Below are positions 1 to 64,000 of a stretch of DNA of 64,000 bases, piece after piece. The stretch's first letter is position 1, and each line of letters opens with the position of its first letter. The notes below the pieces were generated by a model that was not told where the DNA came from, made no database searches, and worked only from the letters and a program-made list of their open reading frames with translations. A program made the position numbers and the translations under genes. The DNA is from Owenia fusiformis (lineage: Eukaryota > Annelida > Polychaeta > Sabellida > Oweniidae): NCBI GenBank assembly GCA_903813345.2, contig CAIIXF020000003.1:1580109-1644108 (forward strand), in the 5' to 3' direction.

Positions 1-375
1 ATTTTAAACGTGATATTGTTTATTGGATTGTTATCTAGATTCTTCTTCTATTATTTTTTTAATTGGGAACGTATAATTTTTATTATTGGAGTACCCAGGA
101 AAGCAATAATTACTATTAGCTAATGGCCACTTGGCTTGGTGTATTTCCATACGCATTTATAAAGTCCAAAAGACGAGCGCGTTCGTATAAATAAATGAAT
201 AACGCAAACCACGTTCTTAAAGTTTTTATTCACATTCGTATTTTATATTCAGTACTTTTTATTTATTAAGTTACATAGATAAGCGGGCATATATAGGTTT
301 GTTGCAAGACCATTTCTGTGATGACCAAGGATCATATTTTGGTTTTATAACGAGGATATTGCTCGAGCATGAATA
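1..375. repeat. Dispersed repeat, copy 1 (cut by the window edge)
   Basis: About 370 bases align in the same orientation with 37778-38158. Shared words include ggccacttggcttggtgtat, cgttcgtataaat, gcaaaccacg and gcaagaccatttctg, with small indels between copies. The left edge is outside the window. No coding sense was found. The second copy runs on into a 27-bp minisatellite while this one stops at about 370, so the unit probably ends near gatattg. Element class unknown. Confidence 0.85.
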
Positions 376-1109
376 ACAAATAAAAGACATGTTGATTCTT
401 CTTATTTCTGTATTCTGTCCTTTGATTGTGTATTAAGTTGCGCTGCACGCCAAACATTAAGATTGTTAAAACACTTAAAATAAAACTTTATTCCTTTCAA
501 TTTACATTAAAATGAAACAGATTAGATTCGAAGTTCAGTCACACCAGCCACTGGTCAAAGGAAGTACAAATATCTAGACTAATCAAATGTCTGAGAATTT
601 GATAACTGTCTAGGATCCAATGTTAATTTTATTGAATCAATCTAAGAAAAGTATAAAGATGAATTTTAAACTTTTAGACGGAAAAGCCAAATATGCATCG
701 TAAACCGAAAAATGATTCAATAAAGTGTCACTTGTGACGTACACATTTTTTAAAAACGAATAAAGCACAAACCTAATCATGAAGTCGTATCGGCGCTAAA
801 TGGCCCTCGCAATAAAACGCATCGAAGTAGGGAATGCTTGGTAAATTCTTCCGAGACTGACTTTTGTTATTTCAAAATTGATATATTACAAATATTAAAA
901 TGATCAAATCACCACGCAATTTTTTCCCTGGGGTTTACTCTATTTTAGATTTACTAGAAACATGTTTGAGGTTGTGATGATTGCGTTTGCTTCTCACGAG
1001 TTCATTGAAAAGTCCAGTAAAACTTCAGAGATCAAAAGACTAAGACCACTTAGGGTGGGATAATTATATTTTATCATATTCTGCAATGTTTAAGTCCTTT
1101 TATTTTCAG
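376..1109. other. Gene-free AT-rich stretch
   Basis: No open frame with recognisable sense and no clear repeat. It ends in a pyrimidine-rich tract that serves as the acceptor of the next exon. Confidence 0.5.
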
Positions 1110-1283
1110 AAACGTAGATCTTTTGAGAATACGATAATCACACTTCAAGAAACTGAAGGCAGTCAAACATTGGATATAACAATGTACAGCAAACGAGAAG
1201 ATGCTGTGCCCGAAGGTGTTTTGACAATTTCAAGTTTGGAAAACAAGGGTGGGTTAAAATCTACTCCTGGGACAACTATATCT
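1110..1283 (+). CDS. Candidate internal exon, 58 codons, phase 0-0
   Basis: The stretch is preceded by an acceptor (tccttttattttcag) and followed by a donor (tct|gtacgt). It is exactly 174 bases and open in one frame, so it would be a symmetric phase-0 exon. The translation begins KRRSFENTIITLQ and ends KSTPGTTIS; it is polar with no repeats. I do not recognise the family. No neighbouring exon could be linked to it, so it may be a host-gene exon with long introns or an orphan exon carried by a repeat. Splice sites are seen; coding status is inferred. Confidence 0.4.
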
Positions 1284-1391
1284 GTACGTTTATTTTTCTT
1301 CCATACTTCAGAATATGTATTGTATGTATTGTATTTATTATTTATTATAGTGTCACGCCATATAAAATATTACATACTTAAACAATATTAA

Positions 1392-3159
1392 AAAATATTG
1401 GCCCTGTCGATGTCGGCATATGAGACACTTAAATGACAACAATTCAATTAATAAGTTAAGAATGTTCAACGTTTCATACAAAGTTTAATTACAGTCTTTG
1501 CTAATTCATAAGTAAGCAATACTGTCCTAGACAAGTGGTATAAAAGTCATTCCCTATTAGCAATCTGGCCTTATGCAAAAGCTCTCTCCTCTCAGGCTCA
1601 TAAAGATGACTTTCTATAAAAAATGTATTTCTGTTTCCACGGTATAGAAAGTGTCGGCGTAGATGACAAGAATGAAATGTAGGTCTTATTATATTCTTAT
1701 CTGAAGTTTACAATATTAAGTATTCCCCAAAGTCCAAAGTGTACTCATTTGACCTCTGCGCTGATTGGTCGATGAAATAAAACATCACTATGCCATCATT
1801 AAATTACCTTTCAAATGAGCCATGGTTTATGTCTTAATTATTTTTCCTTGCAGATATAGACTAAAAAAGATGGATTTGAATTTAGCACATTTTCCTCTTA
1901 ATCTTGGGCACATTTTTGGCTCTGTAGCACAATTTTATATTTTGGGATAAGGCCGGTTTTCCTATGGCCAGGCTCATTTTATGAATATCCATAGTTATAT
2001 TTCCTACCATAGTTATATACCGTATCTTATTTTTACTCATTATTTTTAGGTACTCTTGCGAGGTAATAACTGAATAGTCAATTAAATGTTGCTTCATTAT
2101 CCCACTGAACAATGTAAAACTAAAATATAGAGAAGCTGTCCATTTATTCATCTGTCCGCGGCAATAACTCCTATACTGGTTGACTCATTGATTTCAGATT
2201 TTGAAAATTTTGAATATGCCCATATGATTCAAAATTGCTGCCATTCCGTTCTAACATATGGACATTTTGGGCTACAATTTGTCTGATCTTTTTTATAAAA
2301 AAGTGATTTGATAAAAATATTTGTTTAGTGGGATTAGCTTTTAATTAATTAATTACACACCCAGTTTCTATTCGTGAATGGAAGGGGAGGGAGTAATATG
2401 TCTTTGAGATGGAACAAACTCACAGAAACTCATGTATTTGAAAACATAAACTCATTGCTTCAGTAAGAAACTGGATATATCTCAGTAGAAATCGCCTACT
2501 CCCCCTCCATTCATTTAGTCCGATCATTATTGTGCATATTGTGCATGTAAGTAATCTTTTCAAGGTTAGAGTATTGTACTTTCAAGGGTGCTTTATGTTC
2601 ACCATATGTCTTGTTCTTTTAATAATTGACCTATTTTTATTTAGAAATCTTCAGGTTCAAGAGTAAAATGAACATTTGAAGAAGAGCAGGAATCCAGGAC
2701 CATATTTAAGGACTTCATAATGAATGAAATGTTCATTGTTGTTCTGATATTTGATTGTGATATAGATATAAATATAAATTGATTGGATGGATAGATAGAG
2801 GCCCGAAAAGATAAAGGGGTGTTACAGGCTGTTTCTTTCCAGGTTTGACATAGATTTGGGATACTTGGGATTTTCTTTCAAATGTATAGTGGTATTGTTA
2901 TATTTTGTTATACATATTCTATACCAGTTATTGAGGTTTAAAATTTACTTGATATCCTCAAAGATGTAGGAATTATGTAAGAATGGGACCAATGTCAAAT
3001 TTTTACTCTTGGCAACTTTAAGGTATATATCAGCTATGGCATTAATGGTTGAGAAAAAGGGATTGAGTCATTTTTCTTCTTTCCCTTTTGGCAACTGGGC
3101 AGAGATATTTATCCATATTTACAGCTAATTCAATATTATCTATTCCATTTCTGTTTCAG
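1392..3159. other. Gene-free stretch with a small inverted motif
   Basis: No supported gene on either strand. At about 2384-2515 a short region has inverted ends (gaatggaaggggaggg near 2384 against ccccctccattcat near 2500), with cagtttct/agaaactg also inverted, possibly a worn MITE. The rest is AT-rich sequence with no visible structure. Confidence 0.4.
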
Positions 3160-3185
3160 AGATAGCAAAGTTCACAATATACATG

Positions 3186-3999
3186 ATATTTAATAAACTG
3201 CCTTGATCTTTTATATGGTATACCATCCACATATATCTACTTTGATGGTGGATGGTGCAAGATATCACATAAGCACACATACAATGCCAAATGGGGTGTT
3301 GTGATTGTAATCTGCAGGAGAACAATGAAAGTTCTACATAATATAATAGTGCTAAATTCATATTATAAGATATGCTCTATGTGTGAAGAGCAGGAAAGGA
3401 CACCTCCTGTCCACACCTGTGGCAAGAATCACGAGGGCTCCGCCCAATCAATGGAGAGCGGAGGAGCTCTCATTGCTTTCAAAGAAATTGACGAGATGGG
3501 GGGTTTAATATATACTCATATTATTGGGGATGGAGATAGTAGCATGCTGGCTACTATCCGACGTGATGGTCCACAATGGGCAGGTCTTAAAAAAGTAGAA
3601 TGTATCAACCATGCCCTAAAAAATGTGAAAGTTGCAGAAGAAAATCCTGCATTTAGAGGTAGTTTATTTTAAAAGATGATCATGCATTATTTCTTTTAAT
3701 CATGTGTTAGAATACCTTGTATAATAGGAATTATTAATTTGATTGACACTTTTGTAGGTATAAAACTTTGTGGTGTTTTTATTTTATTTTTAATTTATTT
3801 TATTTAGTACGTTTTGGAGTAAACCATGATAAAAATTACAAAAGTAAATTTTTGTATAGGTAAAGGGAAACTAAGTGTCCAAAATCAGCAACAGATATGC
3901 GGAGCACTGAAAATGGCTACTATAACCCGCAGTAAACAGGAAGATCCACGCGATTTAGTAGAATCAGCTCTTGCTGCTGACTATCGTAACATGTGTTTG
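3186..3999 (+). pseudogene. Mutator-like transposase fragment (metazoan MULE), two exons
   Basis: Exon 1 (about 3186-3658) reads in one frame through FDGGWCKISHKHTYNAKWG, then a CSMCEEQ ... TCGKNHEGSAQSME segment, then HIIGDGDSSM and KVECINHALKN. These are the landmarks of the metazoan Mutator-like transposase domain: the DG(G/A)W start, a CxxC ... C segment before G-(S/P)-x-x-ME, and GDGDSS carrying a catalytic Asp. A 201-base intron (3659-3859, ag|gtagtt to tttgtatag) joins AFR to GKGKLSVQNQQQICGALK in phase, giving exon 2 to about 3999. The 5' half and the catalytic C-terminus are missing, so this is a relic. The transposase would act in the nucleus on its own terminal repeats; the end sequences were not found nearby. 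Family call by motif memory, fairly firm. Confidence 0.75.
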
Positions 4000-4366
4000 G
4001 TGATATGATAATAATTAATGATAATAATTAGAGCTATTTTGAGAATTAGAAATGTTTAAAGTTGAACCCTCCAATGACTGTATCATGTCCCACGTAGGTG
4101 GGTATAAGGTAGGAGGTTTTTTATACTAAAAGCCAAGAGATCGGATTACAACAATTTTAATTGAGAAACACGGGCTAAGATTGCCCATTACGCTATAGAA
4201 ATTAATTATGGACTATTGTAAATATGGTAATGGAAAATATTCGAAGTTTGGAGGGATATAGGGAACACCTCCATCCGTCCGTCTGTCCGGGGTTACTGTT
4301 GTATAATTATACATGTCTGCATGTGTGTGAAGAGTAATATCATTTGTTTGATTTTATGATTTTTAG

Positions 4367-4461
4367 GTTCAATGACCCAATAAATTCCAATGTGAGAGTC
4401 AGGATGGAGAAGGAGCTGGAAGGACATAGGGCAAAATTGTCTTACAAGACATACAACATAA
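4367..4461 (+). CDS. Candidate small exon after the MULE relic
   Basis: A gattttatgatttttag acceptor is followed by an open stretch reading FNDPINSNVRVRMEKELEGH and on to SYKTYNI, then a donor-like aacataa|gtaaat. The phase does not fit the preceding MULE exon, so a link to it is unproven. Unrecognised. Confidence 0.25.
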
Positions 4462-5260
4462 GTAAATCCTAAAATATTTATGAATTTGTTTCATAATAGC
4501 ATTTAACAAGACATTATGAATTCACGTTTTTGGAAAGTATGCATAATATTGTAATTGATTTTTGCGACAGACATCTAGAATTTACAAGAAGAATAAGTCA
4601 TATGCAAAAGGAATTCATTTTTAGTATGTTTCACAATCTTGATGGCACCATATAACGTTGAAACCACTTTGGTTTAGATTATAGTCCAACGCAATTTTAT
4701 CAAAATGTGTTATATGAAACTCTTCAATTTAATTTAAAAGGTTGATTTTTAAAGGACTTTTTCATAAGTGAGAAACTTTGTATCTAAAGTGGCGGGCATT
4801 CAAATATTATATATTATTATGCACCTCATTAAAATACTCAAATCTGATTGGTTCTTAGTTGCTTGTAATTTGGCAATACTCTGCTCTTTTCTGAAAACTG
4901 CCGGATATTTTTTTAATATCTGATCCTTTCGAGAAAAAGGGTCGGATATTTTTTTCAATGTTTTTGCAACATTCCCACTTCAGAGTTTTATTTCTTAATA
5001 ACTGGTGTACTAATTAAAGCTTACATCTGAAACTGGCGGAAAATAGAAGAAAAAGATGCACTCAATCAATCACAATTACCCTTTTCATTCAAAAGTTACA
5101 TATAATTCTGCAAGAACGTCTCGAATAAATAAGAATTAAATTCCCGGGGCAAATATTTTCGTCCAGTGTAGCGAACAAACTGGCCGGAAGTTGTCTGAGT
5201 TTTGAAAGAAAAAATAAATAAATGTCAAAATAATGTCAACTAAACGACAGTTTAGCCTGT
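4462..5260. other. Gene-free stretch
   Basis: AT-rich. A short motif, ggatatttttttaatatctgatcc, is echoed about 30 bases later as ggtcggatatttttttcaatg. No coding sense and no larger repeat seen. Confidence 0.35.
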
Positions 5261-5264
5261 AAAT

Positions 5265-5602
5265 GAGGATGAAATACAAGTTATTTTAGATTCAAGGGAA
5301 TCTGCAAACACAAAGAAACAGATCGCTAAAGCTGAAAGAGCATTTAAGGACTTTCTGAGTCAAAACAATGTAAGAGAAGATTTCGAAAATTTAGAGAGGG
5401 AAGACATATGTGAAAATTTGATTAAATTCTTCAGTGGATGAGAAATACAAAACAAATACCCTGGTATCATTCAAGTATGGCATAAAAAAGTATTTAGCAG
5501 CAAATTCAGATATTGACCTAAAGAACGATGCAGCATTCCTTCGATTTCGACAAATTTTTGATGCTTTACTGTGTCAAAACAAGAAGGATGGATATGGCAA
5601 GT
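5265..5602 (+). pseudogene. Crypton-like tyrosine recombinase, N-terminal core-binding fragment
   Basis: The first frame (about 5265-5440) gives ANTKKQIAKAERAFKDFLSQ and then NLEREDICENLIKFFS. After a single frame change near 5441 a second frame continues DEKYKTNTLVSFKYGIKKYL and on to AAFLRFRQIFDALL. The order NT-K-x(n)-F-x-x-F, then an L-x-x-FF step, then NTL-x-x-x-x-GI-x-x-YL is the layout of the N-terminal half of DUF3504/Crypton-type tyrosine recombinases in animals. The catalytic R-H-x-x-R-Y half is absent. The fragment ends at a possible donor in ggcaag|tgaag. One frameshift plus truncation make it a relic. Such enzymes cut and join circular or linear element DNA in the nucleus. Confidence 0.6.
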
Positions 5603-5609
5603 GAAGTCT

Positions 5610-6290
5610 TATGTTACATGAGAATATTAAATAGGTGTACATATAATTTATACTTTTGTCAAAGCTAAGCTAATTTCATATAACTTCTGAATATCTTCTT
5701 CCTCAATTGGCTCCTTGTGATCTGTGGAACCTGAAAATAAAGGAATCGGACATTTTAATGTCTAGTTGAATGCATGATATCTTAACAGGGTGTGAGGTAA
5801 AACATAATTTTAAAAAGCAATTTTATTTTTATCGCTCCTGTATTTCATAAAAATATATGAGAAAATGTGAAGAGAGCAATTGGCAAAATGAATTAATGTT
5901 TGAGTTGATCCAATAATTGGAACAATACTGAAGCTATAATCTTGATACATATGGAATTTTTTCTGCATCTTTATTCGATTTTCACACTTTTGTATTTGAT
6001 TACAACCATTCGATATTCCACTCTATTAAAATAATTCGAAACACGTAATAAATTTGTTTGTTTTTACACATTTATATTTGATTTATGTACCCATATATGC
6101 GGTAAATGCACTTGTATATTCGGTTTATGTTATTCAGTGTTTGGTAAAATATCACATATTTAAGTCCATGTACAAACACGAACAAAGACGGTTGACACAT
6201 ATATTTAGAACACGCATCAAATACAAATACACTTTAGAACCAAACAATGTTCATTTACCAAACAATCATAGAGTACAAAATAGCACGGAC
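5610..6290. other. Gene-free AT-rich stretch
   Basis: No supported gene. One frame at 6054-6296 is open, but its composition is that of AT-rich noise and it shows no domain. Confidence 0.4.
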
Positions 6291-6293
6291 ATA

Positions 6294-6726
6294 TAGTGAC
6301 TTACCCCACATAATTAATGACATGTACTTTCGCATAAAATTATGTGGGGTAAGTCACGTGACTTACCCCACATAAATGACACATGCTGCATGTAGCATAA
6401 AACCATTCGGTAAATCACGTGACCAGTGACGTAGAAATTATTTCAAAATGGATGAAACAAGCGAGGAAAAATAATTTGAATACGATTCATATTCACAATT
6501 CAGAGAGGATATTGAGAAGTTATTAGATCATTACAACAGGCACGAGGCTTCAAGCGAACCTTTCTTATAGAAAATACGTTTTCGCGATTGGAGAATCACA
6601 CCAAATGCTTTGAATATAAAGATGGCGCAAGTCACATGGTCGAAGTCACGTGACTTACCCCACATCAAAACAATGAACATTGGTTTATAAAAGCATTCGG
6701 TAAGTCACGTGACTTACCCCACAAAT
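6294..6726. promoter_or_regulatory. Cluster of CACGTG palindromes (bHLH-ZIP type sites)
   Basis: GTCACGTGAC occurs at 6353-6362, 6645-6654 and 6704-6713, and TCACGTGA at 6415-6422. Three of these lie inside a longer arm, GTAAGTCACGTGACTTACCCC. The copy at 6340-6375 is a perfect 36-base palindrome with half-site TTATGTGGGGTAAGTCAC. A further half arm, agtgacttaccccacataat, begins at 6295. CACGTG with flanking GTC/GAC is the preferred site of USF/MITF/TFE-type bHLH-zip factors. The repeated arms could equally be the ends of a small palindromic mobile element. No gene start is evident next to it. Confidence 0.6.
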
Positions 6727-7070
6727 TAATATGTTTACCACAAATGATTATGTTTACCCAATACGAAGGGTACTTGGCATCGCATATATTTAAAATACTT
6801 ATCAAATTTATATTTGATCCGATCGAATACAGTTTTGAAGCATTTTACATATTTGTTGTGTAAGGCAGTGAATTATATGTGGGACAGTAGGTACCATTTG
6901 TTGTAACTGGTTTTGTTTATGTTCGGTTTAACTTACTCCGTGGGGTAAAAACCGAAGATATTAATGTTTAGAATATTGATGCAATAAATACACTATAGAT
7001 ACAACCTTCACTGCAATATGATCTTGGATTACACCTTTTAAGTTTATATTCTAATTTTTCCTGTTTAGAC

Positions 7071-7502
7071 ATGGTCTATTCCAATGACAGCCAAAAAGAT
7101 GAAGCTGGATCCAGTAATGATGCATCTTTGGACGAAAAGTTGCTCAACACAGTGCTAAATGACCCTGTATGCCCAGAAGATGAAGCTAACTTAGAGAAAG
7201 CTATAAACAAAACTGCTGAAAACCTGAAGGACTTTGATACTCCTCTATTGAGTGAACCAGAGTTATCTACACCTATTCTAAAGAGGAAAAGGAAAGTCGG
7301 ACCAGTGAGACAGAAATGGACTGACTTTGAGACAACAGAACTGGAGCATCTATTTAGAAACTTCATCAAAGGAAAAATATGTCCCTCGAAAAAAGATATT
7401 GAAAAAAGAATCAGAAAGTCAAAGAAACGGAATGGATACATTTGGAAAAGACAATGGGAGAAAATAAAGAAGAAGGTTTGGAACATGTATATAACCAAGT
7501 AA
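7071..7502 (+). CDS. Myb/SANT-like C-terminal exon, acidic N-terminal part
   Basis: A strong acceptor (ttttcctgtttag) ends two bases before the ATG, and the frame closes 143 codons later, so this reads as a terminal exon or a short intact ORF. Residues 1-70 are acidic. After a basic stretch, LKRKRKVGPVRQKWTDFE opens a region of about 65 residues with Trp/helix spacing (W at 85, then FRNFIKGKICPSKKDIEKR, then YIWKRQWEKIKKKVWN). This resembles the RKW-x(n)-F-I-x-x-G-x-x-P-x-K-x-D-x-E-x-x-I ... W-x-x-I-K-x-x-V tail found at the end of zinc-finger/SAM-like recombinase-family proteins in fish and invertebrates. A DNA-binding role is inferred. The matching upstream domains of that family occur elsewhere in this window (61.7-63.0 kb) but not beside this exon. 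Confidence 0.5.
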   Translation: MVYSNDSQKDEAGSSNDASLDEKLLNTVLNDPVCPEDEANLEKAINKTAENLKDFDTPLLSEPELSTPILKRKRKVGPVRQKWTDFETTELEHLFRNFIKGKICPSKKDIEKRIRKSKKRNGYIWKRQWEKIKKKVWNMYITK

Positions 7503-8813
7503 ACACTGGAAAGTTGGGAAAATATACGTGTCTGATTTATGGACTTTATTCATGAAAGTATATATATAGTAATTATATATTATTATTTTTACATAGGCAC
7601 TAGGTCATCAGAAATGGAAGAAGTGGTTACTTAGTTTTTAAGAATAATTGGGCCATTTTTGTATCAGCCTAGTATATGATTTTTAGATTTTTGCATCAAC
7701 CCAGTAAATGACGTTTGTTATACCAGAGCAAATCTGTAAACATAGCATAGCAACATGCTATGTTGAAGAAATAACTTGAACATCAAATAACCTTTATAAA
7801 CAGTCAAAAAAAGACTGAGTAATAAAACGCATATGCTTTCACAAAGAAATGCAGGAACTTGCAAAAAGGGAGGTGTTGCAAAACATAAACCACGTCCTAG
7901 CAGTATAATCGAAACCTCCGTGTCTAAAACAGATGGTGACTATTGTGGTATTTTGACAGACCACTAACTACCACAACAATAACCACTTTACAATCATTAG
8001 AAAATCAACAGTGAGAAAAACTAGAAACAAATGTTACTCCTGCACTATGGAATTTGAAAATGAGATTCCACCCCCACCCCACAACATTGTTCTTCACTAG
8101 TTTGATCTGGCTTAGACCTAGTCTTTTGGTCATTTAAGTCATCTAATTGTTGATATTGTTTAGGTAATTTGGATCATTTTGATCATTTATGTCATTTAGA
8201 TCATTTTGGTGATTTAGATCATTTTGATCATTTGGTTAGTAGTCAGTTTAGGTCAATTTTAAGATTTTTTTTTATCATACATCTAGGATAATTGGGCTCC
8301 TGTCTACTGAGATGATTCTCAAAACACTGCCTTACACAAGAATCTCCATATGATGACCAGAGTGCAATGCCAATGATTCATCACATCCTGTCGGGGCAGT
8401 TGTATATAATTTATGAAATACATGAAAGGTGGAAGGTTAACAACACCCAACTAAATGTGTAGTTCACGATGGCCACTATTTGACCAAGTTAAAGTTAGAC
8501 CACCAGATTGATTGCAGAGGGGAAAACACCAATAGGTAAAAACAATATGGGTTTTGTCTTGTTTTTAAATTAGTAGTAGCAGCCAAAAGTTATGTTTTGT
8601 TGAAATCTAACCAAATATGACAAAAGTTAAAGTGGCGGAGAACAAATGAAATCACCACCAGTAATTCTCTTCACAATAGGTGGTCATGCATTCTCATTTC
8701 AACAATTTTTAGATCCTATTTTTTACTTGTGGAATATTCTTGACAGTTCTATATTTTTTTCTATAATTTTCAAAAGTACCATTTTTCATTTTCCATTTCA
8801 TTTAATATTACAG
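7503..8813. other. Gene-free stretch with a GATCATTT run
   Basis: No supported gene. At about 8128-8240 a low-complexity run of gatcattt/ggtcattt variants recurs about every 8-16 bases. A short hairpin, catagcaacatgctatg, lies near 7746. The rest is unstructured to my eye. Confidence 0.45.
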
Positions 8814-8814
8814 G

Positions 8815-8938
8815 ATGTGGATGAACTTTTCTCCAATTTTTCAACACATATTTGCGAGGAAAACCATCCCAACTCTTCCCAGGCTCATGCATGCTTTTGA
8901 GAGATGTGTTGAAACAATGCAACCTACAGTAGCAGAGG
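8815..8938 (+). pseudogene. Candidate exon of an unknown protein (first of two)
   Basis: The stretch lies between an acceptor (catttaatattacag) and a donor (cagag|gtaaat). The open frame reads MWMNFSPIFQHIFARKTIPT and then MHAFERCVETMQPTVAE. It can be followed by the exon at 9326, whose first residues (IENIYDVSGW) continue a pattern I associate with an uncharacterised invertebrate family in which an ER-x-V-E helix precedes a D-V-S-x-W motif. No function is known to me. It may belong to a mobile element. Confidence 0.35.
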
Positions 8939-9325
8939 TAAATCACATTTTGACAAAGTTAGGCCTACAACAAAACAAAACATAGACAGACATGATTTGA
9001 CAAGAAAATACTCATGAGCCTGATATAGAACAGGAAATCAATAAAAAATCCTATTAAACTATTTCCTCCAATATTATCTATTATTTCACTATACTAGGTT
9101 CTTTAAAAAGTGACAAATAACCTCTGAATTACATTGTAAATAAATAAATCTTTGCTTTAAGGTTCAATCACAGATCTATTTATAAATTATTTAAGGAATA
9201 ATGCATGAGATAATATTTTATAATTGTTTACATTATTCAACAAATAGAAAATACTATGATTTTTTAGTTGGACCAAAACATGCCGCTCTAAAAGGTTTTT
9301 CTTTAAAAACATTTTTATGTTACAG

Positions 9326-9457
9326 ATTGAAAATATATATGATGTTAGTGGATGGATCTTGCCACACCTTGAAGATGTAAATGGACATTCTGGGCCACAC
9401 TGCTTTAAATCTATCAAGGAAAATGGACACACTAGAATGTATTACAAAGATAGTTTC
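9326..9457 (+). pseudogene. Candidate exon of the same unknown protein (second)
   Basis: The acceptor tttttatgttacag is followed by an open stretch reading IENIYDVSGWILPHLEDVNG, then HSGPHCFKSIKENGHTRMYY. The D-V-S-x-W-I-x-P ... HS-x-P-x-x-F-K pattern recurs in uncharacterised invertebrate proteins, from memory. The intron from the previous exon would be 8939-9325. No convincing donor follows; the frame drifts into AT-rich sequence after YYKDS. Confidence 0.35.
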
Positions 9458-9929
9458 AAATACTTTTCACTGTGTTATAATTTCTTACTGGCAATACTTG
9501 CATTGTTTGGATTTAGTGCTACGTAATCTAACTCCTGGCCCAATAGCCCAAAGGCATGAGGAGTTAGTTCTGGTCACCTCAAATAGATCATTGGGATCAA
9601 AATCTCCTTAATGCATTCTGTTTGGCAAATGGTGCCAGCCTAAATATAATAACCAAATTCATGAGAGGGAATGTAAGAAGGCAAGAGTAGCGAAGGAGAG
9701 AAAAAAGACATGTGTGGAGGAAGACATATGATGTCATGATTATTGAGTCCAAAACTGAGGGAAAAATAACTTTAACAAAAAAAAATTAATAAAAGAACAT
9801 AATGTGTATATTTTCCTTTATTTCCAGGAAAAGACGAAAATCAGCTTTGCATGTTGTAAGGTCAAGGCGTAGGGCCAGACAGTGGCCATGACTGTGACAA
9901 CTATAACAAAAACTGGAGGATCATATGAG

Positions 9930-10290
9930 TCACACCTGGTGACTACAACAAATCAAATCTGAACCAGCAACAAAGGACTCATCTCTTATTGATCTCATAT
10001 TTACAAAATCAATAATTTTGTTTGAAAATCAGGATATACATTCCTTTGAAGGTTCTACACTGTGTGAACAAAGGACAGTGGGTCCTTTATTGTACTAGAG
10101 CAAATTTCACAGGGAGAGAATGTTTACCCCCTTGATTTTGACAGAATTCATGACGATTTCATTAAGCCAGCTCTAACAAGGAAACACCATCAAGGCATAT
10201 CTTAACAGACTTCAAAATCTTTTCTTTTCATTCTTTTTTTGAGACTGAAGACAATTGAACATTCTGAATACCTTATTGTGCTTGAAATGA
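9930..10290 (+). pseudogene. Worn copy of the zinc-finger/SAM-like recombinase-family gene
   Basis: Between about 10095 and 10290 the nucleotides match 62580-62780 (cccccttgattttgac, tcattaagcc, aacaccatcaaggca, cttcaaa, caattgaacattctgaata). The broken frames give DPLDFDRIHDDFIKPAL and KTIEHSEYLIVLEM, matching DPLDFDQINNNFIKPAL and KTIKHSEFLICVKQ in the better copy. Several stops and frameshifts are present. It supplies only the SAM-like core-binding part. Confidence 0.6.
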
Positions 10291-11120
10291 TTATTATTAA
10301 ACCTTCAGCGATTAAATACTCTATATTTACTGATCCATGGATATCCTACTTCATTAATTAACAAAACCAAAGCAAGCCCATAAACACACATTCGGTGATT
10401 TTTAAGGCTATTAGATGTTTTATCATCTCGCTCACAGCTGTTAAAAGCTATGTATAATTTGCCATAGGTTTACTTTGGATATGTGAATTAATTATATCTA
10501 ATTTTTTTATTCTCCCCGTCATAAATATGTCTGTGTGAAGTAAAATACAAATCCAAGGCAGTTTATAATATTTTATGGAATATCCTTTTTAAAAAAGCAA
10601 TTTAATTATGATGTATCATGCGGATCAGTGGACGTTATAATTGGATTCAATTATCAGACTGACTTTGTTATAATTTAATTATTTTTTTCAGGAAAATCCT
10701 TTATGTTAATTTCTATCACGTGATATTTTCCAGGGAAACCCAAATAATGGCGCGCTAAATTGGTTTGTGAAATTTGATTTGATTTTTCGCTTTATTTGTG
10801 AGCTGTGCTTGTGTTTTGTCTTATTTTTGTATTATACATATGTGTGTGTATGTTGCACTTATGTTTGAGCATACATATGTGATCATGACCGATGGAAATA
10901 TGAGAGAAACGATACATCATACTAGATATTTTTTGCCATTTGATTTTGCTCATCAGTCCTCACTGCCTAACTGATTCAGTCATCAATAATGTAGGTAGAT
11001 CCGTTCAATTTGCAATATGTAGTATTAACAATATATATTACTGTGTTTGAATTATGTATCTATTACAACTGTATATTCAGTATACATCCTTTCTTTAGAC
11101 TAACCCTTAGACTCTGTATC
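10291..11120. other. Gene-free stretch
   Basis: AT-rich and without coding sense. A single tcacgtga E-box lies at about 10717. No repeat partner seen in the window. Confidence 0.4.
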
Positions 11121-11224
11121 CAATATTTTAGTCAACATATTATGAATGTCACTGAAGAAGCCAATGAAACCAGAGCCCACTGCTGAGTTAGAAAAACATC
11201 TTAAGCCAAGTGATTACACAACAC

Positions 11225-12095
11225 CAGGCTGTGTCAAAGTTAACATCCCTGCCAGATTTTGAAATAAACTCATTTTATGACCTTACAAAAAATCTCAGTG
11301 GTCTAGAAGATTTTAAAATATTTTGTAATTTAATGTGTGAAAAAAGTGAAACCTGGAAATTCTAGCATAACTTTATTCATGTTGACTGTTTTGCATATGT
11401 TGGATTTTATATAGCTATGCGTAGTAGTAATTTCAGAAAAGGAAAGTCATCTGTTGGAAATGGATAATCTAAATAATAATAAATAACAACATGAGTGAAT
11501 GTATCAAAAAAATACAGAGATGACAAAATTGCCATGCAAAGAAAATTGAAATCTCTAGATGCCAAATATTCAAAATGTAGAAAAGAACAAGATGAGTACT
11601 GTGACAAAGTATCAATAATTTACACAAGAAATCTGAACAAACATTTAAAAGAGGAGGGATAATCTTGTTGAGTCGCTAAAAATGCAGCTTGACGAAACTA
11701 AAACCAAAGTAAATTAAAAAGAGGCAATCATCATAGTCCTATAAAATGAGCAAGCCAATCCCATAACTGATCTCCAACAGCAGATGGAAACACTTGAAAT
11801 AATAATCATGAATGAAAATTCTAATTTGAAGAAAAACTTAGATCAAACTAAAATGAGGTATAAAGAGAAGGTGTCAAAGGCAAGGGATGAGATTGAAACA
11901 TTGAAAACAAAGCTGAAGTCTATAGAGAGAGAATTATCGCAAGAAACAGCCATTAACGACATCATGCGGACCAATGATGTTATAGTATTTGAAGGAAACA
12001 GGTATACTGATGAAATCAGACAAACAGTCTTCATGCTTATTACAGAATGTGGAGTCTCAATGAAATCAGCAGGCAAGGTTATCAGGATTGATAAT
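11225..12095 (+). pseudogene. Coiled-coil protein relic of an unknown invertebrate family
   Basis: Several short open pieces follow one another. SLPDFEINSFYDLTKNLSGL then FKIFCNLMCEKSETW lie at about 11245-11365. A lysine/glutamate-rich helix, RDDKIAMQRKLKSLDAKYSK, lies at about 11517-11660. A longer frame at 11784-12090 is a heptad-like coiled coil with LKKNLDQTKMRYKEKVSKAR. The last frame ends in VFEGNRYTDEIRQTVFMLIT and GVSMKSAGKVIR. The closing motif (G-x-x-Y-x-x-(E/D)-I-R ... L ... GV-x-x-x-x-x-x-VI) recurs in invertebrate proteins of unknown role, probably transposon-borne. Stops and a frame change at about 12090 cut it where the Penelope-like sequence starts. Confidence 0.4.
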
Positions 12096-12612
12096 GATTT
12101 TAACTATGGTAGATGTAATAGGATTATACTCAAATAATCTACATGATATTGGCATTGAGGTGGTCAATTTCTGGATAGATACACTTCCAACAAAAGACAT
12201 CAGACGTGTTTCAAAGATGTTCATCTCTAAGGTGATCCATTTAATTCTTACCAATAATTACTTGCATTTCAATGTAAACAATCAAGAGGGACAGCAATGG
12301 GCACAAAATCTGCCCCTTCCTACGCGAACTTGGCGTTAGCTTATGTTGAATGCAAATTGATGGAATGATTAGCCTTGACTTTTCTCAAACAAACCTAATA
12401 TAACAGAGTACATTCAAATAATTTCAAGCGTTATTTGGGTAATGGATTTATAATATGGCCATACAGAATTATTCATCAACGTATTAAGCGAAATTGACAA
12501 ACACATACAATATACACACAAAATTAGTGAACACTCAATACCATTTCTGGATATTCAGGTAATAAAAGAAGGAACGACAATTAAAACAGATGTCAATCAT
12601 AAAAAAAACCAG
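12088..12612 (+). mobile_element. Penelope-like reverse transcriptase, broken
   Basis: Reverse-transcriptase blocks appear in order over three frames. TMVDVIGLYSNNLHDIGIEV is the palm block with the first catalytic Asp. ILTNNYLHF leads to RGTAMGTKSAPSYANLALAY (12283-12345), the hallmark block of Penelope-like elements. FKRYLGNGFIIW (12425-12460) stands where YLDD is expected. HKISEHSIPFLDIQVIKEG (12510-12570) is the following thumb-side block. Frame changes fall near 12280, 12420 and 12470. The second and third catalytic Asp of YLDD are replaced (YLGN), so the copy is dead. No GIY-YIG endonuclease part was found downstream. These elements copy RNA at chromosomal nicks. Confidence 0.75.
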
Positions 12613-12880
12613 ACATGATGTAATATTTGGATTAAAAATCGTGTCATCCACGGCATACACAACCTCATACTTCCTTATCATGTCCATTTTCTAAAAATCC
12701 TCAAAGTGCATACTTAATATTAACAGTAAACTTGTTCAAATAGGGCATGTACATGCATATTAACAAAGTGGAAAGTGAACATAATTATACATCAGAGAAA
12801 ATCAGAAGACAAAGCAGAGAGGACATAAGTAAGAGATTGAATAAGGAGAAAAAATGAAATCAATGGAAAAACCTGGAATA

Positions 12881-13021
12881 GAATCCTAACCATGGATACT
12901 GATCTGGATACTGAAGAACGATATCCCGACAACAAAGATACAGTCAGCCATCTGTACCCCATGCAAGATTTTGCCATCTTTCATCCTGAGAAGTCCCACG
13001 TGAAAGATGAGATTTACTTGT
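12881..13021 (+). pseudogene. Short open fragment, unknown
   Basis: An open stretch reading TDLDTEERYPDNKDTVSHLY and then MQDFAIFHPEKSHVKDEIYL ends in a stop. It has better coding character than its surroundings and lies between the Penelope-like and helicase relics. No family recognised. Confidence 0.2.
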
Positions 13022-13144
13022 GAAATAATTGGTTTATAAAATCAACAACATATGACAACAAATACATTATTGCTACAAGTATCCATGCTCATTCTAGAAA
13101 AATAAGCTGTGACATCATAAAAATGAAGCTTTGTTGCCAAACTA

Positions 13145-13808
13145 TCTATGTAAAGAAGAATTATCAAAGTTCAGAATGGACGACCTTGCACAAGAACCTC
13201 CATATTGTATTCTTTCCAATTTATTAAAAGTATACAATCCTAAACAAGACACTATTATGCACACGTGTACAAATACCCGTGAAACCTGGGTTTGCGTATA
13301 CTGTTAACAAATTTCAAGGTTGTCAATTTGCCTATCTTGAAGTAGATTGCCAGTACATGAACTACCCTGGCCAGCTTGGTGTAGCTGTGGAGAGGCCAGC
13401 TTGGTGTAGCTGTGGAAAGGCCAGCTTGGTGTAGCTGTGGAAAGGCCAACATCTGTCCATGGACTGCGACTAAAGAACTTTGATGCTACAAAAATTGTGA
13501 AACAGGATAGCAAAACAACAGAATTTTACAACAACATTTGCGAAAGCTGCATTGAACCTGATCATACCTGCTGTGTGGGTTCTTCCATCACCACCACAGA
13601 TATCAATCACACTAATTTTATACTACTGAATAATAAGGAAGATGATTTTGAAGAGCCATACATGCCATTAGAACAACTTGTACCAGGAGTGCCTTCTGAT
13701 CATGTCAATGTAGATGACTGGTGTAACATTATATGTAACAGCCTCCATGAAAAAGAACTGGCTTTATTTGAGACTCGTGGCATCCTAGATGTTTATTTGT
13801 TCAATTAA
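13145..13808 (+). pseudogene. PIF1-like DNA helicase C-terminal relic, copy 1
   Basis: The first frame reads EELSKFRMDDLAQEPPYCIL. After a shift, VKPGFAYTVNKFQG and EVDCQYMNYPGQLGVAVERP follow, and after another shift RPTSVHGLRLKNFDATKIVK. In SF1B/PIF1 helicases the A-x-T-V-(N/H)-K-x-QG block is motif V-like, and GQLGVAV-x-R-x-x-S-x-x-GL is the motif VI region with its Arg finger. A cysteine-bearing tail follows (CIEPDHTCCVGSSIT) and then an acidic stretch, DDFEEPYMPLEQL. The N-terminal Walker motifs are absent. A 25-bp unit is triplicated at 13372-13446 and breaks the frame. Copy 2 lies at 28490-28983. Helitron, other element or viral-like origin is open. Confidence 0.6.
13372..13446. repeat. 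25-bp unit in three tandem copies
   Basis: ccagcttggtgtagctgtgg followed by agagg or aaagg is repeated three times head to tail. The second helicase copy (near 28683) has one unit. Each extra 25-bp unit shifts the frame by one base. Confidence 0.9.
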
Positions 13809-13830
13809 TTTGTGTAAATATTGTTTCAGA

Positions 13831-14025
13831 AAATGTTCCAACAGAAATGCCCCCAACACTCAGGGATAGATTTTGTGCAGGGAATGCGAATTACAACTAT
13901 TCTAAAATCATGTGGGCAACTGACAAACAACAGCTGCCATGTGAAAAAACACTAATTTTTGTACCTCCGACAGCAACATGTTTTTCCTGTAATTCTAATT
14001 TATCATCGTACAAACAAAACTTGTA
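13831..14025 (+). pseudogene. Candidate last exon after the helicase relic
   Basis: The acceptor (gtaaatattgtttcag) is followed by an open frame of about 64 residues ending in a stop. It reads NVPTEMPPTLRDRFCAGNAN and later LIFVPPTATCFSCNSNLSSY. The PPTATCFSCNSNL motif (a C-x2-C knuckle after two prolines) is like the small zinc knuckles at the ends of some transposase-associated proteins. Function unknown. Confidence 0.35.
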
Positions 14026-14552
14026 ACAATGAATTGAATAATTGAAAGGCCTAAGGTATGCATATATAGAGAGCATGCTACATAGACTTACAGTATAAAG
14101 TAACCTTTTTCATTTATACACTTTAAGAGATTCATTTCATAAAATGTTTTTATGTTTCTGTGTAAAAATTTGCTTCCTAACCATTTACAATTTTGTAGTT
14201 ACAAGATATACTGGTGTATAGTTTGTACGTTGTCATGTATTAAAAATTCAAAGGAAAAACTTTGAAAAAAAATCATTTGAGGAAAATGATGAAATATTTA
14301 AAGTTTAATTTCATGTGCTTGCTCTTGGCAAGACTTTAGTACTGAAGCAATTCTGCTTTGAGCCTTTCGGATAGATGTCAATGTAATATATTTTCGTTTC
14401 TAAGTATAGATGGCTCTATTTCGATGTATATAACCACAGCACAAGCTGTGGAACTTTAGTTTGAGTTCTGATGCTGAGAAAACGCAAGATATTCTGATTT
14501 GTAAGCCTGAGTTTATTGTAAATAAAACGATAAAGCCGTATTATAGCTTTTA
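14026..14552. other. Gene-free flank of the large inverted-repeat element
   Basis: No gene seen. The last two bases are the TA that abuts the inverted repeat. Confidence 0.4.
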
Positions 14553-15283
14553 GGTCAGCAGCTGAGTAAATTTAAAAAAATAAGTTTGTCCCCTAAGTTT
14601 CTCACTGGATTCATGTAGAGCAAGGTCTTGGGCTTATTTTGAGCTTGGGTTCTCTGTCCTAGCCCCGGCAACGAATGTGAAAACTGGTCCTATAGGTGGC
14701 GCCCCCTACAATTCACCCCCAAACTTAAAACTAATTATTATTTTCATAATTTAAACATAAAGACATCTCAAATAGCTTAAATTGATCAATGGTACATTAA
14801 ATTATGCATTAAGAATTTTTTCAATGTGTGAAAATCATAATTTATGGAGAAATAGTTGATTAACCCCTTAAAACTCCCTTATTTTAAAGGGGGTACTTAA
14901 GTTAACTTCCGTAACTTTTGTGTTATTCAGGATTCTGGCTTAAAAATATTCCTGAATATGTATAATTATGCTGTTGAGAGACTGCAGTAACCCTATGTTC
15001 ATAGCTTTATCACTTTTTGAGAAAAAAAATAAAACGTATTTCCATATAATTTGGTTTCGTATTATTTTCAGATAAACCATCATCTATACTTTTTAATTTA
15101 CTTTCCACACCTTCTACCCATGCATAGTATTGGTAGTTTTCTTTCATTTTAGACCAATATAGATGACTGGAGTTCATAATAGTTCATAATAATAAATAAT
15201 AAAATAAAATTTAAGCAGAAATAATTGATTTACCCCTTAAAATGCCCCCTATTTTTAAGAGTGTGTGTGGGAGACTAAGGAAA
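14553..15283 (+). repeat. Left terminal inverted repeat of the 5.3-kb element
   Basis: Matches the complement of 19080-19880 almost throughout. Inner end at gtgtgtgtgggagact, matching the complement of agtctcccacacacac near 19082. Confidence 0.9.
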
Positions 15284-15619
15284 TATTTTTGAAATTCACA
15301 TGCATTGAAAGCTTATGATGTTTGGCATTGAATGTTTTAATATGCTGGTATTCATAATGGTGAGTTTAATATTAATAGCAAATGTAAACCATCCAACATT
15401 TCTGAATAAAAGCAAAATTATAATCGATTTTACATCATGAGACAACCCCAAACCTGATAAATTTCCTAGCGACCATTAAGTCCATGTTTTCACCAAGATC
15501 CACAATCTAATAACTGAGTTTTAAATACTCTAGCATGCATTCCAAGAGGATGAACCAATGTATGGGCTTATATAATTAAAGATTCGATCTCTCCTTGCAG
15601 GTTACTTACTAACATGTAA

Positions 15620-16490
15620 AGTAATTAAAACAATTTGGATTGTGCTGTTACAATGACTGAATTGTGCTGGCACAATCACGTCAACACAATCAAGAGGTAC
15701 ATTTATTTCTCTTTGTTTGCTTCATCAAGTGATCTGAAAGATGAGAAGTAATAATGTACATACAGGGTATTTCATATCTTTGCACCCCTCCCCCCATAAA
15801 CTCATACATCTAGCATTGCTACCCTATCATATCGAAAGTTACATAAGATTGCAAAGTTTCAGAATCAAGGTGTATCGCTGAAAAAGATACATTGTATCAA
15901 AGATTGCGGGTACGGGGTCATTTAGAGGGCAATTCCTTGTGAATCTTGGACTCAGGCCGGTGATCTATGCACTTTTTCTCATATCAATTTTTAATGATAG
16001 AGGTCGCACCAGGGTCCCTACCCTCTCCATAAGCCACTGCAAGAATCCTATCTATACATCTTTGCGCATAACTGTCACACTCATGTGCACTGAACTCTGC
16101 CATGATGACAACTGTTTGAAATTTGCAATACAGAAACAGAAACTCAATTTCCCATTAAAATTGCCCTCGAACTGACCAGAAATACCCCTCAAAATGACCC
16201 GTACCCACATACTTTGATACGGCACTTCTTTTTTCAGGGATACCGCTGGATTCTGAAACTTTGCAATCTTATGTAACTTTCCATAAGGAGCAAAATATAT
16301 ATAACATGATGGTGTGGCAATATGACATGTATGAGTTTATGGGGGATGTATACATATGAAACACCCTGTATGCATATATTAGTTAAAGTGTCTCCATACA
16401 AAGAAAGATATTTACTGGTTGTGTTGAAGTGATTGTGCCAACAAAACCCAGTATATTGTGTCAGCACAATACAAAAATGATAAATAACAA
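15620..16490. mobile_element. Foldback element A nested in the 5.3-kb element
   Basis: The two halves are inverted copies of about 290 bases. The left half (about 15620-15925) runs attgtgctggcacaatcac, ccataaactcatacat, gttacataagattgcaaag, tttcagaatc. The right half (about 16165-16490) carries their complements. The spacer of about 240 bases contains no gene. An end sequence like its own recurs at 17855-18090. Confidence 0.8.
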
Positions 16491-16499
16491 TTAGCTCTT

Positions 16500-17850
16500 C
16501 TATAGTCTTTGGTGATTCCCTAGAATGCCATGGAGGTGCTTTAATAGCCCCCTTTTATTCCTTAATAGCTTTACTGATAACCAGTATGCCCTGGTTGTGC
16601 TTTAATAACCCCTATTGATTCCTTAATAGCCCTTGGGGACTGTTTAGAATCCTTGGTGTCTGGTTGTGCTTTAATAACCCCTATTGATTCCTTAGTAGCC
16701 CTTGGGGACAACTTAGAATGCTTGGTGTTGTTTTAGTAATCCTGTTTGGTTCTTTAATAGCTTTAGTAATGGCCTTAGTGATAAGATCGCATGCCCTGGT
16801 AAGGCCTGGTTGTGCTTTAATAACCCTTATTGGTTCATCAATAGTCTAGGCAATAACCTAGTATATCCTGGTTGTGCTTTAAACATATGGTTAATGCTTG
16901 GTTATGCTTTGATTTCCCCCATTGGTTCATTAAATAGCCTTAGCAATTACCTACATGTAGTATGCCCTGGTTGTGGTTTAATACACCAAATTGGTTCCTT
17001 GGTAGTCTGGTTGTGCTTTAAACATATGTTTCCTAAAAGACCTTTGTGATGCTTGGTTGTGCTTAACTCCTATCAGGTTCATAAAATAACATTAGCAATA
17101 ACCGAGTATGGCTGGTTGTGGTTTAATATCCCAAATTGGTTCCTTTTAAAGTGATAACCTAGTATGCCCTGATTGGCTCTGATTGAACTTGATACCCACA
17201 ATTGGTTCCTAAATAACACTAAGTGATTCCTCAGTTTGCTTAGTGATGCTTTAATAATCCCTATTGGTTTCTAAATCTGCCCTAGTACTCCCTAATATGC
17301 CTTGCTGGTTCTTTGATAGTCACAATTGGTACTTTAATATCCATTAGTGATTCCCAAAGATGCCCTTGTTGTCCTTTTGTCACCCACATTGGTTCCATGT
17401 AGCCTCTAGCGATTCCCTAGTATACCCAGGAAGTGTTTAAATTCATAGCTCTTGGAGACCCCTAGTATGCCTTGTGGTGCTGCAGTATTCCTTCATGGTT
17501 TCCTAGATACCCTGATTGGTTCAATGGTCTTTCTCTTGAAAGCTCATGATGGTTCCAAGTAGGTCATCATGGTGTTCTGTTAGCCCCTAAAGAGCACTAC
17601 AAGGCATATTAGGAAGCACTAATGGGTATTTAGAAACTAATTAAAGCTCTCTGGGTATACTAAGGAATTGATAAGGGATATAATGAAACAAATATGGGGT
17701 ATTATGGCACAACCAGTGCATATTATGATAGCACTAAGGCTATAAAATAACCAAATAACCAAAAAAGGATATTAAAGCACCTCTTTCAGTCTTTAGCTTA
17801 CTAGGGGTTCAGTTAAGACTATTGAAAAACCAACTAGGGATATGGTATGT
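16500..17850. repeat. Degenerate minisatellite of about 65-70 bp units, orientation flips
   Basis: Units contain variants of ccctggttgtgctttaataa, then ccctattggttcctta, then atagcccttgg. They repeat imperfectly from about 16500 to 17570. From about 17580 to 17850 the same words appear as complements (aggaagcactaatggg, ggcacaaccag, gatattaaagcacctc), so the array changes direction. No coding sense. Confidence 0.7.
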
Positions 17851-17854
17851 GTAA

Positions 17855-18090
17855 TATTTTTGTATTGTGCTGAACTTATTGACTGGGTTGTGCTGGCACA
17901 ATTCCTGCAACACAACCAATAAATACCTTTCTTTGTTTATGGAGAAATATTAATGCATGTACACTTAACAAATATATATATTATTTCTCGTCTTCCTGAC
18001 CAATAGATACAAAGATACAACATACGAAGAAAAATACTTTCTGCTGGTTGTGTTATGATGATTCTTCGAAAAAACATACATACAGTATCA
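17855..18090. mobile_element. Foldback element B, short relative of A
   Basis: The left end (tttttgtattgtgctgaact, gttgtgctggcacaattcct, cacaaccaataaatac) is like the complement of the right end of A. The right end (gaaaaatactttctgctggttgtgttatgatgattc) is its inverted partner. The centre is shorter than in A, which suggests an internally deleted copy. Confidence 0.6.
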
Positions 18091-19079
18091 CAGTGACATC
18101 AGATTAATAAGTTCTTGCATTACTTACAACACTTTCAAAAAGCTTGATAAGATGGTAATTACAGTTACCACTTCCCTTGCACTTACAAAACATGCAACAA
18201 TTAATTTTGTTCAGTTCACATAATCTGTTTTGTACGGTGTACCACACTTACTATAATAAAAAATTAGATGGAAGTAGAAATAATCTTGATTTGCGCCATT
18301 AAAAATTCAGTCAAAGTGATATCATATTTGAAATCTACATGTAAAATTACATCTAGGAATGTGTTTTTGCAACTTTGAAAATTTAATTTTCTTTGAAAAT
18401 GCAATTTCTAGGTCGAAGAGATTCTCCATAGACCCCATGTTAATAAAATCACAAGAAGTGAAATATCTTTGCTTGTATTGGACAGATAATATTTTCTTTT
18501 ACTGGGTATAATTTTTAATTTGTACTGTATATAACTATCAGATACATAAGGTGATATGAAAATTGAAACACTAAAGCTGATGAATATTCAAGTTTAGGGG
18601 AATTTTCTAATACCCGGCCATGTTCGGCCCCGAATTAGCCTCCTGGCGGTGAAACTGGTAACTGCCTATTCGCATCTGGTTTATCACATTGTAAAATCAG
18701 ATCATCAGGTGATATACAGAATATCCTTTGTATCAAGATCATTTTCAAGAACGAAGCCATATTCCAATGGGTCAAGCTGAGTATTTGATAAAGTCAGATA
18801 CCGTTGTCACAAATGGCGGACATAACTGTCGCTTCAACTCTTTAATCACTTGGTCCTCATTTCTCATGGGATTTTATCATCACTAATTCTGTGCATGTAT
18901 TAAGCTCATGTGATGATGTATTATATGAAATCCAAATTTCTATCAAATGGGGTCGTGAATCGCCACAATATAGCGTCTTCGATATCGTCAATGACAACAG
19001 AAGCTGAATTTGAGATAATTTACAAAGACAACAGCATATGGTAAATTATTTATTTATTTAGGAGCAAAGGTTAACTATT
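18091..19079. other. Gene-free interior of the 5.3-kb element
   Basis: No open frame of note. No internal repeat seen. Confidence 0.4.
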
Positions 19080-19880
19080 AAGTCTCCCACACACACAAGT
19101 CTTCAAATTCAAGGATATTTTCAAGCCTAAATCTTGAACGAAACATAAGTTACAGTGAGTTATAGAAGCTATAGTGTATGTATCCCTATATAAGGGGTGT
19201 TTAAGAGGTAAATCAATAATTTCTGCTTAAATTTTTTATTATTATTTCTTTTAAATGAACTACAGTCATCTATATTGGTCTAAAATGAAAGAAAAGTATT
19301 AATACTATGCATGGGTATAAGGTGTGGAAAGTAAATTAAAAAGTATAGATGATGGTTTATCTGAAAATAATACAAATCCAAATTATATGGAAATACGTTT
19401 TATTTTTTTTCTCAAAAAGTGATAAAGCTATGAACATAGGGTTACTGCAGTCTCTCAACACCATAATTATACATATTCAGGAATATTTTTAAGCCCAAAT
19501 CCTGAATAACACAAAAGTTACGGAAGTTAACTTAAGTATCCCCTTTAAAATAGGGGGCGTTTTAAGGGGTTAATCAACTATTTCTCCATAAATTATGATT
19601 TTCACACATTGAAAAAATTTTTAATGCATAATTTAATGTACCATTGATCAATTTAAGCTATTTGAGATGTCTTTATGTTTCAGTTATGAAAATAATAATT
19701 AGTTTTAAGTTTGGGGGTGAATTGTAGGGGGCGCCACCTATAGGACCATTTTTCACATTCGTTGCCGGGGCTAGGACAGAGAACCCAAGCTCAAAATAAG
19801 CCCAAGACCTTGCTCTATATGAATCCAGTGAGAAACTTAGGGGACAAACTTATTTTTTAAAATTTGCTCAGCTGCTGACC
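19080..19880 (-). repeat. Right terminal inverted repeat of the 5.3-kb element
   Basis: Inverted copy of 14553-15283 with about 110 extra bases at 19090-19210. Confidence 0.9.
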
Positions 19881-20064
19881 TATTTATCAAACTGACATTT
19901 CTGAGTTTGTTATTTCTTTATCAAGCACCAATCAATCAATTTTATGAACCTACACATAGTTAGGCTTCAGTACTTTCTAATTACCGTATGTTAACAGATT
20001 CTTGAGCAGTGCTCATGTTATTTCTATACAACTACAGCAAACATTTATCCTGAAACTGAAATTT

Positions 20065-20341
20065 AAAAAAATGGAATGTACGGGGCACATCCAAAAGCGG
20101 ATGGGCAAAAGACTCATGACGCTCATAAAAAACTGTAAGGGGGAATCATTCATTGATGACAATGGACGACGGCAAAAGGGTATTTGAGGTGCTGGGAAGT
20201 TAACCCTGAAGCAAATCCAATCCATTCAGGGACACTATGGGGCTGCCATTCGTGACAATCCTGGGAATCTACAGAATATGACAAATGCGATTTGGGCCAT
20301 TTTCAATCATAGGAATAAAAATCATGCCAACTGCAAACCAT
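20065..20341 (+). pseudogene. Mutator-like transposase exon (second MULE type)
   Basis: The frame reads KMECTGHIQKRMGKRLMTLI, then NCKGESFIDDNG. After one frame change near 20182 it continues GAGKLTLKQIQSIQGHYGAA, then IRDNPGNLQNMTNAIWAIFN and a stop. The ECxGH-x-QKRMG-x-x-L block, the G-x-G-(K/R)-L-T step, the Y-G-x-AIR-x-N block and the AIWA-(I/F)-F block are a widespread C-terminal signature of invertebrate Mutator-like transposases. Upstream domains are absent and the large inverted-repeat element ends 185 bases before it, so it is a fragment. It is not the same subfamily copy as 3186-3999. Confidence 0.7.
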
Positions 20342-20790
20342 AATGGCCATGTTATCAACACAACATCCGATTTGGTAGTCTGAGCTGGCCACATGAAAAT
20401 GTTTTTATACTATTTTATAGATGTCGTTGTACCATATTTTCTGATATTTTCAAGAATTTAGCCCCCGTAAGAACAGTGATTATTCTGACATAGAGGAACT
20501 TCCGTTTGCAAAATTTCTGAACATAATTCAACTTTTTTCCAGGTTTGTTGTGCTTTTTACCGTTTTTCCTGGCGTCATTTCGTTCTCAAGTTACACCATT
20601 TGTAAGATAAGGTAGAATTACGCGGGTAATACGTCGCCTTTATGATGTTCTTCTGAGGAATTTATAGTTTTATTTAAAAAATTAATATCACAGAAATTGT
20701 TTTCCATGTTTGATTCATCGAAAAATCAACTTTGTCAATTTATCTCACTTAACAATTTTATATAACATCAAGAGGTTAAATTTGCCTATC
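20342..20790. other. Gene-free stretch
   Basis: AT-rich, no coding sense or repeat seen. Confidence 0.35.
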
Positions 20791-20809
20791 ACGCTAGGTG
20801 CTAAAAACA

Positions 20810-21142
20810 AGATGCCGCGAGTCAACAATCCTAATGGGGTTTATTTCCGTGCGGTGCATTATCGATTTTTTAAAAAACAGCGCTATCCATCAATTACGCC
20901 GAGCGTAAAAAGCATTAAATCAAGTGGCCAGTTTAGAGCTCCAAATCGGACATCATGCAAAGATGTGTATGATGGAAGCATGTACCAGGTACACTTTCGT
21001 CCAGGGGGGCTTTTGCAGAATCCTAACAACATATCTCTACTTTGGCACCTTGATGGAGGAAGTGTTTTCAACTAACAGTGTTGAGATTTGGCTACGACAA
21101 GCATATGTTAATGAACCGTCACCATGGATGAGGTATGTTTAA
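20810..21142 (+). pseudogene. CACTA-like (Transposase_21 type) transposase fragment
   Basis: One frame reads MPRVNNPNGVYFRAVHYRFF and later CKDVYDGSMYQVHFRPGG, then NPNNISLLWHLDGGSVFN and a stop. A +1 frame resumes TNSVEIWLRQAYVNEPSPWM. The series Y-(D/S)-G-x-x-Y, NPNNIS-L-x-x-x-(T/L)-DG-x-x-VF, then S-x-(E/S)-IW-x-x-x-x-x-x-NE-P is the catalytic-Asp region of invertebrate CACTA-like transposases. A related scrap lies at 62185-62245. The frameshift lies at the catalytic DG-x-x-VF word. End repeats were not found. Confidence 0.6.
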
Positions 21143-21705
21143 TTAAGAGTTAGATAGAATTGATAATGATGTCAGTAAAGAAAATGACTTAATTTTACGA
21201 TTCACAAATATTCAAACAAACAAAAATTTTGGCAAAAAATCAAAAAAATCAAAAATCCAGATAGTTTAAGTTCTTTAATAGAATAAAAAATGTGTAAATT
21301 TCTTGCCTAAATTATTTATGATTGTAACTATTAGTTTGTATTTTGGACTTGGAAAGTGTAAATATGAGAAGAAAACAAATCTGTGTTCATGCACTTGCAC
21401 TAACAGAAATGCAATATGGGATAGGTGGAATACCTCAACAACCAAAAAACCTTGGAACCCTTATAATACAGATTTAAAGTACTTTTGTGTTATTGTTGTA
21501 AGGTATTTCCAAGATCATATTTTGCAGTTTCTTTTTTTCGGTGACTTATGATGTCATGATGACATCATCTAATTTGCATAATTGATTCAATTATATGTAA
21601 ATAGGATAGTCTATGCTCTAGGGTTAAATTTGATACCCCAATTGTAATGATTGGTTGAATACTATGGAAATTACAGTATATTTTTTTGTAATTTTAGGCA
21701 GTTAT
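21143..21705. other. Gene-free stretch
   Basis: Open frames here have AT-rich composition and no domain. A tatgatgtcatgatgacatcat palindrome-like motif lies at 21547-21568. Confidence 0.35.
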
Positions 21706-21935
21706 TGATAAAATCCCAAAAACCCTCAGTACAGAAGGACTTAACAAAGACAAACCTATAAGGTTTGGTTTCAAACTCTTCGTTTTGGCAGAGTGCCACA
21801 GGATTCACACTTGGGTTTGATGTTTATACTGGAAAAAACGAATCAACCCATTGGTGCGAATGGCCTTGGCTATGATGCATTAATGAGGTTGATGGAGGGT
21901 CTCTTGGATCAGGGCTATAAAGTGTGCTTTTTTCA
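21706..21935 (+). pseudogene. piggyBac-type transposase fragment
   Basis: Three frames together give KDKPIRFGFKLFVLAECHRI, then GFDVYTGKNES, then LGYDALMRLMEGLLDQGYKV. The piggyBac DDE domain has the same order: KP-x-(R/K)-(W/F)-G-x-K-x-x-x-L, then Y-x-G-K, then a hydrophobic V-x-x-L-x-x-x-L-x-x-x-G-(Y/H)-x-(V/L) helix before the second catalytic Asp. The DNFY(T/S) block with that Asp is missing; sequence turns AT-rich right after. At least two frameshifts. A piggyBac-type MITE with TTAA duplication lies at 32471-33718. Confidence 0.65.
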
Positions 21936-22464
21936 ATAATAAATACTCTTTTATTTCTCAAAAATCATAAATAAATTTACATTATTAATCACAGCGTATT
22001 CGTCCACAAAGGGCATTTCTACTGCCGCTTTAAGTGAATTTAATTTACAATATGATTACATTAAGTCATAGTTAGTAGAAGAAAAATATAGATTTAAATA
22101 CAATCTGTTTTTCTACATGTCTGTAGTTGGTGCCCTGAAATTGAATTACCGTTACCGTGTTTAATGAAATTTAAAACTACCTTAAATATTTTGGAATTGT
22201 TTTCATTTGTCAGATCCTTGTTGCCAAAAAGTAGGAAATTAGTCTTGTTTTTTAATGTTTTGTTTTTAGTTACATCTAAGTTTAGTTCTGATTCTTCACA
22301 GATCTTTGTATACAGTTTACTCTGAAGAATAAATTTTTTGAATGCTTTAATGTTTTACTATGTACTACCTTTTGATGGTTTTATCAGCTGCAATTTGATA
22401 ATCAATAAAAAATATAACATGGAATTGGTCATTTTTAATCATTGAAAAAATATTTTTGTTTGCA
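21936..22464. other. Gene-free stretch
   Basis: AT-rich. It ends in the acceptor of the next exon. Confidence 0.35.
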
Positions 22465-22721
22465 GGAACTCTCAGCTCAGCTGAAAAGTACATTGACGCC
22501 AGACCTCATTACCAGTTTAGAGGCAGATGGCCTTTCCAGGAATGTAGAAGTTTCCAGAGTATTTCAACTCATTGCAGAATTTAGAAGTACAACAGTAACT
22601 GTATTGACAGTGAGAAGGGACAGAGTTTATTCCAAATCATCCTATCATCCCGTTTATGGCAAAATGCAGAGAGAAGTGCTTGTGGGACATTTAGAAGAAC
22701 ACCATTATGTCCCTATTAAAA
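22465..22721 (+). CDS. Candidate exon with an OTU-like C-terminal block
   Basis: A pyrimidine-rich acceptor (tatttttgtttgcag) and a consensus donor (aaaaag|gtatgt) bracket an open stretch of about 86 residues. It reads ELSAQLKSTLTPDLITSLEA, then EVSRVFQLIAEFRSTTVTVL, then VGHLEEHHYVPI. The E-V-x-x-(L/F)-x-x-x-A-x-x-x-x-x-x-V-x-V-L strand pair followed by an HY-x-x-I ending resembles the second half of OTU-family cysteine proteases, where that His is catalytic. The Cys-bearing first half is not seen. OTU-like domains often ride in mobile elements. The coding status of the exon is well supported; the OTU call is weaker. Confidence 0.45.
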
Positions 22722-23580
22722 AGGTATGTGTTGCCTTGAACTTTTCTGGTATGTTTCAATTTGATTTTTTTTAATTCATTATTTTCCAGAATTGATACAT
22801 GAATTAAAGGTGCCCAGTTTGGACTTTTTAAAAGCATGTCGAAAGAAATTTTTCATCTCAATCCAAGATACCTGCAAATTGTCAAAACATTGGCATAGAT
22901 CTTCTGCTGTTAGACTAAATAGGCCAAAATAAAAACTATTAAAAATTTAAAAGCGGAATTACTGACAGAGCAAAATGAGCTAGATGAAAATAAAAAACAA
23001 CTTAAGAAAACCAAATCATTGAAGCAACTACAGGGTGTCCCAGAAGTAATGATAATTATGCTCTTAAAATTTTATTTGACAATTCATACAAATTAAAGTT
23101 TAAGATATAAGCTTCATTTTGCTATATTACATTTATGAATTTATATAAAAATATTCCATGTATAGTTGCCATAGCAACATGTATGCGCGTTCTGCGGAGC
23201 AGTTTCCGTATATTATAAATGTTCAAACTTAGTTTAGAAAATTTTAATGTGAAGGGAAAAAAACAAGATGGCTGTTATTAGATGTAAGAAATATCAGTAA
23301 AATAGCCTCCCTTTTAAATTTTTTGGGTAAAATATGTCACGTATTCTACGAATTTTTTTTTAGCCGATTCTCTTCTTAGGTATAAGATCTATTAAAAAAG
23401 GCGCAATGCCACCAATGTGCAAAAGTCAACGTTTTTGCTTTAAATCAAGCATCAACGGTCTACACAACTTACAATAAATATTTGTAAGTGACATTATCAT
23501 CATAAAATTAATGACCTTAATGACTTTACAAAATATGCTTCCATACGTTGTATAAAAAATAATCGAAAATAATTAAAATG
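22722..23580. other. Gene-free stretch
   Basis: No coding sense beyond short scraps. The sequence tgtatagttgccatagcaac near 23161 is a small palindromic motif. Confidence 0.35.
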
Positions 23581-23619
<39 letters not shown>

Positions 23620-23636
23620 GGGGACAGAGGGGGAGG
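23581..23636. repeat. Poly-G tract
   Basis: A run of about 30 consecutive G (23588 onward) with further G blocks on both sides. It could form G-quadruplexes and may also be an assembly weak point. Confidence 0.9.
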
Positions 23637-23647
23637 ACAAAAACAAT

Positions 23648-24090
23648 GAGAAAATATCCTGAAGTAGCTACATACATGGAGAATATAGACCCTGTAAGGA
23701 ACCCTTGCCTGTACTGTGACAAGAGTTTAACAAGGCGTAGCACCCTCAAAAGACACTTGATTGACTTTCAAGCGCACTAGTTTACTGCTGATGATTACAC
23801 TGACGCAATGGAAGAAGAAGACCGGCATGTCTTAATTTTGGACAGTCTTTATTTTACAAAACCCGGGCTATCATATCCAAGAGAGGAAGCAAACTTATTG
23901 ATTCTTTTGTAAAACTGATGTTGCTATTTTCTCTTAATTTCTCTTCTGCTGCAGGACTTTTGTATTTTTCTTTCACAATGGCTGGTACCCATGCTGACAT
24001 ATCTCACTTGTAGAAGAGAACTTTGAACAAAAGCCCATCAATAAGGGAATATTTGAAAAGCTGAAGAAAATCATCAATGCACCTTAATCC
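23648..24090 (+). pseudogene. Zinc-finger protein relic, paralogue of 61716
   Basis: The nucleotides match 61735-61970 closely. The translation gives KYPEVATYMENIDPVRNPCL, then CDKSLTRRSTLKRHLIDFQA, a stop in place of a Trp codon, then FTADDYTDAMEEEDRHVLIL. The finger keeps both Cys (CLYC) and both His (H-x6-H), unlike the paralogue at 61716, which has lost the first Cys. Downstream scraps include EENFEQKPINKGIFEKLKK. It is inactive because of the stop and later shifts. Confidence 0.6.
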
Positions 24091-24539
24091 AGTAGACCGA
24101 AATACTGTAGCAACTATCAACACAAAAGAAATCTGACAGATAATGACAGATCAGATTAGGTAAGTGTGGCTGTTGCAGAGTGTGACATTAGGAGTACCAT
24201 TAGATTTTATGTACTATCAAGAATAAGTAAGAGGACACTGCCAGAGACATACATGGTCTTGTAGTGTATGGACAAGGTGTTCTATCTGCTCTGAGGATCA
24301 CTAGGTAGTATTGTAAATTTGTTCCATTAGTGTTCCTGCAGTCTATTGATGCAACATCGGTTTTAGGAAACAATTTCAATAGCAGTAGTAACCAAATATG
24401 TCAGACATTTGAAGTAAGTTCTTGGATGCATTTAACAAGAATAAGGCTTAGTTCAATATGAGCATTATAGTGTTGAAGGATGACCAGCTGGAAATAGCTT
24501 ATCAATGTTACAAGAAGGATACCATTGCCTTAATTCCTA

Positions 24540-24743
24540 CAGGATATGAAAAAACTATGTGCCTTTCAAACTGAGGACATGAAAAACAACTGTCGTTTTC
24601 TAAAAGATGGGACTGTTATTCAGTTTGACACAACATTTAATAGTTTTTGTTACTTTGTGACTAATTTCACATTGCAAGACAAGTCAAAAGTAAATGATAA
24701 GGATAAATGTAATTTCAATTTTATTTTAATAAATTGTTCATGA
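24540..24743 (+). pseudogene. MULE/ZSWIM-like transposase fragment, copy 1
   Basis: The frame reads CAFQTEDMKNNCRFLKDGTV, then IQFDTTFNSFCYFVTNFTLQ. The Q-T-x-x-M ... F ... (L/I)-x-x-D-T-T-(F/Y)-N pattern is the first catalytic Asp region of MULE-type transposases, also seen in ZSWIM1/3-like proteins. The first half matches 44277-44330 (FQTEDMKSNCRFLK). It ends in AT-rich sequence. Confidence 0.5.
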
Positions 24744-24820
24744 TCTTGTCAACCAAATCCCAGCAATTAAGACAAAAAATATATAAACTATGTGCTGTCC
24801 CCTCAGTTTTATGTGAAAAA

Positions 24821-25826
24821 GTCGTTTTGGGTACTATTTCCCGAGTTAATATAAGACACTAAACTGTCCCTTTCCCTAATTAACTCGGTAAATAGTACCC
24901 AGTCCATGTTAAATTGCCATTGAAAAAGTCATTTTGGTTACTATTTACCGAGTTAATATAAGACACTAAACTGTTTCTTCCCCTATATTAACTCGGTAAA
25001 TAGTACACAACGCATGTTAAACTGCCATTGAAAAGGTCGTTTTGGGTACTATTTACCGAGTTAATGTAAGACACTGAACTGATCCCTTCCCCTATATTAA
25101 CTCGGTAAATAGTAGTGGTCGGACTCGCCTGAAAATCTCCACTCGAGTGGGCCATGAAAAACCACGATTATAATCGCGATTTGACTTGTAGTTGAGTTAC
25201 TTCCGGTTTCAGTTTCCGAAGTAGCGGCAGAATTCATCAATTTGATCAAGTCTTTCAAGTGCCTCTATACTTTTTATTGTCTAAATCGTATTGCACATCC
25301 CTATAGATCGTTAAAGTTCACCCCTAGTCCCCTATAGATAGTAAAACTTACCGAATAAATAGTGAAAACAAACTTTGTCAATCCAGAAAGTTCCAGGATG
25401 CACCGCGGTAGACAAATATTTTAAAATTCCCGGCTGTTGGATATTCCCAGAATGCATCAAACCGGAAATGAAACTTTTGCATAAAAATAACGAACACAGA
25501 ATAAAATCCGAGTATGTTTGTCTTCCGCACATGGCATTAAATAGAAAATAAGTTGTTTTCTATACAGATTAAGCAGAACATTACAACTATAAGCATGGAA
25601 ATTGCGAATAGGAGAGACGAATCGCGAGTCAAGGTAAGGTGAAAACGAGTGAAAAATAATTTTTGGTAAACATTTCAAATCGCGAGTTCAAGTTTTCAAC
25701 TCGATCAATTGATTTTTAGGACAAATGCGAGTAAAACTCGAGTACACGAGTCAGTCTTCCAACCACTAGTAAATAGTACCCATCCCACGTTAAATTGCCA
25801 TTGAAAAAGTCGTTTTGGGTACTTTA
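24821..25826. repeat. Tandem array of 107-110 bp palindromic units
   Basis: Units start at 24821, 24928 and 25036 (gtcgttttgggtac or variants). A fourth start at 25810 would fall 110 bases after the third once the inserted element is removed. Each unit holds actatttaccgagttaat facing attaactcggtaaatagt. The array is split by the MITE at 25113-25768. Confidence 0.9.
25113..25768. mobile_element. hAT-type MITE with exact 8-bp target duplication
   Basis: The element starts TAGTGGTCGG and ends CCAACCACTA (one mismatch in ten as inverted repeats). GTAAATAG lies directly outside both ends (25105-25112 and 25769-25776). Removing the element and one duplication restores the array unit. An 8-bp duplication and a TIR of the (T/C)AGTGG type fit hAT elements. 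It is 656 bp with no transposase. Inside are ctcgag motifs near both ends. Confidence 0.9.
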
Positions 25827-26155
25827 TAAAGAATATAATAAATAAACTGAAACAAGAATTTATGTTGTCATTTTTAATTTATTTTTTAATTTATTAATAT
25901 GTTTGTAATTTTATAAGAATTAAAATTACATCATAATTTTTATTACAAAAATCCATAGTCGGAGTGTATGATTCATACACTAATAAGGCTAATCATAAAA
26001 TAAATTTTGGACTTAAATCCACTTACTTGTAAAGTAAAAGAAAGGTCAAGACCTTGTATTGTCATTGTGTCTAAGTAAGTGAAAGAAAAGATCACTTATA
26101 CTCCAGTGTTGGAATATATGTTCCTTATTAGTTGTACACCATTAGTAAAATCAAG
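25827..26155. promoter_or_regulatory. Possible upstream region of the 26.2-kb gene
   Basis: AT-rich. Contains two facing motifs: gtatgattcatacactaataagg near 25967 and ttggaatatatgttccttatta near 26109. No TATA box, Inr or CpG content stands out, so promoter status is only positional. Confidence 0.2.
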
Positions 26156-27207
26156 ATGCCAGGAAAACATCCCCTATACGAAATATGGTCATCCATAATA
26201 GAAGTTATAGGACCTTTGGATAAATGGCCCTATGGTGTGAGAAAGAAATTTTGGAGTAAAAAGCTAAGTCATTGGGACAGGGTGATGGTAGCGGCCTTCG
26301 TTTATGTTAATGGATTAAACCCGGATATATTCCTTGATTGGAATAAATTGATCATAAAAGATGAGAACAAAATTCTTCTCCGTGCGGTAGCGTGCCGGAT
26401 GATTCGGTTTCCTCAGTTCGTTCTTATTTTGTTTATACTTACAAAGTATTATTAAACTTTGGGTGATGCCATAGGACTTTGCGAACTCCTGTTTGATGGT
26501 CTGTCTCCTCTTCTACTTGCAGGAACAGATCCTATAGCCAGAGAGGTGGTCGTGGACGAGGAGGGCCAACCAGAGGGGACGGAATGAAGAGAAGAAATCA
26601 CTTGAAATGCCCAGTATGCAGGAGGAAATTTGACTCTCCCCACAACATGTCAATGCACAGATGTACTACCAATTATAGGTGTCCCAATACCAACTGCAGC
26701 ATTCCTTTTGAAAGGCCAAGTGGGTTGGCGAGGCACCTCACCAGATGTCGGGCAGACCCAATGACCATCTATGATCCCTTAACTTTAACATCCATCACTA
26801 TGCCAACACTAGTCACACAAATAGAAGAGGCATCAACACCCATCACACCCATGACTCTTCCAAAACTACCAGTAGCCACCATCCCATCAACCCTGCCTGA
26901 AGAGGAGACTTATGAAGATATGGAAGCACCATTTGCCCTGCCTTTTTCATTCTCGGATGAAAAAGACCTAGACCTTGGGTACGTCGACCCCAACAAAGTC
27001 CTAAAAGCCACCTTAGGAAATATGCTGACCAAAACCATAGAACACGCACTGAAAGTCTTGCAGGACAAACCAACAGAAACGTCCTCAGATGAACACTCAA
27101 CAACTACCCCTACTGTGTCAGACTCAACACCTACCCCTACTGTGTCTGACTCAACACATACTTCTACTCTGTCAGACTCAACACCAACACCTACATGTAC
27201 AGGGTGA
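26156..27207 (+). CDS. Two-exon zinc-finger protein, about 311 residues, family unknown
   Basis: Exon 1 is 26156-26406 and exon 2 is 26523-27207. The join (cg|gtttcc to tacttgcag|g, phase 2) keeps one frame open throughout. The first ATG in a fair context is 26156. Exon 1 encodes a helical region with SHWDRVMVAAFVYVNGLNPD, a motif I dimly recall from uncharacterised invertebrate proteins. Exon 2 starts with an RGG-type stretch (QRGGRGRGGPTRGDG), then two zinc-finger-like units: CPVCRRKFDSPHNMSMHRC and CPNTNCSIPFERPSGLARHL ending in C. The C-terminal part is Thr/Ser/Pro-rich and ends in four degenerate copies of TPTVSDST. A nucleic-acid-binding role is inferred. The donor is non-consensus. It could be a host gene or an element gene; no end repeats were found. 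Confidence 0.55.
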
Positions 27208-27556
27208 CCCAAAAAAATGCAACCCTCCATTTCCACATCTGAAGGGGAGAATCTCAAAAAGCTGATACCAACACTAAACATCTGAGGATATTTCTGATCA
27301 TATTTACAAAGAACTATATGAGAAGGAAAGAGACATCCCGATTCCTATTTCCTATTCTGAATGATCATATTTTACAAGAATTGAGTTTCCAATTGTGCAA
27401 AAAGTACAGCATCCAAACTGCCCCCATAATAACATAAAATAAAATAGTTCATAATAGTAATAATTAAATAAAAGGTTCTCATGTATGATACTCATATGTA
27501 TGATATTTCTTGCTAGGTTTCTTTTAGTCTCTTCCCCTTGGGGCTTCTGCTTAAAT
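27208..27556. other. Gene-free stretch
   Basis: No coding sense or repeat seen. Confidence 0.35.
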
Positions 27557-27893
27557 ATCTATAGAGTTTGCTGGAAGTTCATAAAGCCTCCCACTTTTCC
27601 TAAAACTCGGGAAGGATCTAACAAAAACACTGTTTTCTTAAACAACATCATCAATGCATGCTGCGGCATTATTATCCTCTACTTATCTACAAATGCAAAC
27701 TAATCATCAATACCAACTGTATGCGTGGAATGTGTCATACCAGAGATACGAATATATAAAGAACCATAAAACATATGTGAGTGTAATTAAATACAACTAA
27801 AAGACACTAATTAAACAATGAGTGTGCCGTTAATCCATATGCTTCTCAATAATAAATATTTCAGATGATTTAGAAATCTAAGTCATAACATAT
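27557..27893. repeat. Dispersed repeat pair, copy 1
   Basis: Matches 61035-61372 in the same orientation at roughly 95 percent by eye over about 337 bases. Shared words include cttttcctaaaactcgggaa, atcatcaatgcatgctgcgg and ccgttaatccatatgcttct. Both copies begin at atctatagag and stop near cataacatat. No terminal repeats or coding sense. Confidence 0.9.
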
Positions 27894-28425
27894 ATGCTGA
27901 CTGGATTACAGTCATGAAGCTGATGAAGAAATTGGGAGAATATATCTATACATCCATCTATACCATCCTGGTTGATTTTCACAGACAGATATTCCTTCAA
28001 CTTCAACTCATGTTATTTGAGAAATTCAATGACTATGGGAAGTCTCCTATATAGTACACATTTAAAAGTAGTAGAACTGTTTTAAAGAGAACATTTTCAT
28101 CACGTTGAAGAAGCCTTATTGAACATTCACTCACCTCATGCAAGACTATACCCTGAAAACATTATTAGGCATATAAAAGGAATTTGACCAGTTTGTCAAG
28201 TTGTTGTGCGACAAAGAATTTACAGACTGGAACAGCTTCGGGTCGTATCCCAACTTATTAAATAATCAGTAACTTTAATGAATATGCCAAATGCCAAAGG
28301 GAAGGGAGACTAAAAACTTTAAAGAAACATTGGCACTGCTGCAATCCCACAAACAGAGGAGGCACCCAAGGTCAGACTGTTAAATACAGGATCAACCTGT
28401 ATTTAATATATAAAGGAATCACAGA
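27894..28425. other. Gene-free stretch
   Basis: Short helix-like scraps only. No recognisable domain. Confidence 0.3.
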
Positions 28426-28428
28426 CAG

Positions 28429-28983
28429 GTGCCAAGCTATGTATACTTTCCTAAAATCGTACAGCATTACCGAGAAGAATATAAAGAAGAATTATCAAAA
28501 TTTAAAGAATGGACGACCTTGCAAAAGAACCTCTATATTGTATTCTTTCCAATTTATTTACAGTATACGATCCTAAACAAGACACTGTATTATGCACACA
28601 TGTACAAATATCTGTGAAACCTGGGTTTGCGTATACTGTTAACAAATCTCAAGGTAGATTGCCAGTACATGAACTACCCCGACCAGCTTGGTGTAGCTGT
28701 GGAAAGGCCAACATCTGTTCACAGACTGCGACTAAAGAACTTTGATGCTACAATAATTGTTAAACAGGATAGCAAAACAATAGAATTTTACAACAACATT
28801 TGCTGCATTGAACCTAATCATACCTGCTGTGTGGGTTCTTCCATCGCCAGCACAGTTATCAATCACACTAATTTTATACCACTGAATAATAACGGAGATG
28901 ATTTTGAAGAGCCATACATGCCATTAGAACAACTTGCACCAGGAGTGCCTTCTGATCAATTGCCTGATGACTGGTGCAACTAA
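28429..28983 (+). pseudogene. PIF1-like DNA helicase C-terminal relic, copy 2
   Basis: Nucleotide paralogue of 13145-13740. The frames read KEELSKFKEWTTLQKNLYIV, then VKPGFAYTVNKSQGRLP, then VDCQYMNYPDQLGVAVERPT and SVHRLRLKNFDATIIVKQ. It ends in an acidic PYMPLEQLAPGVPSDQLPDD segment and a stop. Compared with copy 1 it has a single 25-bp unit, so the motif VI frame is open. It lacks the QFAYLE segment, about 30 bases, deleted between QG and VDCQ. The N-terminal ATPase motifs are missing. Confidence 0.6.
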
Positions 28984-29054
28984 AGGCCTATTATATATTC
29001 CAAAAATAGTGTGTCTGTCAAAAATAAGTCAAAAACAAAGTTTTCAAGTACAGT

Positions 29055-29240
29055 GTGACCAACTTTGTAAATCAATACTTAAAAGATGATTTGATTTCAT
29101 ACAAGAAATCAAGAAGCCACAAATCTTTCCCAGAGTATATATATTCAGGATACAACTATGAAAAGATCATCCACAAAATAAATCAACAGAGACAACAACT
29201 TGATGACTGGAGGGATATGATTCCTGTAGATAATATATAA
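29055..29240 (+). pseudogene. Short open tail after helicase copy 2
   Basis: An open frame of about 60 residues (FVNQYLKDDLISYKKSRSHK, then GYNYEKIIHKINQQRQQLDD) ending in a stop. The Y-x-Y-(E/S)-KI motif echoes NYNYSKIMW in the exon after copy 1, so it may be the matching tail. Function unknown. Confidence 0.3.
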
Positions 29241-30348
29241 TATTTAAAATTTGAGTGGTGATACATTGTTACCCAAGTGGAATATTTCCTGTATCACATA
29301 AGCTGAAACATGTGATGACAATTTTATCACATGTCTAGGAATTTTAAAGCATTTTGATTTGGTCAGTTATGATTGTGTTCAGTACCCTGTACTCCTTGTA
29401 ACTATTATAAATTTTAATTTTGCTTTGAAACAATATGACATTGTATTCATACTTGTTTGTGAAATAGTATGACATCACATTATTTTCCCTAGCTAGAAGT
29501 GATATACAGTGACATCACATCGTTGCTATTGACTCCGTAGCGATACAGCCTACCATATCACATAAAAATTAGTCACTTGTCATGCTTAGACACTCCTAAT
29601 CATGTGATAAGATGAAGTACCACACTAGTGCTAAATATTACCAATCGTTATCTTTTCCTCACATTTGGCAACAATGCTATAAGCATCAACCAATAACAGT
29701 ATAGCATTTGTTTAGAGAAGCTGTATGTGAAGTTCATTGGCCATCAAGGATAAGAACTGATTTTGGCGGGGAGAATAATTTGGTGGGGAGGCAATGGTGC
29801 AACGGAGAGGGGGGGGAAGGGGAACTTGGTTGCAAGGAAGCACTGTCCACAATCAAATGATTTTGGAGAGATATGAGGAGCTTTGGTTCAAACTTTTACA
29901 TTAACATTTTTAGAAGCTTTGAAGAAGAATGAATTCTTGACATAAATAGTACACAACATATGTTTGCAGTTCACGCAACTTTCCTCCACATTTTGAATGA
30001 CAATCTTAGATAATTCAAAGCTGTTTGGAATAAACATAAAGTTCGAACAGAAAATAAAACATCACACCAGTTGTTCATTAAGGAATTCTGCAAATTTACA
30101 ATTCAGACCATACTGTTGTCAAATACATTGTTGATGGTGTCCAGCAGGTTAGGAATGACTTTGCAGTTGAGCCAACAAACAGAGCGACCGGTGGCAATGA
30201 ACGCAGAGTCACTATATGTTGTAGGCCAACAGTAGAGGGGCAGAAAAGGATATATTTGAGCAAATTCTATTTCCTATTTGGTGTATATTAATTGCCATTG
30301 ATTGCTTAAAAGCTCATTTTAAATAAACAACCTTAAAATATCATTTTG
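29241..30348. other. Gene-free stretch
   Basis: No supported gene. A G-rich patch (gagaggggggggaagggg) lies at 29801-29821. Confidence 0.4.
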
Positions 30349-30553
30349 CTAATTAATCATATTAATATATCAGTATTATGTGAGTAAATATTTTTTGCAG
30401 CAAATACATTTGGCAGTTAATGTGAATGTGTTAGTGATTTTCTATTTTTTTATTATCACTTTGAAACATGCCAGTGAAAGAAGTCTGCATTTTCAGAACC
30501 CCCCCCCCAAAAAAAAAGAAATAGATAGTGAAACCATTACAATATCGGATTTT
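30349..30553. repeat. Direct repeat pair, copy 1
   Basis: Matches 33786-33976 in the same orientation (attaatcatattaatat, cagtattatgtgagt, catttggcagt, atagtgaaaccattacaat) at perhaps 80 percent. The two copies lie 3.4 kb apart on either side of the nested MITEs. This copy has a run of 10 C followed by 9 A. Confidence 0.7.
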
Positions 30554-30957
30554 ACCACTTGACAGACAATAAATGAGCACAGAGGCAATAAATTATATCA
30601 ACAATGTACCCACCCTGGGGAGTATGTTCCCTCAAATTAATAATTTGAACTCAGTGGGATAAACTACCTTCTTTATTTATAACTGGAAGGAGTACCACAG
30701 CCTAATAATAATAAATAAATAAAATATAAATAAATAACTATAAAGAATGATGATATAAATAACTTCTACAATGCCAATGATTGAGAACACATTTCTCATT
30801 TAAAGTAGTTTGTTCGGACGTTGTAGGATGTTTTACTATGTAGGTTTAATCTTTTCTATCAATTGAAATACTCTTTACTAAGACATTGAAAACATTTAAC
30901 CTGAGAAGCTAACGGTCTAAAAAACAAGTTATACAATATCATCAATAAATATTTGTA
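30554..30957. other. Gene-free stretch
   Basis: AT-rich. Ends in the acceptor of the next candidate exon. Confidence 0.3.
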
Positions 30958-30958
30958 G

Positions 30959-31195
30959 GCCTCAGAGAAATGCTGGGCGTTTCAGAAAAATTATGAAGCA
31001 TTCAAGAACATAGACGGCAAATCAAGCACTTCCAAAGAGCTTTTTCCACAAGTGTGGGAGGAGGTTAAGAAGAGGACGCCATGGGCCAAATGGTGCCAGC
31101 ATGTCCATTTCACAAGGACTACAATAAAGACACCCAGAACAATCCAGACAGAGGTTCTACAGCGACAATCCATGGGTTTCCTGTAACATTCCATA
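30959..31195 (+). pseudogene. Candidate exon, unknown protein
   Basis: After the acceptor (atcaataaatatttgtag) an open frame reads ASEKCWAFQKNYEAFKNIDG, then ELFPQVWEEVKKRTPWAKWC and ends at a stop after QRQSMGF. It is Trp- and Lys-rich with better codon character than its flanks. No family recognised. A short direct repeat follows (tatccactacagagactttc, tatccactacagagaatttc, tatccactacagactttgta at 31270-31337). Confidence 0.3.
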
Positions 31196-31339
31196 GAGGC
31201 ATTCTGATGATTGCTACAGGGACTTTTCTCAATTGTCTTAACAGTAGTTCCATAGGTTGCAGTTATTCTGGTATCCACTACAGAGACTTTCTGGTATCCA
31301 CTACAGAGAATTTCCATTATCCACTACAGACTTTGTAAC

Positions 31340-32013
31340 TTGCTGCAGAACAAACATTCCATACCAATGTAGATACAAATATAGACTGATAGACTTCCTG
31401 AGCAAAGGAGGTAATTTGTATATTTTTAATATTTTACATATATTTCTCAAACGGTCTCTTCAGATACAATAGGATGAAATAATAACTATGGTTACATATA
31501 ACCTATACAACAAATAGTGGTATATGGTGCGCATTTGATACCTGGTAATAAACTTATCTGTGATATCAGGAAAAATCTACATTATATGTTTACTAGATCT
31601 AATAGGGATTTCACTTGAAAATGTCATAATATTTTTAAGAGTATGTTGAAATAAAATCACTTTTTCGCACATTTTTTTTTATCATGAGTAAAAAAGAAAT
31701 ATCAAAGTTAATAAAATTAAATAAAAACAATCATAGAATTAGAGAAGAACGTATGTCTGGTATTCTTGCAATGAGACTCCCATTTAATGTCATAGGCATT
31801 AAACAGAAATCCTTTCCTATTAATATTATCTTGCTGAAGATGACACTGTTATTGAGATGTGAATAACCGATAATATTCCTTCAGATTATAAAAAAGCTAG
31901 GTTCTCCACATTGGATTACCTCACACGAGATCCAAGCTATGGCATATGAGAATGTCAAAGCAGACCATAGCAAACATGGCTACAGAATTGACAGGGTATA
32001 AAATTAGGCGTCC
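31340..32013. other. Gene-free stretch
   Basis: No coding sense or repeat partner seen. Confidence 0.3.
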
Positions 32014-32192
32014 TTGTCAACTCAACCCTTAGTCAAGTTGACCCAAAGTCAAGTCAACCCAAAGTGAAGTCGACTCAAAGTCAAGTTGACCCAAAGTCAA
32101 GTCAACCCAAAGTGAAGTCGACTCAAAGTCAAGTTGACCCAAAGTCAAGTCAACCCTTAGTCAAGTTGACCCCTAGTCAAACCCAATAATTT
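32014..32192. repeat. 16-bp minisatellite of alternating direct and palindromic words
   Basis: About eleven units of the type tcaagttgacccaaag, tcaagtcaacccaaag and tgaagtcgactcaaag. In the middle the three variants form a 48-bp higher-order unit. The word gtcaagttgac is itself a palindrome around one base. Confidence 0.9.
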
Positions 32193-32466
32193 AACATGTT
32201 TTTAGTAGGTTAAAATAAATTAATAGTAATTATTTAAATATTTTGATAGTATATGAAATATTAAAGAAATAAATCAATAATATCAAAATAAAATCAAATA
32301 AATTCGAGATCTCAGACAAAATTTTCTTCTTTTTTGTACGGTTTTTAAAAATTGACACTGTTTATCATATTAAGCCTTATTAAGAAAGCCAGGGATGTTC
32401 CCCATCAAAAATGATCTCTGTCTTCTGAGAGACAACACACTTGATGAATTTAAGAGAATAGCCAAA
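32193..32466. other. AT-rich spacer
   Basis: No feature seen. Confidence 0.3.
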
Positions 32467-32470
32467 TTAA

Positions 32471-33718
32471 CCCTTAAATGGTTTTTGGGGTCCGTTTAGC
32501 CTTGCCCAAGTCGGTATTTTTTTACTTATCTGATCTTGAATTATTACCGCCTTGTACAATCCAATACATCTCCGCTGCTATTATGCTGAGATATTCAATG
32601 GTTTCGAGATTTCCATAATACCTACGCTATCAAGGGTATCGTGAAACCTTATTGATTAACAGATATATGCGTGGACACGACGTGTGACTTCAGGCTGATT
32701 GACCAATCAAAACGTTATCAGGTTGAGCTGCACAGCAAAGCAATCTTCCCGTCTACGACTTGAAATTCAATGATCTGATCGATCGTTTCTTTAGAGTTAC
32801 AATATATTATGTAATTAAATGTACATAGGGAATGTAAGAGTCATTAATATAAATTAAATCATGCAGTAGATTTAAAACTGATCTCGCGATGAAAATGCAA
32901 GACCTAGTCCAATGTAGCGGGTCATGTAGTCGTCGATCAGTGATTGAATCTCAGCCTACATGTTCATTTGAATTCAGCGATCGTTTCAACATTTATTGTT
33001 GAAATCTTCTAACCTCCGGTTACCGATCGATGTCTAGCATCCACTTAACTCTGATTGATATTTATCTGATAAAATATTTGTATTTTCATGATGAATTCAT
33101 GCAAGATTTGTTCGTGAAAAGTTCCGACGAAAAGTGTACTTGTTTTTGACCGTGCATAATAATGAGCTAACGCTGCAGGGCCGTCGTTGATTGGTCAAAT
33201 TTTACCGACATAAACATTGAGTCGGTAAAGCACGTGGCTTTCTCTTTTGTACAAGGCGGTCATAATAGAAATCAGATAGTAAAAGAGACCAACTTGGGCA
33301 AGGCTAGGGTCCGTTTGGACCCCAGAGCTCATTCTTTGCAATAATTATATCAGAAATAATCATTCTATCAACATGGAATTCCATCTAATCCTCAAATAAT
33401 TCAATTCCTTTCAGATAAATCACATTATGACTTTTTGTGCTATCTGAGGCCTAAGAACATCACTATCACTGAAACATATTCAATTAATACAGTGTTATAT
33501 ATAAATGCTACGAAATGTTACAAAATGCTAAAACACCTGACCCCTTATGATTAGGTTTACACATATTTCGATGCATTCATGATAAATAATGCATACATAT
33601 TCTGAAAGGTAATAGATTAACCTATGTAAAACTGAAGTCAAAATGGAAAAAGCTTCTCTGGTTGGTTTGGACCCCAAAAACCTTTAGAGGGTGTAAAAAA
33701 CAAAAAAACATTTAAGGG
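32471..33718. mobile_element. piggyBac-type MITE with TTAA target duplication, itself interrupted
   Basis: The left end is CCCTTAAATG and the right end is CATTTAAGGG, a perfect 10-bp inverted pair. TTAA flanks both (32467-32470 and 33719-33722). Further in, gtttttggggtcc on the left faces ggaccccaaaaacc on the right. TTAA duplication and CCC-type ends are the piggyBac signature. Without the inserted element and its duplication it would be about 429 bp. No coding capacity; a piggyBac transposase relic lies at 21.7 kb. Confidence 0.85.
32497..33306. mobile_element. Mutator-type MITE with 9-bp target duplication, nested
   Basis: Ends are TAGCCTTGCCCAAGT and ACTTGGGCAAGGCTA, perfect over 15 bases, with weaker pairing to about 70 bases (accgccttgtacaa facing ttgtacaaggcggt). 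GGGTCCGTT lies directly outside both ends (32488-32496 and 33307-33315). A 9-bp duplication is typical of Mutator-like elements. It is 810 bp with no transposase frame. Confidence 0.9.
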
Positions 33719-33785
33719 TTAAATATGTATTTTGTCGCTATTGAGGGAGAGCTAACTTTTAAAATGACCTAAAAACAGATTCTTT

Positions 33786-33976
33786 GGTTAATTAATCATA
33801 TTAATATTTCAGTATTATGTGAGTGTATATTTTGGTGCAAAATATATTTGGCAGTAAAAGTAATAGGGTTGGTGCTTTTCTAATTTTTTATTATGACTTT
33901 AAAATGCCACTGAAAGGAGAAGTTTTCAGAACTCAACAAAAACAGATAGTGAAACCATTACAATTTCAGATTTCAA
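33786..33976. repeat. Direct repeat pair, copy 2
   Basis: Partner of 30349-30553. See that entry for shared words. Confidence 0.7.
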
Positions 33977-34044
33977 CAATCCATTGAATTATTTCCAATT
34001 GTTTATTGTTGTAACGCAACTGAGTCTTTTAGAATGCTTTTCAG

Positions 34045-36190
34045 CGGTGGGGATGGGAAGTTGTTAACAGCAACTACTGTCCAATTGGAAGAACAATACC
34101 AGTTGCTTCGGAAAATATTCTTGAAATGGTGCAATGCAACTATGAAACAGGATTCATGGGCAACTATAATATTCCGATACCTAAAGGTGGAAATAAAGAT
34201 AACCGTATACCACTCAGTTATCGTGGAATAAGCATCCTGTCATGTGTTTATAAGCTTTACAGTAGTGTGATTAACAATAGGCTTGTAACATTTTATGGTA
34301 GGGAAAATATATTGGTAGATGAGCAAAATGGTTTTAGGCAAGGACGTTCTTGTACTGATCATATTTTCACTTTAAATTCTATTGTACAGCACTCTATTGA
34401 AAATAAGAAAGATGTATTTGCAGGATTTATTGATATGCAAAAGGCATTTGATTATGTAAACAGAAACTTATTATTTTATGTACTTCGGAAAAATGGAGTA
34501 AATGGAAAAATATATGAAGCAATCAAAAGTATGTACACGGCCACCTCATCTGCTGTTAAGGTAAATGATATTTTGACTGATTGGTTTGGTACATCCTCTG
34601 GTGTTCGTCAGGGAGATACCTTATCCCCAGATCTCTTTTCATTTTACCTTAATGGTTTATTAAAAGAGATTAAAGAGTCTAAACTTGGGATTGAGCTTGA
34701 AGATGATGTAAATATCTCAGCATTAGCTTACGCAGATGATATAGTTATTTTATTTTATCCAGTTCTGAGGAGAATCTGCAGCAGATTTTGAATATTATAA
34801 ATGCTTGGTGTAAAAAATGGAGGTTACTTATCAATGTAGAAAAATCTAATATTGTACATTTTAGACCAAAAAATGTCATAAGAACAAATTTTGTTTTACT
34901 TTTGGGTAACAAAGCCTCGAAAAGGTAAATAATTCTAAATATTTAGGTGTGTTCTTTTCAGAATTTGGAGGTTTTGCCAAAACAGCAAGCACTTTAGCTG
35001 ATTCGGCAGGTCAGGCCCTTGGCTCAGTCATTAATAGGAGTAAGTTATCAAATGATTTTGGCTTTAAAACTTTTTCAAAACTGTACAATTCGTGTGTATT
35101 ATCAGTACTGCATTATGCAGCAGGGGTATGGGGATATGATAAACATGCACTTTCCACATGTATTTATATTCACAATAGAGCTCAGCGATATGTTTTAGGG
35201 GTACACCGTTTTGCCCCACTAATAGGTGTATATGGGGATGTTGGTTGGCTTCATTTGAAAATAATTCATAAGCTGGAAGCTGTTAGACTGTGGATTAGAT
35301 TTGTATCACTTGATAATGATCGTTTAACAAAGAAAGTTTTTTATATGGAGTAAAAAGAATAACACTGTATGGATAAATAACATTAGAGATATTTTATTAT
35401 CAGTAGATATGGAACAAGATCTTGTAGATAACCAGGTTGTAAATTTAGAATATCTGGAAAATTGTTTGATGGAGAGCTATATATTAGAATGGTCAGAGGC
35501 TATAAAAGCAAAACCCAAGAATTTAAAACAGACAAATATCTCATGTTAAATTTTTCGAGGTTTGAACGTAGTTTAACTTCACAGTTAAGATTAGGCATCC
35601 TACCACTCAGAATAGAAACAGGTATATACAAGGGTGAAAGTGTAGAAGAAAGACTTTATATTTTATGTGATGAAAACAAGGTTGATAAATGAGGCACATT
35701 TTTTATTTCAATGTACTAGATATCATGATATAAGGTTAAAATTCTTTCAGAATCTTGACCTAAATAATTTAGAAGAAAGTGAAAAAATGAAACTTCTTTT
35801 CAATGAACACACCTGTAAGATAGTTAAATATATCAAAGAAGCATTTATTAGAAGAAGGGAATATATTTATAATCATTGAATTTCTCTTATATATACTTAA
35901 CAAACAAAGCATTACTGCTGAAATGTGATTTTTATAATTTGTAAAAAGTGGTTGATAAGCCCAAGGTGGGCTGGGTAAATTATTGTATTACACTGTATTA
36001 CTGATATATATTGTATGTAAGACCGACCACTATAATATGAAATAAACTAAACTATAAAACAGGATTCACGAGCATGCGATGTACATGTCCCTAATGGAGG
36101 CATTCATTTTAGCATTCTTGTTCAAACAGCTATCAGAGAAATGTTTTAGAGACAATAAAGTCATTTGGACTTGGACACCAGGAAAGCAAT
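34045..36190 (+). pseudogene. Cysteine-rich tail exon of a transposon-like gene, split by a LINE
   Basis: An acceptor (agaatgcttttcag) is followed by RWGWEVVNSNYCPIGRTIPV, then ASENILEMVQCNYETGF at 34045-34156. The reading resumes after the LINE at about 36066 with TSMRCTCPLMEAF. The layout GW-x-x-x-x-x-x-x-P-(I/V) ... A-x-x-x-(I/L)-L-x-x-(V/I)-x-C-x-(Y/C) ... (M/K)-RC-x-C is that of the cysteine-rich C-terminal tail common in invertebrate transposon-like proteins. The target duplication of the LINE lies exactly at the split, so the exon was intact before insertion. Confidence 0.5.
34157..36049 (+). mobile_element. 5'-truncated LINE, reverse transcriptase with several frameshifts
   Basis: A 19-base duplication with one mismatch flanks it (aactatgaaacaggattca at 34138-34156, aactataaaacaggattca at 36050-36068). 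The frame at 34160-34760 covers the reverse transcriptase: NIPIPKGGNKDNRIPLSYRG, EQNGFRQGRSCTDHIF, GFIDMQKAFDYVNR, SSGVRQGDTLSPDLFSFYLN and the catalytic AYADDIVIL. A shift leads to AWCKKWRLLINVEKSNIVHF, and later frames carry the C-terminal part (LHYAAGVWGYDKHALS; RLGILPLRIETGIYKGESVE; NEAHFLFQCTRYHDIRLKFF). Frameshifts fall near 34760, 34920, 35345 and 35690. The tail ends in aataaactaa-like repeats without a long poly-A. The endonuclease domain is missing. Clade not assigned. Confidence 0.85.
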
Positions 36191-36321
36191 TGTTATCCCA
36201 TTTCAGCTTCCCAAGTAAATAAAAAAAATTCTAATTTAGACTTACTTACAGTTTCTTTTATCTTATTTATTGGACACCCTGTACATTGAACATACCAATA
36301 TGTCTTAAATAGTTGTCATTC

Positions 36322-36549
36322 ATGGAAAAATTGATCCAAAAAGAGAGTCCGCAGCACCAGCACCAGCCACCAGCACAGGCTGCACCCTTGAGGCAACTGG
36401 TTGAATCTGATGATGGACCACCAGCACAAGTTGCACCCATGAGGCAATTGTTTAACAATGTGGATAGATCTGCTCCTCGACCTGCCAAGCTGCTCAAGAG
36501 TGGTACAGTAGTACAGTACATTGTGAATATGATCTTATTTTGCCCATAA
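36322..36549 (+). CDS. Small open frame with PPAQxAPxRQL repeats
   Basis: Starts at an ATG and reads MEKLIQKESPQHQHQPPAQA. Two copies of PPAQ(A/V)AP(L/M)RQL, 17 residues apart, follow, then RSAPRPAKLLKSG. A donor-like agtg|gtaca lies at 36503, so the coding part may end there. No domain recognised. Could be a first exon. Confidence 0.3.
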   Translation: MEKLIQKESPQHQHQPPAQAAPLRQLVESDDGPPAQVAPMRQLFNNVDRSAPRPAKLLKSGTVVQYIVNMILFCP

Positions 36550-37400
36550 TTAACAATTATGCCACCATACATACAGTTTATGTTTGTAAGTTATACTAAA
36601 AGAGCTTCAAACACCTATACAGCTAACTTGAGAGCAAAAGCTCATATGGATGGATTAGATTTGCAGCGTTTCATGCCTAGAGATTCGGACTAAACCTATT
36701 AAAATATGTGATAAGTGTGTGTTCAGTGATAAGATATTGAGGTGATTTTGGATAATATCATTGTATCAATTGGATGACATCACTTTTTCTACACATGTTA
36801 AAATTAATGCTAAACATATGTCTACAAATATCAAATGTTTTATTATAAATATTAAATGTTGTATCATATAACCATACAATGTCATACTCTGGTTAACATC
36901 GCATTTGCAATTTTGTTCTAACGGAAAAGTTTTCAGGTGACCATAGATTCTACATAATATGGCCACAAGTAATATTCATTTGTTGTAGCTGTATCACAAA
37001 CTCTAAATTGTCTAGAGGTAAGATTTTTTTTCCTTATTTCATGCATTGTAAGCAGAATTCCAACGACATTTTTTCTCACAAACGTGTATCAGTATCATAT
37101 GTTTTAGAAACTGTACATGTTTGCATCAATTTAATTCCTCACTCAAGTTACATAAACAATATGGGTTAAAAGTGTAGATCTTAACTGTTTTTCGAAATAC
37201 CGTTTATGTAACTTAAGTGTGGAATAAGGAAAAAAAGAAAAATCACAAATTCAATGTTCCAACATTTTGTTACCGAAACAAATCGTTTTGAGTTGATCAC
37301 CAGTCAACATGGATTAAAACTTGAGATTATACATGAGATTAAAAAAGCATGCATTTGTGGTGCTGGCTTACATAATAAGAGTACATACAGATAAAATTCA
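36550..37400. other. Gene-free stretch
   Basis: No coding sense or repeat seen. Confidence 0.35.
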
Positions 37401-37410
37401 GATATTTCAG

Positions 37411-37651
37411 GCAAGGTAGTTCGACCACATGAGTGCGTAGCAAACTGAAATGGTTTTTCCAAGGCCATGGAGGCAGGTATTTTTGGCACCCTCATCAGGA
37501 ATGATGACAATGATTGCCTCTGATCAACGTGATAGACTGGAAGCAATACATAGACAGAGAGATAAGTATAGGAACTACATTAATGGTATATTGAATCATA
37601 TCACTTTCAGATTTGATGAAAGTGGTTTACCACCTTGTTCAGGATAGAAGG
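37411..37651 (+). pseudogene. Relic of an unknown protein, several frames
   Basis: An acceptor (agatatttcag) is followed by KVVRPHECVAN, then, after a stop, NGFSKAMEAGIFGTLIRNDD. A third frame gives RLEAIHRQRDKYRNYINGIL, then NHITFRFDESGLPP and a stop near a consensus donor (ct|gtaagt). The order looks like one continuous ancestral protein. The family is not recognised. Confidence 0.3.
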
Positions 37652-37689
37652 CCTGTAAGTGCTGTGATTGTACAGTACAGTCCAGAGTG

Positions 37690-37745
37690 GCCATCACACC
37701 TCGGTGCGACGATCAATGCACCGAACGACGCGCCGACCGGTAAAT
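37690..37745. repeat. GC-rich patch with cggtgc/gcaccg words
   Basis: Contains cctcggtgcgacgatcaatgcaccgaacgacgcgccgaccggt. The same words recur densely at 39880-40045 and at 52725-52775. Confidence 0.5.
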
Positions 37746-37777
37746 TCAGAAACTTTTACGGCCGGCACATATTGTCT

Positions 37778-38158
37778 GATTTTAAACTTGATATTGTGTA
37801 TTGGATCGATCTACTGCAAGAAGTGGGAATTCTATCCAGATTCTTCTATTTTTTATTTGGGAATGTACAATTATTAATAATTCTTGGAAAGCAATACATG
37901 TACAGTAATAATTACTTATGGCCACTTGGCTTGGTGTATTTCCATACTCATTTTAAGTTCAAAAGACGAGAGCGTTCGTATAAATGAATAAATAATGCAA
38001 ACCACGATCTTATAAAGTTTTATTCAGAATCATATTTTATATTTAGTATTTTTTATTTATTAAGTTACAAAGACAAGCGGGCACATACAGGTTAGTTGCA
38101 AGACCATTTCTGCGATGACCAAGGAGCGTATTTTGGTTTTATAACGGGATATTGTACT
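37778..38158. repeat. Dispersed repeat, copy 2
   Basis: Same-orientation partner of 1-375. It runs directly into the 27-bp minisatellite. Confidence 0.85.
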
Positions 38159-38169
38159 AGCTGAAATAA

Positions 38170-38358
38170 CTCATCACCTACCAGAGCCACTAGACCCTCA
38201 TCACCTACCAGAGCCACTAGACCCTCATTACCTACCAGAGCCACTAGACCCTCATTACCAACAAGAGCCACTAGACCCTCATAACCTACCAGAGCCACTA
38301 GACCCTCATCACCTACCAGAGCCACTAGACCCTCATCACCTACCAGAGCCCAACATAC
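38170..38358. repeat. 27-bp minisatellite, seven units
   Basis: Unit tcatcacctaccagagccac plus tagaccc, seven copies with few differences. A plus-strand frame translates it as LPEPLDPHH repeated and runs on through NIPDPQCLPDQQHHLNLPFL to a stop at about 38448. The minus strand is also open (GLVALVGDE). Because 27 is divisible by three, more than one frame stays open by construction. Confidence 0.9.
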
Positions 38359-38454
38359 CAGATCCACAGTGCCTACCAGATCAGCAACATCATCTTAATC
38401 TCCCATTTTTAATAATAACCGTATTTGGAACTGTACACCAGCTCAACTGTTAAC

Positions 38455-38859
38455 AAATAATGGACAAATAACAAAGGAACATTTGGATTACATAGCATCA
38501 AAAACTTCAACTCCTCAGCCCTTCACACTGATAATGAAATAGATGCATCAATTATTGCTGATGCAAGAGTTAAATTCCCACTTGAAGAGCAAGTAAGGGA
38601 TGAAGCTAGATACATTTTCAACCACATATTCACTCTTGGAGAATGTAAAAATCTTAATATGACTGGGAAAGTCCCTGTTGGTGTTGATTCAAAGGGAAAA
38701 CTGAACCAAACTAAGGTGGCAGCCCTTGCTGAGGCTGTGAGAAAACTATATGGAGACAGTGCAGCAAGGAAACATGTTAAAGTTGTTGTGACCAGGCAAC
38801 TTAGGTACATTTTTCCGGAGAAACTGGACAAATTGAGTTGGTTTCAGGACAAGTTGTAA
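38455..38859 (+). CDS. Candidate terminal exon, helical protein with weak BEN-like look
   Basis: One frame is open from about 38455 to the stop at 38857-38859. It includes DARVKFPLEEQVRDEARYIF, then KGKLNQTKVAALAEAVRKLY and RKHVKVVVTRQLRYIFPEKL. The K-L-x-x-x-(K/R)-VAA-(L/I)-x-x-AV-x-(K/R)-L spacing followed by a basic helix recalls BEN domains (chromatin and DNA binding), but the rest of the domain is not clear. The 5' end is undefined; no ATG with good context precedes it in frame. Confidence 0.35.
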
Positions 38860-38904
38860 AACTTGTGTTGGTTAGTGACACCTCCTAGACCTAGGTCCTC
38901 ACCA

Positions 38905-39690
38905 CACACCAGGGCCCCAACACTTCATAGATAGAAATAAACCTATCATTGTAAAATTGAAGGTGTGTTATTCACTAGAGAATTATCTTTGTTTAAATAA
39001 AAGTTCAAAGTAATGGCTAGAACCAATCATTTAAAGGTGTCTTCTTTACTAGAGAATAAGTCTTATTGTACAATATAAAATGTATCATTCTATCATTTTT
39101 GTACATATATTGTATATACCATTGTACAATTTCATTTACATTTCATATTATCCGTTTTTAAATAAAAGTTCCATATATGGCTAGCACCAATCATTTAAAG
39201 GCGTCTTCTTTACTAGAGAATCATTTATATTGTACAATGTAAAATGTATCATTATATGATTTTTTGTACATATATTGTATATGAAATTGTAAAAGTTCAT
39301 TTTTATTTCATCATTATCTGTTTTTAAATAAAAGTTCAAAATATGGCTAGAACCAATCATTTAAAGTTGTCTTAGGTGTCTTCTTTACTAGTGAATCAGT
39401 AATATTGTACAATATAAAATGTATCATTTTATCATTTTTTGTACATATACCTATTGTATATACCATTGTAAAAGTTCCTTTATATTTCATCATCTGTTTT
39501 TAAATAAATGTTCAAAATATGGCTAGAACCAACCGTTTTAAAGGTGTCTCCTTAACATAGAATTAGTAATCTCGTACAATATAAAAGTTCATTCTATTTC
39601 ATTACTACCTGTTTTCAAATATTAGTTCATTAAAGTTGGTGTAGAACCAATCATTTTAAAGGTGTCTACTTTTAAGGTGTCTTGTTTTCT
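38905..39690. repeat. Satellite of about 165-175 bp units
   Basis: Unit starts (tttaaataaaagttc) fall at 38992, 39156, 39323, 39498 and, shortened, 39613. Shared words include aaccaatcatttaaagg, tgtcttctttactagagaat, gtacaatataaaatgtatca and ttttgtacatatattgtata. No coding sense. Confidence 0.85.
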
Positions 39691-39869
39691 ATTACATTAT
39701 CTGATATGCTTGCAATTGAAAGCCCATGGAATAAGTAATCATTCTGTTAACATAAGGATAAGTCATCTTATTCATAGTCAGGATCTTAAGAAAATGTATG
39801 CAGACTCAAATCCCTATACGAGCCCTAACAACCCAGTTGGTCTACAGTACAGGTCACGCCGAGGATCTC

Positions 39870-40050
39870 ATTTTAGTGCATCGCGGCACACTATCTCGGT
39901 GCATCTATCAATGCATCGGCACATCCATTTCAATGCGTCAATCGGTGCGTTGGCACTAACAATCGATGCATCGATCGGTGCAACGGTGAATTCTGTCGGT
40001 GCATCGAATGTTGCGCTGATCGGCGCCAGTGCTACTTGTTGCATCGACAC
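39870..40050. repeat. Degenerate atcggtgc/gcatcgat repeat cluster
   Basis: gatcggtgc, tcggtgcatc, caatgcatcgg, atcgatgcatcgatcggtgc and variants recur every 10-25 bases on both strands. CpG-rich in an otherwise AT-rich window. An open frame overlaps it, but the residues follow the repeat. Confidence 0.6.
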
Positions 40051-40621
40051 ATGTTTCACTGATCATATAATAAAATATAATCTTCCAGAAGGCCAAATCG
40101 CAATAAGGACAAATAATTATTTAATAAGTTATAGACCTACTTCGATCTGTAGATTGTACATTGAAGTTAGACCGACCGTGATTTTTATTCCAACATTTCG
40201 CGTCCCTCTCAAACAAAGTCGAAGCCAAATATATTTGAAATGTTTTTTCAGAATTCGTATTCATTGGTTATTATACCGACTGACCGATAGACCGCTTTAA
40301 TTGGTTGTGTTTTGGATTTACAGTACTCTATGAGTCTCAGGATATATTAAAATTGATTTGAAGAAGTGTGGATGTTTACATTAAAGATCTTGTTTTTATT
40401 CCATAAAACAAAAATATTTAACTACGATATTAGCCCGGATATGTGTGTACATCAGTGGAAGAGATATTCCAATATTAAAGTCTAGGTCACATTTGCTCCA
40501 ACACAAATTTGAGGTGACTTAGGATCAGAATTACATAGATTTCTATTGAACTTTGCTTGGGGCCTTTAAGTTACTTCTCATGTGAGTTTGGTGCTAATAA
40601 TCACTTTACATTGTATTACAG

Positions 40622-40686
40622 GTTTTCTGTTAAAGAGAAGTCAACATGTACGTTTCCGTGATGAGATATCTATTCAGATTCATCGT
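40622..40686 (+). CDS. Candidate exon, unknown gene (first of two)
   Basis: Between an acceptor (tacattgtattacag) and a consensus donor (cgt|gtgagt). Open frame: FLLKRSQHVRFRDEISIQIH. With the next exon at 40968 the phase fits only if the donor is two bases upstream (c|gtgtga). Confidence 0.35.
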
Positions 40687-40967
40687 GTGAGTATCTTTTG
40701 ATTTATTTAATATCATTGGTGAATTATTGATGAATGATAATCACATTCTAAGAAAATAGGGATTTGTCATTTCAAGTCAAAACAACCGAAAATTGGGCAT
40801 TTCCTTGAGAATATTCATCTATTTGTAAATTGGGAGAAAATCCTTGATATCAAATATTGAATTTTGAATTAAATTTATTAAGCCCCATCAACTTTCTTGT
40901 TCCTGACTCAGATTTAGGCATGCTGCTATGTTTTAATTTTAATATTGTTCCTCATTGTTTATTTCAG

Positions 40968-41102
40968 TTTTGTTAAGACGGAAACCAGTCCTATCAAAGC
41001 CCAGATTATCACAACAACCAGAAGACAACAAGTTTGTGTTGATTGAGTTGGAGAAGTATTTGTTTGAGAAGGGCCCCCTAGTTGGAAAATTTGTGATCAC
41101 AG
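40968..41102 (+). CDS. Candidate exon, unknown gene (second of two)
   Basis: Acceptor cattgtttatttcag and donor atcacag|gtaaca bracket a 135-base stretch reading LLRRKPVLSKPRLSQQPEDN, then KFVLIELEKYLFEKGPLVGK and FVITG. The single open frame, its amphipathic look and the clean splice sites support coding. No family recognised. Confidence 0.4.
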
Positions 41103-41454
41103 GTAACAATAAATAATATTGAATAAAATTTGGAGACAAACATCCCTGGCAAGAGTGAATGGCTTAAAACACAATCTGCTACATCCAATTGCTATACCCA
41201 CTAAGCAATATTGGAAACTTCAATCTTACAATTTTGATGCAGCCATTAGACCCCCAGTGACTATAGGTTTACCAATTTCTCATACATCCTCATCCACAAG
41301 AATAGCTTAATGGTAGACAAAAACATGGCCAAATGGGAGATAAAGGGGTTCATACAAATATTATGGAAGGAAAATGGAAACATGATAAACAGCTCTAAAT
41401 AAAAATAATGGCATGATAATATCAAATTTTGAGTCTCCCCTAGCAGAAGTTAAC

Positions 41455-42032
41455 TGGAGATCTCATATCTCAATTGGAAAGATCATATACAAAAGATCAC
41501 TCTCAAAATTTCAAAATCCCTGGGAATACTTTTCAAAACAAGACATCTTTTCGGTTTAAAAACTCTTTTAACACTATATTATTCATTAATCTACTCTCAT
41601 TTGCAATACTGCATCCTGATATGGGGTAAAGCAAGTAAAACAACTTTAAAACCACTTTTAAAACTGCAGAAAAAATTTCTTCGAATAACAACTTACACGA
41701 AAATCAGCGAGCTCCAGGCTGCCCCTTCAGATCAACAACCCTGTCACCCTTCAATTCAACAACGCATCGCAATCAACATCGATGATACACCACCTTCACC
41801 ATCGCCACTAAGTATATACACACACCATCTGATCTTCACAGCACATTTTGACAACATCCTCCAACATCAAGACCAATTCCGTTTAAGCAGCAAGGATCTC
41901 ATCGTTCAACTCATCTGCCTGGTTGATGCAGTAAGCCACATCCACTACAAGGGTCTTATCCATGACAACATTAAATTAAAAAATTATGTTATAACATCAC
42001 CTACAACAGGAACCGTATTGGCATTGGACTAA
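41455..42032 (+). pseudogene. LINE C-terminal fragment fused to a kinase-like segment
   Basis: At 41480-41705 one frame reads WKDHIQKITLKISKSLGILF, then SLIYSHLQYCILIWGKASKT and LLKLQKKFLRITTYTKISE. This is the familiar C-terminal part of CR1/L2/Jockey-like LINE ORF2 proteins (Y-x-x-x-x-Y-C-x-x-(I/V)-WG ... LQK-K-x-(I/L)-R). The same frame then runs into unrelated sequence, through IDDTPPSPSPLSIYTHHLIF, into HFDNILQHQDQFRLSSKDLI, then LVDAVSHIHYKGLIHDNIKL, KNYVI and a stop. The last words align with kinase subdomain VIb (H-R-D-(I/L)-K-x-x-N) as HDNIKLKN, without the catalytic Asp. The joint near 41708 is a chimera inside one open frame. Confidence 0.5.
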
Positions 42033-42254
42033 CAGGATTAACTTGAAAGCACATTTTGACAACATCCTCCAACATCAAGACCAATTCCGTTTAAGCAGCA
42101 AGAATCTCATCGTTCAACTCATCTGCCTGGTTGATGCAGTAAGCCACATCCACTACAAGGGTCTTATCCATGACAACATTAAATTAAAAAATTATGTTAT
42201 AACATCACCTACAACAGGAACCGTATTGGCATTGGACTAACAGGATTAACTTGA
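41841..42254. repeat. 208-bp tandem duplication of the kinase-like segment
   Basis: Copy 1 is 41841-42048 and copy 2 is 42049-42254. They differ at one site by eye (agcaaggatc against agcaagaatc). Each copy keeps the open frame and ends TVLALD and a stop. The near-identity indicates a recent duplication or an assembly artefact. Confidence 0.95.
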
Positions 42255-42282
42255 CCTTTTTTACAATACTCACTCTTTCCAG

Positions 42283-42547
42283 GAGAATTCTGCTCCCCGT
42301 TACCAATTCATACAGAAGTGCAAAAATATAAGAAAGTGCCGGCGGCGGTTTAAGTCGGAGGAAGCACCAAGCCACTGTGCCAAACCTCACTACCAAGAGA
42401 ACCATTCGGATCATTACGAACCGACCTGTGCTGGCTCCATTATCCACACAGGAAATGGATGACATCGTGGGAATAGAACCCGCCAAGGATGACGAGATGG
42501 CAGCAGACTTCTGGAAACAGATTGTGGATATCCCCTTATCCCCGTGA
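42283..42547 (+). pseudogene. Candidate coding remnant after the duplication
   Basis: After an acceptor-like ctctttccag one frame gives ENSAPRYQFIQKCKNIRKCR and stays open to about 42460. Another frame gives RRKHQATVPNLTTKRTIRII and later MDDIVGIEPAKDDEMAADFW, ending at a stop at 42546. The base composition is clearly less AT-rich than the flanks. One ancestral frame with a shift is likely. Not recognised. Confidence 0.3.
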
Positions 42548-42559
42548 CGTCCCCTACAT

Positions 42560-43985
42560 TGAACACATCAAAGTATGATGATGACCTAGGAACACCCCCC
42601 ACCCATATATATCAATGAATGATATATCATTGTAAAGAGGAGACACATGAATGAAATCAATGCTGTCATCATTGGTTTTGTGCTTTTCCAAGATAACAAG
42701 ACAAGTCTTAAAAGTAAAGATTTTAGGACAGAAAATCCAAAATGGCCACCTTAAGATTTACCCAGAATGCCCAAAAACTAATCAGTTCTTGACGTTGATA
42801 TGTAGAAATTTCAGATGAATCCCTCAAATTGTTGGCTGGAAACCTGTAGACAAGCTGAAAAGTGAGACGCCGCCCGCCCGCCCGCCCGTCAAGCTGACTA
42901 CAATATCGTACCTTTTGTTAGGTACGATAAAAACATGGTTGAGCCCGAGCAAAAACATCGAACTTTGGTGTACCAAAATAAGGCTGCATCAGTAAGTACA
43001 TGTTGTTACCCTGTGTTTTCTAAGTCAAGTTTCACTGTATAAGTAAATTGCCAAGCTTACTTTTAACGCGATTGTAATTTACCGAATGGCAAAAGTAGAA
43101 AAAAATCCAAAAATTTTGAACTGATTAAGATCTTTAAATTGTGAAGGTCTGAGTACCTGGACCTCTTAGAAAACATCCAAACATATCAAAAAGTGAAGAT
43201 GGGTCAATTTGATACTCGTTCTCTGAAGATATTAATAAAATAGTTAAATGTTTGGAGTTTTTTTAATGCTGTGAATTGTTCACAATTCTAAATCAAGAAG
43301 TCGCTCGTATTTCTGTCATATTAAGGAAATCATGTTGCTGAAAATCAGTGCACAGTGTTCATGGTGTTGTTGTAAAATTGCATATATGTCGCAATTTTAT
43401 TATAAACCAACACCTTAGGGTTAAAGTTTTGCTCGAGGAATTAACTCATTTTCATCAATAAATATCAACCTATCAGGTTTTCTACTAGTAAACTAACATT
43501 TAAACCTCAGTCCATTGTCGTTATCACTTACTTCTAAACCCAAGTGAGATATGGCTCTTGCCTCAGCACGAGCCAATAAGTAATGCTTTGAATTTAATTT
43601 TCAGGTCTACATAATCAATGACTGGGCAATGAATTCCTGCCCATGCCACATCTCGAGACTCAGGCAGATTTCTATGCCAAAAAAGCCTGAACTGGCACAT
43701 ATCTGTTGTGATCATGCGCAGGGACGGAGAAAAAAGTCTTGTTTATTTATGTTATTTAATAGTTTTTAATATTTCAAATTCAGGATCTCTTCAATGGCAA
43801 ACACACAGATGGGGAGGACGCACTGAATGACATTATTCCCATTATTCCACATTATTGCCTGTATAAGATACAAGAACATAACTTAGGAGGAATGCCTGTT
43901 TGTAGGTTGCTCCCACAATGACAAACAAGGCAACAACCTAAGAAAACCTGCTGATGCATAGAACAACCTCTCCATGTACGACAAG
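42560..43985. other. Gene-free stretch with a small hairpin
   Basis: A (gccc)n run lies at 42871-42889, followed by atcgtaccttttgttaggtacgat, an 8-bp stem hairpin, at 42905-42928. No gene otherwise. Confidence 0.4.
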
Positions 43986-43987
43986 AT

Positions 43988-44335
43988 GTGTCATTCTTGA
44001 TTGACCTAAGTGCACAAAACATGAGACATGAAGATCTAAGAATAGTACTTACGTCATATCAAATGGGTATTGTCATTAATAAATTAAAGCAAAAATCTAG
44101 ATCAACCAATTCTAGTGCTTTAATGAGAGAATGTTACAGACAAGATGAAGCCACGGAAAATGTGTCTACACATCCCCCATCCCAATCTATATATTCTTAT
44201 AGAGGAGAGAAATACTGGCTTTTGATCAAAGTTTATCTGAGCAATGTCTTATTGGAGCCAGGCAAGCCAGGCATCACACTGACCTTTCAAACTGAGGACA
44301 TGAAAAGCAACTGCCGTTTTCTAAAATTAAGGTAA
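43988..44335 (+). pseudogene. MULE/ZSWIM-like transposase fragment, copy 2
   Basis: An open frame of about 115 residues reads HEDLRIVLTSYQMGIVINKL, then SSALMRECYRQDEATENVST and GITLTFQTEDMKSNCRFLK, ending just before a stop. The last part matches the fragment at 24540. The R-x-V-L ... N-x-x-x-K linker followed by Q-T-x-x-M is a MULE/ZSWIM-like lead-in to the first catalytic Asp, which is lost here. It ends 60 bases before the TIR of the 5.8-kb element. Confidence 0.45.
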
Positions 44336-44394
44336 TTTCACTACCAGGTGGTTAAATTTTTGTGTCAGATGACATATACAATACTGATTTTGAT

Positions 44395-44433
44395 CAAGGA
44401 GGTCAACCTCTGGACTGAAAACGAGCAGGATTC
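44395..44433 (+). repeat. Left 39-bp terminal inverted repeat
   Basis: Pairs with 50178-50216; preceded by TTTTGAT. Confidence 0.9.
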
Positions 44434-44473
44434 TCCAGTTTGATGTCTGATTCGGCTATGTTATTTCTCTCAT

Positions 44474-44585
44474 AGTGACGTCATAACTCTTAACCAATCA
44501 AAAAACTTTAAAGTTTCAAACTTCTATTACCGCCATATTACTCGCCCGGATGATGACCTAATTAGATTGATTTAAGATGGCGGCG
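44474..44585 (+). promoter_or_regulatory. Compact promoter-like region: CRE, CCAAT, YY1-type start context
   Basis: TGACGTCA lies at 44476-44483 and CCAATCA at 44494-44500. AAGATGGCGGCG (44574-44585) contains the ATG at 44577. TGACGTCA is the CREB/ATF palindrome, and AAGATGGCGGC is the YY1 motif that often overlaps translation starts of short-5'UTR metazoan genes. The order and the 100-base span look like a TATA-less housekeeping-type promoter. Confidence 0.55.
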
Positions 44586-46131
44586 TACAACGATGACTTT
44601 ATAACTGGCGAATTGTTTGAAGCGATATTTGATGATTTCGAAAGTGGAGAAATAGATTTGAACGAACTATATGAAGATGATAAAACAGAGAGCGACGCTG
44701 AACTATTCCAGTGCTCCAAATGCTCTAAAAAGTACAAGAAAAAGACCAGTTTAGTGAAACATATTCAGAAAAAACACCAAAACAGAAATGAAAATGAAAT
44801 TGAAAATGAAATTCCAGTTCCCAAGCCTTTAGAGAGAGATATAATAGGTACGTTGATTGCAAAAAATTCAGTACATGTGTCAGATTCACGGATGGGTAAT
44901 CAAAGTAACATTATAAGATAGACGTCCTTGGTCATTTTTGAGGGGGGGGGGTAATTTTTCTCTTTTTGCCATGTTCTAGATATCTAATTGATGTTTACCA
45001 AACAGCCGCCTCATTTTGAAAAAAATAATGTCATGCTTTCTCGACCAATGCCCCATTGTAGCTTGATGCCCTTGCTGATGTGCCACTCTGAAACAGCACA
45101 TATCATATTTCCAATAACATTGCATGTATCAGCGTTACCATACCCTGTATTTATTATAAACTTGTATCTAGAAAAAATATTATCATAAAATCATTCTATT
45201 TCCAGGTCAGCGTCCAGCAGTAGACATCAAAACGTCAAGAGCCCAGGCTGGAAGTATCCTCAAATCAACGTTTCTACAGTTGGCGAATGACAACTTGTCG
45301 AACGCTTTTCCCCCAGAGTCGAGTGGGGGTCGGGCCAATGAGGCCGCATCAAAGATTTGCAGTGCCTCAGCTAATCCAGCGAACCAGGAAACATTTGACA
45401 ACTTTGGTACAAGACTTTACGATGCGATGAGTGATGTCATCGTAAGTGGGTCCACAAAGAAGCTGGACTCATCAATGAAATATACTATGCTTCAGAATTT
45501 CCACCAAACACAAATTGACATTGAATTAAACAAAGAATTCAACCATTTCTATCAAAGTCTTGGTGTTAACTATAGTGGGAAACTACTGAGCGCCAATGTA
45601 AAATGGACTTATTTCATCAAACTCTGTGATATTCTTACTCCTTCCCAAAGTGCCAATACAGTACCAGAAATTGACTCCTCAATAACAAAAGAAGAGGAAT
45701 CCACGCTCCGATATGTGGCAGGTTTCATTCCGTTTTCTCTGATGAAGAGATATAGGCGGTTTAAAGGAGAGAAATTTGGATTGTATGTTTTGTGCCTACA
45801 AAATTGGCGGGCCAATGATGATGACATTGAGGGAGAGAGCCTCCAGGACTACACTAAAGCCTGGACTACAACTATCAATAGAGGAGGCTTATTCAAAGTC
45901 AGTGATGCTGTGTACAGTTTCTTCTATAAACTTGAGTGTGTGGTGCGGCAGCAATTAAACATTGAGACTGTGATGGCAGATATATCTGTCAATCTGAAGA
46001 AGAAACTTCACCTTGACATATCATGTAGCGATTCGGTGAAATTTGCCTGGGAGGACATTCGCTATGAACTTTTTCATATTGTTACTGCAAAATTCATCAA
46101 TCTTAGAGCAGATTCATTTGTGAAATTTTGA
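44577..46131 (+). CDS. Two-exon C2H2 zinc-finger protein with RGGL domain, 398 residues
   Basis: Exon 1 is 44577-44847 and exon 2 is 45206-46131. The 358-base intron (atag|gtacgt to tctatttccag) joins in phase 1 and leaves 399 codons including the stop. The start is the ATG in AAGATGGCGGCG. Residues 1-40 are acidic (EAIFDDFESGEIDLNELYED). A C2H2 finger follows: FQCSKCSKKYKKKTSLVKHI ending H-x4-H. A polar linker has NEIENEIPVPKPLERD. Exon 2 holds a helical domain with STLRYVAGFIPFSLMKRYRR, then KAWTTTINRGGLFKVSDAVY and SFFYKLECVVRQQL. The Y-(V/I)-AG-(F/Y) and RGGL-x-x-(V/I)-(N/S)-D words recur, from memory, in uncharacterised sponge, cnidarian and mollusc proteins, and the first recalls P-element-like C-termini. 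No break or frameshift. A DNA-binding role in the nucleus is inferred from the finger. Confidence 0.8.
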
Positions 46132-46353
46132 AAGAAACGCTTGGCATCAAAGGGCAAAGTCCATGGGAAGAGCACACAGTCTCTCAGATCTTCTCTTGCT
46201 TCCTAACTTTAAAAAATTACATGTTTTAGACTGTCATGAACTATTCAATTTAATGTACATCATCTTTAAATAGTGCACCACAAGCAAGGTAATTGCTCAG
46301 TTTAAAAGCTCTGAAATAGTTGTTCAGTACTACATGAGTACATGTATTTAAGG

Positions 46354-46522
46354 AATAAAGAATCATGTATCATTCTATATTGGAAATATAAAAGCATGAG
46401 TGCATGTACTAACCCATACGCATAATGCATGAAGGCGGAGCCTGAGTGCATTATCAGAATGGGTTTGTACATCCACGAATGCTTATATATTTCCAATATA
46501 GAATGATACATGATTCTTTATT
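46354..46522. mobile_element. Palindromic MITE, about 170 bp, 3' of the RGGL gene
   Basis: A perfect 36-base inverted pair at the ends (46354-46389 and 46487-46522, starting aataaagaatcatgtatcat), with further imperfect pairing to a centre near ggcggagcc at 46435. As RNA it would fold into one long hairpin. No target duplication recognised. Confidence 0.8.
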
Positions 46523-47432
46523 GCAATTCAAACATGACTCTGGTCAATGATGAAGTAGAACAGTTCACCATTTACATCTACAAGATTGTTGTCTCTGAGG
46601 AAATTAAATTTTAAATGTTTTTGGACAAGTCTATTATTTAGAAATACTAAATAGGGGTGTTGTGTTACAATTGATATTCGTTTGAAAACTATTGAGAAGG
46701 TTTTATTTGTCATATTACAGGAAATGAAATAACTAATTTGATGCAGAAAAATTATGAAAACTTAGTTGGAAATCATAACATTGACTGAAATGAACACACT
46801 GGTGATATGCTGTCACCCCTTTTTAAAGAACAGCCCGTGCATTTATAAAAAATTAAATGCACAGCAATATCATTTTCATGCATGTATCAATAAATTAACA
46901 CACTGAAATGCTTTAATCTGATTGGCTGAGACACACTTGGCATGTTTGAATAGCATTTATACATATTATAGACTGGTTGAAGTTGAAAATTTCATTCTAT
47001 TATCTAAATGCATATAGAAAGTTGAACTTTTTAGTCTTGTATTTTGGAATAAAATAAATATAAAATGTATTATGAATATGAGCTAAAAATGTTTAGTTTC
47101 TTGTAGCGTTCATTCATCTTTTAATGGACAATTCCCATTCTTAACAGTGAATGCACATTTTCGTAAAATTTTGACGCATTATTTACCTCCTGCTGAGACA
47201 CTGAGTCCCAATAAGTATTCCATGGAAAACAAATAGCAACTTGTTTAAAATGCAAAAAAACTAATGACCAAGAAATTGGAATTTTAATTTAAATATAGCC
47301 CATTAATAACAAGGCATGCAAGGGGGATAACAATATGGCTGGCTGCCATTTGATGTTAGAAATGTCTGAAAATGTAATCCTCGGAGGGGGGGGGGCACTT
47401 CAATGTTTGGTATCATAGGTATATATGATGTA

Positions 47433-47631
47433 CTAAGTCTCTTTTGATCTACTGATTGTGCAATAACATTGAATAATAAAAAAGTGGCAGTTCTTAAAAA
47501 CTGAAAAACCAACCCTATTGCATGGTCCATCTTTTTGTTTTGAGACTCCATGTGACTGTTTAGGTTTGTATGTGCCACTTGGGAACTCCCGCTTCTTTCT
47601 TGTCAACTTGAACTTCCTACCCATGTTTGCT
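47433..47631 (-). CDS. Opposite-strand candidate first exon inside the 5.8-kb element
   Basis: On the minus strand an acceptor (ttctcttttcag) stands four bases before an ATG. The frame reads MGRKFKLTRKKREFPSGTYK, then PKQSHGVSKQKDGP, very basic. A donor is not clear; after about 40 residues the frame turns hydrophobic and AT-rich and stops at 47433. Basic N-termini of this sort occur on Mutator-like transposases of animals, which makes it a possible transposase remnant in this element, but the evidence is thin. Confidence 0.35.
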
Positions 47632-47769
47632 GAAAAGAGAAATAATCACATAAGACTTGATTCATATTCTGTTAAATAATAACAATGAGCATTCAGTGGT
47701 AGACCAATTTTTCGATATAGGCCTAGAAAATAAAGTACTCTAAAGGTATGCAGACTTTGGCAGTCTCTC

Positions 47770-49550
47770 ATAATGCCGATGTAGGAATCAATAGGACGCA
47801 ATGTCATAACATTGGTGAATCAAAAAATATATAAACCATTTTGTCAATGGAAATTTTATTTTGAGCAATCTGCACCAATAGATGAACAGAAAACAGTTTA
47901 CTAATCTCATTTTGCACTAGTATAACCTGAGATAAATGTACGCTGGCCATGGCATTCTCTCGAAATTTCAATGCCATGGCTTGAGTTAGGTAGGTAGGTG
48001 CTCACATTGGTGATTCAAAAATTGTATTAACCTTTACAATTGTCAATTGATTTTGAAAAATCTGCAGCATTAGACCAACAGAAAACAGCCTACTTTTCTC
48101 AGTTTGCACAAAGTAAATTGAGATATAGGTACTCTGACTTTGACGTTTGCTCATAAGTTCCATGTCATGACATGATTCGATAAGAAGTAATGTCATGACA
48201 TTGGTGATACAAAAAATGCATTAACCTTTACATTTGTCAATGCAAAACTTATTTTATGAAATCTGCACCATTAGATGAACAGAAAACAGTTTACTTTTCT
48301 CAATTTGCATGAGTATAACCTGAGATATAGGTATGCTAACTTTGCTATTCTCTCATAATTTCAACGCTGCTGTAGGAATCAATAGGACGTAAGGTCATGA
48401 CATTGGTCATTCAAAAAATGCATAAACCTTTAGAATTGTCAATAGAAAACTGATTTTATGAAATCTGCACCATTAGATGAACAGAAAACAGTTTACTTTT
48501 CTCAATTTGCATGAGTATAACCTGAGATATAGGTATGCTAACTTTGCTATCCTCTCATAATTTCAACGCTGCTGTAGGAATCGATAGGACGTAATGTCAT
48601 GACATTGGTCATTCAAAAAATGCATTCACCTTTACAACTGTCAATGGAAAACTTATTTTATAAAATCTGGACCACTAGATGAACAGAAAACAGTTTACTT
48701 TTCTCAGTTTGCATGAGTATAACCTGAGATATAGGTACGCTTACTTTGGTATTCCCTCATAATTCCAATGCTGCTATAGGAATCAATAGGACGTAAGGTC
48801 ATGACATTGGTCATTCAAAAAATGCACAAACCTTTACAATTGTCAATGGAAAACTTATTTTATAAAATCTGGACCACTAGATGAACAGAAAACAGTTTAC
48901 TTTTCTCAGTTTGCATGAGTATAACCTGAGATATAGGTACGCTCACTTTGGTATTCCCTCATAATTCCAATGCTGCTATAGGAATCAATAGGACGTAATG
49001 TCATGACATTGGTCATTCAAAAAATGCACTAACCTTTACAATTGTCAATGGAAAACTTATTTTATAAAATCTGGACCACTAGATGAACAGAAAACAGTTT
49101 ACTTTTCTCAGTTTGCATGAGTATAACCTGAGATATAGGTACGCTCACTTTGGTATTCCCTCATAATTTCAACGCTGCTGTAGGAATCGATAGGCATAAG
49201 GTCATGACATTGGTCATTCAAAAAATGCATAAACCTTTAGAATTGTCAATAGAAAACTGAACCATTAGATGAACAGAAAACAGTTTACTTTTCTCAGTTT
49301 GCATGAGTATAACCTGAGATATAGGTACGCTTACTTTGGTATTCTCTCATAATTCCAGCGCTGCTGTAGGAATCAATAGGACGTAAGGTCATGACATTGG
49401 TCATTCAAAAAATGCATTAACCTTTACACTTATCAAGGGAAACATTATTTTGTGAAATCTGCACCATTAGATGAACTGAAAACAGTTTACTCTTCTCATT
49501 TTGCATATATATTACCCGAGATATGGGCACGCTAACTTTGGGAATTCTAC
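47770..49550. repeat. 202-bp satellite, nine units, inside the 5.8-kb element
   Basis: The marker cagaaaacag (or its variant) falls at 47887, 48079, 48280, 48482, 48684, 48886, 49088, 49274 and 49476. Five of the eight steps are exactly 202 bases, others 192, 201 and 186. Shared words include gtcatgacattggtcattca, ccattagatgaacagaaaac and gcatgagtataacctgagat. Middle units are the most alike and edge units the most worn, as expected for unequal crossing-over. No coding sense. Confidence 0.95.
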
Positions 49551-50177
49551 AAAATATGTGTTGACTGAAAACTTAGGGTGGGGCATGGAACTAGTATAAT
49601 TATAAAGACATTGATACTTCAGCTACTGCATATGACAGTAGCATATAATAAGTATGTATAGGAATCATGAAAATACAAATTTACATGCACTCAAGGATCA
49701 TATTACGACAAACATGTGTCGAAACATTGTCATGTTGCAAAAAAATCCCCCAAAAATCTGAAATTTTGAGCAAAATCAGTTGGTATAAAAACTATAAAGC
49801 GGCACTAAATTTGTATCAGCAGAACTCATATAACCATTCTGTTCGTTAGTTGATCTATAAATCATCTTCATTTTGCCTAAATATGGCAAAGAATGGACGA
49901 AAAATGAAAAATAAATCGAAAAAAATCGGAAAAAATCAAAGGGAGAGTTCTGGATTCTTTGGCATTTTATGGCTAATTTGTGTGGTAAATCGACTGATAC
50001 TTACTAGGATTAGTTGATATTTGTCCTTCATTTACATTTATAACACTTTTCAGGGCATATAATTAGACTTTAACTGAATAATTTTTTCATTTATGGCGGT
50101 CCACGCATAAGTAGGTCAAAGTGCGTCACTTCCGGCGAATCAGAGAACAGAATTTGTGCCATAGGAAAATTCAATGG
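49551..50177. promoter_or_regulatory. Right subterminal region of the 5.8-kb element
   Basis: No gene. Near the end, gcgtcacttccggcg (50123-50137) contains CACTTCCGG, an ETS-type site, with tatggcgg 30 bases before it. It faces the right TIR much as the CRE/CCAAT region faces the left one. Confidence 0.3.
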
Positions 50178-50216
50178 GAATCCTGCTCGTTTTCAGTCCA
50201 GAGGTTGACGTCCTTG
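50178..50216 (-). repeat. Right 39-bp terminal inverted repeat
   Basis: Inverted partner of 44395-44433; followed by TTTTGAT. Confidence 0.9.
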
Positions 50217-50223
50217 TTTTGAT

Positions 50224-51079
50224 AAATGATATTCCTTTGACTAAATTTTGAATAGTCCTAACATAAATCAGTTTAATTTCTACTTGCATGTAGCCCAGTC
50301 TATTCACTTTTCTAGTGTTTTCTGGAACTCTTGAGACACAATCATTTGCATTTTCTTTGTGAAGTCAAAGTGGTCATCTGTAATATCCTGGCCATTCTTT
50401 TTATTGTCAGCCGAATATCAATGATGTCCTTTGGTCTCTCTGATTCACATAATTTTAAAAATGAATTGGGAAGTCTTTCCTTAGGCATGGATGTTGTCCA
50501 TATCTGAAATATAAATGTTTGATATTATAATTACTGGTTAATATCTCCCATAATTTGGAATATTCACCAACCTTTTTTCAAGAACACTGCCACTTCAAAT
50601 TCTTTAAAGTATACTTGACTGGTTAAATAACTGTGCACGGGGCCTTAAAGATTTATTCATTTAATGGTATGTGATAGTGGTATATTTTATTCACACATGA
50701 GGCCACTCCTTTAATTCGTCATAAATATAATGTCCATTGTGTTAGACAAATCAATGAACTCTATAAATCTTTATGTTAATTTTCCTTTCCAACTTCAGAT
50801 CTTGTTGCCATTCCTGGATATTTAGGATGGTGTAATTAAATATATTATATAGATATAATTATCTAATATTTATTTATCATTGCAACTATGCTTATTTCCA
50901 AATATATTTTAGAATTACAAGAGGACTATTTTTTCTACCTTTGTATAGGTCCTTTGAAGATTAATAAATATATAGTTGTAGGGCATTTATTACGCCAAAA
51001 ATCATAAAATCCCAGTCTTTATTCCTTAAGTAAATTATAAGAAACCTATAAATGCATCAAGTTCACTCCATATTATAAG
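50224..51079. other. Gene-free stretch
   Basis: AT-rich, no coding sense or repeat seen. Confidence 0.35.
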
Positions 51080-51367
51080 GTGTTACCAAAAAAGGTTCAA
51101 GAAGAGGACAAACCAAATATTGGCCAATTTTTATTGCTAGATCACCCACGATATGCAAGGGAATGGGCCCAAGTGGCTAAGCTGATCAGGATAAATGATA
51201 AGAAAGGAACATACAAGATCCAATGGTATGTTCTGCACCAGGGTCACTATAAAGAATACAGAAAGAATGGCCCTTTGGTAGAAGAAGTCAACAAAAACTA
51301 CATTATAAAACATTCATTTTCTTTGACTCCAATGGCAATCATACCCCAAAAATATGTGTTCTTGTAA
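51080..51367 (+). CDS. Candidate terminal exon with an SH3-like/chromo-like barrel
   Basis: The frame is closed upstream and opens near a tataag|gt acceptor-like point. It reads VQEEDKPNIGQFLLLDHPRY, then EWAQVAKLIRINDKKGTYKI, QWYVLHQGHYKEYRKNG, and ends in SLTPMAIIPQKYVFL and a stop. The (V/I)-G-x-F ... W-x-x-V-x-K-(L/V)-(I/L) ... Y-x-(I/V)-x-WY series, with a final L-T-x-x-x-x-(I/L)-P strand, is the build of a small SH3-like barrel seen at the ends of some invertebrate element proteins. Partner unknown. Confidence 0.4.
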   Translation: MLPKKVQEEDKPNIGQFLLLDHPRYAREWAQVAKLIRINDKKGTYKIQWYVLHQGHYKEYRKNGPLVEEVNKNYIIKHSFSLTPMAIIPQKYVFL

Positions 51368-51533
51368 AGCATTAAGTAACCAAACATAAACCAAAGTCAA
51401 CAATCCGCATTCCTATTGAAGCCTGTTTCTTTGTAATGAATGTTATCTTTATATATAATATGCAGGAGCAGCGGACAAAAGTGGGGCTGCTTTATGCACC
51501 TTTAAAGATATAATGTTTATTCAGAATACAAGA

Positions 51534-51782
51534 GAACAAACCCATTCAAGGCCCCTACAAAAATACTAAAAAAATAGCAACATTTGCATCACTGGGTTTC
51601 AAGGAGATAGTAAATACAAGACAAAAAACCAATAGAAATTACTGTCCATAAAAATTTATTTGGCAACTTTTTACTTGTGAACAAAAATGTATTATTGACC
51701 TTGAAACAAACCCATTCCAGGCCCTTACAAAAATCCTAAAACTATCAACATTTGCATCACTGGGTTTCAAGAAGAAAGTAAT
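51534..51782. repeat. Two-copy direct repeat of about 75 bp
   Basis: acaaacccattcaaggcc ... catttgcatcactgggtttc at 51534-51611 recurs at 51706-51782. Each copy has weak inverted ends (aaaccca/tgggttt). Confidence 0.75.
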
Positions 51783-51793
51783 AATCACTTATC

Positions 51794-51963
51794 ATGGCAA
51801 GTGTGCCACTGGGCCTACCTGAACATACAATACATGCTCATATTCCAGAAATACATGAGACAGTAGCTTCTATCCAAAAGTGCTTACAAAAACAAAAGGG
51901 ATCACTTAGTAATGAAGAGTTGAGGAATTGGGAGAATTTGGCTGAAGATGATTTGCCATTCGG
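51794..51963 (+). CDS. Candidate first exon
   Basis: Starts at an ATG (tatcATGGCAAGTG) and reads MASVPLGLPEHTIHAHIPEI, then HETVASIQKCLQKQKGSLSN and EELRNWENLAEDDLPF. It reaches a consensus donor (ttcg|gtaaga) at 51964. Helical and acidic. No family recognised. It may start the gene whose later exons include the zinc-knuckle frame at 54047, but no join can be shown. Confidence 0.4.
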
Positions 51964-53534
51964 TAAGAAATCCGGTAGACAAGTGCATAGGCAGGAGTAA
52001 GCCAAATGATTTGCTAGAGTTCTACTTGAGAAGTGTGTCATTGTAATATTTCCAATTTAACTCGGATTTGACTCACCTTTTGAATAATTAATTTTTATCC
52101 TGGCAATGACCCTGATAGATAAATATATAGTTTTTGAGTCAACTGAGACATTTTCAATCAGGATTTATTATTTTAGTATGAAAATATTTCTTTGGAAAAT
52201 CTTATTATAATGATATAAACATATCTGCCAATCAAAAATGCAGAAATGAGAACAAACTATCTAACATTGAGTATAATTTCAGATAAAGAAAATGCACCAA
52301 AATTTCCTCTTATAGAGATACTTGCTAAAAAGCAAACTTTTTTGGGTTGCCATAAATAACAGAGTAAGTGGAGAGTAACTAAGACCTTCAATTTCAAAAA
52401 CAAAATTACAATCTCAGTGATACAGATTGAATGAGATTTTTTGACCATGAGTATTTCTTCTCCAATTATGAAGAGCTTGCATATTTTTTTATGAAGAGCT
52501 TAAACATTTAGATTATTTGTTTTCAGGTTTAATAGAAGTGTCAGGCCTATACATGTACTTACTGTGTACACATTGATAATTTATATATCATAGCCTCGTG
52601 ATACTATAAAACAGGCAATATCAAATTAAAAATAATTAATTCACAATGCATGACATAATATTCATAAAGAAACAATATAACACCAATACAGTACTGATTT
52701 TTCCGAGAGTCATATCGGCTCTTCCCATCAGCACACCGATCGGTGTAGCGTCGGTAGTTTGGTCGGCACACCGTTAGTTCTTCTGAATTAGGCAAAATGG
52801 TTGACATAGCTACTAAAAATGGATGGTTAAATGACAATTCAATTTAGTTCCATGTACTGAAAGATTCAATGATATCCCTAGAAAAGTAAGAGAAGGAATA
52901 TCAAAAATCAGGCTTTATATTAACAAAAAAACAAAAAGAAGCCCAGGCCCAAAGGTATGAGATACAGTCCACTGACAATAAAATGGTGTTGTCGCATAAC
53001 CAACAAACCAATGTAGAGAAAGTGGGTATGATGCTATAAGTAGTATTCTGCCTATTCCAAAATGGAACACCATTAAGCAATATAGACAGCAAGCATGTAA
53101 CACTGAACCCATAAATCAAAAAAATATTGCAATGATGATACAGGAAATGAAACGTAGAAACTGTAAAGGTATTGGTGGGATTCACTTTGATGAAAATATG
53201 GTTAAAAAGGTCTGTGTATCAACAGACGCACTGGTAACTTGGTTGGGTTTGAAAAGGACAAGGTGCAATTATTGGCAAATATCCCTATGGTCAAAATGAA
53301 TCATTCGTAGGTGTAACAAGAGAATAAAATGTCATATAATACTTTGGAAAATATTAAAGTGCTCGGACACACATAAGCTGAGATAGGAATCATTTCGTTC
53401 AGTAAGGTTGTATTGACTTCCCGATTGACTTACATGGGGCTGTGCACAATTGACATAACATGAGGATATCAGCAGATCCCAATAGAGGCCATTGGTTTCC
53501 ATTGATTATCACAGAAATACCAAAAATACACTAT
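51964..53534. other. Gene-free stretch with a CpG-bearing patch
   Basis: At 52725-52775 a patch (cacaccgatcggtgtagcgtcgg) carries a perfect 14-base palindrome and the cggtg words seen at 37.7 and 39.9 kb. Otherwise AT-rich with no supported gene. Confidence 0.4.
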
Positions 53535-53631
53535 GACCTGAATCGATTGCAAACTTAATAATTTCACAACACGACACAAATGGTTTATCTCATCAAATGT
53601 GCAAATATAGAGTTTGCAATCGATTCAGGTC
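53535..53631. repeat. Perfect 20-bp inverted repeat with 57-base loop
   Basis: gacctgaatcgattgcaaac at 53535-53554 faces gtttgcaatcgattcaggtc at 53612-53631. It could be a tiny MITE or a hairpin. No target duplication seen. Confidence 0.9.
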
Positions 53632-54040
53632 GTACTTAAAATTAAAAGATTGTACATTTTTTCATCATTTTTTTCCTACAAAATGGCTATAGAAAAATGC
53701 TCCAAAAACAACTTTTACACTTATCAAATATCATACAAGTTTGTAAAACCAAAGATTAAACTATTATATTTTATTATGTAGTAACATATTTGGATAAGAT
53801 GCAGGGATGCGTAAAATGTAAATGGATTTTGACAGACACAAAAATACTTCCTGGTTTGGAATCTATGCCTCTACACTTCATGATTGAATTATGACCCTAA
53901 TAAGTGGCCTATACATCAATACAGTGCTGAATATAGGATACTAGTGTGCATATAAATGTAATAATTGAAGCAGAATACTCATTTTGAAAAATCAGATGAA
54001 TTTTTTTTTCCATGGGGAGATCCCAATGGAGGGTGTATAA

Positions 54041-54496
54041 GGTCCTTTGAATATCCCGGATGAATACCTTGAAAATATTGATTCCAGTGCGGAGAGCCAG
54101 AACTCCCAAGGTTCTTCTCAAAGTCAGTCACACTCCCAGTCAAGCTCACAATCCTCACACTGTTTTTCCACACAGTCATCAACATCTGATGAAAAGGAAA
54201 TTCCTGAAAAAGAGAGATTATCAAACATGATATGTCTATTCTTTTTCACAAGCATCCACAGTGACCACAGTGCAAAACGTCAATATCTCAAACCATATAG
54301 AGGTGATGAACCTCAATTAAACTTTTCAACACTATATGACCAATGCTTCAACTGTAAAAGGTTTGGCCATTGGGCTAGGCAATGCATGGAACCAATAAAT
54401 GAAGAGTGGTTGAAAAACCAGACATGCACAAAGTGCCAAAGAAAAGGCTGTAATTACAAAACATGTCCATTAATTTCAAATCAAAAGAACAGATAA
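54041..54496 (+). CDS. Zinc-knuckle (CCHC) protein fragment, Ser/Gln-rich N-terminus
   Basis: The frame opens after a stop at 54038 and has no good ATG at its start, so it begins as an internal exon. It reads NIPDEYLENIDSSAESQNSQ, then a Ser/Gln-rich run (54105-54190) and an acidic EKEIPEKE. The zinc knuckle CFNCKRFGHWARQC fits C-x2-C-x4-H-x4-C exactly. A second cluster, CTKCQRKGCNYKTC, is C-x2-C-x4-C-x4-C. It ends at a stop 13 residues later. CCHC knuckles bind single-stranded nucleic acid and occur in element Gag-like proteins and in host RNA-binding proteins; which applies here is unclear. Confidence 0.6.
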   Translation, partial: GPLNIPDEYLENIDSSAESQNSQGSSQSQSHSQSSSQSSHCFSTQSSTSDEKEIPEKERLSNMICLFFFTSIHSDHSAKRQYLKPYRGDEPQLNFSTLYDQCFNCKRFGHWARQCMEPINEEWLKNQTCTKCQRKGCNYKTCPLISNQKNR

Positions 54497-54785
54497 TACT
54501 TATTAAAATATGACATTGTCAGTAGCATAAATATATGTACAATTTATGTGTATATTTTGTTATATTTTTGTCAGCATTTACTGGAACAACTCTAAAGACT
54601 GTTATAGCAAAAGGAAAGGGTATAAAATCAAAGTACATTTTGAGGAACATGGGTTTATTTAAGCAAAGCAAATGCAACAAAGCTACCCCCAGTTTAATAA
54701 TGATAAAAGATATTATGCTGTTACGACTCTCATGACCGGCTTGCAAGCTCATTGCAAATCTACATTGACCCTCTACCATAAGTGT

Positions 54786-54925
54786 CCAGGAAACTATGAA
54801 GATTCAAGCAATTGTTGCCAACTTGTCCTGGTATAACCTAAAGTTTCATTACAAGGAAACTATGAAGTAAGATTCAAGCACTTGTTGCCAACTTGTCCTG
54901 GTATAACCTAAGGTTTCATTACAAA
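54786..54925. repeat. 67-bp tandem duplication
   Basis: ggaaactatgaagattcaag ... ggtataacctaaagtttcattaca is repeated immediately with a 4-base insertion (aagtaagattc). Confidence 0.9.
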
Positions 54926-54929
54926 ACCT

Positions 54930-56924
54930 GTTATGCGGCTCTTTAAAACTGTAGTATATAACACTTTGGTTGTTTGGATTTACAATATCTTTTGGATATA
55001 TTCTTCTTCTATCAATGCAAAAAGCTGGTACTAATGAAATTTCAAATGATTAATGAGTATTGACTTCAGAAAACAACAAGGAGTATTAAACAAGATAGCA
55101 CAGAATGTGAGGAATGTGGAAAATACTTGAATGCATCATCTTTCAAATGAATCTTTTAAACAGTGCTCTGTAACAACATTCCTGATTATAAAATGACAAT
55201 GACTCTTAAGAAGAAAAATTCTTTGATGAAATTTTGAAAAATGAACAATCAGAAAAATCAGGTTCATGATAAAGAAATGGGAAGATGAATTTTGCTTTTT
55301 AAATGATGAAACCTATGATGAATAGAATTGGCAGAACTTTTTCTTTACTAGGATGAAATGTAAAGAAACTATAAGATTATAAACAACATTCTTCCTAGTC
55401 TCTATGAAATGAAACATATAATTGCAGTTTGTGTGGAGAAGTATGTACCTTAAAACACTTCCTTTTCACATGTACTCTCCCAAAATGTTTGGAAATATAT
55501 CTTTAATATATCAGGTTTAAAGATAACATACAGAAAGTTGATAATATGATGAAACATGAAGGATGAAACACTTAGATTACATGAGCTAATTGATACACAC
55601 AAACCTTTAAGGCAAAGGGGAAAAGTGATAGGCTTAGAATGCAAGCCTTAACTACACATTGTGTACAAAAACAACTAGTCAAATGCATATCCAGTTTCAT
55701 AATGTACATGGCATCATTAAAAATAATAAATCACTTAAGGGATTAAGAATGGCTATGTACTTTAGACAAAGGGTTAAAGGGTTCGGACATTGAGGATCAA
55801 TGTATGAGTAGAAATCTGAATTCTCTTGTATTTATTGCTGCGGAAATGGCAAAGTAGCCCACTAACCAGTCATGGAACTAGGAGGATCACTTTAGAAGTT
55901 CCATGTTGTTGTGAAAGCAGAGGGCGTTTTTTGAAAATCTTTAAAAAAGTGAAGTGATAGTACAAATATCCTGCAAGCTGTGTAGACTTACACCATGGAA
56001 CTAATCATTCTTTGGGCTGGGTTTGATTCCCAAACAACTTGATATAGTACTCACATTTCAGTTTTATTTTCATATAAGCGTATCCATAGTTTCATCTACA
56101 TAGTTTAAGAATTGTTAACTTGTGCCATAATTACACAATTCACTACTTTAGTGAAAAGGAAAGGGTTACATGCAATGGGAGTGGAACCAGGTTATTTTCA
56201 TAAATTTCTTTTTTATAAGATATGACACACATCATTTTTTTCCAAGAGCATCATACTGTGCACAAAAATCAAAATTGCTAGCATAGTTTTCAATAGACAT
56301 GAGTATAATGATTCCCATTGACACCAACGCGAAATTGCAAATCTGTTCTAAACATAGCTATGAAGCTACATACATAGCTATATACATTACCAAATCTATT
56401 CATTGGCTGTCGTGTTCATGGTTACGTTCTGAAAAACATTGCTAGCCTAAACTCTCAAATAATACAATGATGTCAGGCTAGGTTTGTTTTAGTCCACCAC
56501 GTCCTTAAAGAACAAGTTTAAGACAGTTTATATTGAACATAATTTGACAGTGTTATTTCCAGTCAAAAACATTGACATTCACATACAGTGTTATTTTTAG
56601 TCTTGTTGTTCATGTTTTGACAGTTGAATCTCGAGGGAAACTTTATTGGAATTTTGTATGAAATAGAGAAATGAAGAAAATATATGCAAAATAGACTAGT
56701 TTGGACAAACCAATACTTCAGCAGAAATTCCAAATTAAACCGATTTTAAATGAACCTGTGACAATGCCAAGTGCACAGGTGATGATGGCCATAAGGCCCT
56801 TTCAATATTTACATGCTTAGCATTGCTAGCAAGAGATACATATGACATACACTGATATTACTTTGAGGTTAGTGTACTGTTTTCATTTTTTTCATTCGTT
56901 ATCTAACAATACATAAATTACAGG
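54930..56924. other. Gene-free stretch
   Basis: Nearly 2 kb of AT-rich sequence with no supported gene, splice-bounded exon or repeat. It ends in the acceptor of the next exon. Confidence 0.4.
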
Positions 56925-57243
56925 AGTGTGCCCTAGTCAATCAGGAAATCAAGGACCTGCTGAAGTATCTGAAGAACCCATACAGGTTGAAGAACCCATA
57001 CAGATTGAATTACCCATACAGATAGAAGAAACTGACCAACCTGACAATGTTGAAGAAGACACAAGGAATGATGTGATATTAGATGGGGACTCTGATGAAG
57101 AAGAATTGGATGCCAGTGTAAGAATAGACTTTTTGAGTGATGAGGAGGAGGGTCCAAACGATTCAATAAGATTCAAGCTTACATACCCATTTAGAAGTCA
57201 TCTCATAGAGGAGAAAATAAAAGAAGTCTATAAAAAAGTTTGA
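56925..57243 (+). CDS. Candidate terminal exon, acidic protein with EPIQ repeats
   Basis: An acceptor (tacataaattacag) is followed by an open frame to a stop at 57241-57243. It reads VCPSQSGNQGPAEVSEEP, then four degenerate copies of EEPIQ(V/I) (EEPIQVEEPIQIELPIQIEE). An Asp/Glu-rich stretch follows (DGDSDEEELDASVRIDFLSD), then a basic end (SHLIEEKIKEVYKKV). Low complexity with no fold recognised. Likely a disordered C-terminal part. Confidence 0.4.
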
Positions 57244-57730
57244 TGTTGTTTTTAAGACTTATTGTGTTCTAGACAGTTGGTTATTCTTTGGTTGTCCTGT
57301 TGATTTTCTTTATTTCTTGGTCAAACTGTGCTCATGATTTGGTCTCAAAATATATCTAAGATATATGTGTTATATGAGCATCTAAATTAGGACATTACTG
57401 ATTGTCCAGGAGAAAAATCTGGATGGTCTGATCTCTAATAAATCTGAACTTTTATTTGAAAATGGTGGGAAATTGAAATATTTGATAAATCAAATGAAAA
57501 TCACCCACTAGGTCAGCGAGTCAATGCAGCATACATATCCAAGGTGAATGCACATTTACTATTAATCTTAATTTATTTTATTATTTTCATTTTGATAGAA
57601 TTTATTATATAGATTATAGTTTAGAACTAATGTGCTTTGAATGTAAAACATCAAAAGCTCTATTGTTTCAAATTCTGAAAGTGCAAAAAAGATTCTTATG
57701 ACTAATTACAAACAGTGTTAGAACAAACGA
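57244..57730. other. Gene-free spacer
   Basis: AT-rich, no feature seen. Confidence 0.3.
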
Positions 57731-57734
57731 TTCC

Positions 57735-58265
57735 TCTCTACAATTTAAGAAAATAAAGCTAAATGTTGGTATTTTTTTTGTATTTAATTGTCTCAAACGA
57801 CCTAAAGAATTTCCTCAAACTCTATTCTATGACTTCTTCATATCAAATGCTCAAACTCATGGTCAAAAGACACGTTATAGATTCAATCTTAGAGCTAATC
57901 AATTTAAATCTACATTTGGACAAAGGAGCATTAAATACATAGGACAAACAACATGGAATGAATTACCTGAAACTTTTAAACTTCTGAATTCAAGAAATAA
58001 ATTTAAGTCAGACTTGAAAAAGTATTATCTGTATTAAATTAAGTATTAAATTGATCTTTATAACATTTAGCTATATGTGCTTATATATATGTATAGTTCT
58101 TTCTCTTCTTTTAGTTTTCTCCTAACTTTTCTATCTTTAAAAACAGTTTCATATCTTGTCATCTTGATTAATACAATTATGTAATGTAACTATATACACC
58201 CGCATGGGTGTCAGTTGCCTGTACAATGAACATTTATATAAGTGATGAATAAACAACTATGTAAA
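57735..58265 (+). mobile_element. 3' end of a CR1/L2-like LINE
   Basis: The frame reads SLQFKKIKLNVGIFFVFNCL, then TRYRFNLRANQFKSTFGQRS, IKYIGQTTWNELPETFK and FKSDLKKYYLY with a stop at 58036. The (S/R)-(I/F)-x-Y-x-G-x-x-x-WN-x-LP ... FK-x-x-L-K-x-(Y/W)-L ending is the usual C-terminus of CR1/L2/Jockey-type ORF2. A 3' UTR of about 220 bases with a tgaataaac end follows. Severely 5'-truncated; target duplication not recognised. Confidence 0.7.
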
Positions 58266-58468
58266 CTGTATTTCATTGTTTCAACAAAGTGGTTAAATAA
58301 CAAAGTCTCACAAAAACAAAAGAAGCCTTTAAAGAAAAAAGGTTGAAAGAATAATGACCAATTTTATTCACTTTTAACTTTGGATAATTTAATAATATCA
58401 TTGTATGGTTATTTTCAAATTTGAAAAATTTAAAGTTATTTAAAAATAATTATTTTTGAAATTAAGGA

Positions 58469-58617
58469 TACCCAAGACAAGACACAGCTGCCCTTGCAAA
58501 CCTATGCAGACAAAGACTATGGACCATTCCCAGAGGTTTCTTTCAAACCAGCTTGCAGACCTAGGGTTCAGCTTTGACAGATTACCAGACAAGGTGTTCT
58601 TGAATTCAGGACTGTAA
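58469..58617 (+). pseudogene. Scrap of an unknown protein
   Basis: Two frames together give GYPRQDTAALANLCRQRLWT and NQLADLGFSFDRLPDKVFLN, then a stop. Coding-like but unrecognised. Confidence 0.25.
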
Positions 58618-59054
58618 TTTCTATCTTTTCTCTCTTCAATGATGAAATTCTAAATCTCAACAACTTTGCTCCGCGTGAAAATGATTCAAAAATTGCTTTA
58701 CAAAGAAGAAAAATGGAGTAATTTAATGGTTAAACTACTATCGTTGGGAGTCCAACACACTGTGGGGATGGAGAAAGTCGAGAGGAAGGTAAATGTAAGA
58801 GATGGTAAGAAGAAGACGGAAAAGAGGAAGCGGGAAGAAGACTTGATAGAGTAAATAATTTACCATATGTTGAGGAACCCCTGCCTACATCTTGTGTCAA
58901 TTTTGGAAAGAACACCTTCACTGTCTTAACTAAGACGTAGAATGCAGTATGTCTGCAGTGCAATGCAACAGTTTATGTATTTTCCCACACTTAAATTTTT
59001 ATATTAATTTATATATAATTTCCCAATTTTTCTAGTTCTCTATTGTTGTTACAG

Positions 59055-59420
59055 GAGTGAATGTGGGGGTAAATGTTTCCCAATACCTACAGGCCAGAAA
59101 GTGTGTGCTGCATACACGAAAAAAAAGCAGTGCTGAAGATGGGCCCACATTCTTGTATTACAATTTCCATTTAGAGGGTAATTTTCTGCAAAAGATGGTA
59201 TTAGGCTTTGAGAAGCCTGCATGGACTGCCATCCTTTCATCAGGATTTGATGACAAAATCCAAATCCAAGGATGCTGCTTTCACTGGACGCAAGCAGTGT
59301 GGAGAAGAATACAAGGAAGTGGCCTTCAGACTGCATTCATGGAGGATGCTGCTGTGCAGAATTACGTGAAGAAGATATTTCCACAGCTTGTGACGCAAAC
59401 CACACTAAAACGAGGGATGT
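59055..59420 (+). pseudogene. MULE transposase fragment with a substituted catalytic Asp
   Basis: After an acceptor (tgttgttacag) one frame reads GVNVSQYLQARKCVLHTRKK, then PTFLYYNFHLEGNFLQKMVL, GFEKPAWTAILS, and QIQGCCFHWTQAVWRRIQGS, followed by GLQTAFMEDAAVQNYVKKIF. The (I/V)-x-GC-x-FH-(W/F)-(T/S)-Q-x-(V/I)-W-R block with the preceding DFE-x-A-x-W word is the second catalytic region of MULE transposases. Here the expected DFE is GFE, so the acidic residue is replaced. Downstream the frame degrades into GMWYNRIMYQQAG and AT-rich sequence. Dead copy. Confidence 0.65.
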
Positions 59421-59534
59421 GGTATAACAGAATAATGTACCAACAGGCAGGCATTTTTGTTTTGTTTTGCTTTGAATGGAACACATTTGACGAAAAACAG
59501 AGCAATATGAGACTCACAATTGTTATCGGGTAGG

Positions 59535-60442
59535 TTGAAAATTAAAATTACCTTTTCAAGCTTCATAGATGATAATAGAGACAAATGTGCTGTCCTTTGA
59601 CATGGCATGTGAATAAATATCTTTATAAAGCCTGAAATTATTAAAGATCCTCCAAAAATACTTACATTGAAAAGATTTATTAATTATATCGGCAGAATAC
59701 CAAAAATATACCATATATACCAATATGCAACGGAGTGAAATAAGGAAACGAAGATTAACATCCACGCCCCGAGTTGACAGGGCCTTAAATGATGTGTCAG
59801 CGCTGCGGCAGCAGGCTGCCGGAGCCAGTAAATTTGTGTAAGGGAAAAAAGATGAGACCATACCACTAAACAGACAAAACCAAAGAAGAAACCACTGAAA
59901 AGAGGACGAAGGAAACCTAAATTCTGTCATAAGAAAAGGAAATATTCAAGGTACAAACCATGTTGTTCTACCATGTCGATAAATACTTTTTTCTCCATTG
60001 TGACTTTATCATTTTAAAAATTAATCAATGGAATTCTTTCATTTCTTATTTAAAATTAAGTTCAGTATACGAGTCAGTTATATTGGTACATGTAACATAG
60101 TAAAAACATATTAAAGACTTCATGTTTTAGACCATGTGAAGGAAGCCAACAAGAAGTATTTCTTCAAATTGAAAGACAACTCTCAGTAAAATGTACAGGA
60201 TGAGAAATTAATGCTTCTTAGTCTTATTTGCTGAAGAGAAGGTTACTGGTTAGAAGTTGCGCAAACTGCCTGCATATTTAAAAATGGAAGACGGGGAGGA
60301 CACAACTCCAGTACCACAACACAACAAGTACTACCTATAATCTAATTGTCCTAATCTAATCTTTGAAATTCTAGGTCCTATGTAGGTTTTATAAATAAGG
60401 CTTCTGATCAACTGAAAAACTTATTTTTTCTGCAATTGACAG
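59535..60442. other. Mostly gene-free, with basic scraps
   Basis: At 59725-59840 a frame reads MQRSEIRKRRLTSTPRVDRA, then VSALRQQAAGASKFV and a stop, and near 59870 TKPKKKPLKRGRRKPKFCHK. These may be further remnants of the preceding element. Nothing else supported. Confidence 0.3.
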
Positions 60443-60557
60443 GTTGGAGGTTGAGTTTCAAGATACAACAGTTTTATATACAACCATTCTTCGAAGAGTC
60501 ACCAACGAGAAGACAGTTTCGGAAGGGAGCACAATTTTGACAGTGACCAGAATATAG
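60443..60557 (+). CDS. Candidate terminal exon
   Basis: An acceptor (tttttctgcaattgacag) is followed by an open stretch, LEVEFQDTTVLYTTILRRVT, then NEKTVSEGSTILTVTRI and a stop. Beta-strand-like. No family recognised and no partner exon found. Confidence 0.3.
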
Positions 60558-60559
60558 CT

Positions 60560-61034
60560 TTCACACACACATATACAGTGGCAACTACTTCAGTGAAAAA
60601 TAATGTGCTGTAATCAGATGATTTTCACAAGTCTGCATTAGGGGATTCAGTTTTCACCATCTACATAGTGCATACTTTCTGGGGGATGAAGTGCAACCAG
60701 GGCCTCTTGATTCTTCCACATTGGATTTTTGACTCCTCAAATTTCCTTATTTCACTGATTAATTTATTCTTATTTCTCAAACGAGTATGTGAAATAAATA
60801 TATTAGCACAAGAATTGTATGATTTCATACAAAAGCCAAAATAAGAAGTGTTAAGCCAGTCAAAAAAGATCTAAAAAGAAATTGTCTGCTACCAAATATC
60901 ATCCTCCTGGCCAGCATATTATTGTTGTCATCACATGACATAATAAAAAGATTTAAAGGTATGTTAAAGACAAAATATGCTGAAAAGCATTTGATGAGCC
61001 CCATTGGAAGATATGAATAAGAAAAGACAACAAC
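60560..61034. other. Gene-free spacer
   Basis: No feature seen. Confidence 0.3.
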
Positions 61035-61372
61035 ATCTATAGAGTTCACTGGAAGTTCATCAAGCCTCCCACTTTTCCTAAAACTCGGGAAGGATCTAAC
61101 AAAAACACTGTTTTCTTTAACAACATCATCAATGCATGCTGCGGTATTATTATCTTCTACTTATCTACAAATGCAAACTAATCATCAATACCAACTGTAT
61201 GTGTGGAATGTGTCATACCAGACATACGAATATATAAAGAACCATAAAACATATGTGAGTGTAATTAAATAAAACTAAAAGACACTAATTAAACAATGAG
61301 TGCGCCGTTAATCCATATGCTTCTCAATAATAAATATTTTCAGATGATTTAGAAATCTAAGTCATAACATAT
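61035..61372. repeat. Dispersed repeat pair, copy 2
   Basis: Same-orientation partner of 27557-27893. Confidence 0.9.
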
Positions 61373-61715
61373 TAGCCCAGTCAAACTAATGAAAAAAATA
61401 GCTTAACCCAAAACAAATTGCAATAGAAATCAAATTAGGTTAGTTATTTACATTTATCAACCTTGAAATACATACTAAAAATCTACCAAAATCGAAGTAG
61501 TGGAACAATGTTAAAATTTGAATCGAAGATTTTCATTTGCAACTCTCTGCCAAGAAAGTGAACAACCGTGGCTGTTGTGTAAGAAAATCAGGTTGAAGAA
61601 AAACCACAATCATTACTTTTTTTAGAAGTCATTACGAAATGCCCTGGCATCAGATTTTTGAGCTCAAATAATATAAAAATAAGACACTTACAACTTTAGT
61701 TCACAATCATGTTGA

Positions 61716-62060
61716 ATGGCTAGGACAAAAACAACAAAGAGAAAATATCCTGTAGTAGCTACAGACATGGAGAAAAAGGACCCTGTAAGGTACCCTTTCC
61801 TGTACTGTGATAAGAATTTCACAAGGCGTAGCACCCTCAAAAGACACTTAATTGACTTTCAAGCGCACTGGTTTACTGCTGATGATTACACTGACGCAAT
61901 AGAAGAAGAAGACTGGTATGTCTTAATTTTACATGCCAGAAGAACTTATACTTGGCTATCATATCCCTTAATTATTTCAAATAATGCTCTGGCAGAGGCA
62001 TATGAGCTTATTTTTAGGGCTAATGACCCCCTCCCTTGCTGTTCAACTACAGTTACATAG
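61716..62060 (+). pseudogene. C2H2 zinc-finger protein N-terminus with the first Cys lost
   Basis: Starts at an ATG and reads MARTKTTKRKYPVVATDMEK, then YPFLYCDKNFTRRSTLKRHL, IDFQAHWFTADDYTDAIEEE and a stop after 114 codons. It is a close paralogue of 23648-23890. The sister copy has CLYC; here the first Cys is Phe, so the finger should not bind zinc. It is the N-terminal end of the zinc-finger/SAM-like recombinase-type family whose next part follows at 62346. The frame after HARRTYTWLSYPL differs from the sister copy. Confidence 0.55.
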
Positions 62061-62129
62061 CAGATGCATAGGTAGCTTTAAAATTCAAAAAATGTGTAAC
62101 ATGCCACTGTAAACTTATATTTTTTATCT

Positions 62130-62245
62130 TCAGATTACCAATTTCAAGATGCATTATAACACAGATGTGTATGAGGGAAGCACGTACCAGGCACACTTTC
62201 GTCCAGGGGGCACCTAGTTGGAGGAAGTGTTTTAAGCTCATCGTG
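62130..62245 (+). pseudogene. Scrap of the CACTA-like transposase
   Basis: gatgtgtatgagggaagcac ... cacactttcgtccagggggc ... ttggaggaagtgtttt matches 20962-21068 with a deletion of about 35 bases. It interrupts the zinc-finger family gene between its two parts. Confidence 0.65.
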
Positions 62246-62345
62246 ATGTACAATTAAAAATGTATCCATTCCCCAATTATGTTATCCCAAAAAACTACAA
62301 AGAATAGTACAAGCATGAATATGCACGGGAAAAAATTAAAGAATC

Positions 62346-63000
62346 CAAGAAAACTTAATTATACACAATGTCAGGAATGTCTGAAAATGGTGACCCGTAT
62401 TGACAAACATAAAAAGTGTGTAAGGGCGTGAATGTTGAAATATGTAAAAAGGAAGAAATATCAGAAGTTGGAATCCTCAAAAACATGCCATTATTTGAGG
62501 AATGGCTTAAAACTCCCCCAGGAGCCCAACACACGGGGTATAATACCCAAAGGACAAAGAGGGACGTCTCTTTTGTTCTTGAGCAGATTGCACAGGGAGA
62601 GGATAACTTTGACCCCCTTGATTTTGACCAAATCAATAATAATTTCATCAAGCCTGCTCTAGATTGGACAGTAGGTAACATTAAGCAGCCAAACACCATC
62701 AAGGCAAATCTCAATAGACTTCAACATTATTATATTTTCCTTCTTTTGAGCATGAAAACAATCAAACATTCAGAATTCCTTATTTGCGTGAAACAAAACA
62801 GAATATGGTGTAATTCAATGAAAAATTTAGCTAAGAAAAATCATCTCAACAAACATAGTGACATTCATGAGGAACTCATTACTCCAAAACACATCAAAGC
62901 ATTCATGTTTTCAGACTATGTTAAGGAAACAAAGACGTATTTCCTAAAAAAAACACGATATTACTCTCAGTGTATAGGATGCAGAATTACCCTTCTCTGA
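62346..63000 (+). pseudogene. Zinc knuckle plus SAM-like core-binding domain, recombinase-family relic
   Basis: At 62346-62430 one frame gives NYTQCQECLKMVTRIDKHKK ending in C, a C-x2-C ... H-x2-C finger. After one frameshift the long frame (to 63000) reads LKNMPLFEEWLKTPPGAQHT, then VSFVLEQIAQGEDNFDPLDF, NTIKANLNRLQHYYIFLL and KTIKHSEF. The (F/L)-x-x-WL-x-x-x-x-G, then V-x-x-(F/I)-L, then T-I-K-A-x-L-x-x-L-x-x-(Y/F)-x-x-FL order is the SAM-like DNA-binding region of the zinc-finger tyrosine-recombinase-like family in fish and invertebrates. No catalytic domain follows. The exon at 7071 has the matching C-terminal tail type. Confidence 0.6.
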
Positions 63001-63444
63001 ATGGAACATTGCGTGAAAAAAAATGGAATTCCAAGTCTAAGCACATCTAGAAACTAAGTCTAAGCACACTAGGTGCTTATAAGCAATAAATTCAAGTAGC
63101 ATGTCTTGTATACACGTTATCCCCTCTCCATCCGATCCCCCCTCCATCTGATATTAATTTATTTTGATTGTTGCTCTTTAACAAAACATGTTGGACAGTA
63201 GAGTTAGCTTTACAGATTATGGTCCCTTTTATTTTGCATTTGTGCTTAGATATTCATGTTATTTGGACAAAAAGAAAGTTTTTCCATACAAAATTAATCC
63301 TTTCCAAACATAATGTTTTAACAATTAACTGTGCGAACACAGGCGCATGGGTCCTTTATTACATGTTTTTGATCTCCTACCAGGATAATAGTTTTGTTAA
63401 ATAAAGAATTGGCAGTAGATATAAAATATTCTTTTTATTTTCAG
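63001..63444. other. Gene-free spacer
   Basis: AT-rich. Two short repeats of ccatcygat lie near 63128. It ends in the acceptor of the next exon. Confidence 0.3.
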
Positions 63445-63650
63445 CATTGTCTACATTGCCAACAAACTGTTGCAAGATGCAGGCTCTTTGACAGATGCTG
63501 TTAACACAAAAAATATCCAAAACAACCTTCACTATGTGTTCAACAAAGGAAATAAACAAGCTAGACAGCAATGGATCGATTATGTTGACAATTGGTCACT
63601 TTTTCAACTCTGGTTGTTCACTGTTCAGATTAGGAGGTATTCAGATTTCA
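63445..63650 (+). CDS. Candidate exon, unknown protein
   Basis: An acceptor (attctttttattttcag) is followed by IVYIANKLLQDAGSLTDAVN, then TKNIQNNLHYVFNKGNKQAR and QQWIDYVDNWSLFQLWLF. Helical. It may continue the recombinase-family relic before it, but no join is demonstrable. After 63640 the sequence becomes a dispersed-repeat-like tract (next entry). Confidence 0.35.
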
Positions 63651-63765
63651 AGTTTTTTTTAACATGGGAGTCTATGGAAGGTAAAAATGGGACCGAAAAA
63701 AAGTGTTCAAATTGGAAGGTGTTTGGATTAGCCAGGTGTTCAGATATACAGGTTCTACTGTATTG
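63632..63765. repeat. Probable small dispersed repeat
   Basis: aggaggtattcagatttcaa, then ggtaaaaatgggaccgaaaa and aggtgtttggattagccagg, with ttcagatatacaggttctac at the end. Self-similar words (gtgttcaaattggaaggtgtttggat) suggest a worn repeat of a type common in marine invertebrates. No second copy in the window. Confidence 0.3.
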
Positions 63766-64000
63766 TCACAATAACTTGAAGAATTGATTATTGGTCTATA
63801 TTTGGGAGTGTGTGATCACTTAATATCTGAAGAATGCAAATAGTTGTTTTTTGAAAATTGTTTATCAGATTAGAATCGTAACAACTACAGGAAACCTTTT
63901 TTAATAACACATACATTTAGTTGTGAAGAGTTTTGCTCATAAAAGGACCCCTGTCTAACTCCCATATAAATTCATAAAACTCTAAGGAATTTGGCTAAAT

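Follow-up and report, generated by a model that had tools for sequence, protein, structure and literature searches.

The DNA transposon described here, a clearly bounded element of 5822 bp in the annelid Owenia fusiformis, is very probably a decaying, non-autonomous representative of a lineage within the P superfamily that has two genes and moves by cut-and-paste. It lies in the window, the 64,000-nucleotide stretch of DNA that was analysed, and is delimited by 39-bp terminal inverted repeats (TIRs) that are identical at 38 of 39 positions and by a 7-bp target-site duplication, TTTTGAT. An earlier note on this DNA had proposed these ends, with a single mismatch between the TIRs, and a two-exon gene of 398 codons, and both are confirmed. 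The same note had left the superfamily unassigned, a view that finds no support, as full-length elements related to this one code for a transposase of the P superfamily and excision scars point to the long stagger of P-type cleavage. The features of the element are as follows.

44388-44394, no strand: target-site duplication, left copy TTTTGAT, 7 bp
44395-44433, plus strand: left TIR, 39 bp; its outer 16 nt (44395-44410) are the portion retained in excision scars
44577-44847, plus strand: exon 1 of the C2H2/RGGL gene, encoding an acidic N-terminus and the C2H2 finger
44848-45205, plus strand: intron of the C2H2/RGGL gene, GT...AG
45206-46131, plus strand: exon 2 of the C2H2/RGGL gene, encoding the RGGL domain; stop codon at 46129-46131
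46132-46206, plus strand: former C-terminal tail past the stop, in which similarity to the tails of relatives persists
46341-46964, no strand: nested repeat with inverted arms 46354-46436 and 46440-46522, outside the core of the element
47780-49541, no strand: tandem array at the right end, 202-bp unit in 8.9 copies
50178-50216, minus strand: right TIR, 39 bp; its outer 16 nt (50201-50216) are the portion retained in scars
50217-50223, no strand: target-site duplication, right copy TTTTGAT, 7 bp

The gene comprises 398 codons and a stop, and its C2H2 finger (44706-44777) scores under the Pfam cut-off (18.8 versus 25.2 bits), while the RGGL motif is located at 45880-45891 in exon 2. To call this gene unbroken was an overstatement: the protein ends at FVKF where all four aligned relatives run on, the frame beyond the stop still encodes a recognisable family tail, and the protein has a gap of 9 columns in the alignment with the same four relatives. 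The seventh base of the left TIR is a G, whereas the right TIR and the 26 scar ends compared have a C. The array and the nested repeat were both missing from the earlier note; the repeat is also found in the A_C2 element with 83–91% identity.

A tblastn search with 10 transposase peptides recovered no trace of a transposase in the window element (nothing at E<=1), and the element must thus have moved with a transposase made elsewhere. For the same reason its place in the P superfamily is argued from its TIRs, its duplication, the scars and its sister elements. A genome pattern search allowing up to 3 mismatches to a 32-mer or a 27-mer of the TIR found the element's own two ends and no further copies of the window family; such a search does not detect scars, in which too little of the TIR is retained, and the genome counts are lower bounds. 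Within these counts no autonomous copy with the window element's own TIR was found. In a search for an empty site with the joined flanks, the right flank proved to belong to a dispersed repeat and the left flank aligned poorly.

Relatives of the RGGL gene occur in elements of about 17 kb whose TIRs resemble those of the window element. For the sister families A and B, the likeness score was reached by none of 20,000 shuffles between window and A, by one between window and B and by none between A and B. Duplications of 7 bp flank six of the seven two-ended elements, the window element counted; the A_C4 element has altered tips and no duplication. Large family A elements carry a P-superfamily transposase gene that reads inward from the right, convergent to an RGGL gene that reads inward from the left, and it is for family A alone that two genes within one TIR pair were demonstrated. 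The family A transposase matches TNP-like_RNaseH_N (6e-20), GBD (8.5e-8) and RNaseH_C (3.2e-6) in separate frames, and a relative on C7 has all three in one frame (2e-21, 1e-21 and 4.9e-6, respectively). The relative on C9 likewise contains both parts of the RNase H domain and the GTP-binding insertion. The C7 protein matched the Drosophila P transposase chain (PDB 6p5a) at 2.6e-15, and the family A RNase H exon matched nothing in PDB at E<=1. A motif search gave Asp-Asp-Glu candidates and a [C/D](2)H motif in A, C7, C9 and L050, the first Asp of C7 being missed by the pattern and read by eye as LQDEVKVK. In these four the last recognised frame stops 63–66 residues past the catalytic Glu candidate (more 3' exons are possible), and the N-terminal frames scanned have no THAP match (more 5' exons are possible).

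Evidence on the mode of cutting comes from 48 tiny palindromes across the genome that resemble two joined TIR tips, 18 of family A, 17 of family B and 13 of the window family. Exact 7-bp duplications flank 42 of the 48 sites, among them 10 of the 13 that belong to the window family, against 0 of 1536 displaced controls, and one site has an 8-bp duplication. The retained tips measure at most 17 nt in families A and B or 16 nt in the window family at 94 of 96 ends; the exact 17+17 form is present at 3 of 18 family A and 5 of 17 family B sites and the exact 16+16 form at 2 of 13 window-family sites. Read from the scars, these ends would reflect the long staggered cut of P type. The palindromes might instead be tiny self-spreading palindromic elements, as could be suggested by L070, L080 and L081, which have longer shared or palindromic contexts without an exact duplication, and by the recurrence of some identical forms, such as the five full forms of family B. 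That reading is very unlikely, however, since the recurring forms differ in their flanks except for two duplicated pairs, other sites vary in the join point and in a few bases at the join, almost all ends keep within the limit of 17 or 16 nt, and a palindrome of 22–34 bp would contain none of the TIR bases internal to the cut. Taken as excision scars, the 13 window-family sites (12 of them independent) stand against one full copy.

Duplications are 8 bp in hAT and 9 bp in Mutator elements, and piggyBac and Tc1 duplicate TTAA and TA; these four groups do not fit, the duplications here being 7 bp and the transposase of the group P-type. The claim that a 7-bp duplication fits none of the common superfamilies well did not hold either: Galileo, a member of the P superfamily in Drosophila, makes mostly 7-bp duplications (PMC4168063), as the present group does. 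The Galileo target, GTANTAC, shares with 66 of the 96 symmetrised duplications here a T in position 2 and an A in position 6, and some Galileo copies have tandem repeats near their ends (PMC4168063, PMC3688188). Galileo differs in its THAP-bearing transposase and very long TIRs, whereas here the TIRs are short, the array at the right end is not part of the TIR and a second, RGGL gene is present. The Drosophila P element (PMC7776569) shares the RNase H domain with GTP-binding insertion and Asp-Asp-Glu, is also similar in its 31-bp TIR, and is cut by its transposase 17 bp inside the TIR, as the scars here suggest. It differs in its 8-bp duplication and length of 2.9 kb, against 7 bp and about 17 kb in family A, and in having a single transposase that includes THAP and a C-terminal domain in place of two convergent genes. 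The 8-bp duplication is common to the P elements of Drosophila, mosquito and zebrafish, in contrast to the 7 bp found here. Zebrafish Pdre2/THAP9 resembles the group in transposase type and in a TIR that starts with CAT (PMC10983969), but has a 13-bp TIR, an 8-bp duplication and one protein that unites THAP and a C-terminal domain. KolobokP, a two-gene animal DNA transposon, also combines a transposase with a second protein (PMC9587614), yet it belongs to another superfamily and uses a nuclease of the His-Me finger type as that protein. Among the literature matches listed, covering titles and abstract openings and with Repbase outside the scope, no P element was described as carrying an additional gene of the C2H2/RGGL type.

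The C2H2/RGGL gene is probably the second gene of the element, its product being neither the catalytic transposase nor a captured host protein, because 9 of 16 RGGL loci have a P transposase match within 20 kb; seven of these nine are convergent. The C2H2 finger accompanies RGGL in most lineages and is absent from the stretch scanned in family A. The C7 and C9 gene pairs have no TIRs in the stretches examined, and the C11:21.6M pair has one weak TIR candidate (12/16 matches, 6-bp duplication). A screen of 882 ORFs for RGGL fused in other P-like loci returned as significant matches the known RGGL genes and the C11 helicase frame, and C2:15.5M and C10:18.3M had no RGGL match. No relatives were confirmed in the viral contigs searched. 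The genome contig search also turned up one animal-like contig with a P transposase inside an archaeal MAG.

One of the two roles offered in the earlier note was that of transposase; the RGGL protein would then be the catalytic enzyme of a new superfamily that makes 7-bp duplications. In favour of this, it is the product of the sole recognised gene in the window element, and relatives of the gene lie next to the kindred TIRs of families A and B. The protein is nevertheless unlikely to be catalytic, since the alignment of five members has a single invariant acidic column, a Glu, and since no RNase H-type match was found in Pfam or PDB. Family A, moreover, already has a P transposase, complete with its domains and a candidate triad, and the stagger in the scars appears P-type, so that this alternative is scarcely credible. 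The C-terminal RGGL domain is covered by no Pfam family; a PDB search with its profile did not retrieve the P transposase chain, the lone match (E 0.77) being taken as chance, and an AlphaFold model of exon 2 alone (mean pLDDT 36) was too low in confidence for fold comparison.

The other role was that of a passenger captured from the host together with its promoter. An intron and a zinc finger of its own, together with a C-terminal domain outside the Pfam families, would suit such an origin, as would C4:29.12M, a degraded RGGL copy whose 3.7 kb of examined sequence contain no TIR and no transposase, the nearest match lying about 246 kb off. Capture is nonetheless unlikely, and indeed quite improbable, because RGGL recurs beside P transposases in four divergent lineages, and once forms part of a PIF1-helicase protein; no clear host-gene copy was seen among the loci inspected, C10:14.25M, C3:5.1M and two C12 loci (4 of 16) being outside the inspection. 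Copies without the gene, moved by another known transposase, had been named as evidence against the earlier proposal. The part concerning gene-less relatives is borne out by B_C2, which has no RGGL gene, and less firmly by B_C5, where a weak match of 46 residues (E 0.005) is all that was found, within a seemingly inserted stretch; the group also contains a transposase of known type. The want of a proper RGGL gene in both would be expected if RGGL acts in trans, and equally if it is dispensable.

With RGGL as the second gene, its protein, alone in the window copy, could do no more than work in trans or serve as a repressor. The copy might survive as the source of a trans-acting repressor, with a role like that of the 66-kDa and KP proteins in the Drosophila P element, but this is rather unlikely. 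Small non-autonomous P elements are often able to encode repressors (PMC7776569), and such a role suits an RGGL gene that has a zinc finger but lacks a catalytic partner, but the protein is shortened relative to all four relatives and the copy is unique, so that there is no sign of maintenance by selection.

In the proposed mechanism, the transposase would nick one strand exactly at the TIR end and the other 16–17 nt inside, just before a conserved TGGA, insertion would proceed with a 7-bp stagger, and end joining would close the excision gaps. Less certainly, the RGGL protein may be an accessory subunit whose zinc finger binds TIR or array DNA, and may supply the C-terminal part that the catalytic protein seems to be missing, a part which might be the RGGL domain, given a resemblance to THAP9-like proteins. 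Arrays are found at the corresponding place at the right end in the window element (202 bp), family A (221 bp) and family B (203 bp). They are not copies of one sequence, as the units have no significant similarity, and array words repeated near the tips, as putative binding sites, did not exceed the level of the shuffles. A more specific model, put forward tentatively and with somewhat less than even confidence, is a split P-type transposase in which the catalytic protein has neither THAP nor C-terminal domain, the convergent C2H2/RGGL gene supplies DNA recognition and the C-terminal domain, both subunits are required, and the roughly nucleosome-length arrays at one end serve as docking sites. 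The inner TGGA, rather than the distance to the tip, would set the cut, since the window family, with a TIR one base shorter, keeps 16 and not 17 nt.

The scar series thus allows a stagger of P type to be read with no more than the genome sequence, in a family seen at 13 scar sites and in one surviving full copy, and the RGGL domain, which has no Pfam match here, is now tied to a transposon context. P elements are known mostly with one multi-domain transposase, to which the present lineage adds a convergent C2H2/RGGL gene. This arrangement may divide catalysis and DNA recognition between two proteins, and would allow the function of the C-terminal domain to be tested.

The window element is very probably a non-autonomous, decaying member of a two-gene lineage that is new within the P superfamily. 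Its outline is as the earlier note drew it, a complete and bounded element (5822 bp) between 39-bp terminal inverted repeats (TIRs), with TTTTGAT as a 7-bp duplication on either side. The two exons proposed for its RGGL gene also stand, but the gene is not quite unbroken as had been claimed: the protein terminates at FVKF, four of four aligned relatives extend further, and downstream of the stop the same frame still encodes a family-like tail. No trace of a transposase was found within the element, and its right end holds a tandem array absent from the earlier note.

44395-44433 and 50178-50216: TIRs, one mismatch
44577-44847 and 45206-46131: RGGL gene exons, GT...AG splice sites, 398 codons
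46341-46964: nested repeat with 83-bp inverted arms, also found in the giant family A element A_C2 (83-91% identity)
right end: tandem array, 202 bp x 8.9

Relatives were sought in 498 Mb of genome, for which all counts are lower bounds. Family A copies on contigs C2, C4 and C10, each with an RGGL relative, are about 97-100% identical in DNA sequence along most of their extent, and a fourth copy on C11, examined in its RGGL region and tips only, has the transposase exon in common with them at 100%. The family A TIR, CATGGACGTATATCA(T/A)CTGGATACC, was matched with at most three mismatches at 19 places, against one for a reversed-pattern control; twelve of these pair up as six two-ended elements of two families, the remaining seven being single ends, fragments or a scar.

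A_C2, A_C10, A_C11 and A_C4: family A, two-ended, 16.9-18.4 kb
B_C2: family B, two-ended, 5.6 kb
B_C5: family B, two-ended, 11.1 kb

With the window element counted in, six of the seven two-ended elements are flanked by a perfect 7-bp duplication (TTTTGAT, GTTTCAC, CTACAAT, GTCTATG, ACCTAAG, GTTCAAT), while A_C4 has altered tips and none. The three TIR types resemble each other (CAAGGACGTCAACC-TCTGGA, CATGGACGTATATCATCTGGA and CATGGACCTATATCCTCTGGA), their observed scores in the three pairwise comparisons being reached 0, 1 and 0 times in 20,000 shuffles. Of the transposase, full family B copies retain the 3' end alone. An RGGL match was lacking in B_C2 and weak in B_C5 (46 residues, E 0.005), where it falls in a stretch missing from B_C2 and the C9 copy. 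The RGGL gene of this family sits in other, partial copies (C9:28.67M and C8:26.6M) with the B TIR, complete or truncated. In sequence L045, a helicase-like frame seems to be broken by the C9 copy; judged by eye, the frames beside this copy (L045:132-683, minus strand, and neighbours) resemble a Polinton-type DNA polymerase, and one of them had no match in a Pfam scan.

The family A transposase is convergent to the RGGL gene, and its Pfam domains are spread over different frames: TNP-like RNase H N-domain (6e-20), GTP-binding insertion (8.5e-8), RNase H C-domain (3.2e-6). At locus C7 a single 574-residue open frame contains all three (2e-21, 1e-21 and 4.9e-6) and matches the Drosophila P transposase chain 6p5a (2.6e-15); the family A exon by itself matched nothing in the PDB at E<=1. 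A, C7, C9 and L050 all show Asp-Asp-Glu candidates and a [C/D](2)H motif, and in each of them the last frame stops 63-66 residues beyond the Glu candidate (further 3' exons are possible). A scan of N-terminal frames revealed no THAP domain. Human THAP9 and Drosophila P continue some 200-300 residues past the catalytic Glu. This residue is E613 in the former and E531 in the latter (excerpt of PMC8230255). L050:1-3981, a contig filed under a Nitrosopumilus (archaeal) MAG, encodes a P transposase that is animal-like (38% identity to C7) together with the integrase frame of a retroelement (rve 1.3e-7); it is probably contamination from a eukaryote. P-transposase-like segments also occur in very long open frames of 1189 to 2378 residues (L049:2864-6433, minus strand; C331; C486; C3:16.79M), unlike the split type.

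The superfamily, left unassigned in the earlier note, can be given as P, from the TIRs, the 7-bp duplication, the scars and the P-type transposase of the sister elements. Galileo, also of this superfamily, has duplications of mostly 7 bp (excerpt of PMC4168063); P elements of mosquito, fly and zebrafish differ in having 8-bp duplications (excerpts of PMC1562414, PMC7776569 and PMC10983969).

At least 16 RGGL loci were counted, ten at E<=1e-3 with the window protein. A search with the C7 protein added C7, C10:14.25M, C3:5.1M and two on C12, of which C12:9.44M aligns with the finger part of that protein and C12:9.479M with its RGGL side; apart from C7, these are known from search matches alone. 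The RGGL domain at C11:21.6M, weak at first (E 0.275), was confirmed by profile (i-E 9.6e-12 among 882 ORFs). A transposase match lies within 20 kb of nine of the 16, in seven convergent pairs (four family A copies, C7, C9:28.0M and C11:21.6M) and two degraded same-strand pairs (C10:35.6M, C12:9.479M). None was found within that distance at the window, the partial family B copies on C9 and C8, C4:29.12M, C10:14.25M, C3:5.1M or C12:9.44M. Capture of the RGGL gene from the host as a passenger is very improbable, the twelve loci inspected in sequence including no clear host-gene copy. At C11:21.6M a P-type transposase is faced by a convergent open frame of 1145 residues (L047:5729-9163, minus strand) in which a PIF1-like helicase (1.2e-28), the RGGL domain and a weak homeodomain match (0.025) are combined; this may be a further type of two-gene P element. 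Among the matches listed, titles and abstract openings described no P element with a second C2H2/RGGL gene.

The C2H2 finger accompanies the RGGL domain above a Pfam cut-off in family B and C7, lies below it in the window, is possible in C9 (exon match E 0.25) and was absent by pattern scan from the left 5.7 kb of family A. The C7, C9 and C11:21.6M pairs yielded no identifiable TIRs. The RGGL protein may resemble the C-terminal part of THAP9-like proteins; its profile found nothing convincing in the PDB, and a single-sequence structure model was unusable. A split P-type transposase, in which the separate C2H2/RGGL gene would supply finger recognition and the C-terminal domain, is a possible reading, somewhat less likely than not. 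The fingerless family A stretch, the TIR-less pairs and the weak B_C5 match weigh slightly against both this and the placement in a two-gene lineage; the passenger reading gains marginally.

Excision scars were searched as a TIR tip followed, after 0-30 free bases, by that tip reversed, with at least 11-12 retained bases per end, so that shorter scars escape. There were 13 places for the window family, 18 for A and 17 for B (reversed-pattern controls 0 each), and all 48 were inspected with flanks. Exact 7-bp duplications border 42 (10/13, 15/18 and 17/17), against 0 of 1536 displaced comparisons; the window-family exceptions are one exact 8-bp duplication and two sites with 1 and 2 mismatches. 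Three places with family A tips (L070, L080, L081) lack an exact duplication and resemble other palindromic repeats; the latter two have a 48-bp core in common and may form a small repeat family of their own. Common flanks mark L055/L060 (window family) and L089/L099 (family B) as duplicates of one site, leaving 12 independent window-family sites, nine with an exact 7-bp duplication. With no end omitted, 94 of 96 retain at most 17 bases (A, B) or 16 (window family), the others 18 (L078) and 23 (L033); exact full-length forms number 3, 5 and 2 in A, B and the window family. The limit falls directly before TGGA in all three families despite the window TIR being one base shorter, which suggests that the cut is positioned by this inner motif. 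In Drosophila, P transposase cleaves the second strand at 17 bp within the TIR, a position described as unusual and atypically long (excerpts of PMC7776569 and PMC10983969).

Right-end tandem arrays occupy the corresponding place in the window element (202 bp), A (221 bp) and B (203 bp); the units show no significant sequence similarity among them, and words common to arrays and tips did not exceed shuffles. A docking role is plausible by analogy, since the tandem repeats within Galileo TIRs contain additional THAP binding sites (excerpt of PMC3688188).

As far as sequence can establish it, the lineage combines insertion with 7-bp duplication, scar sites with 16-17-nt tips, a sister P-type transposase and a recurrent second gene. 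The window copy would have been mobilised by transposase supplied in trans and, less certainly, the RGGL protein would act as a DNA-binding accessory subunit. Because the genome yielded a single full copy, and no autonomous partner sharing the window TIR, against 13 scar sites (12 independent), the window family seems nearly extinct in this genome.
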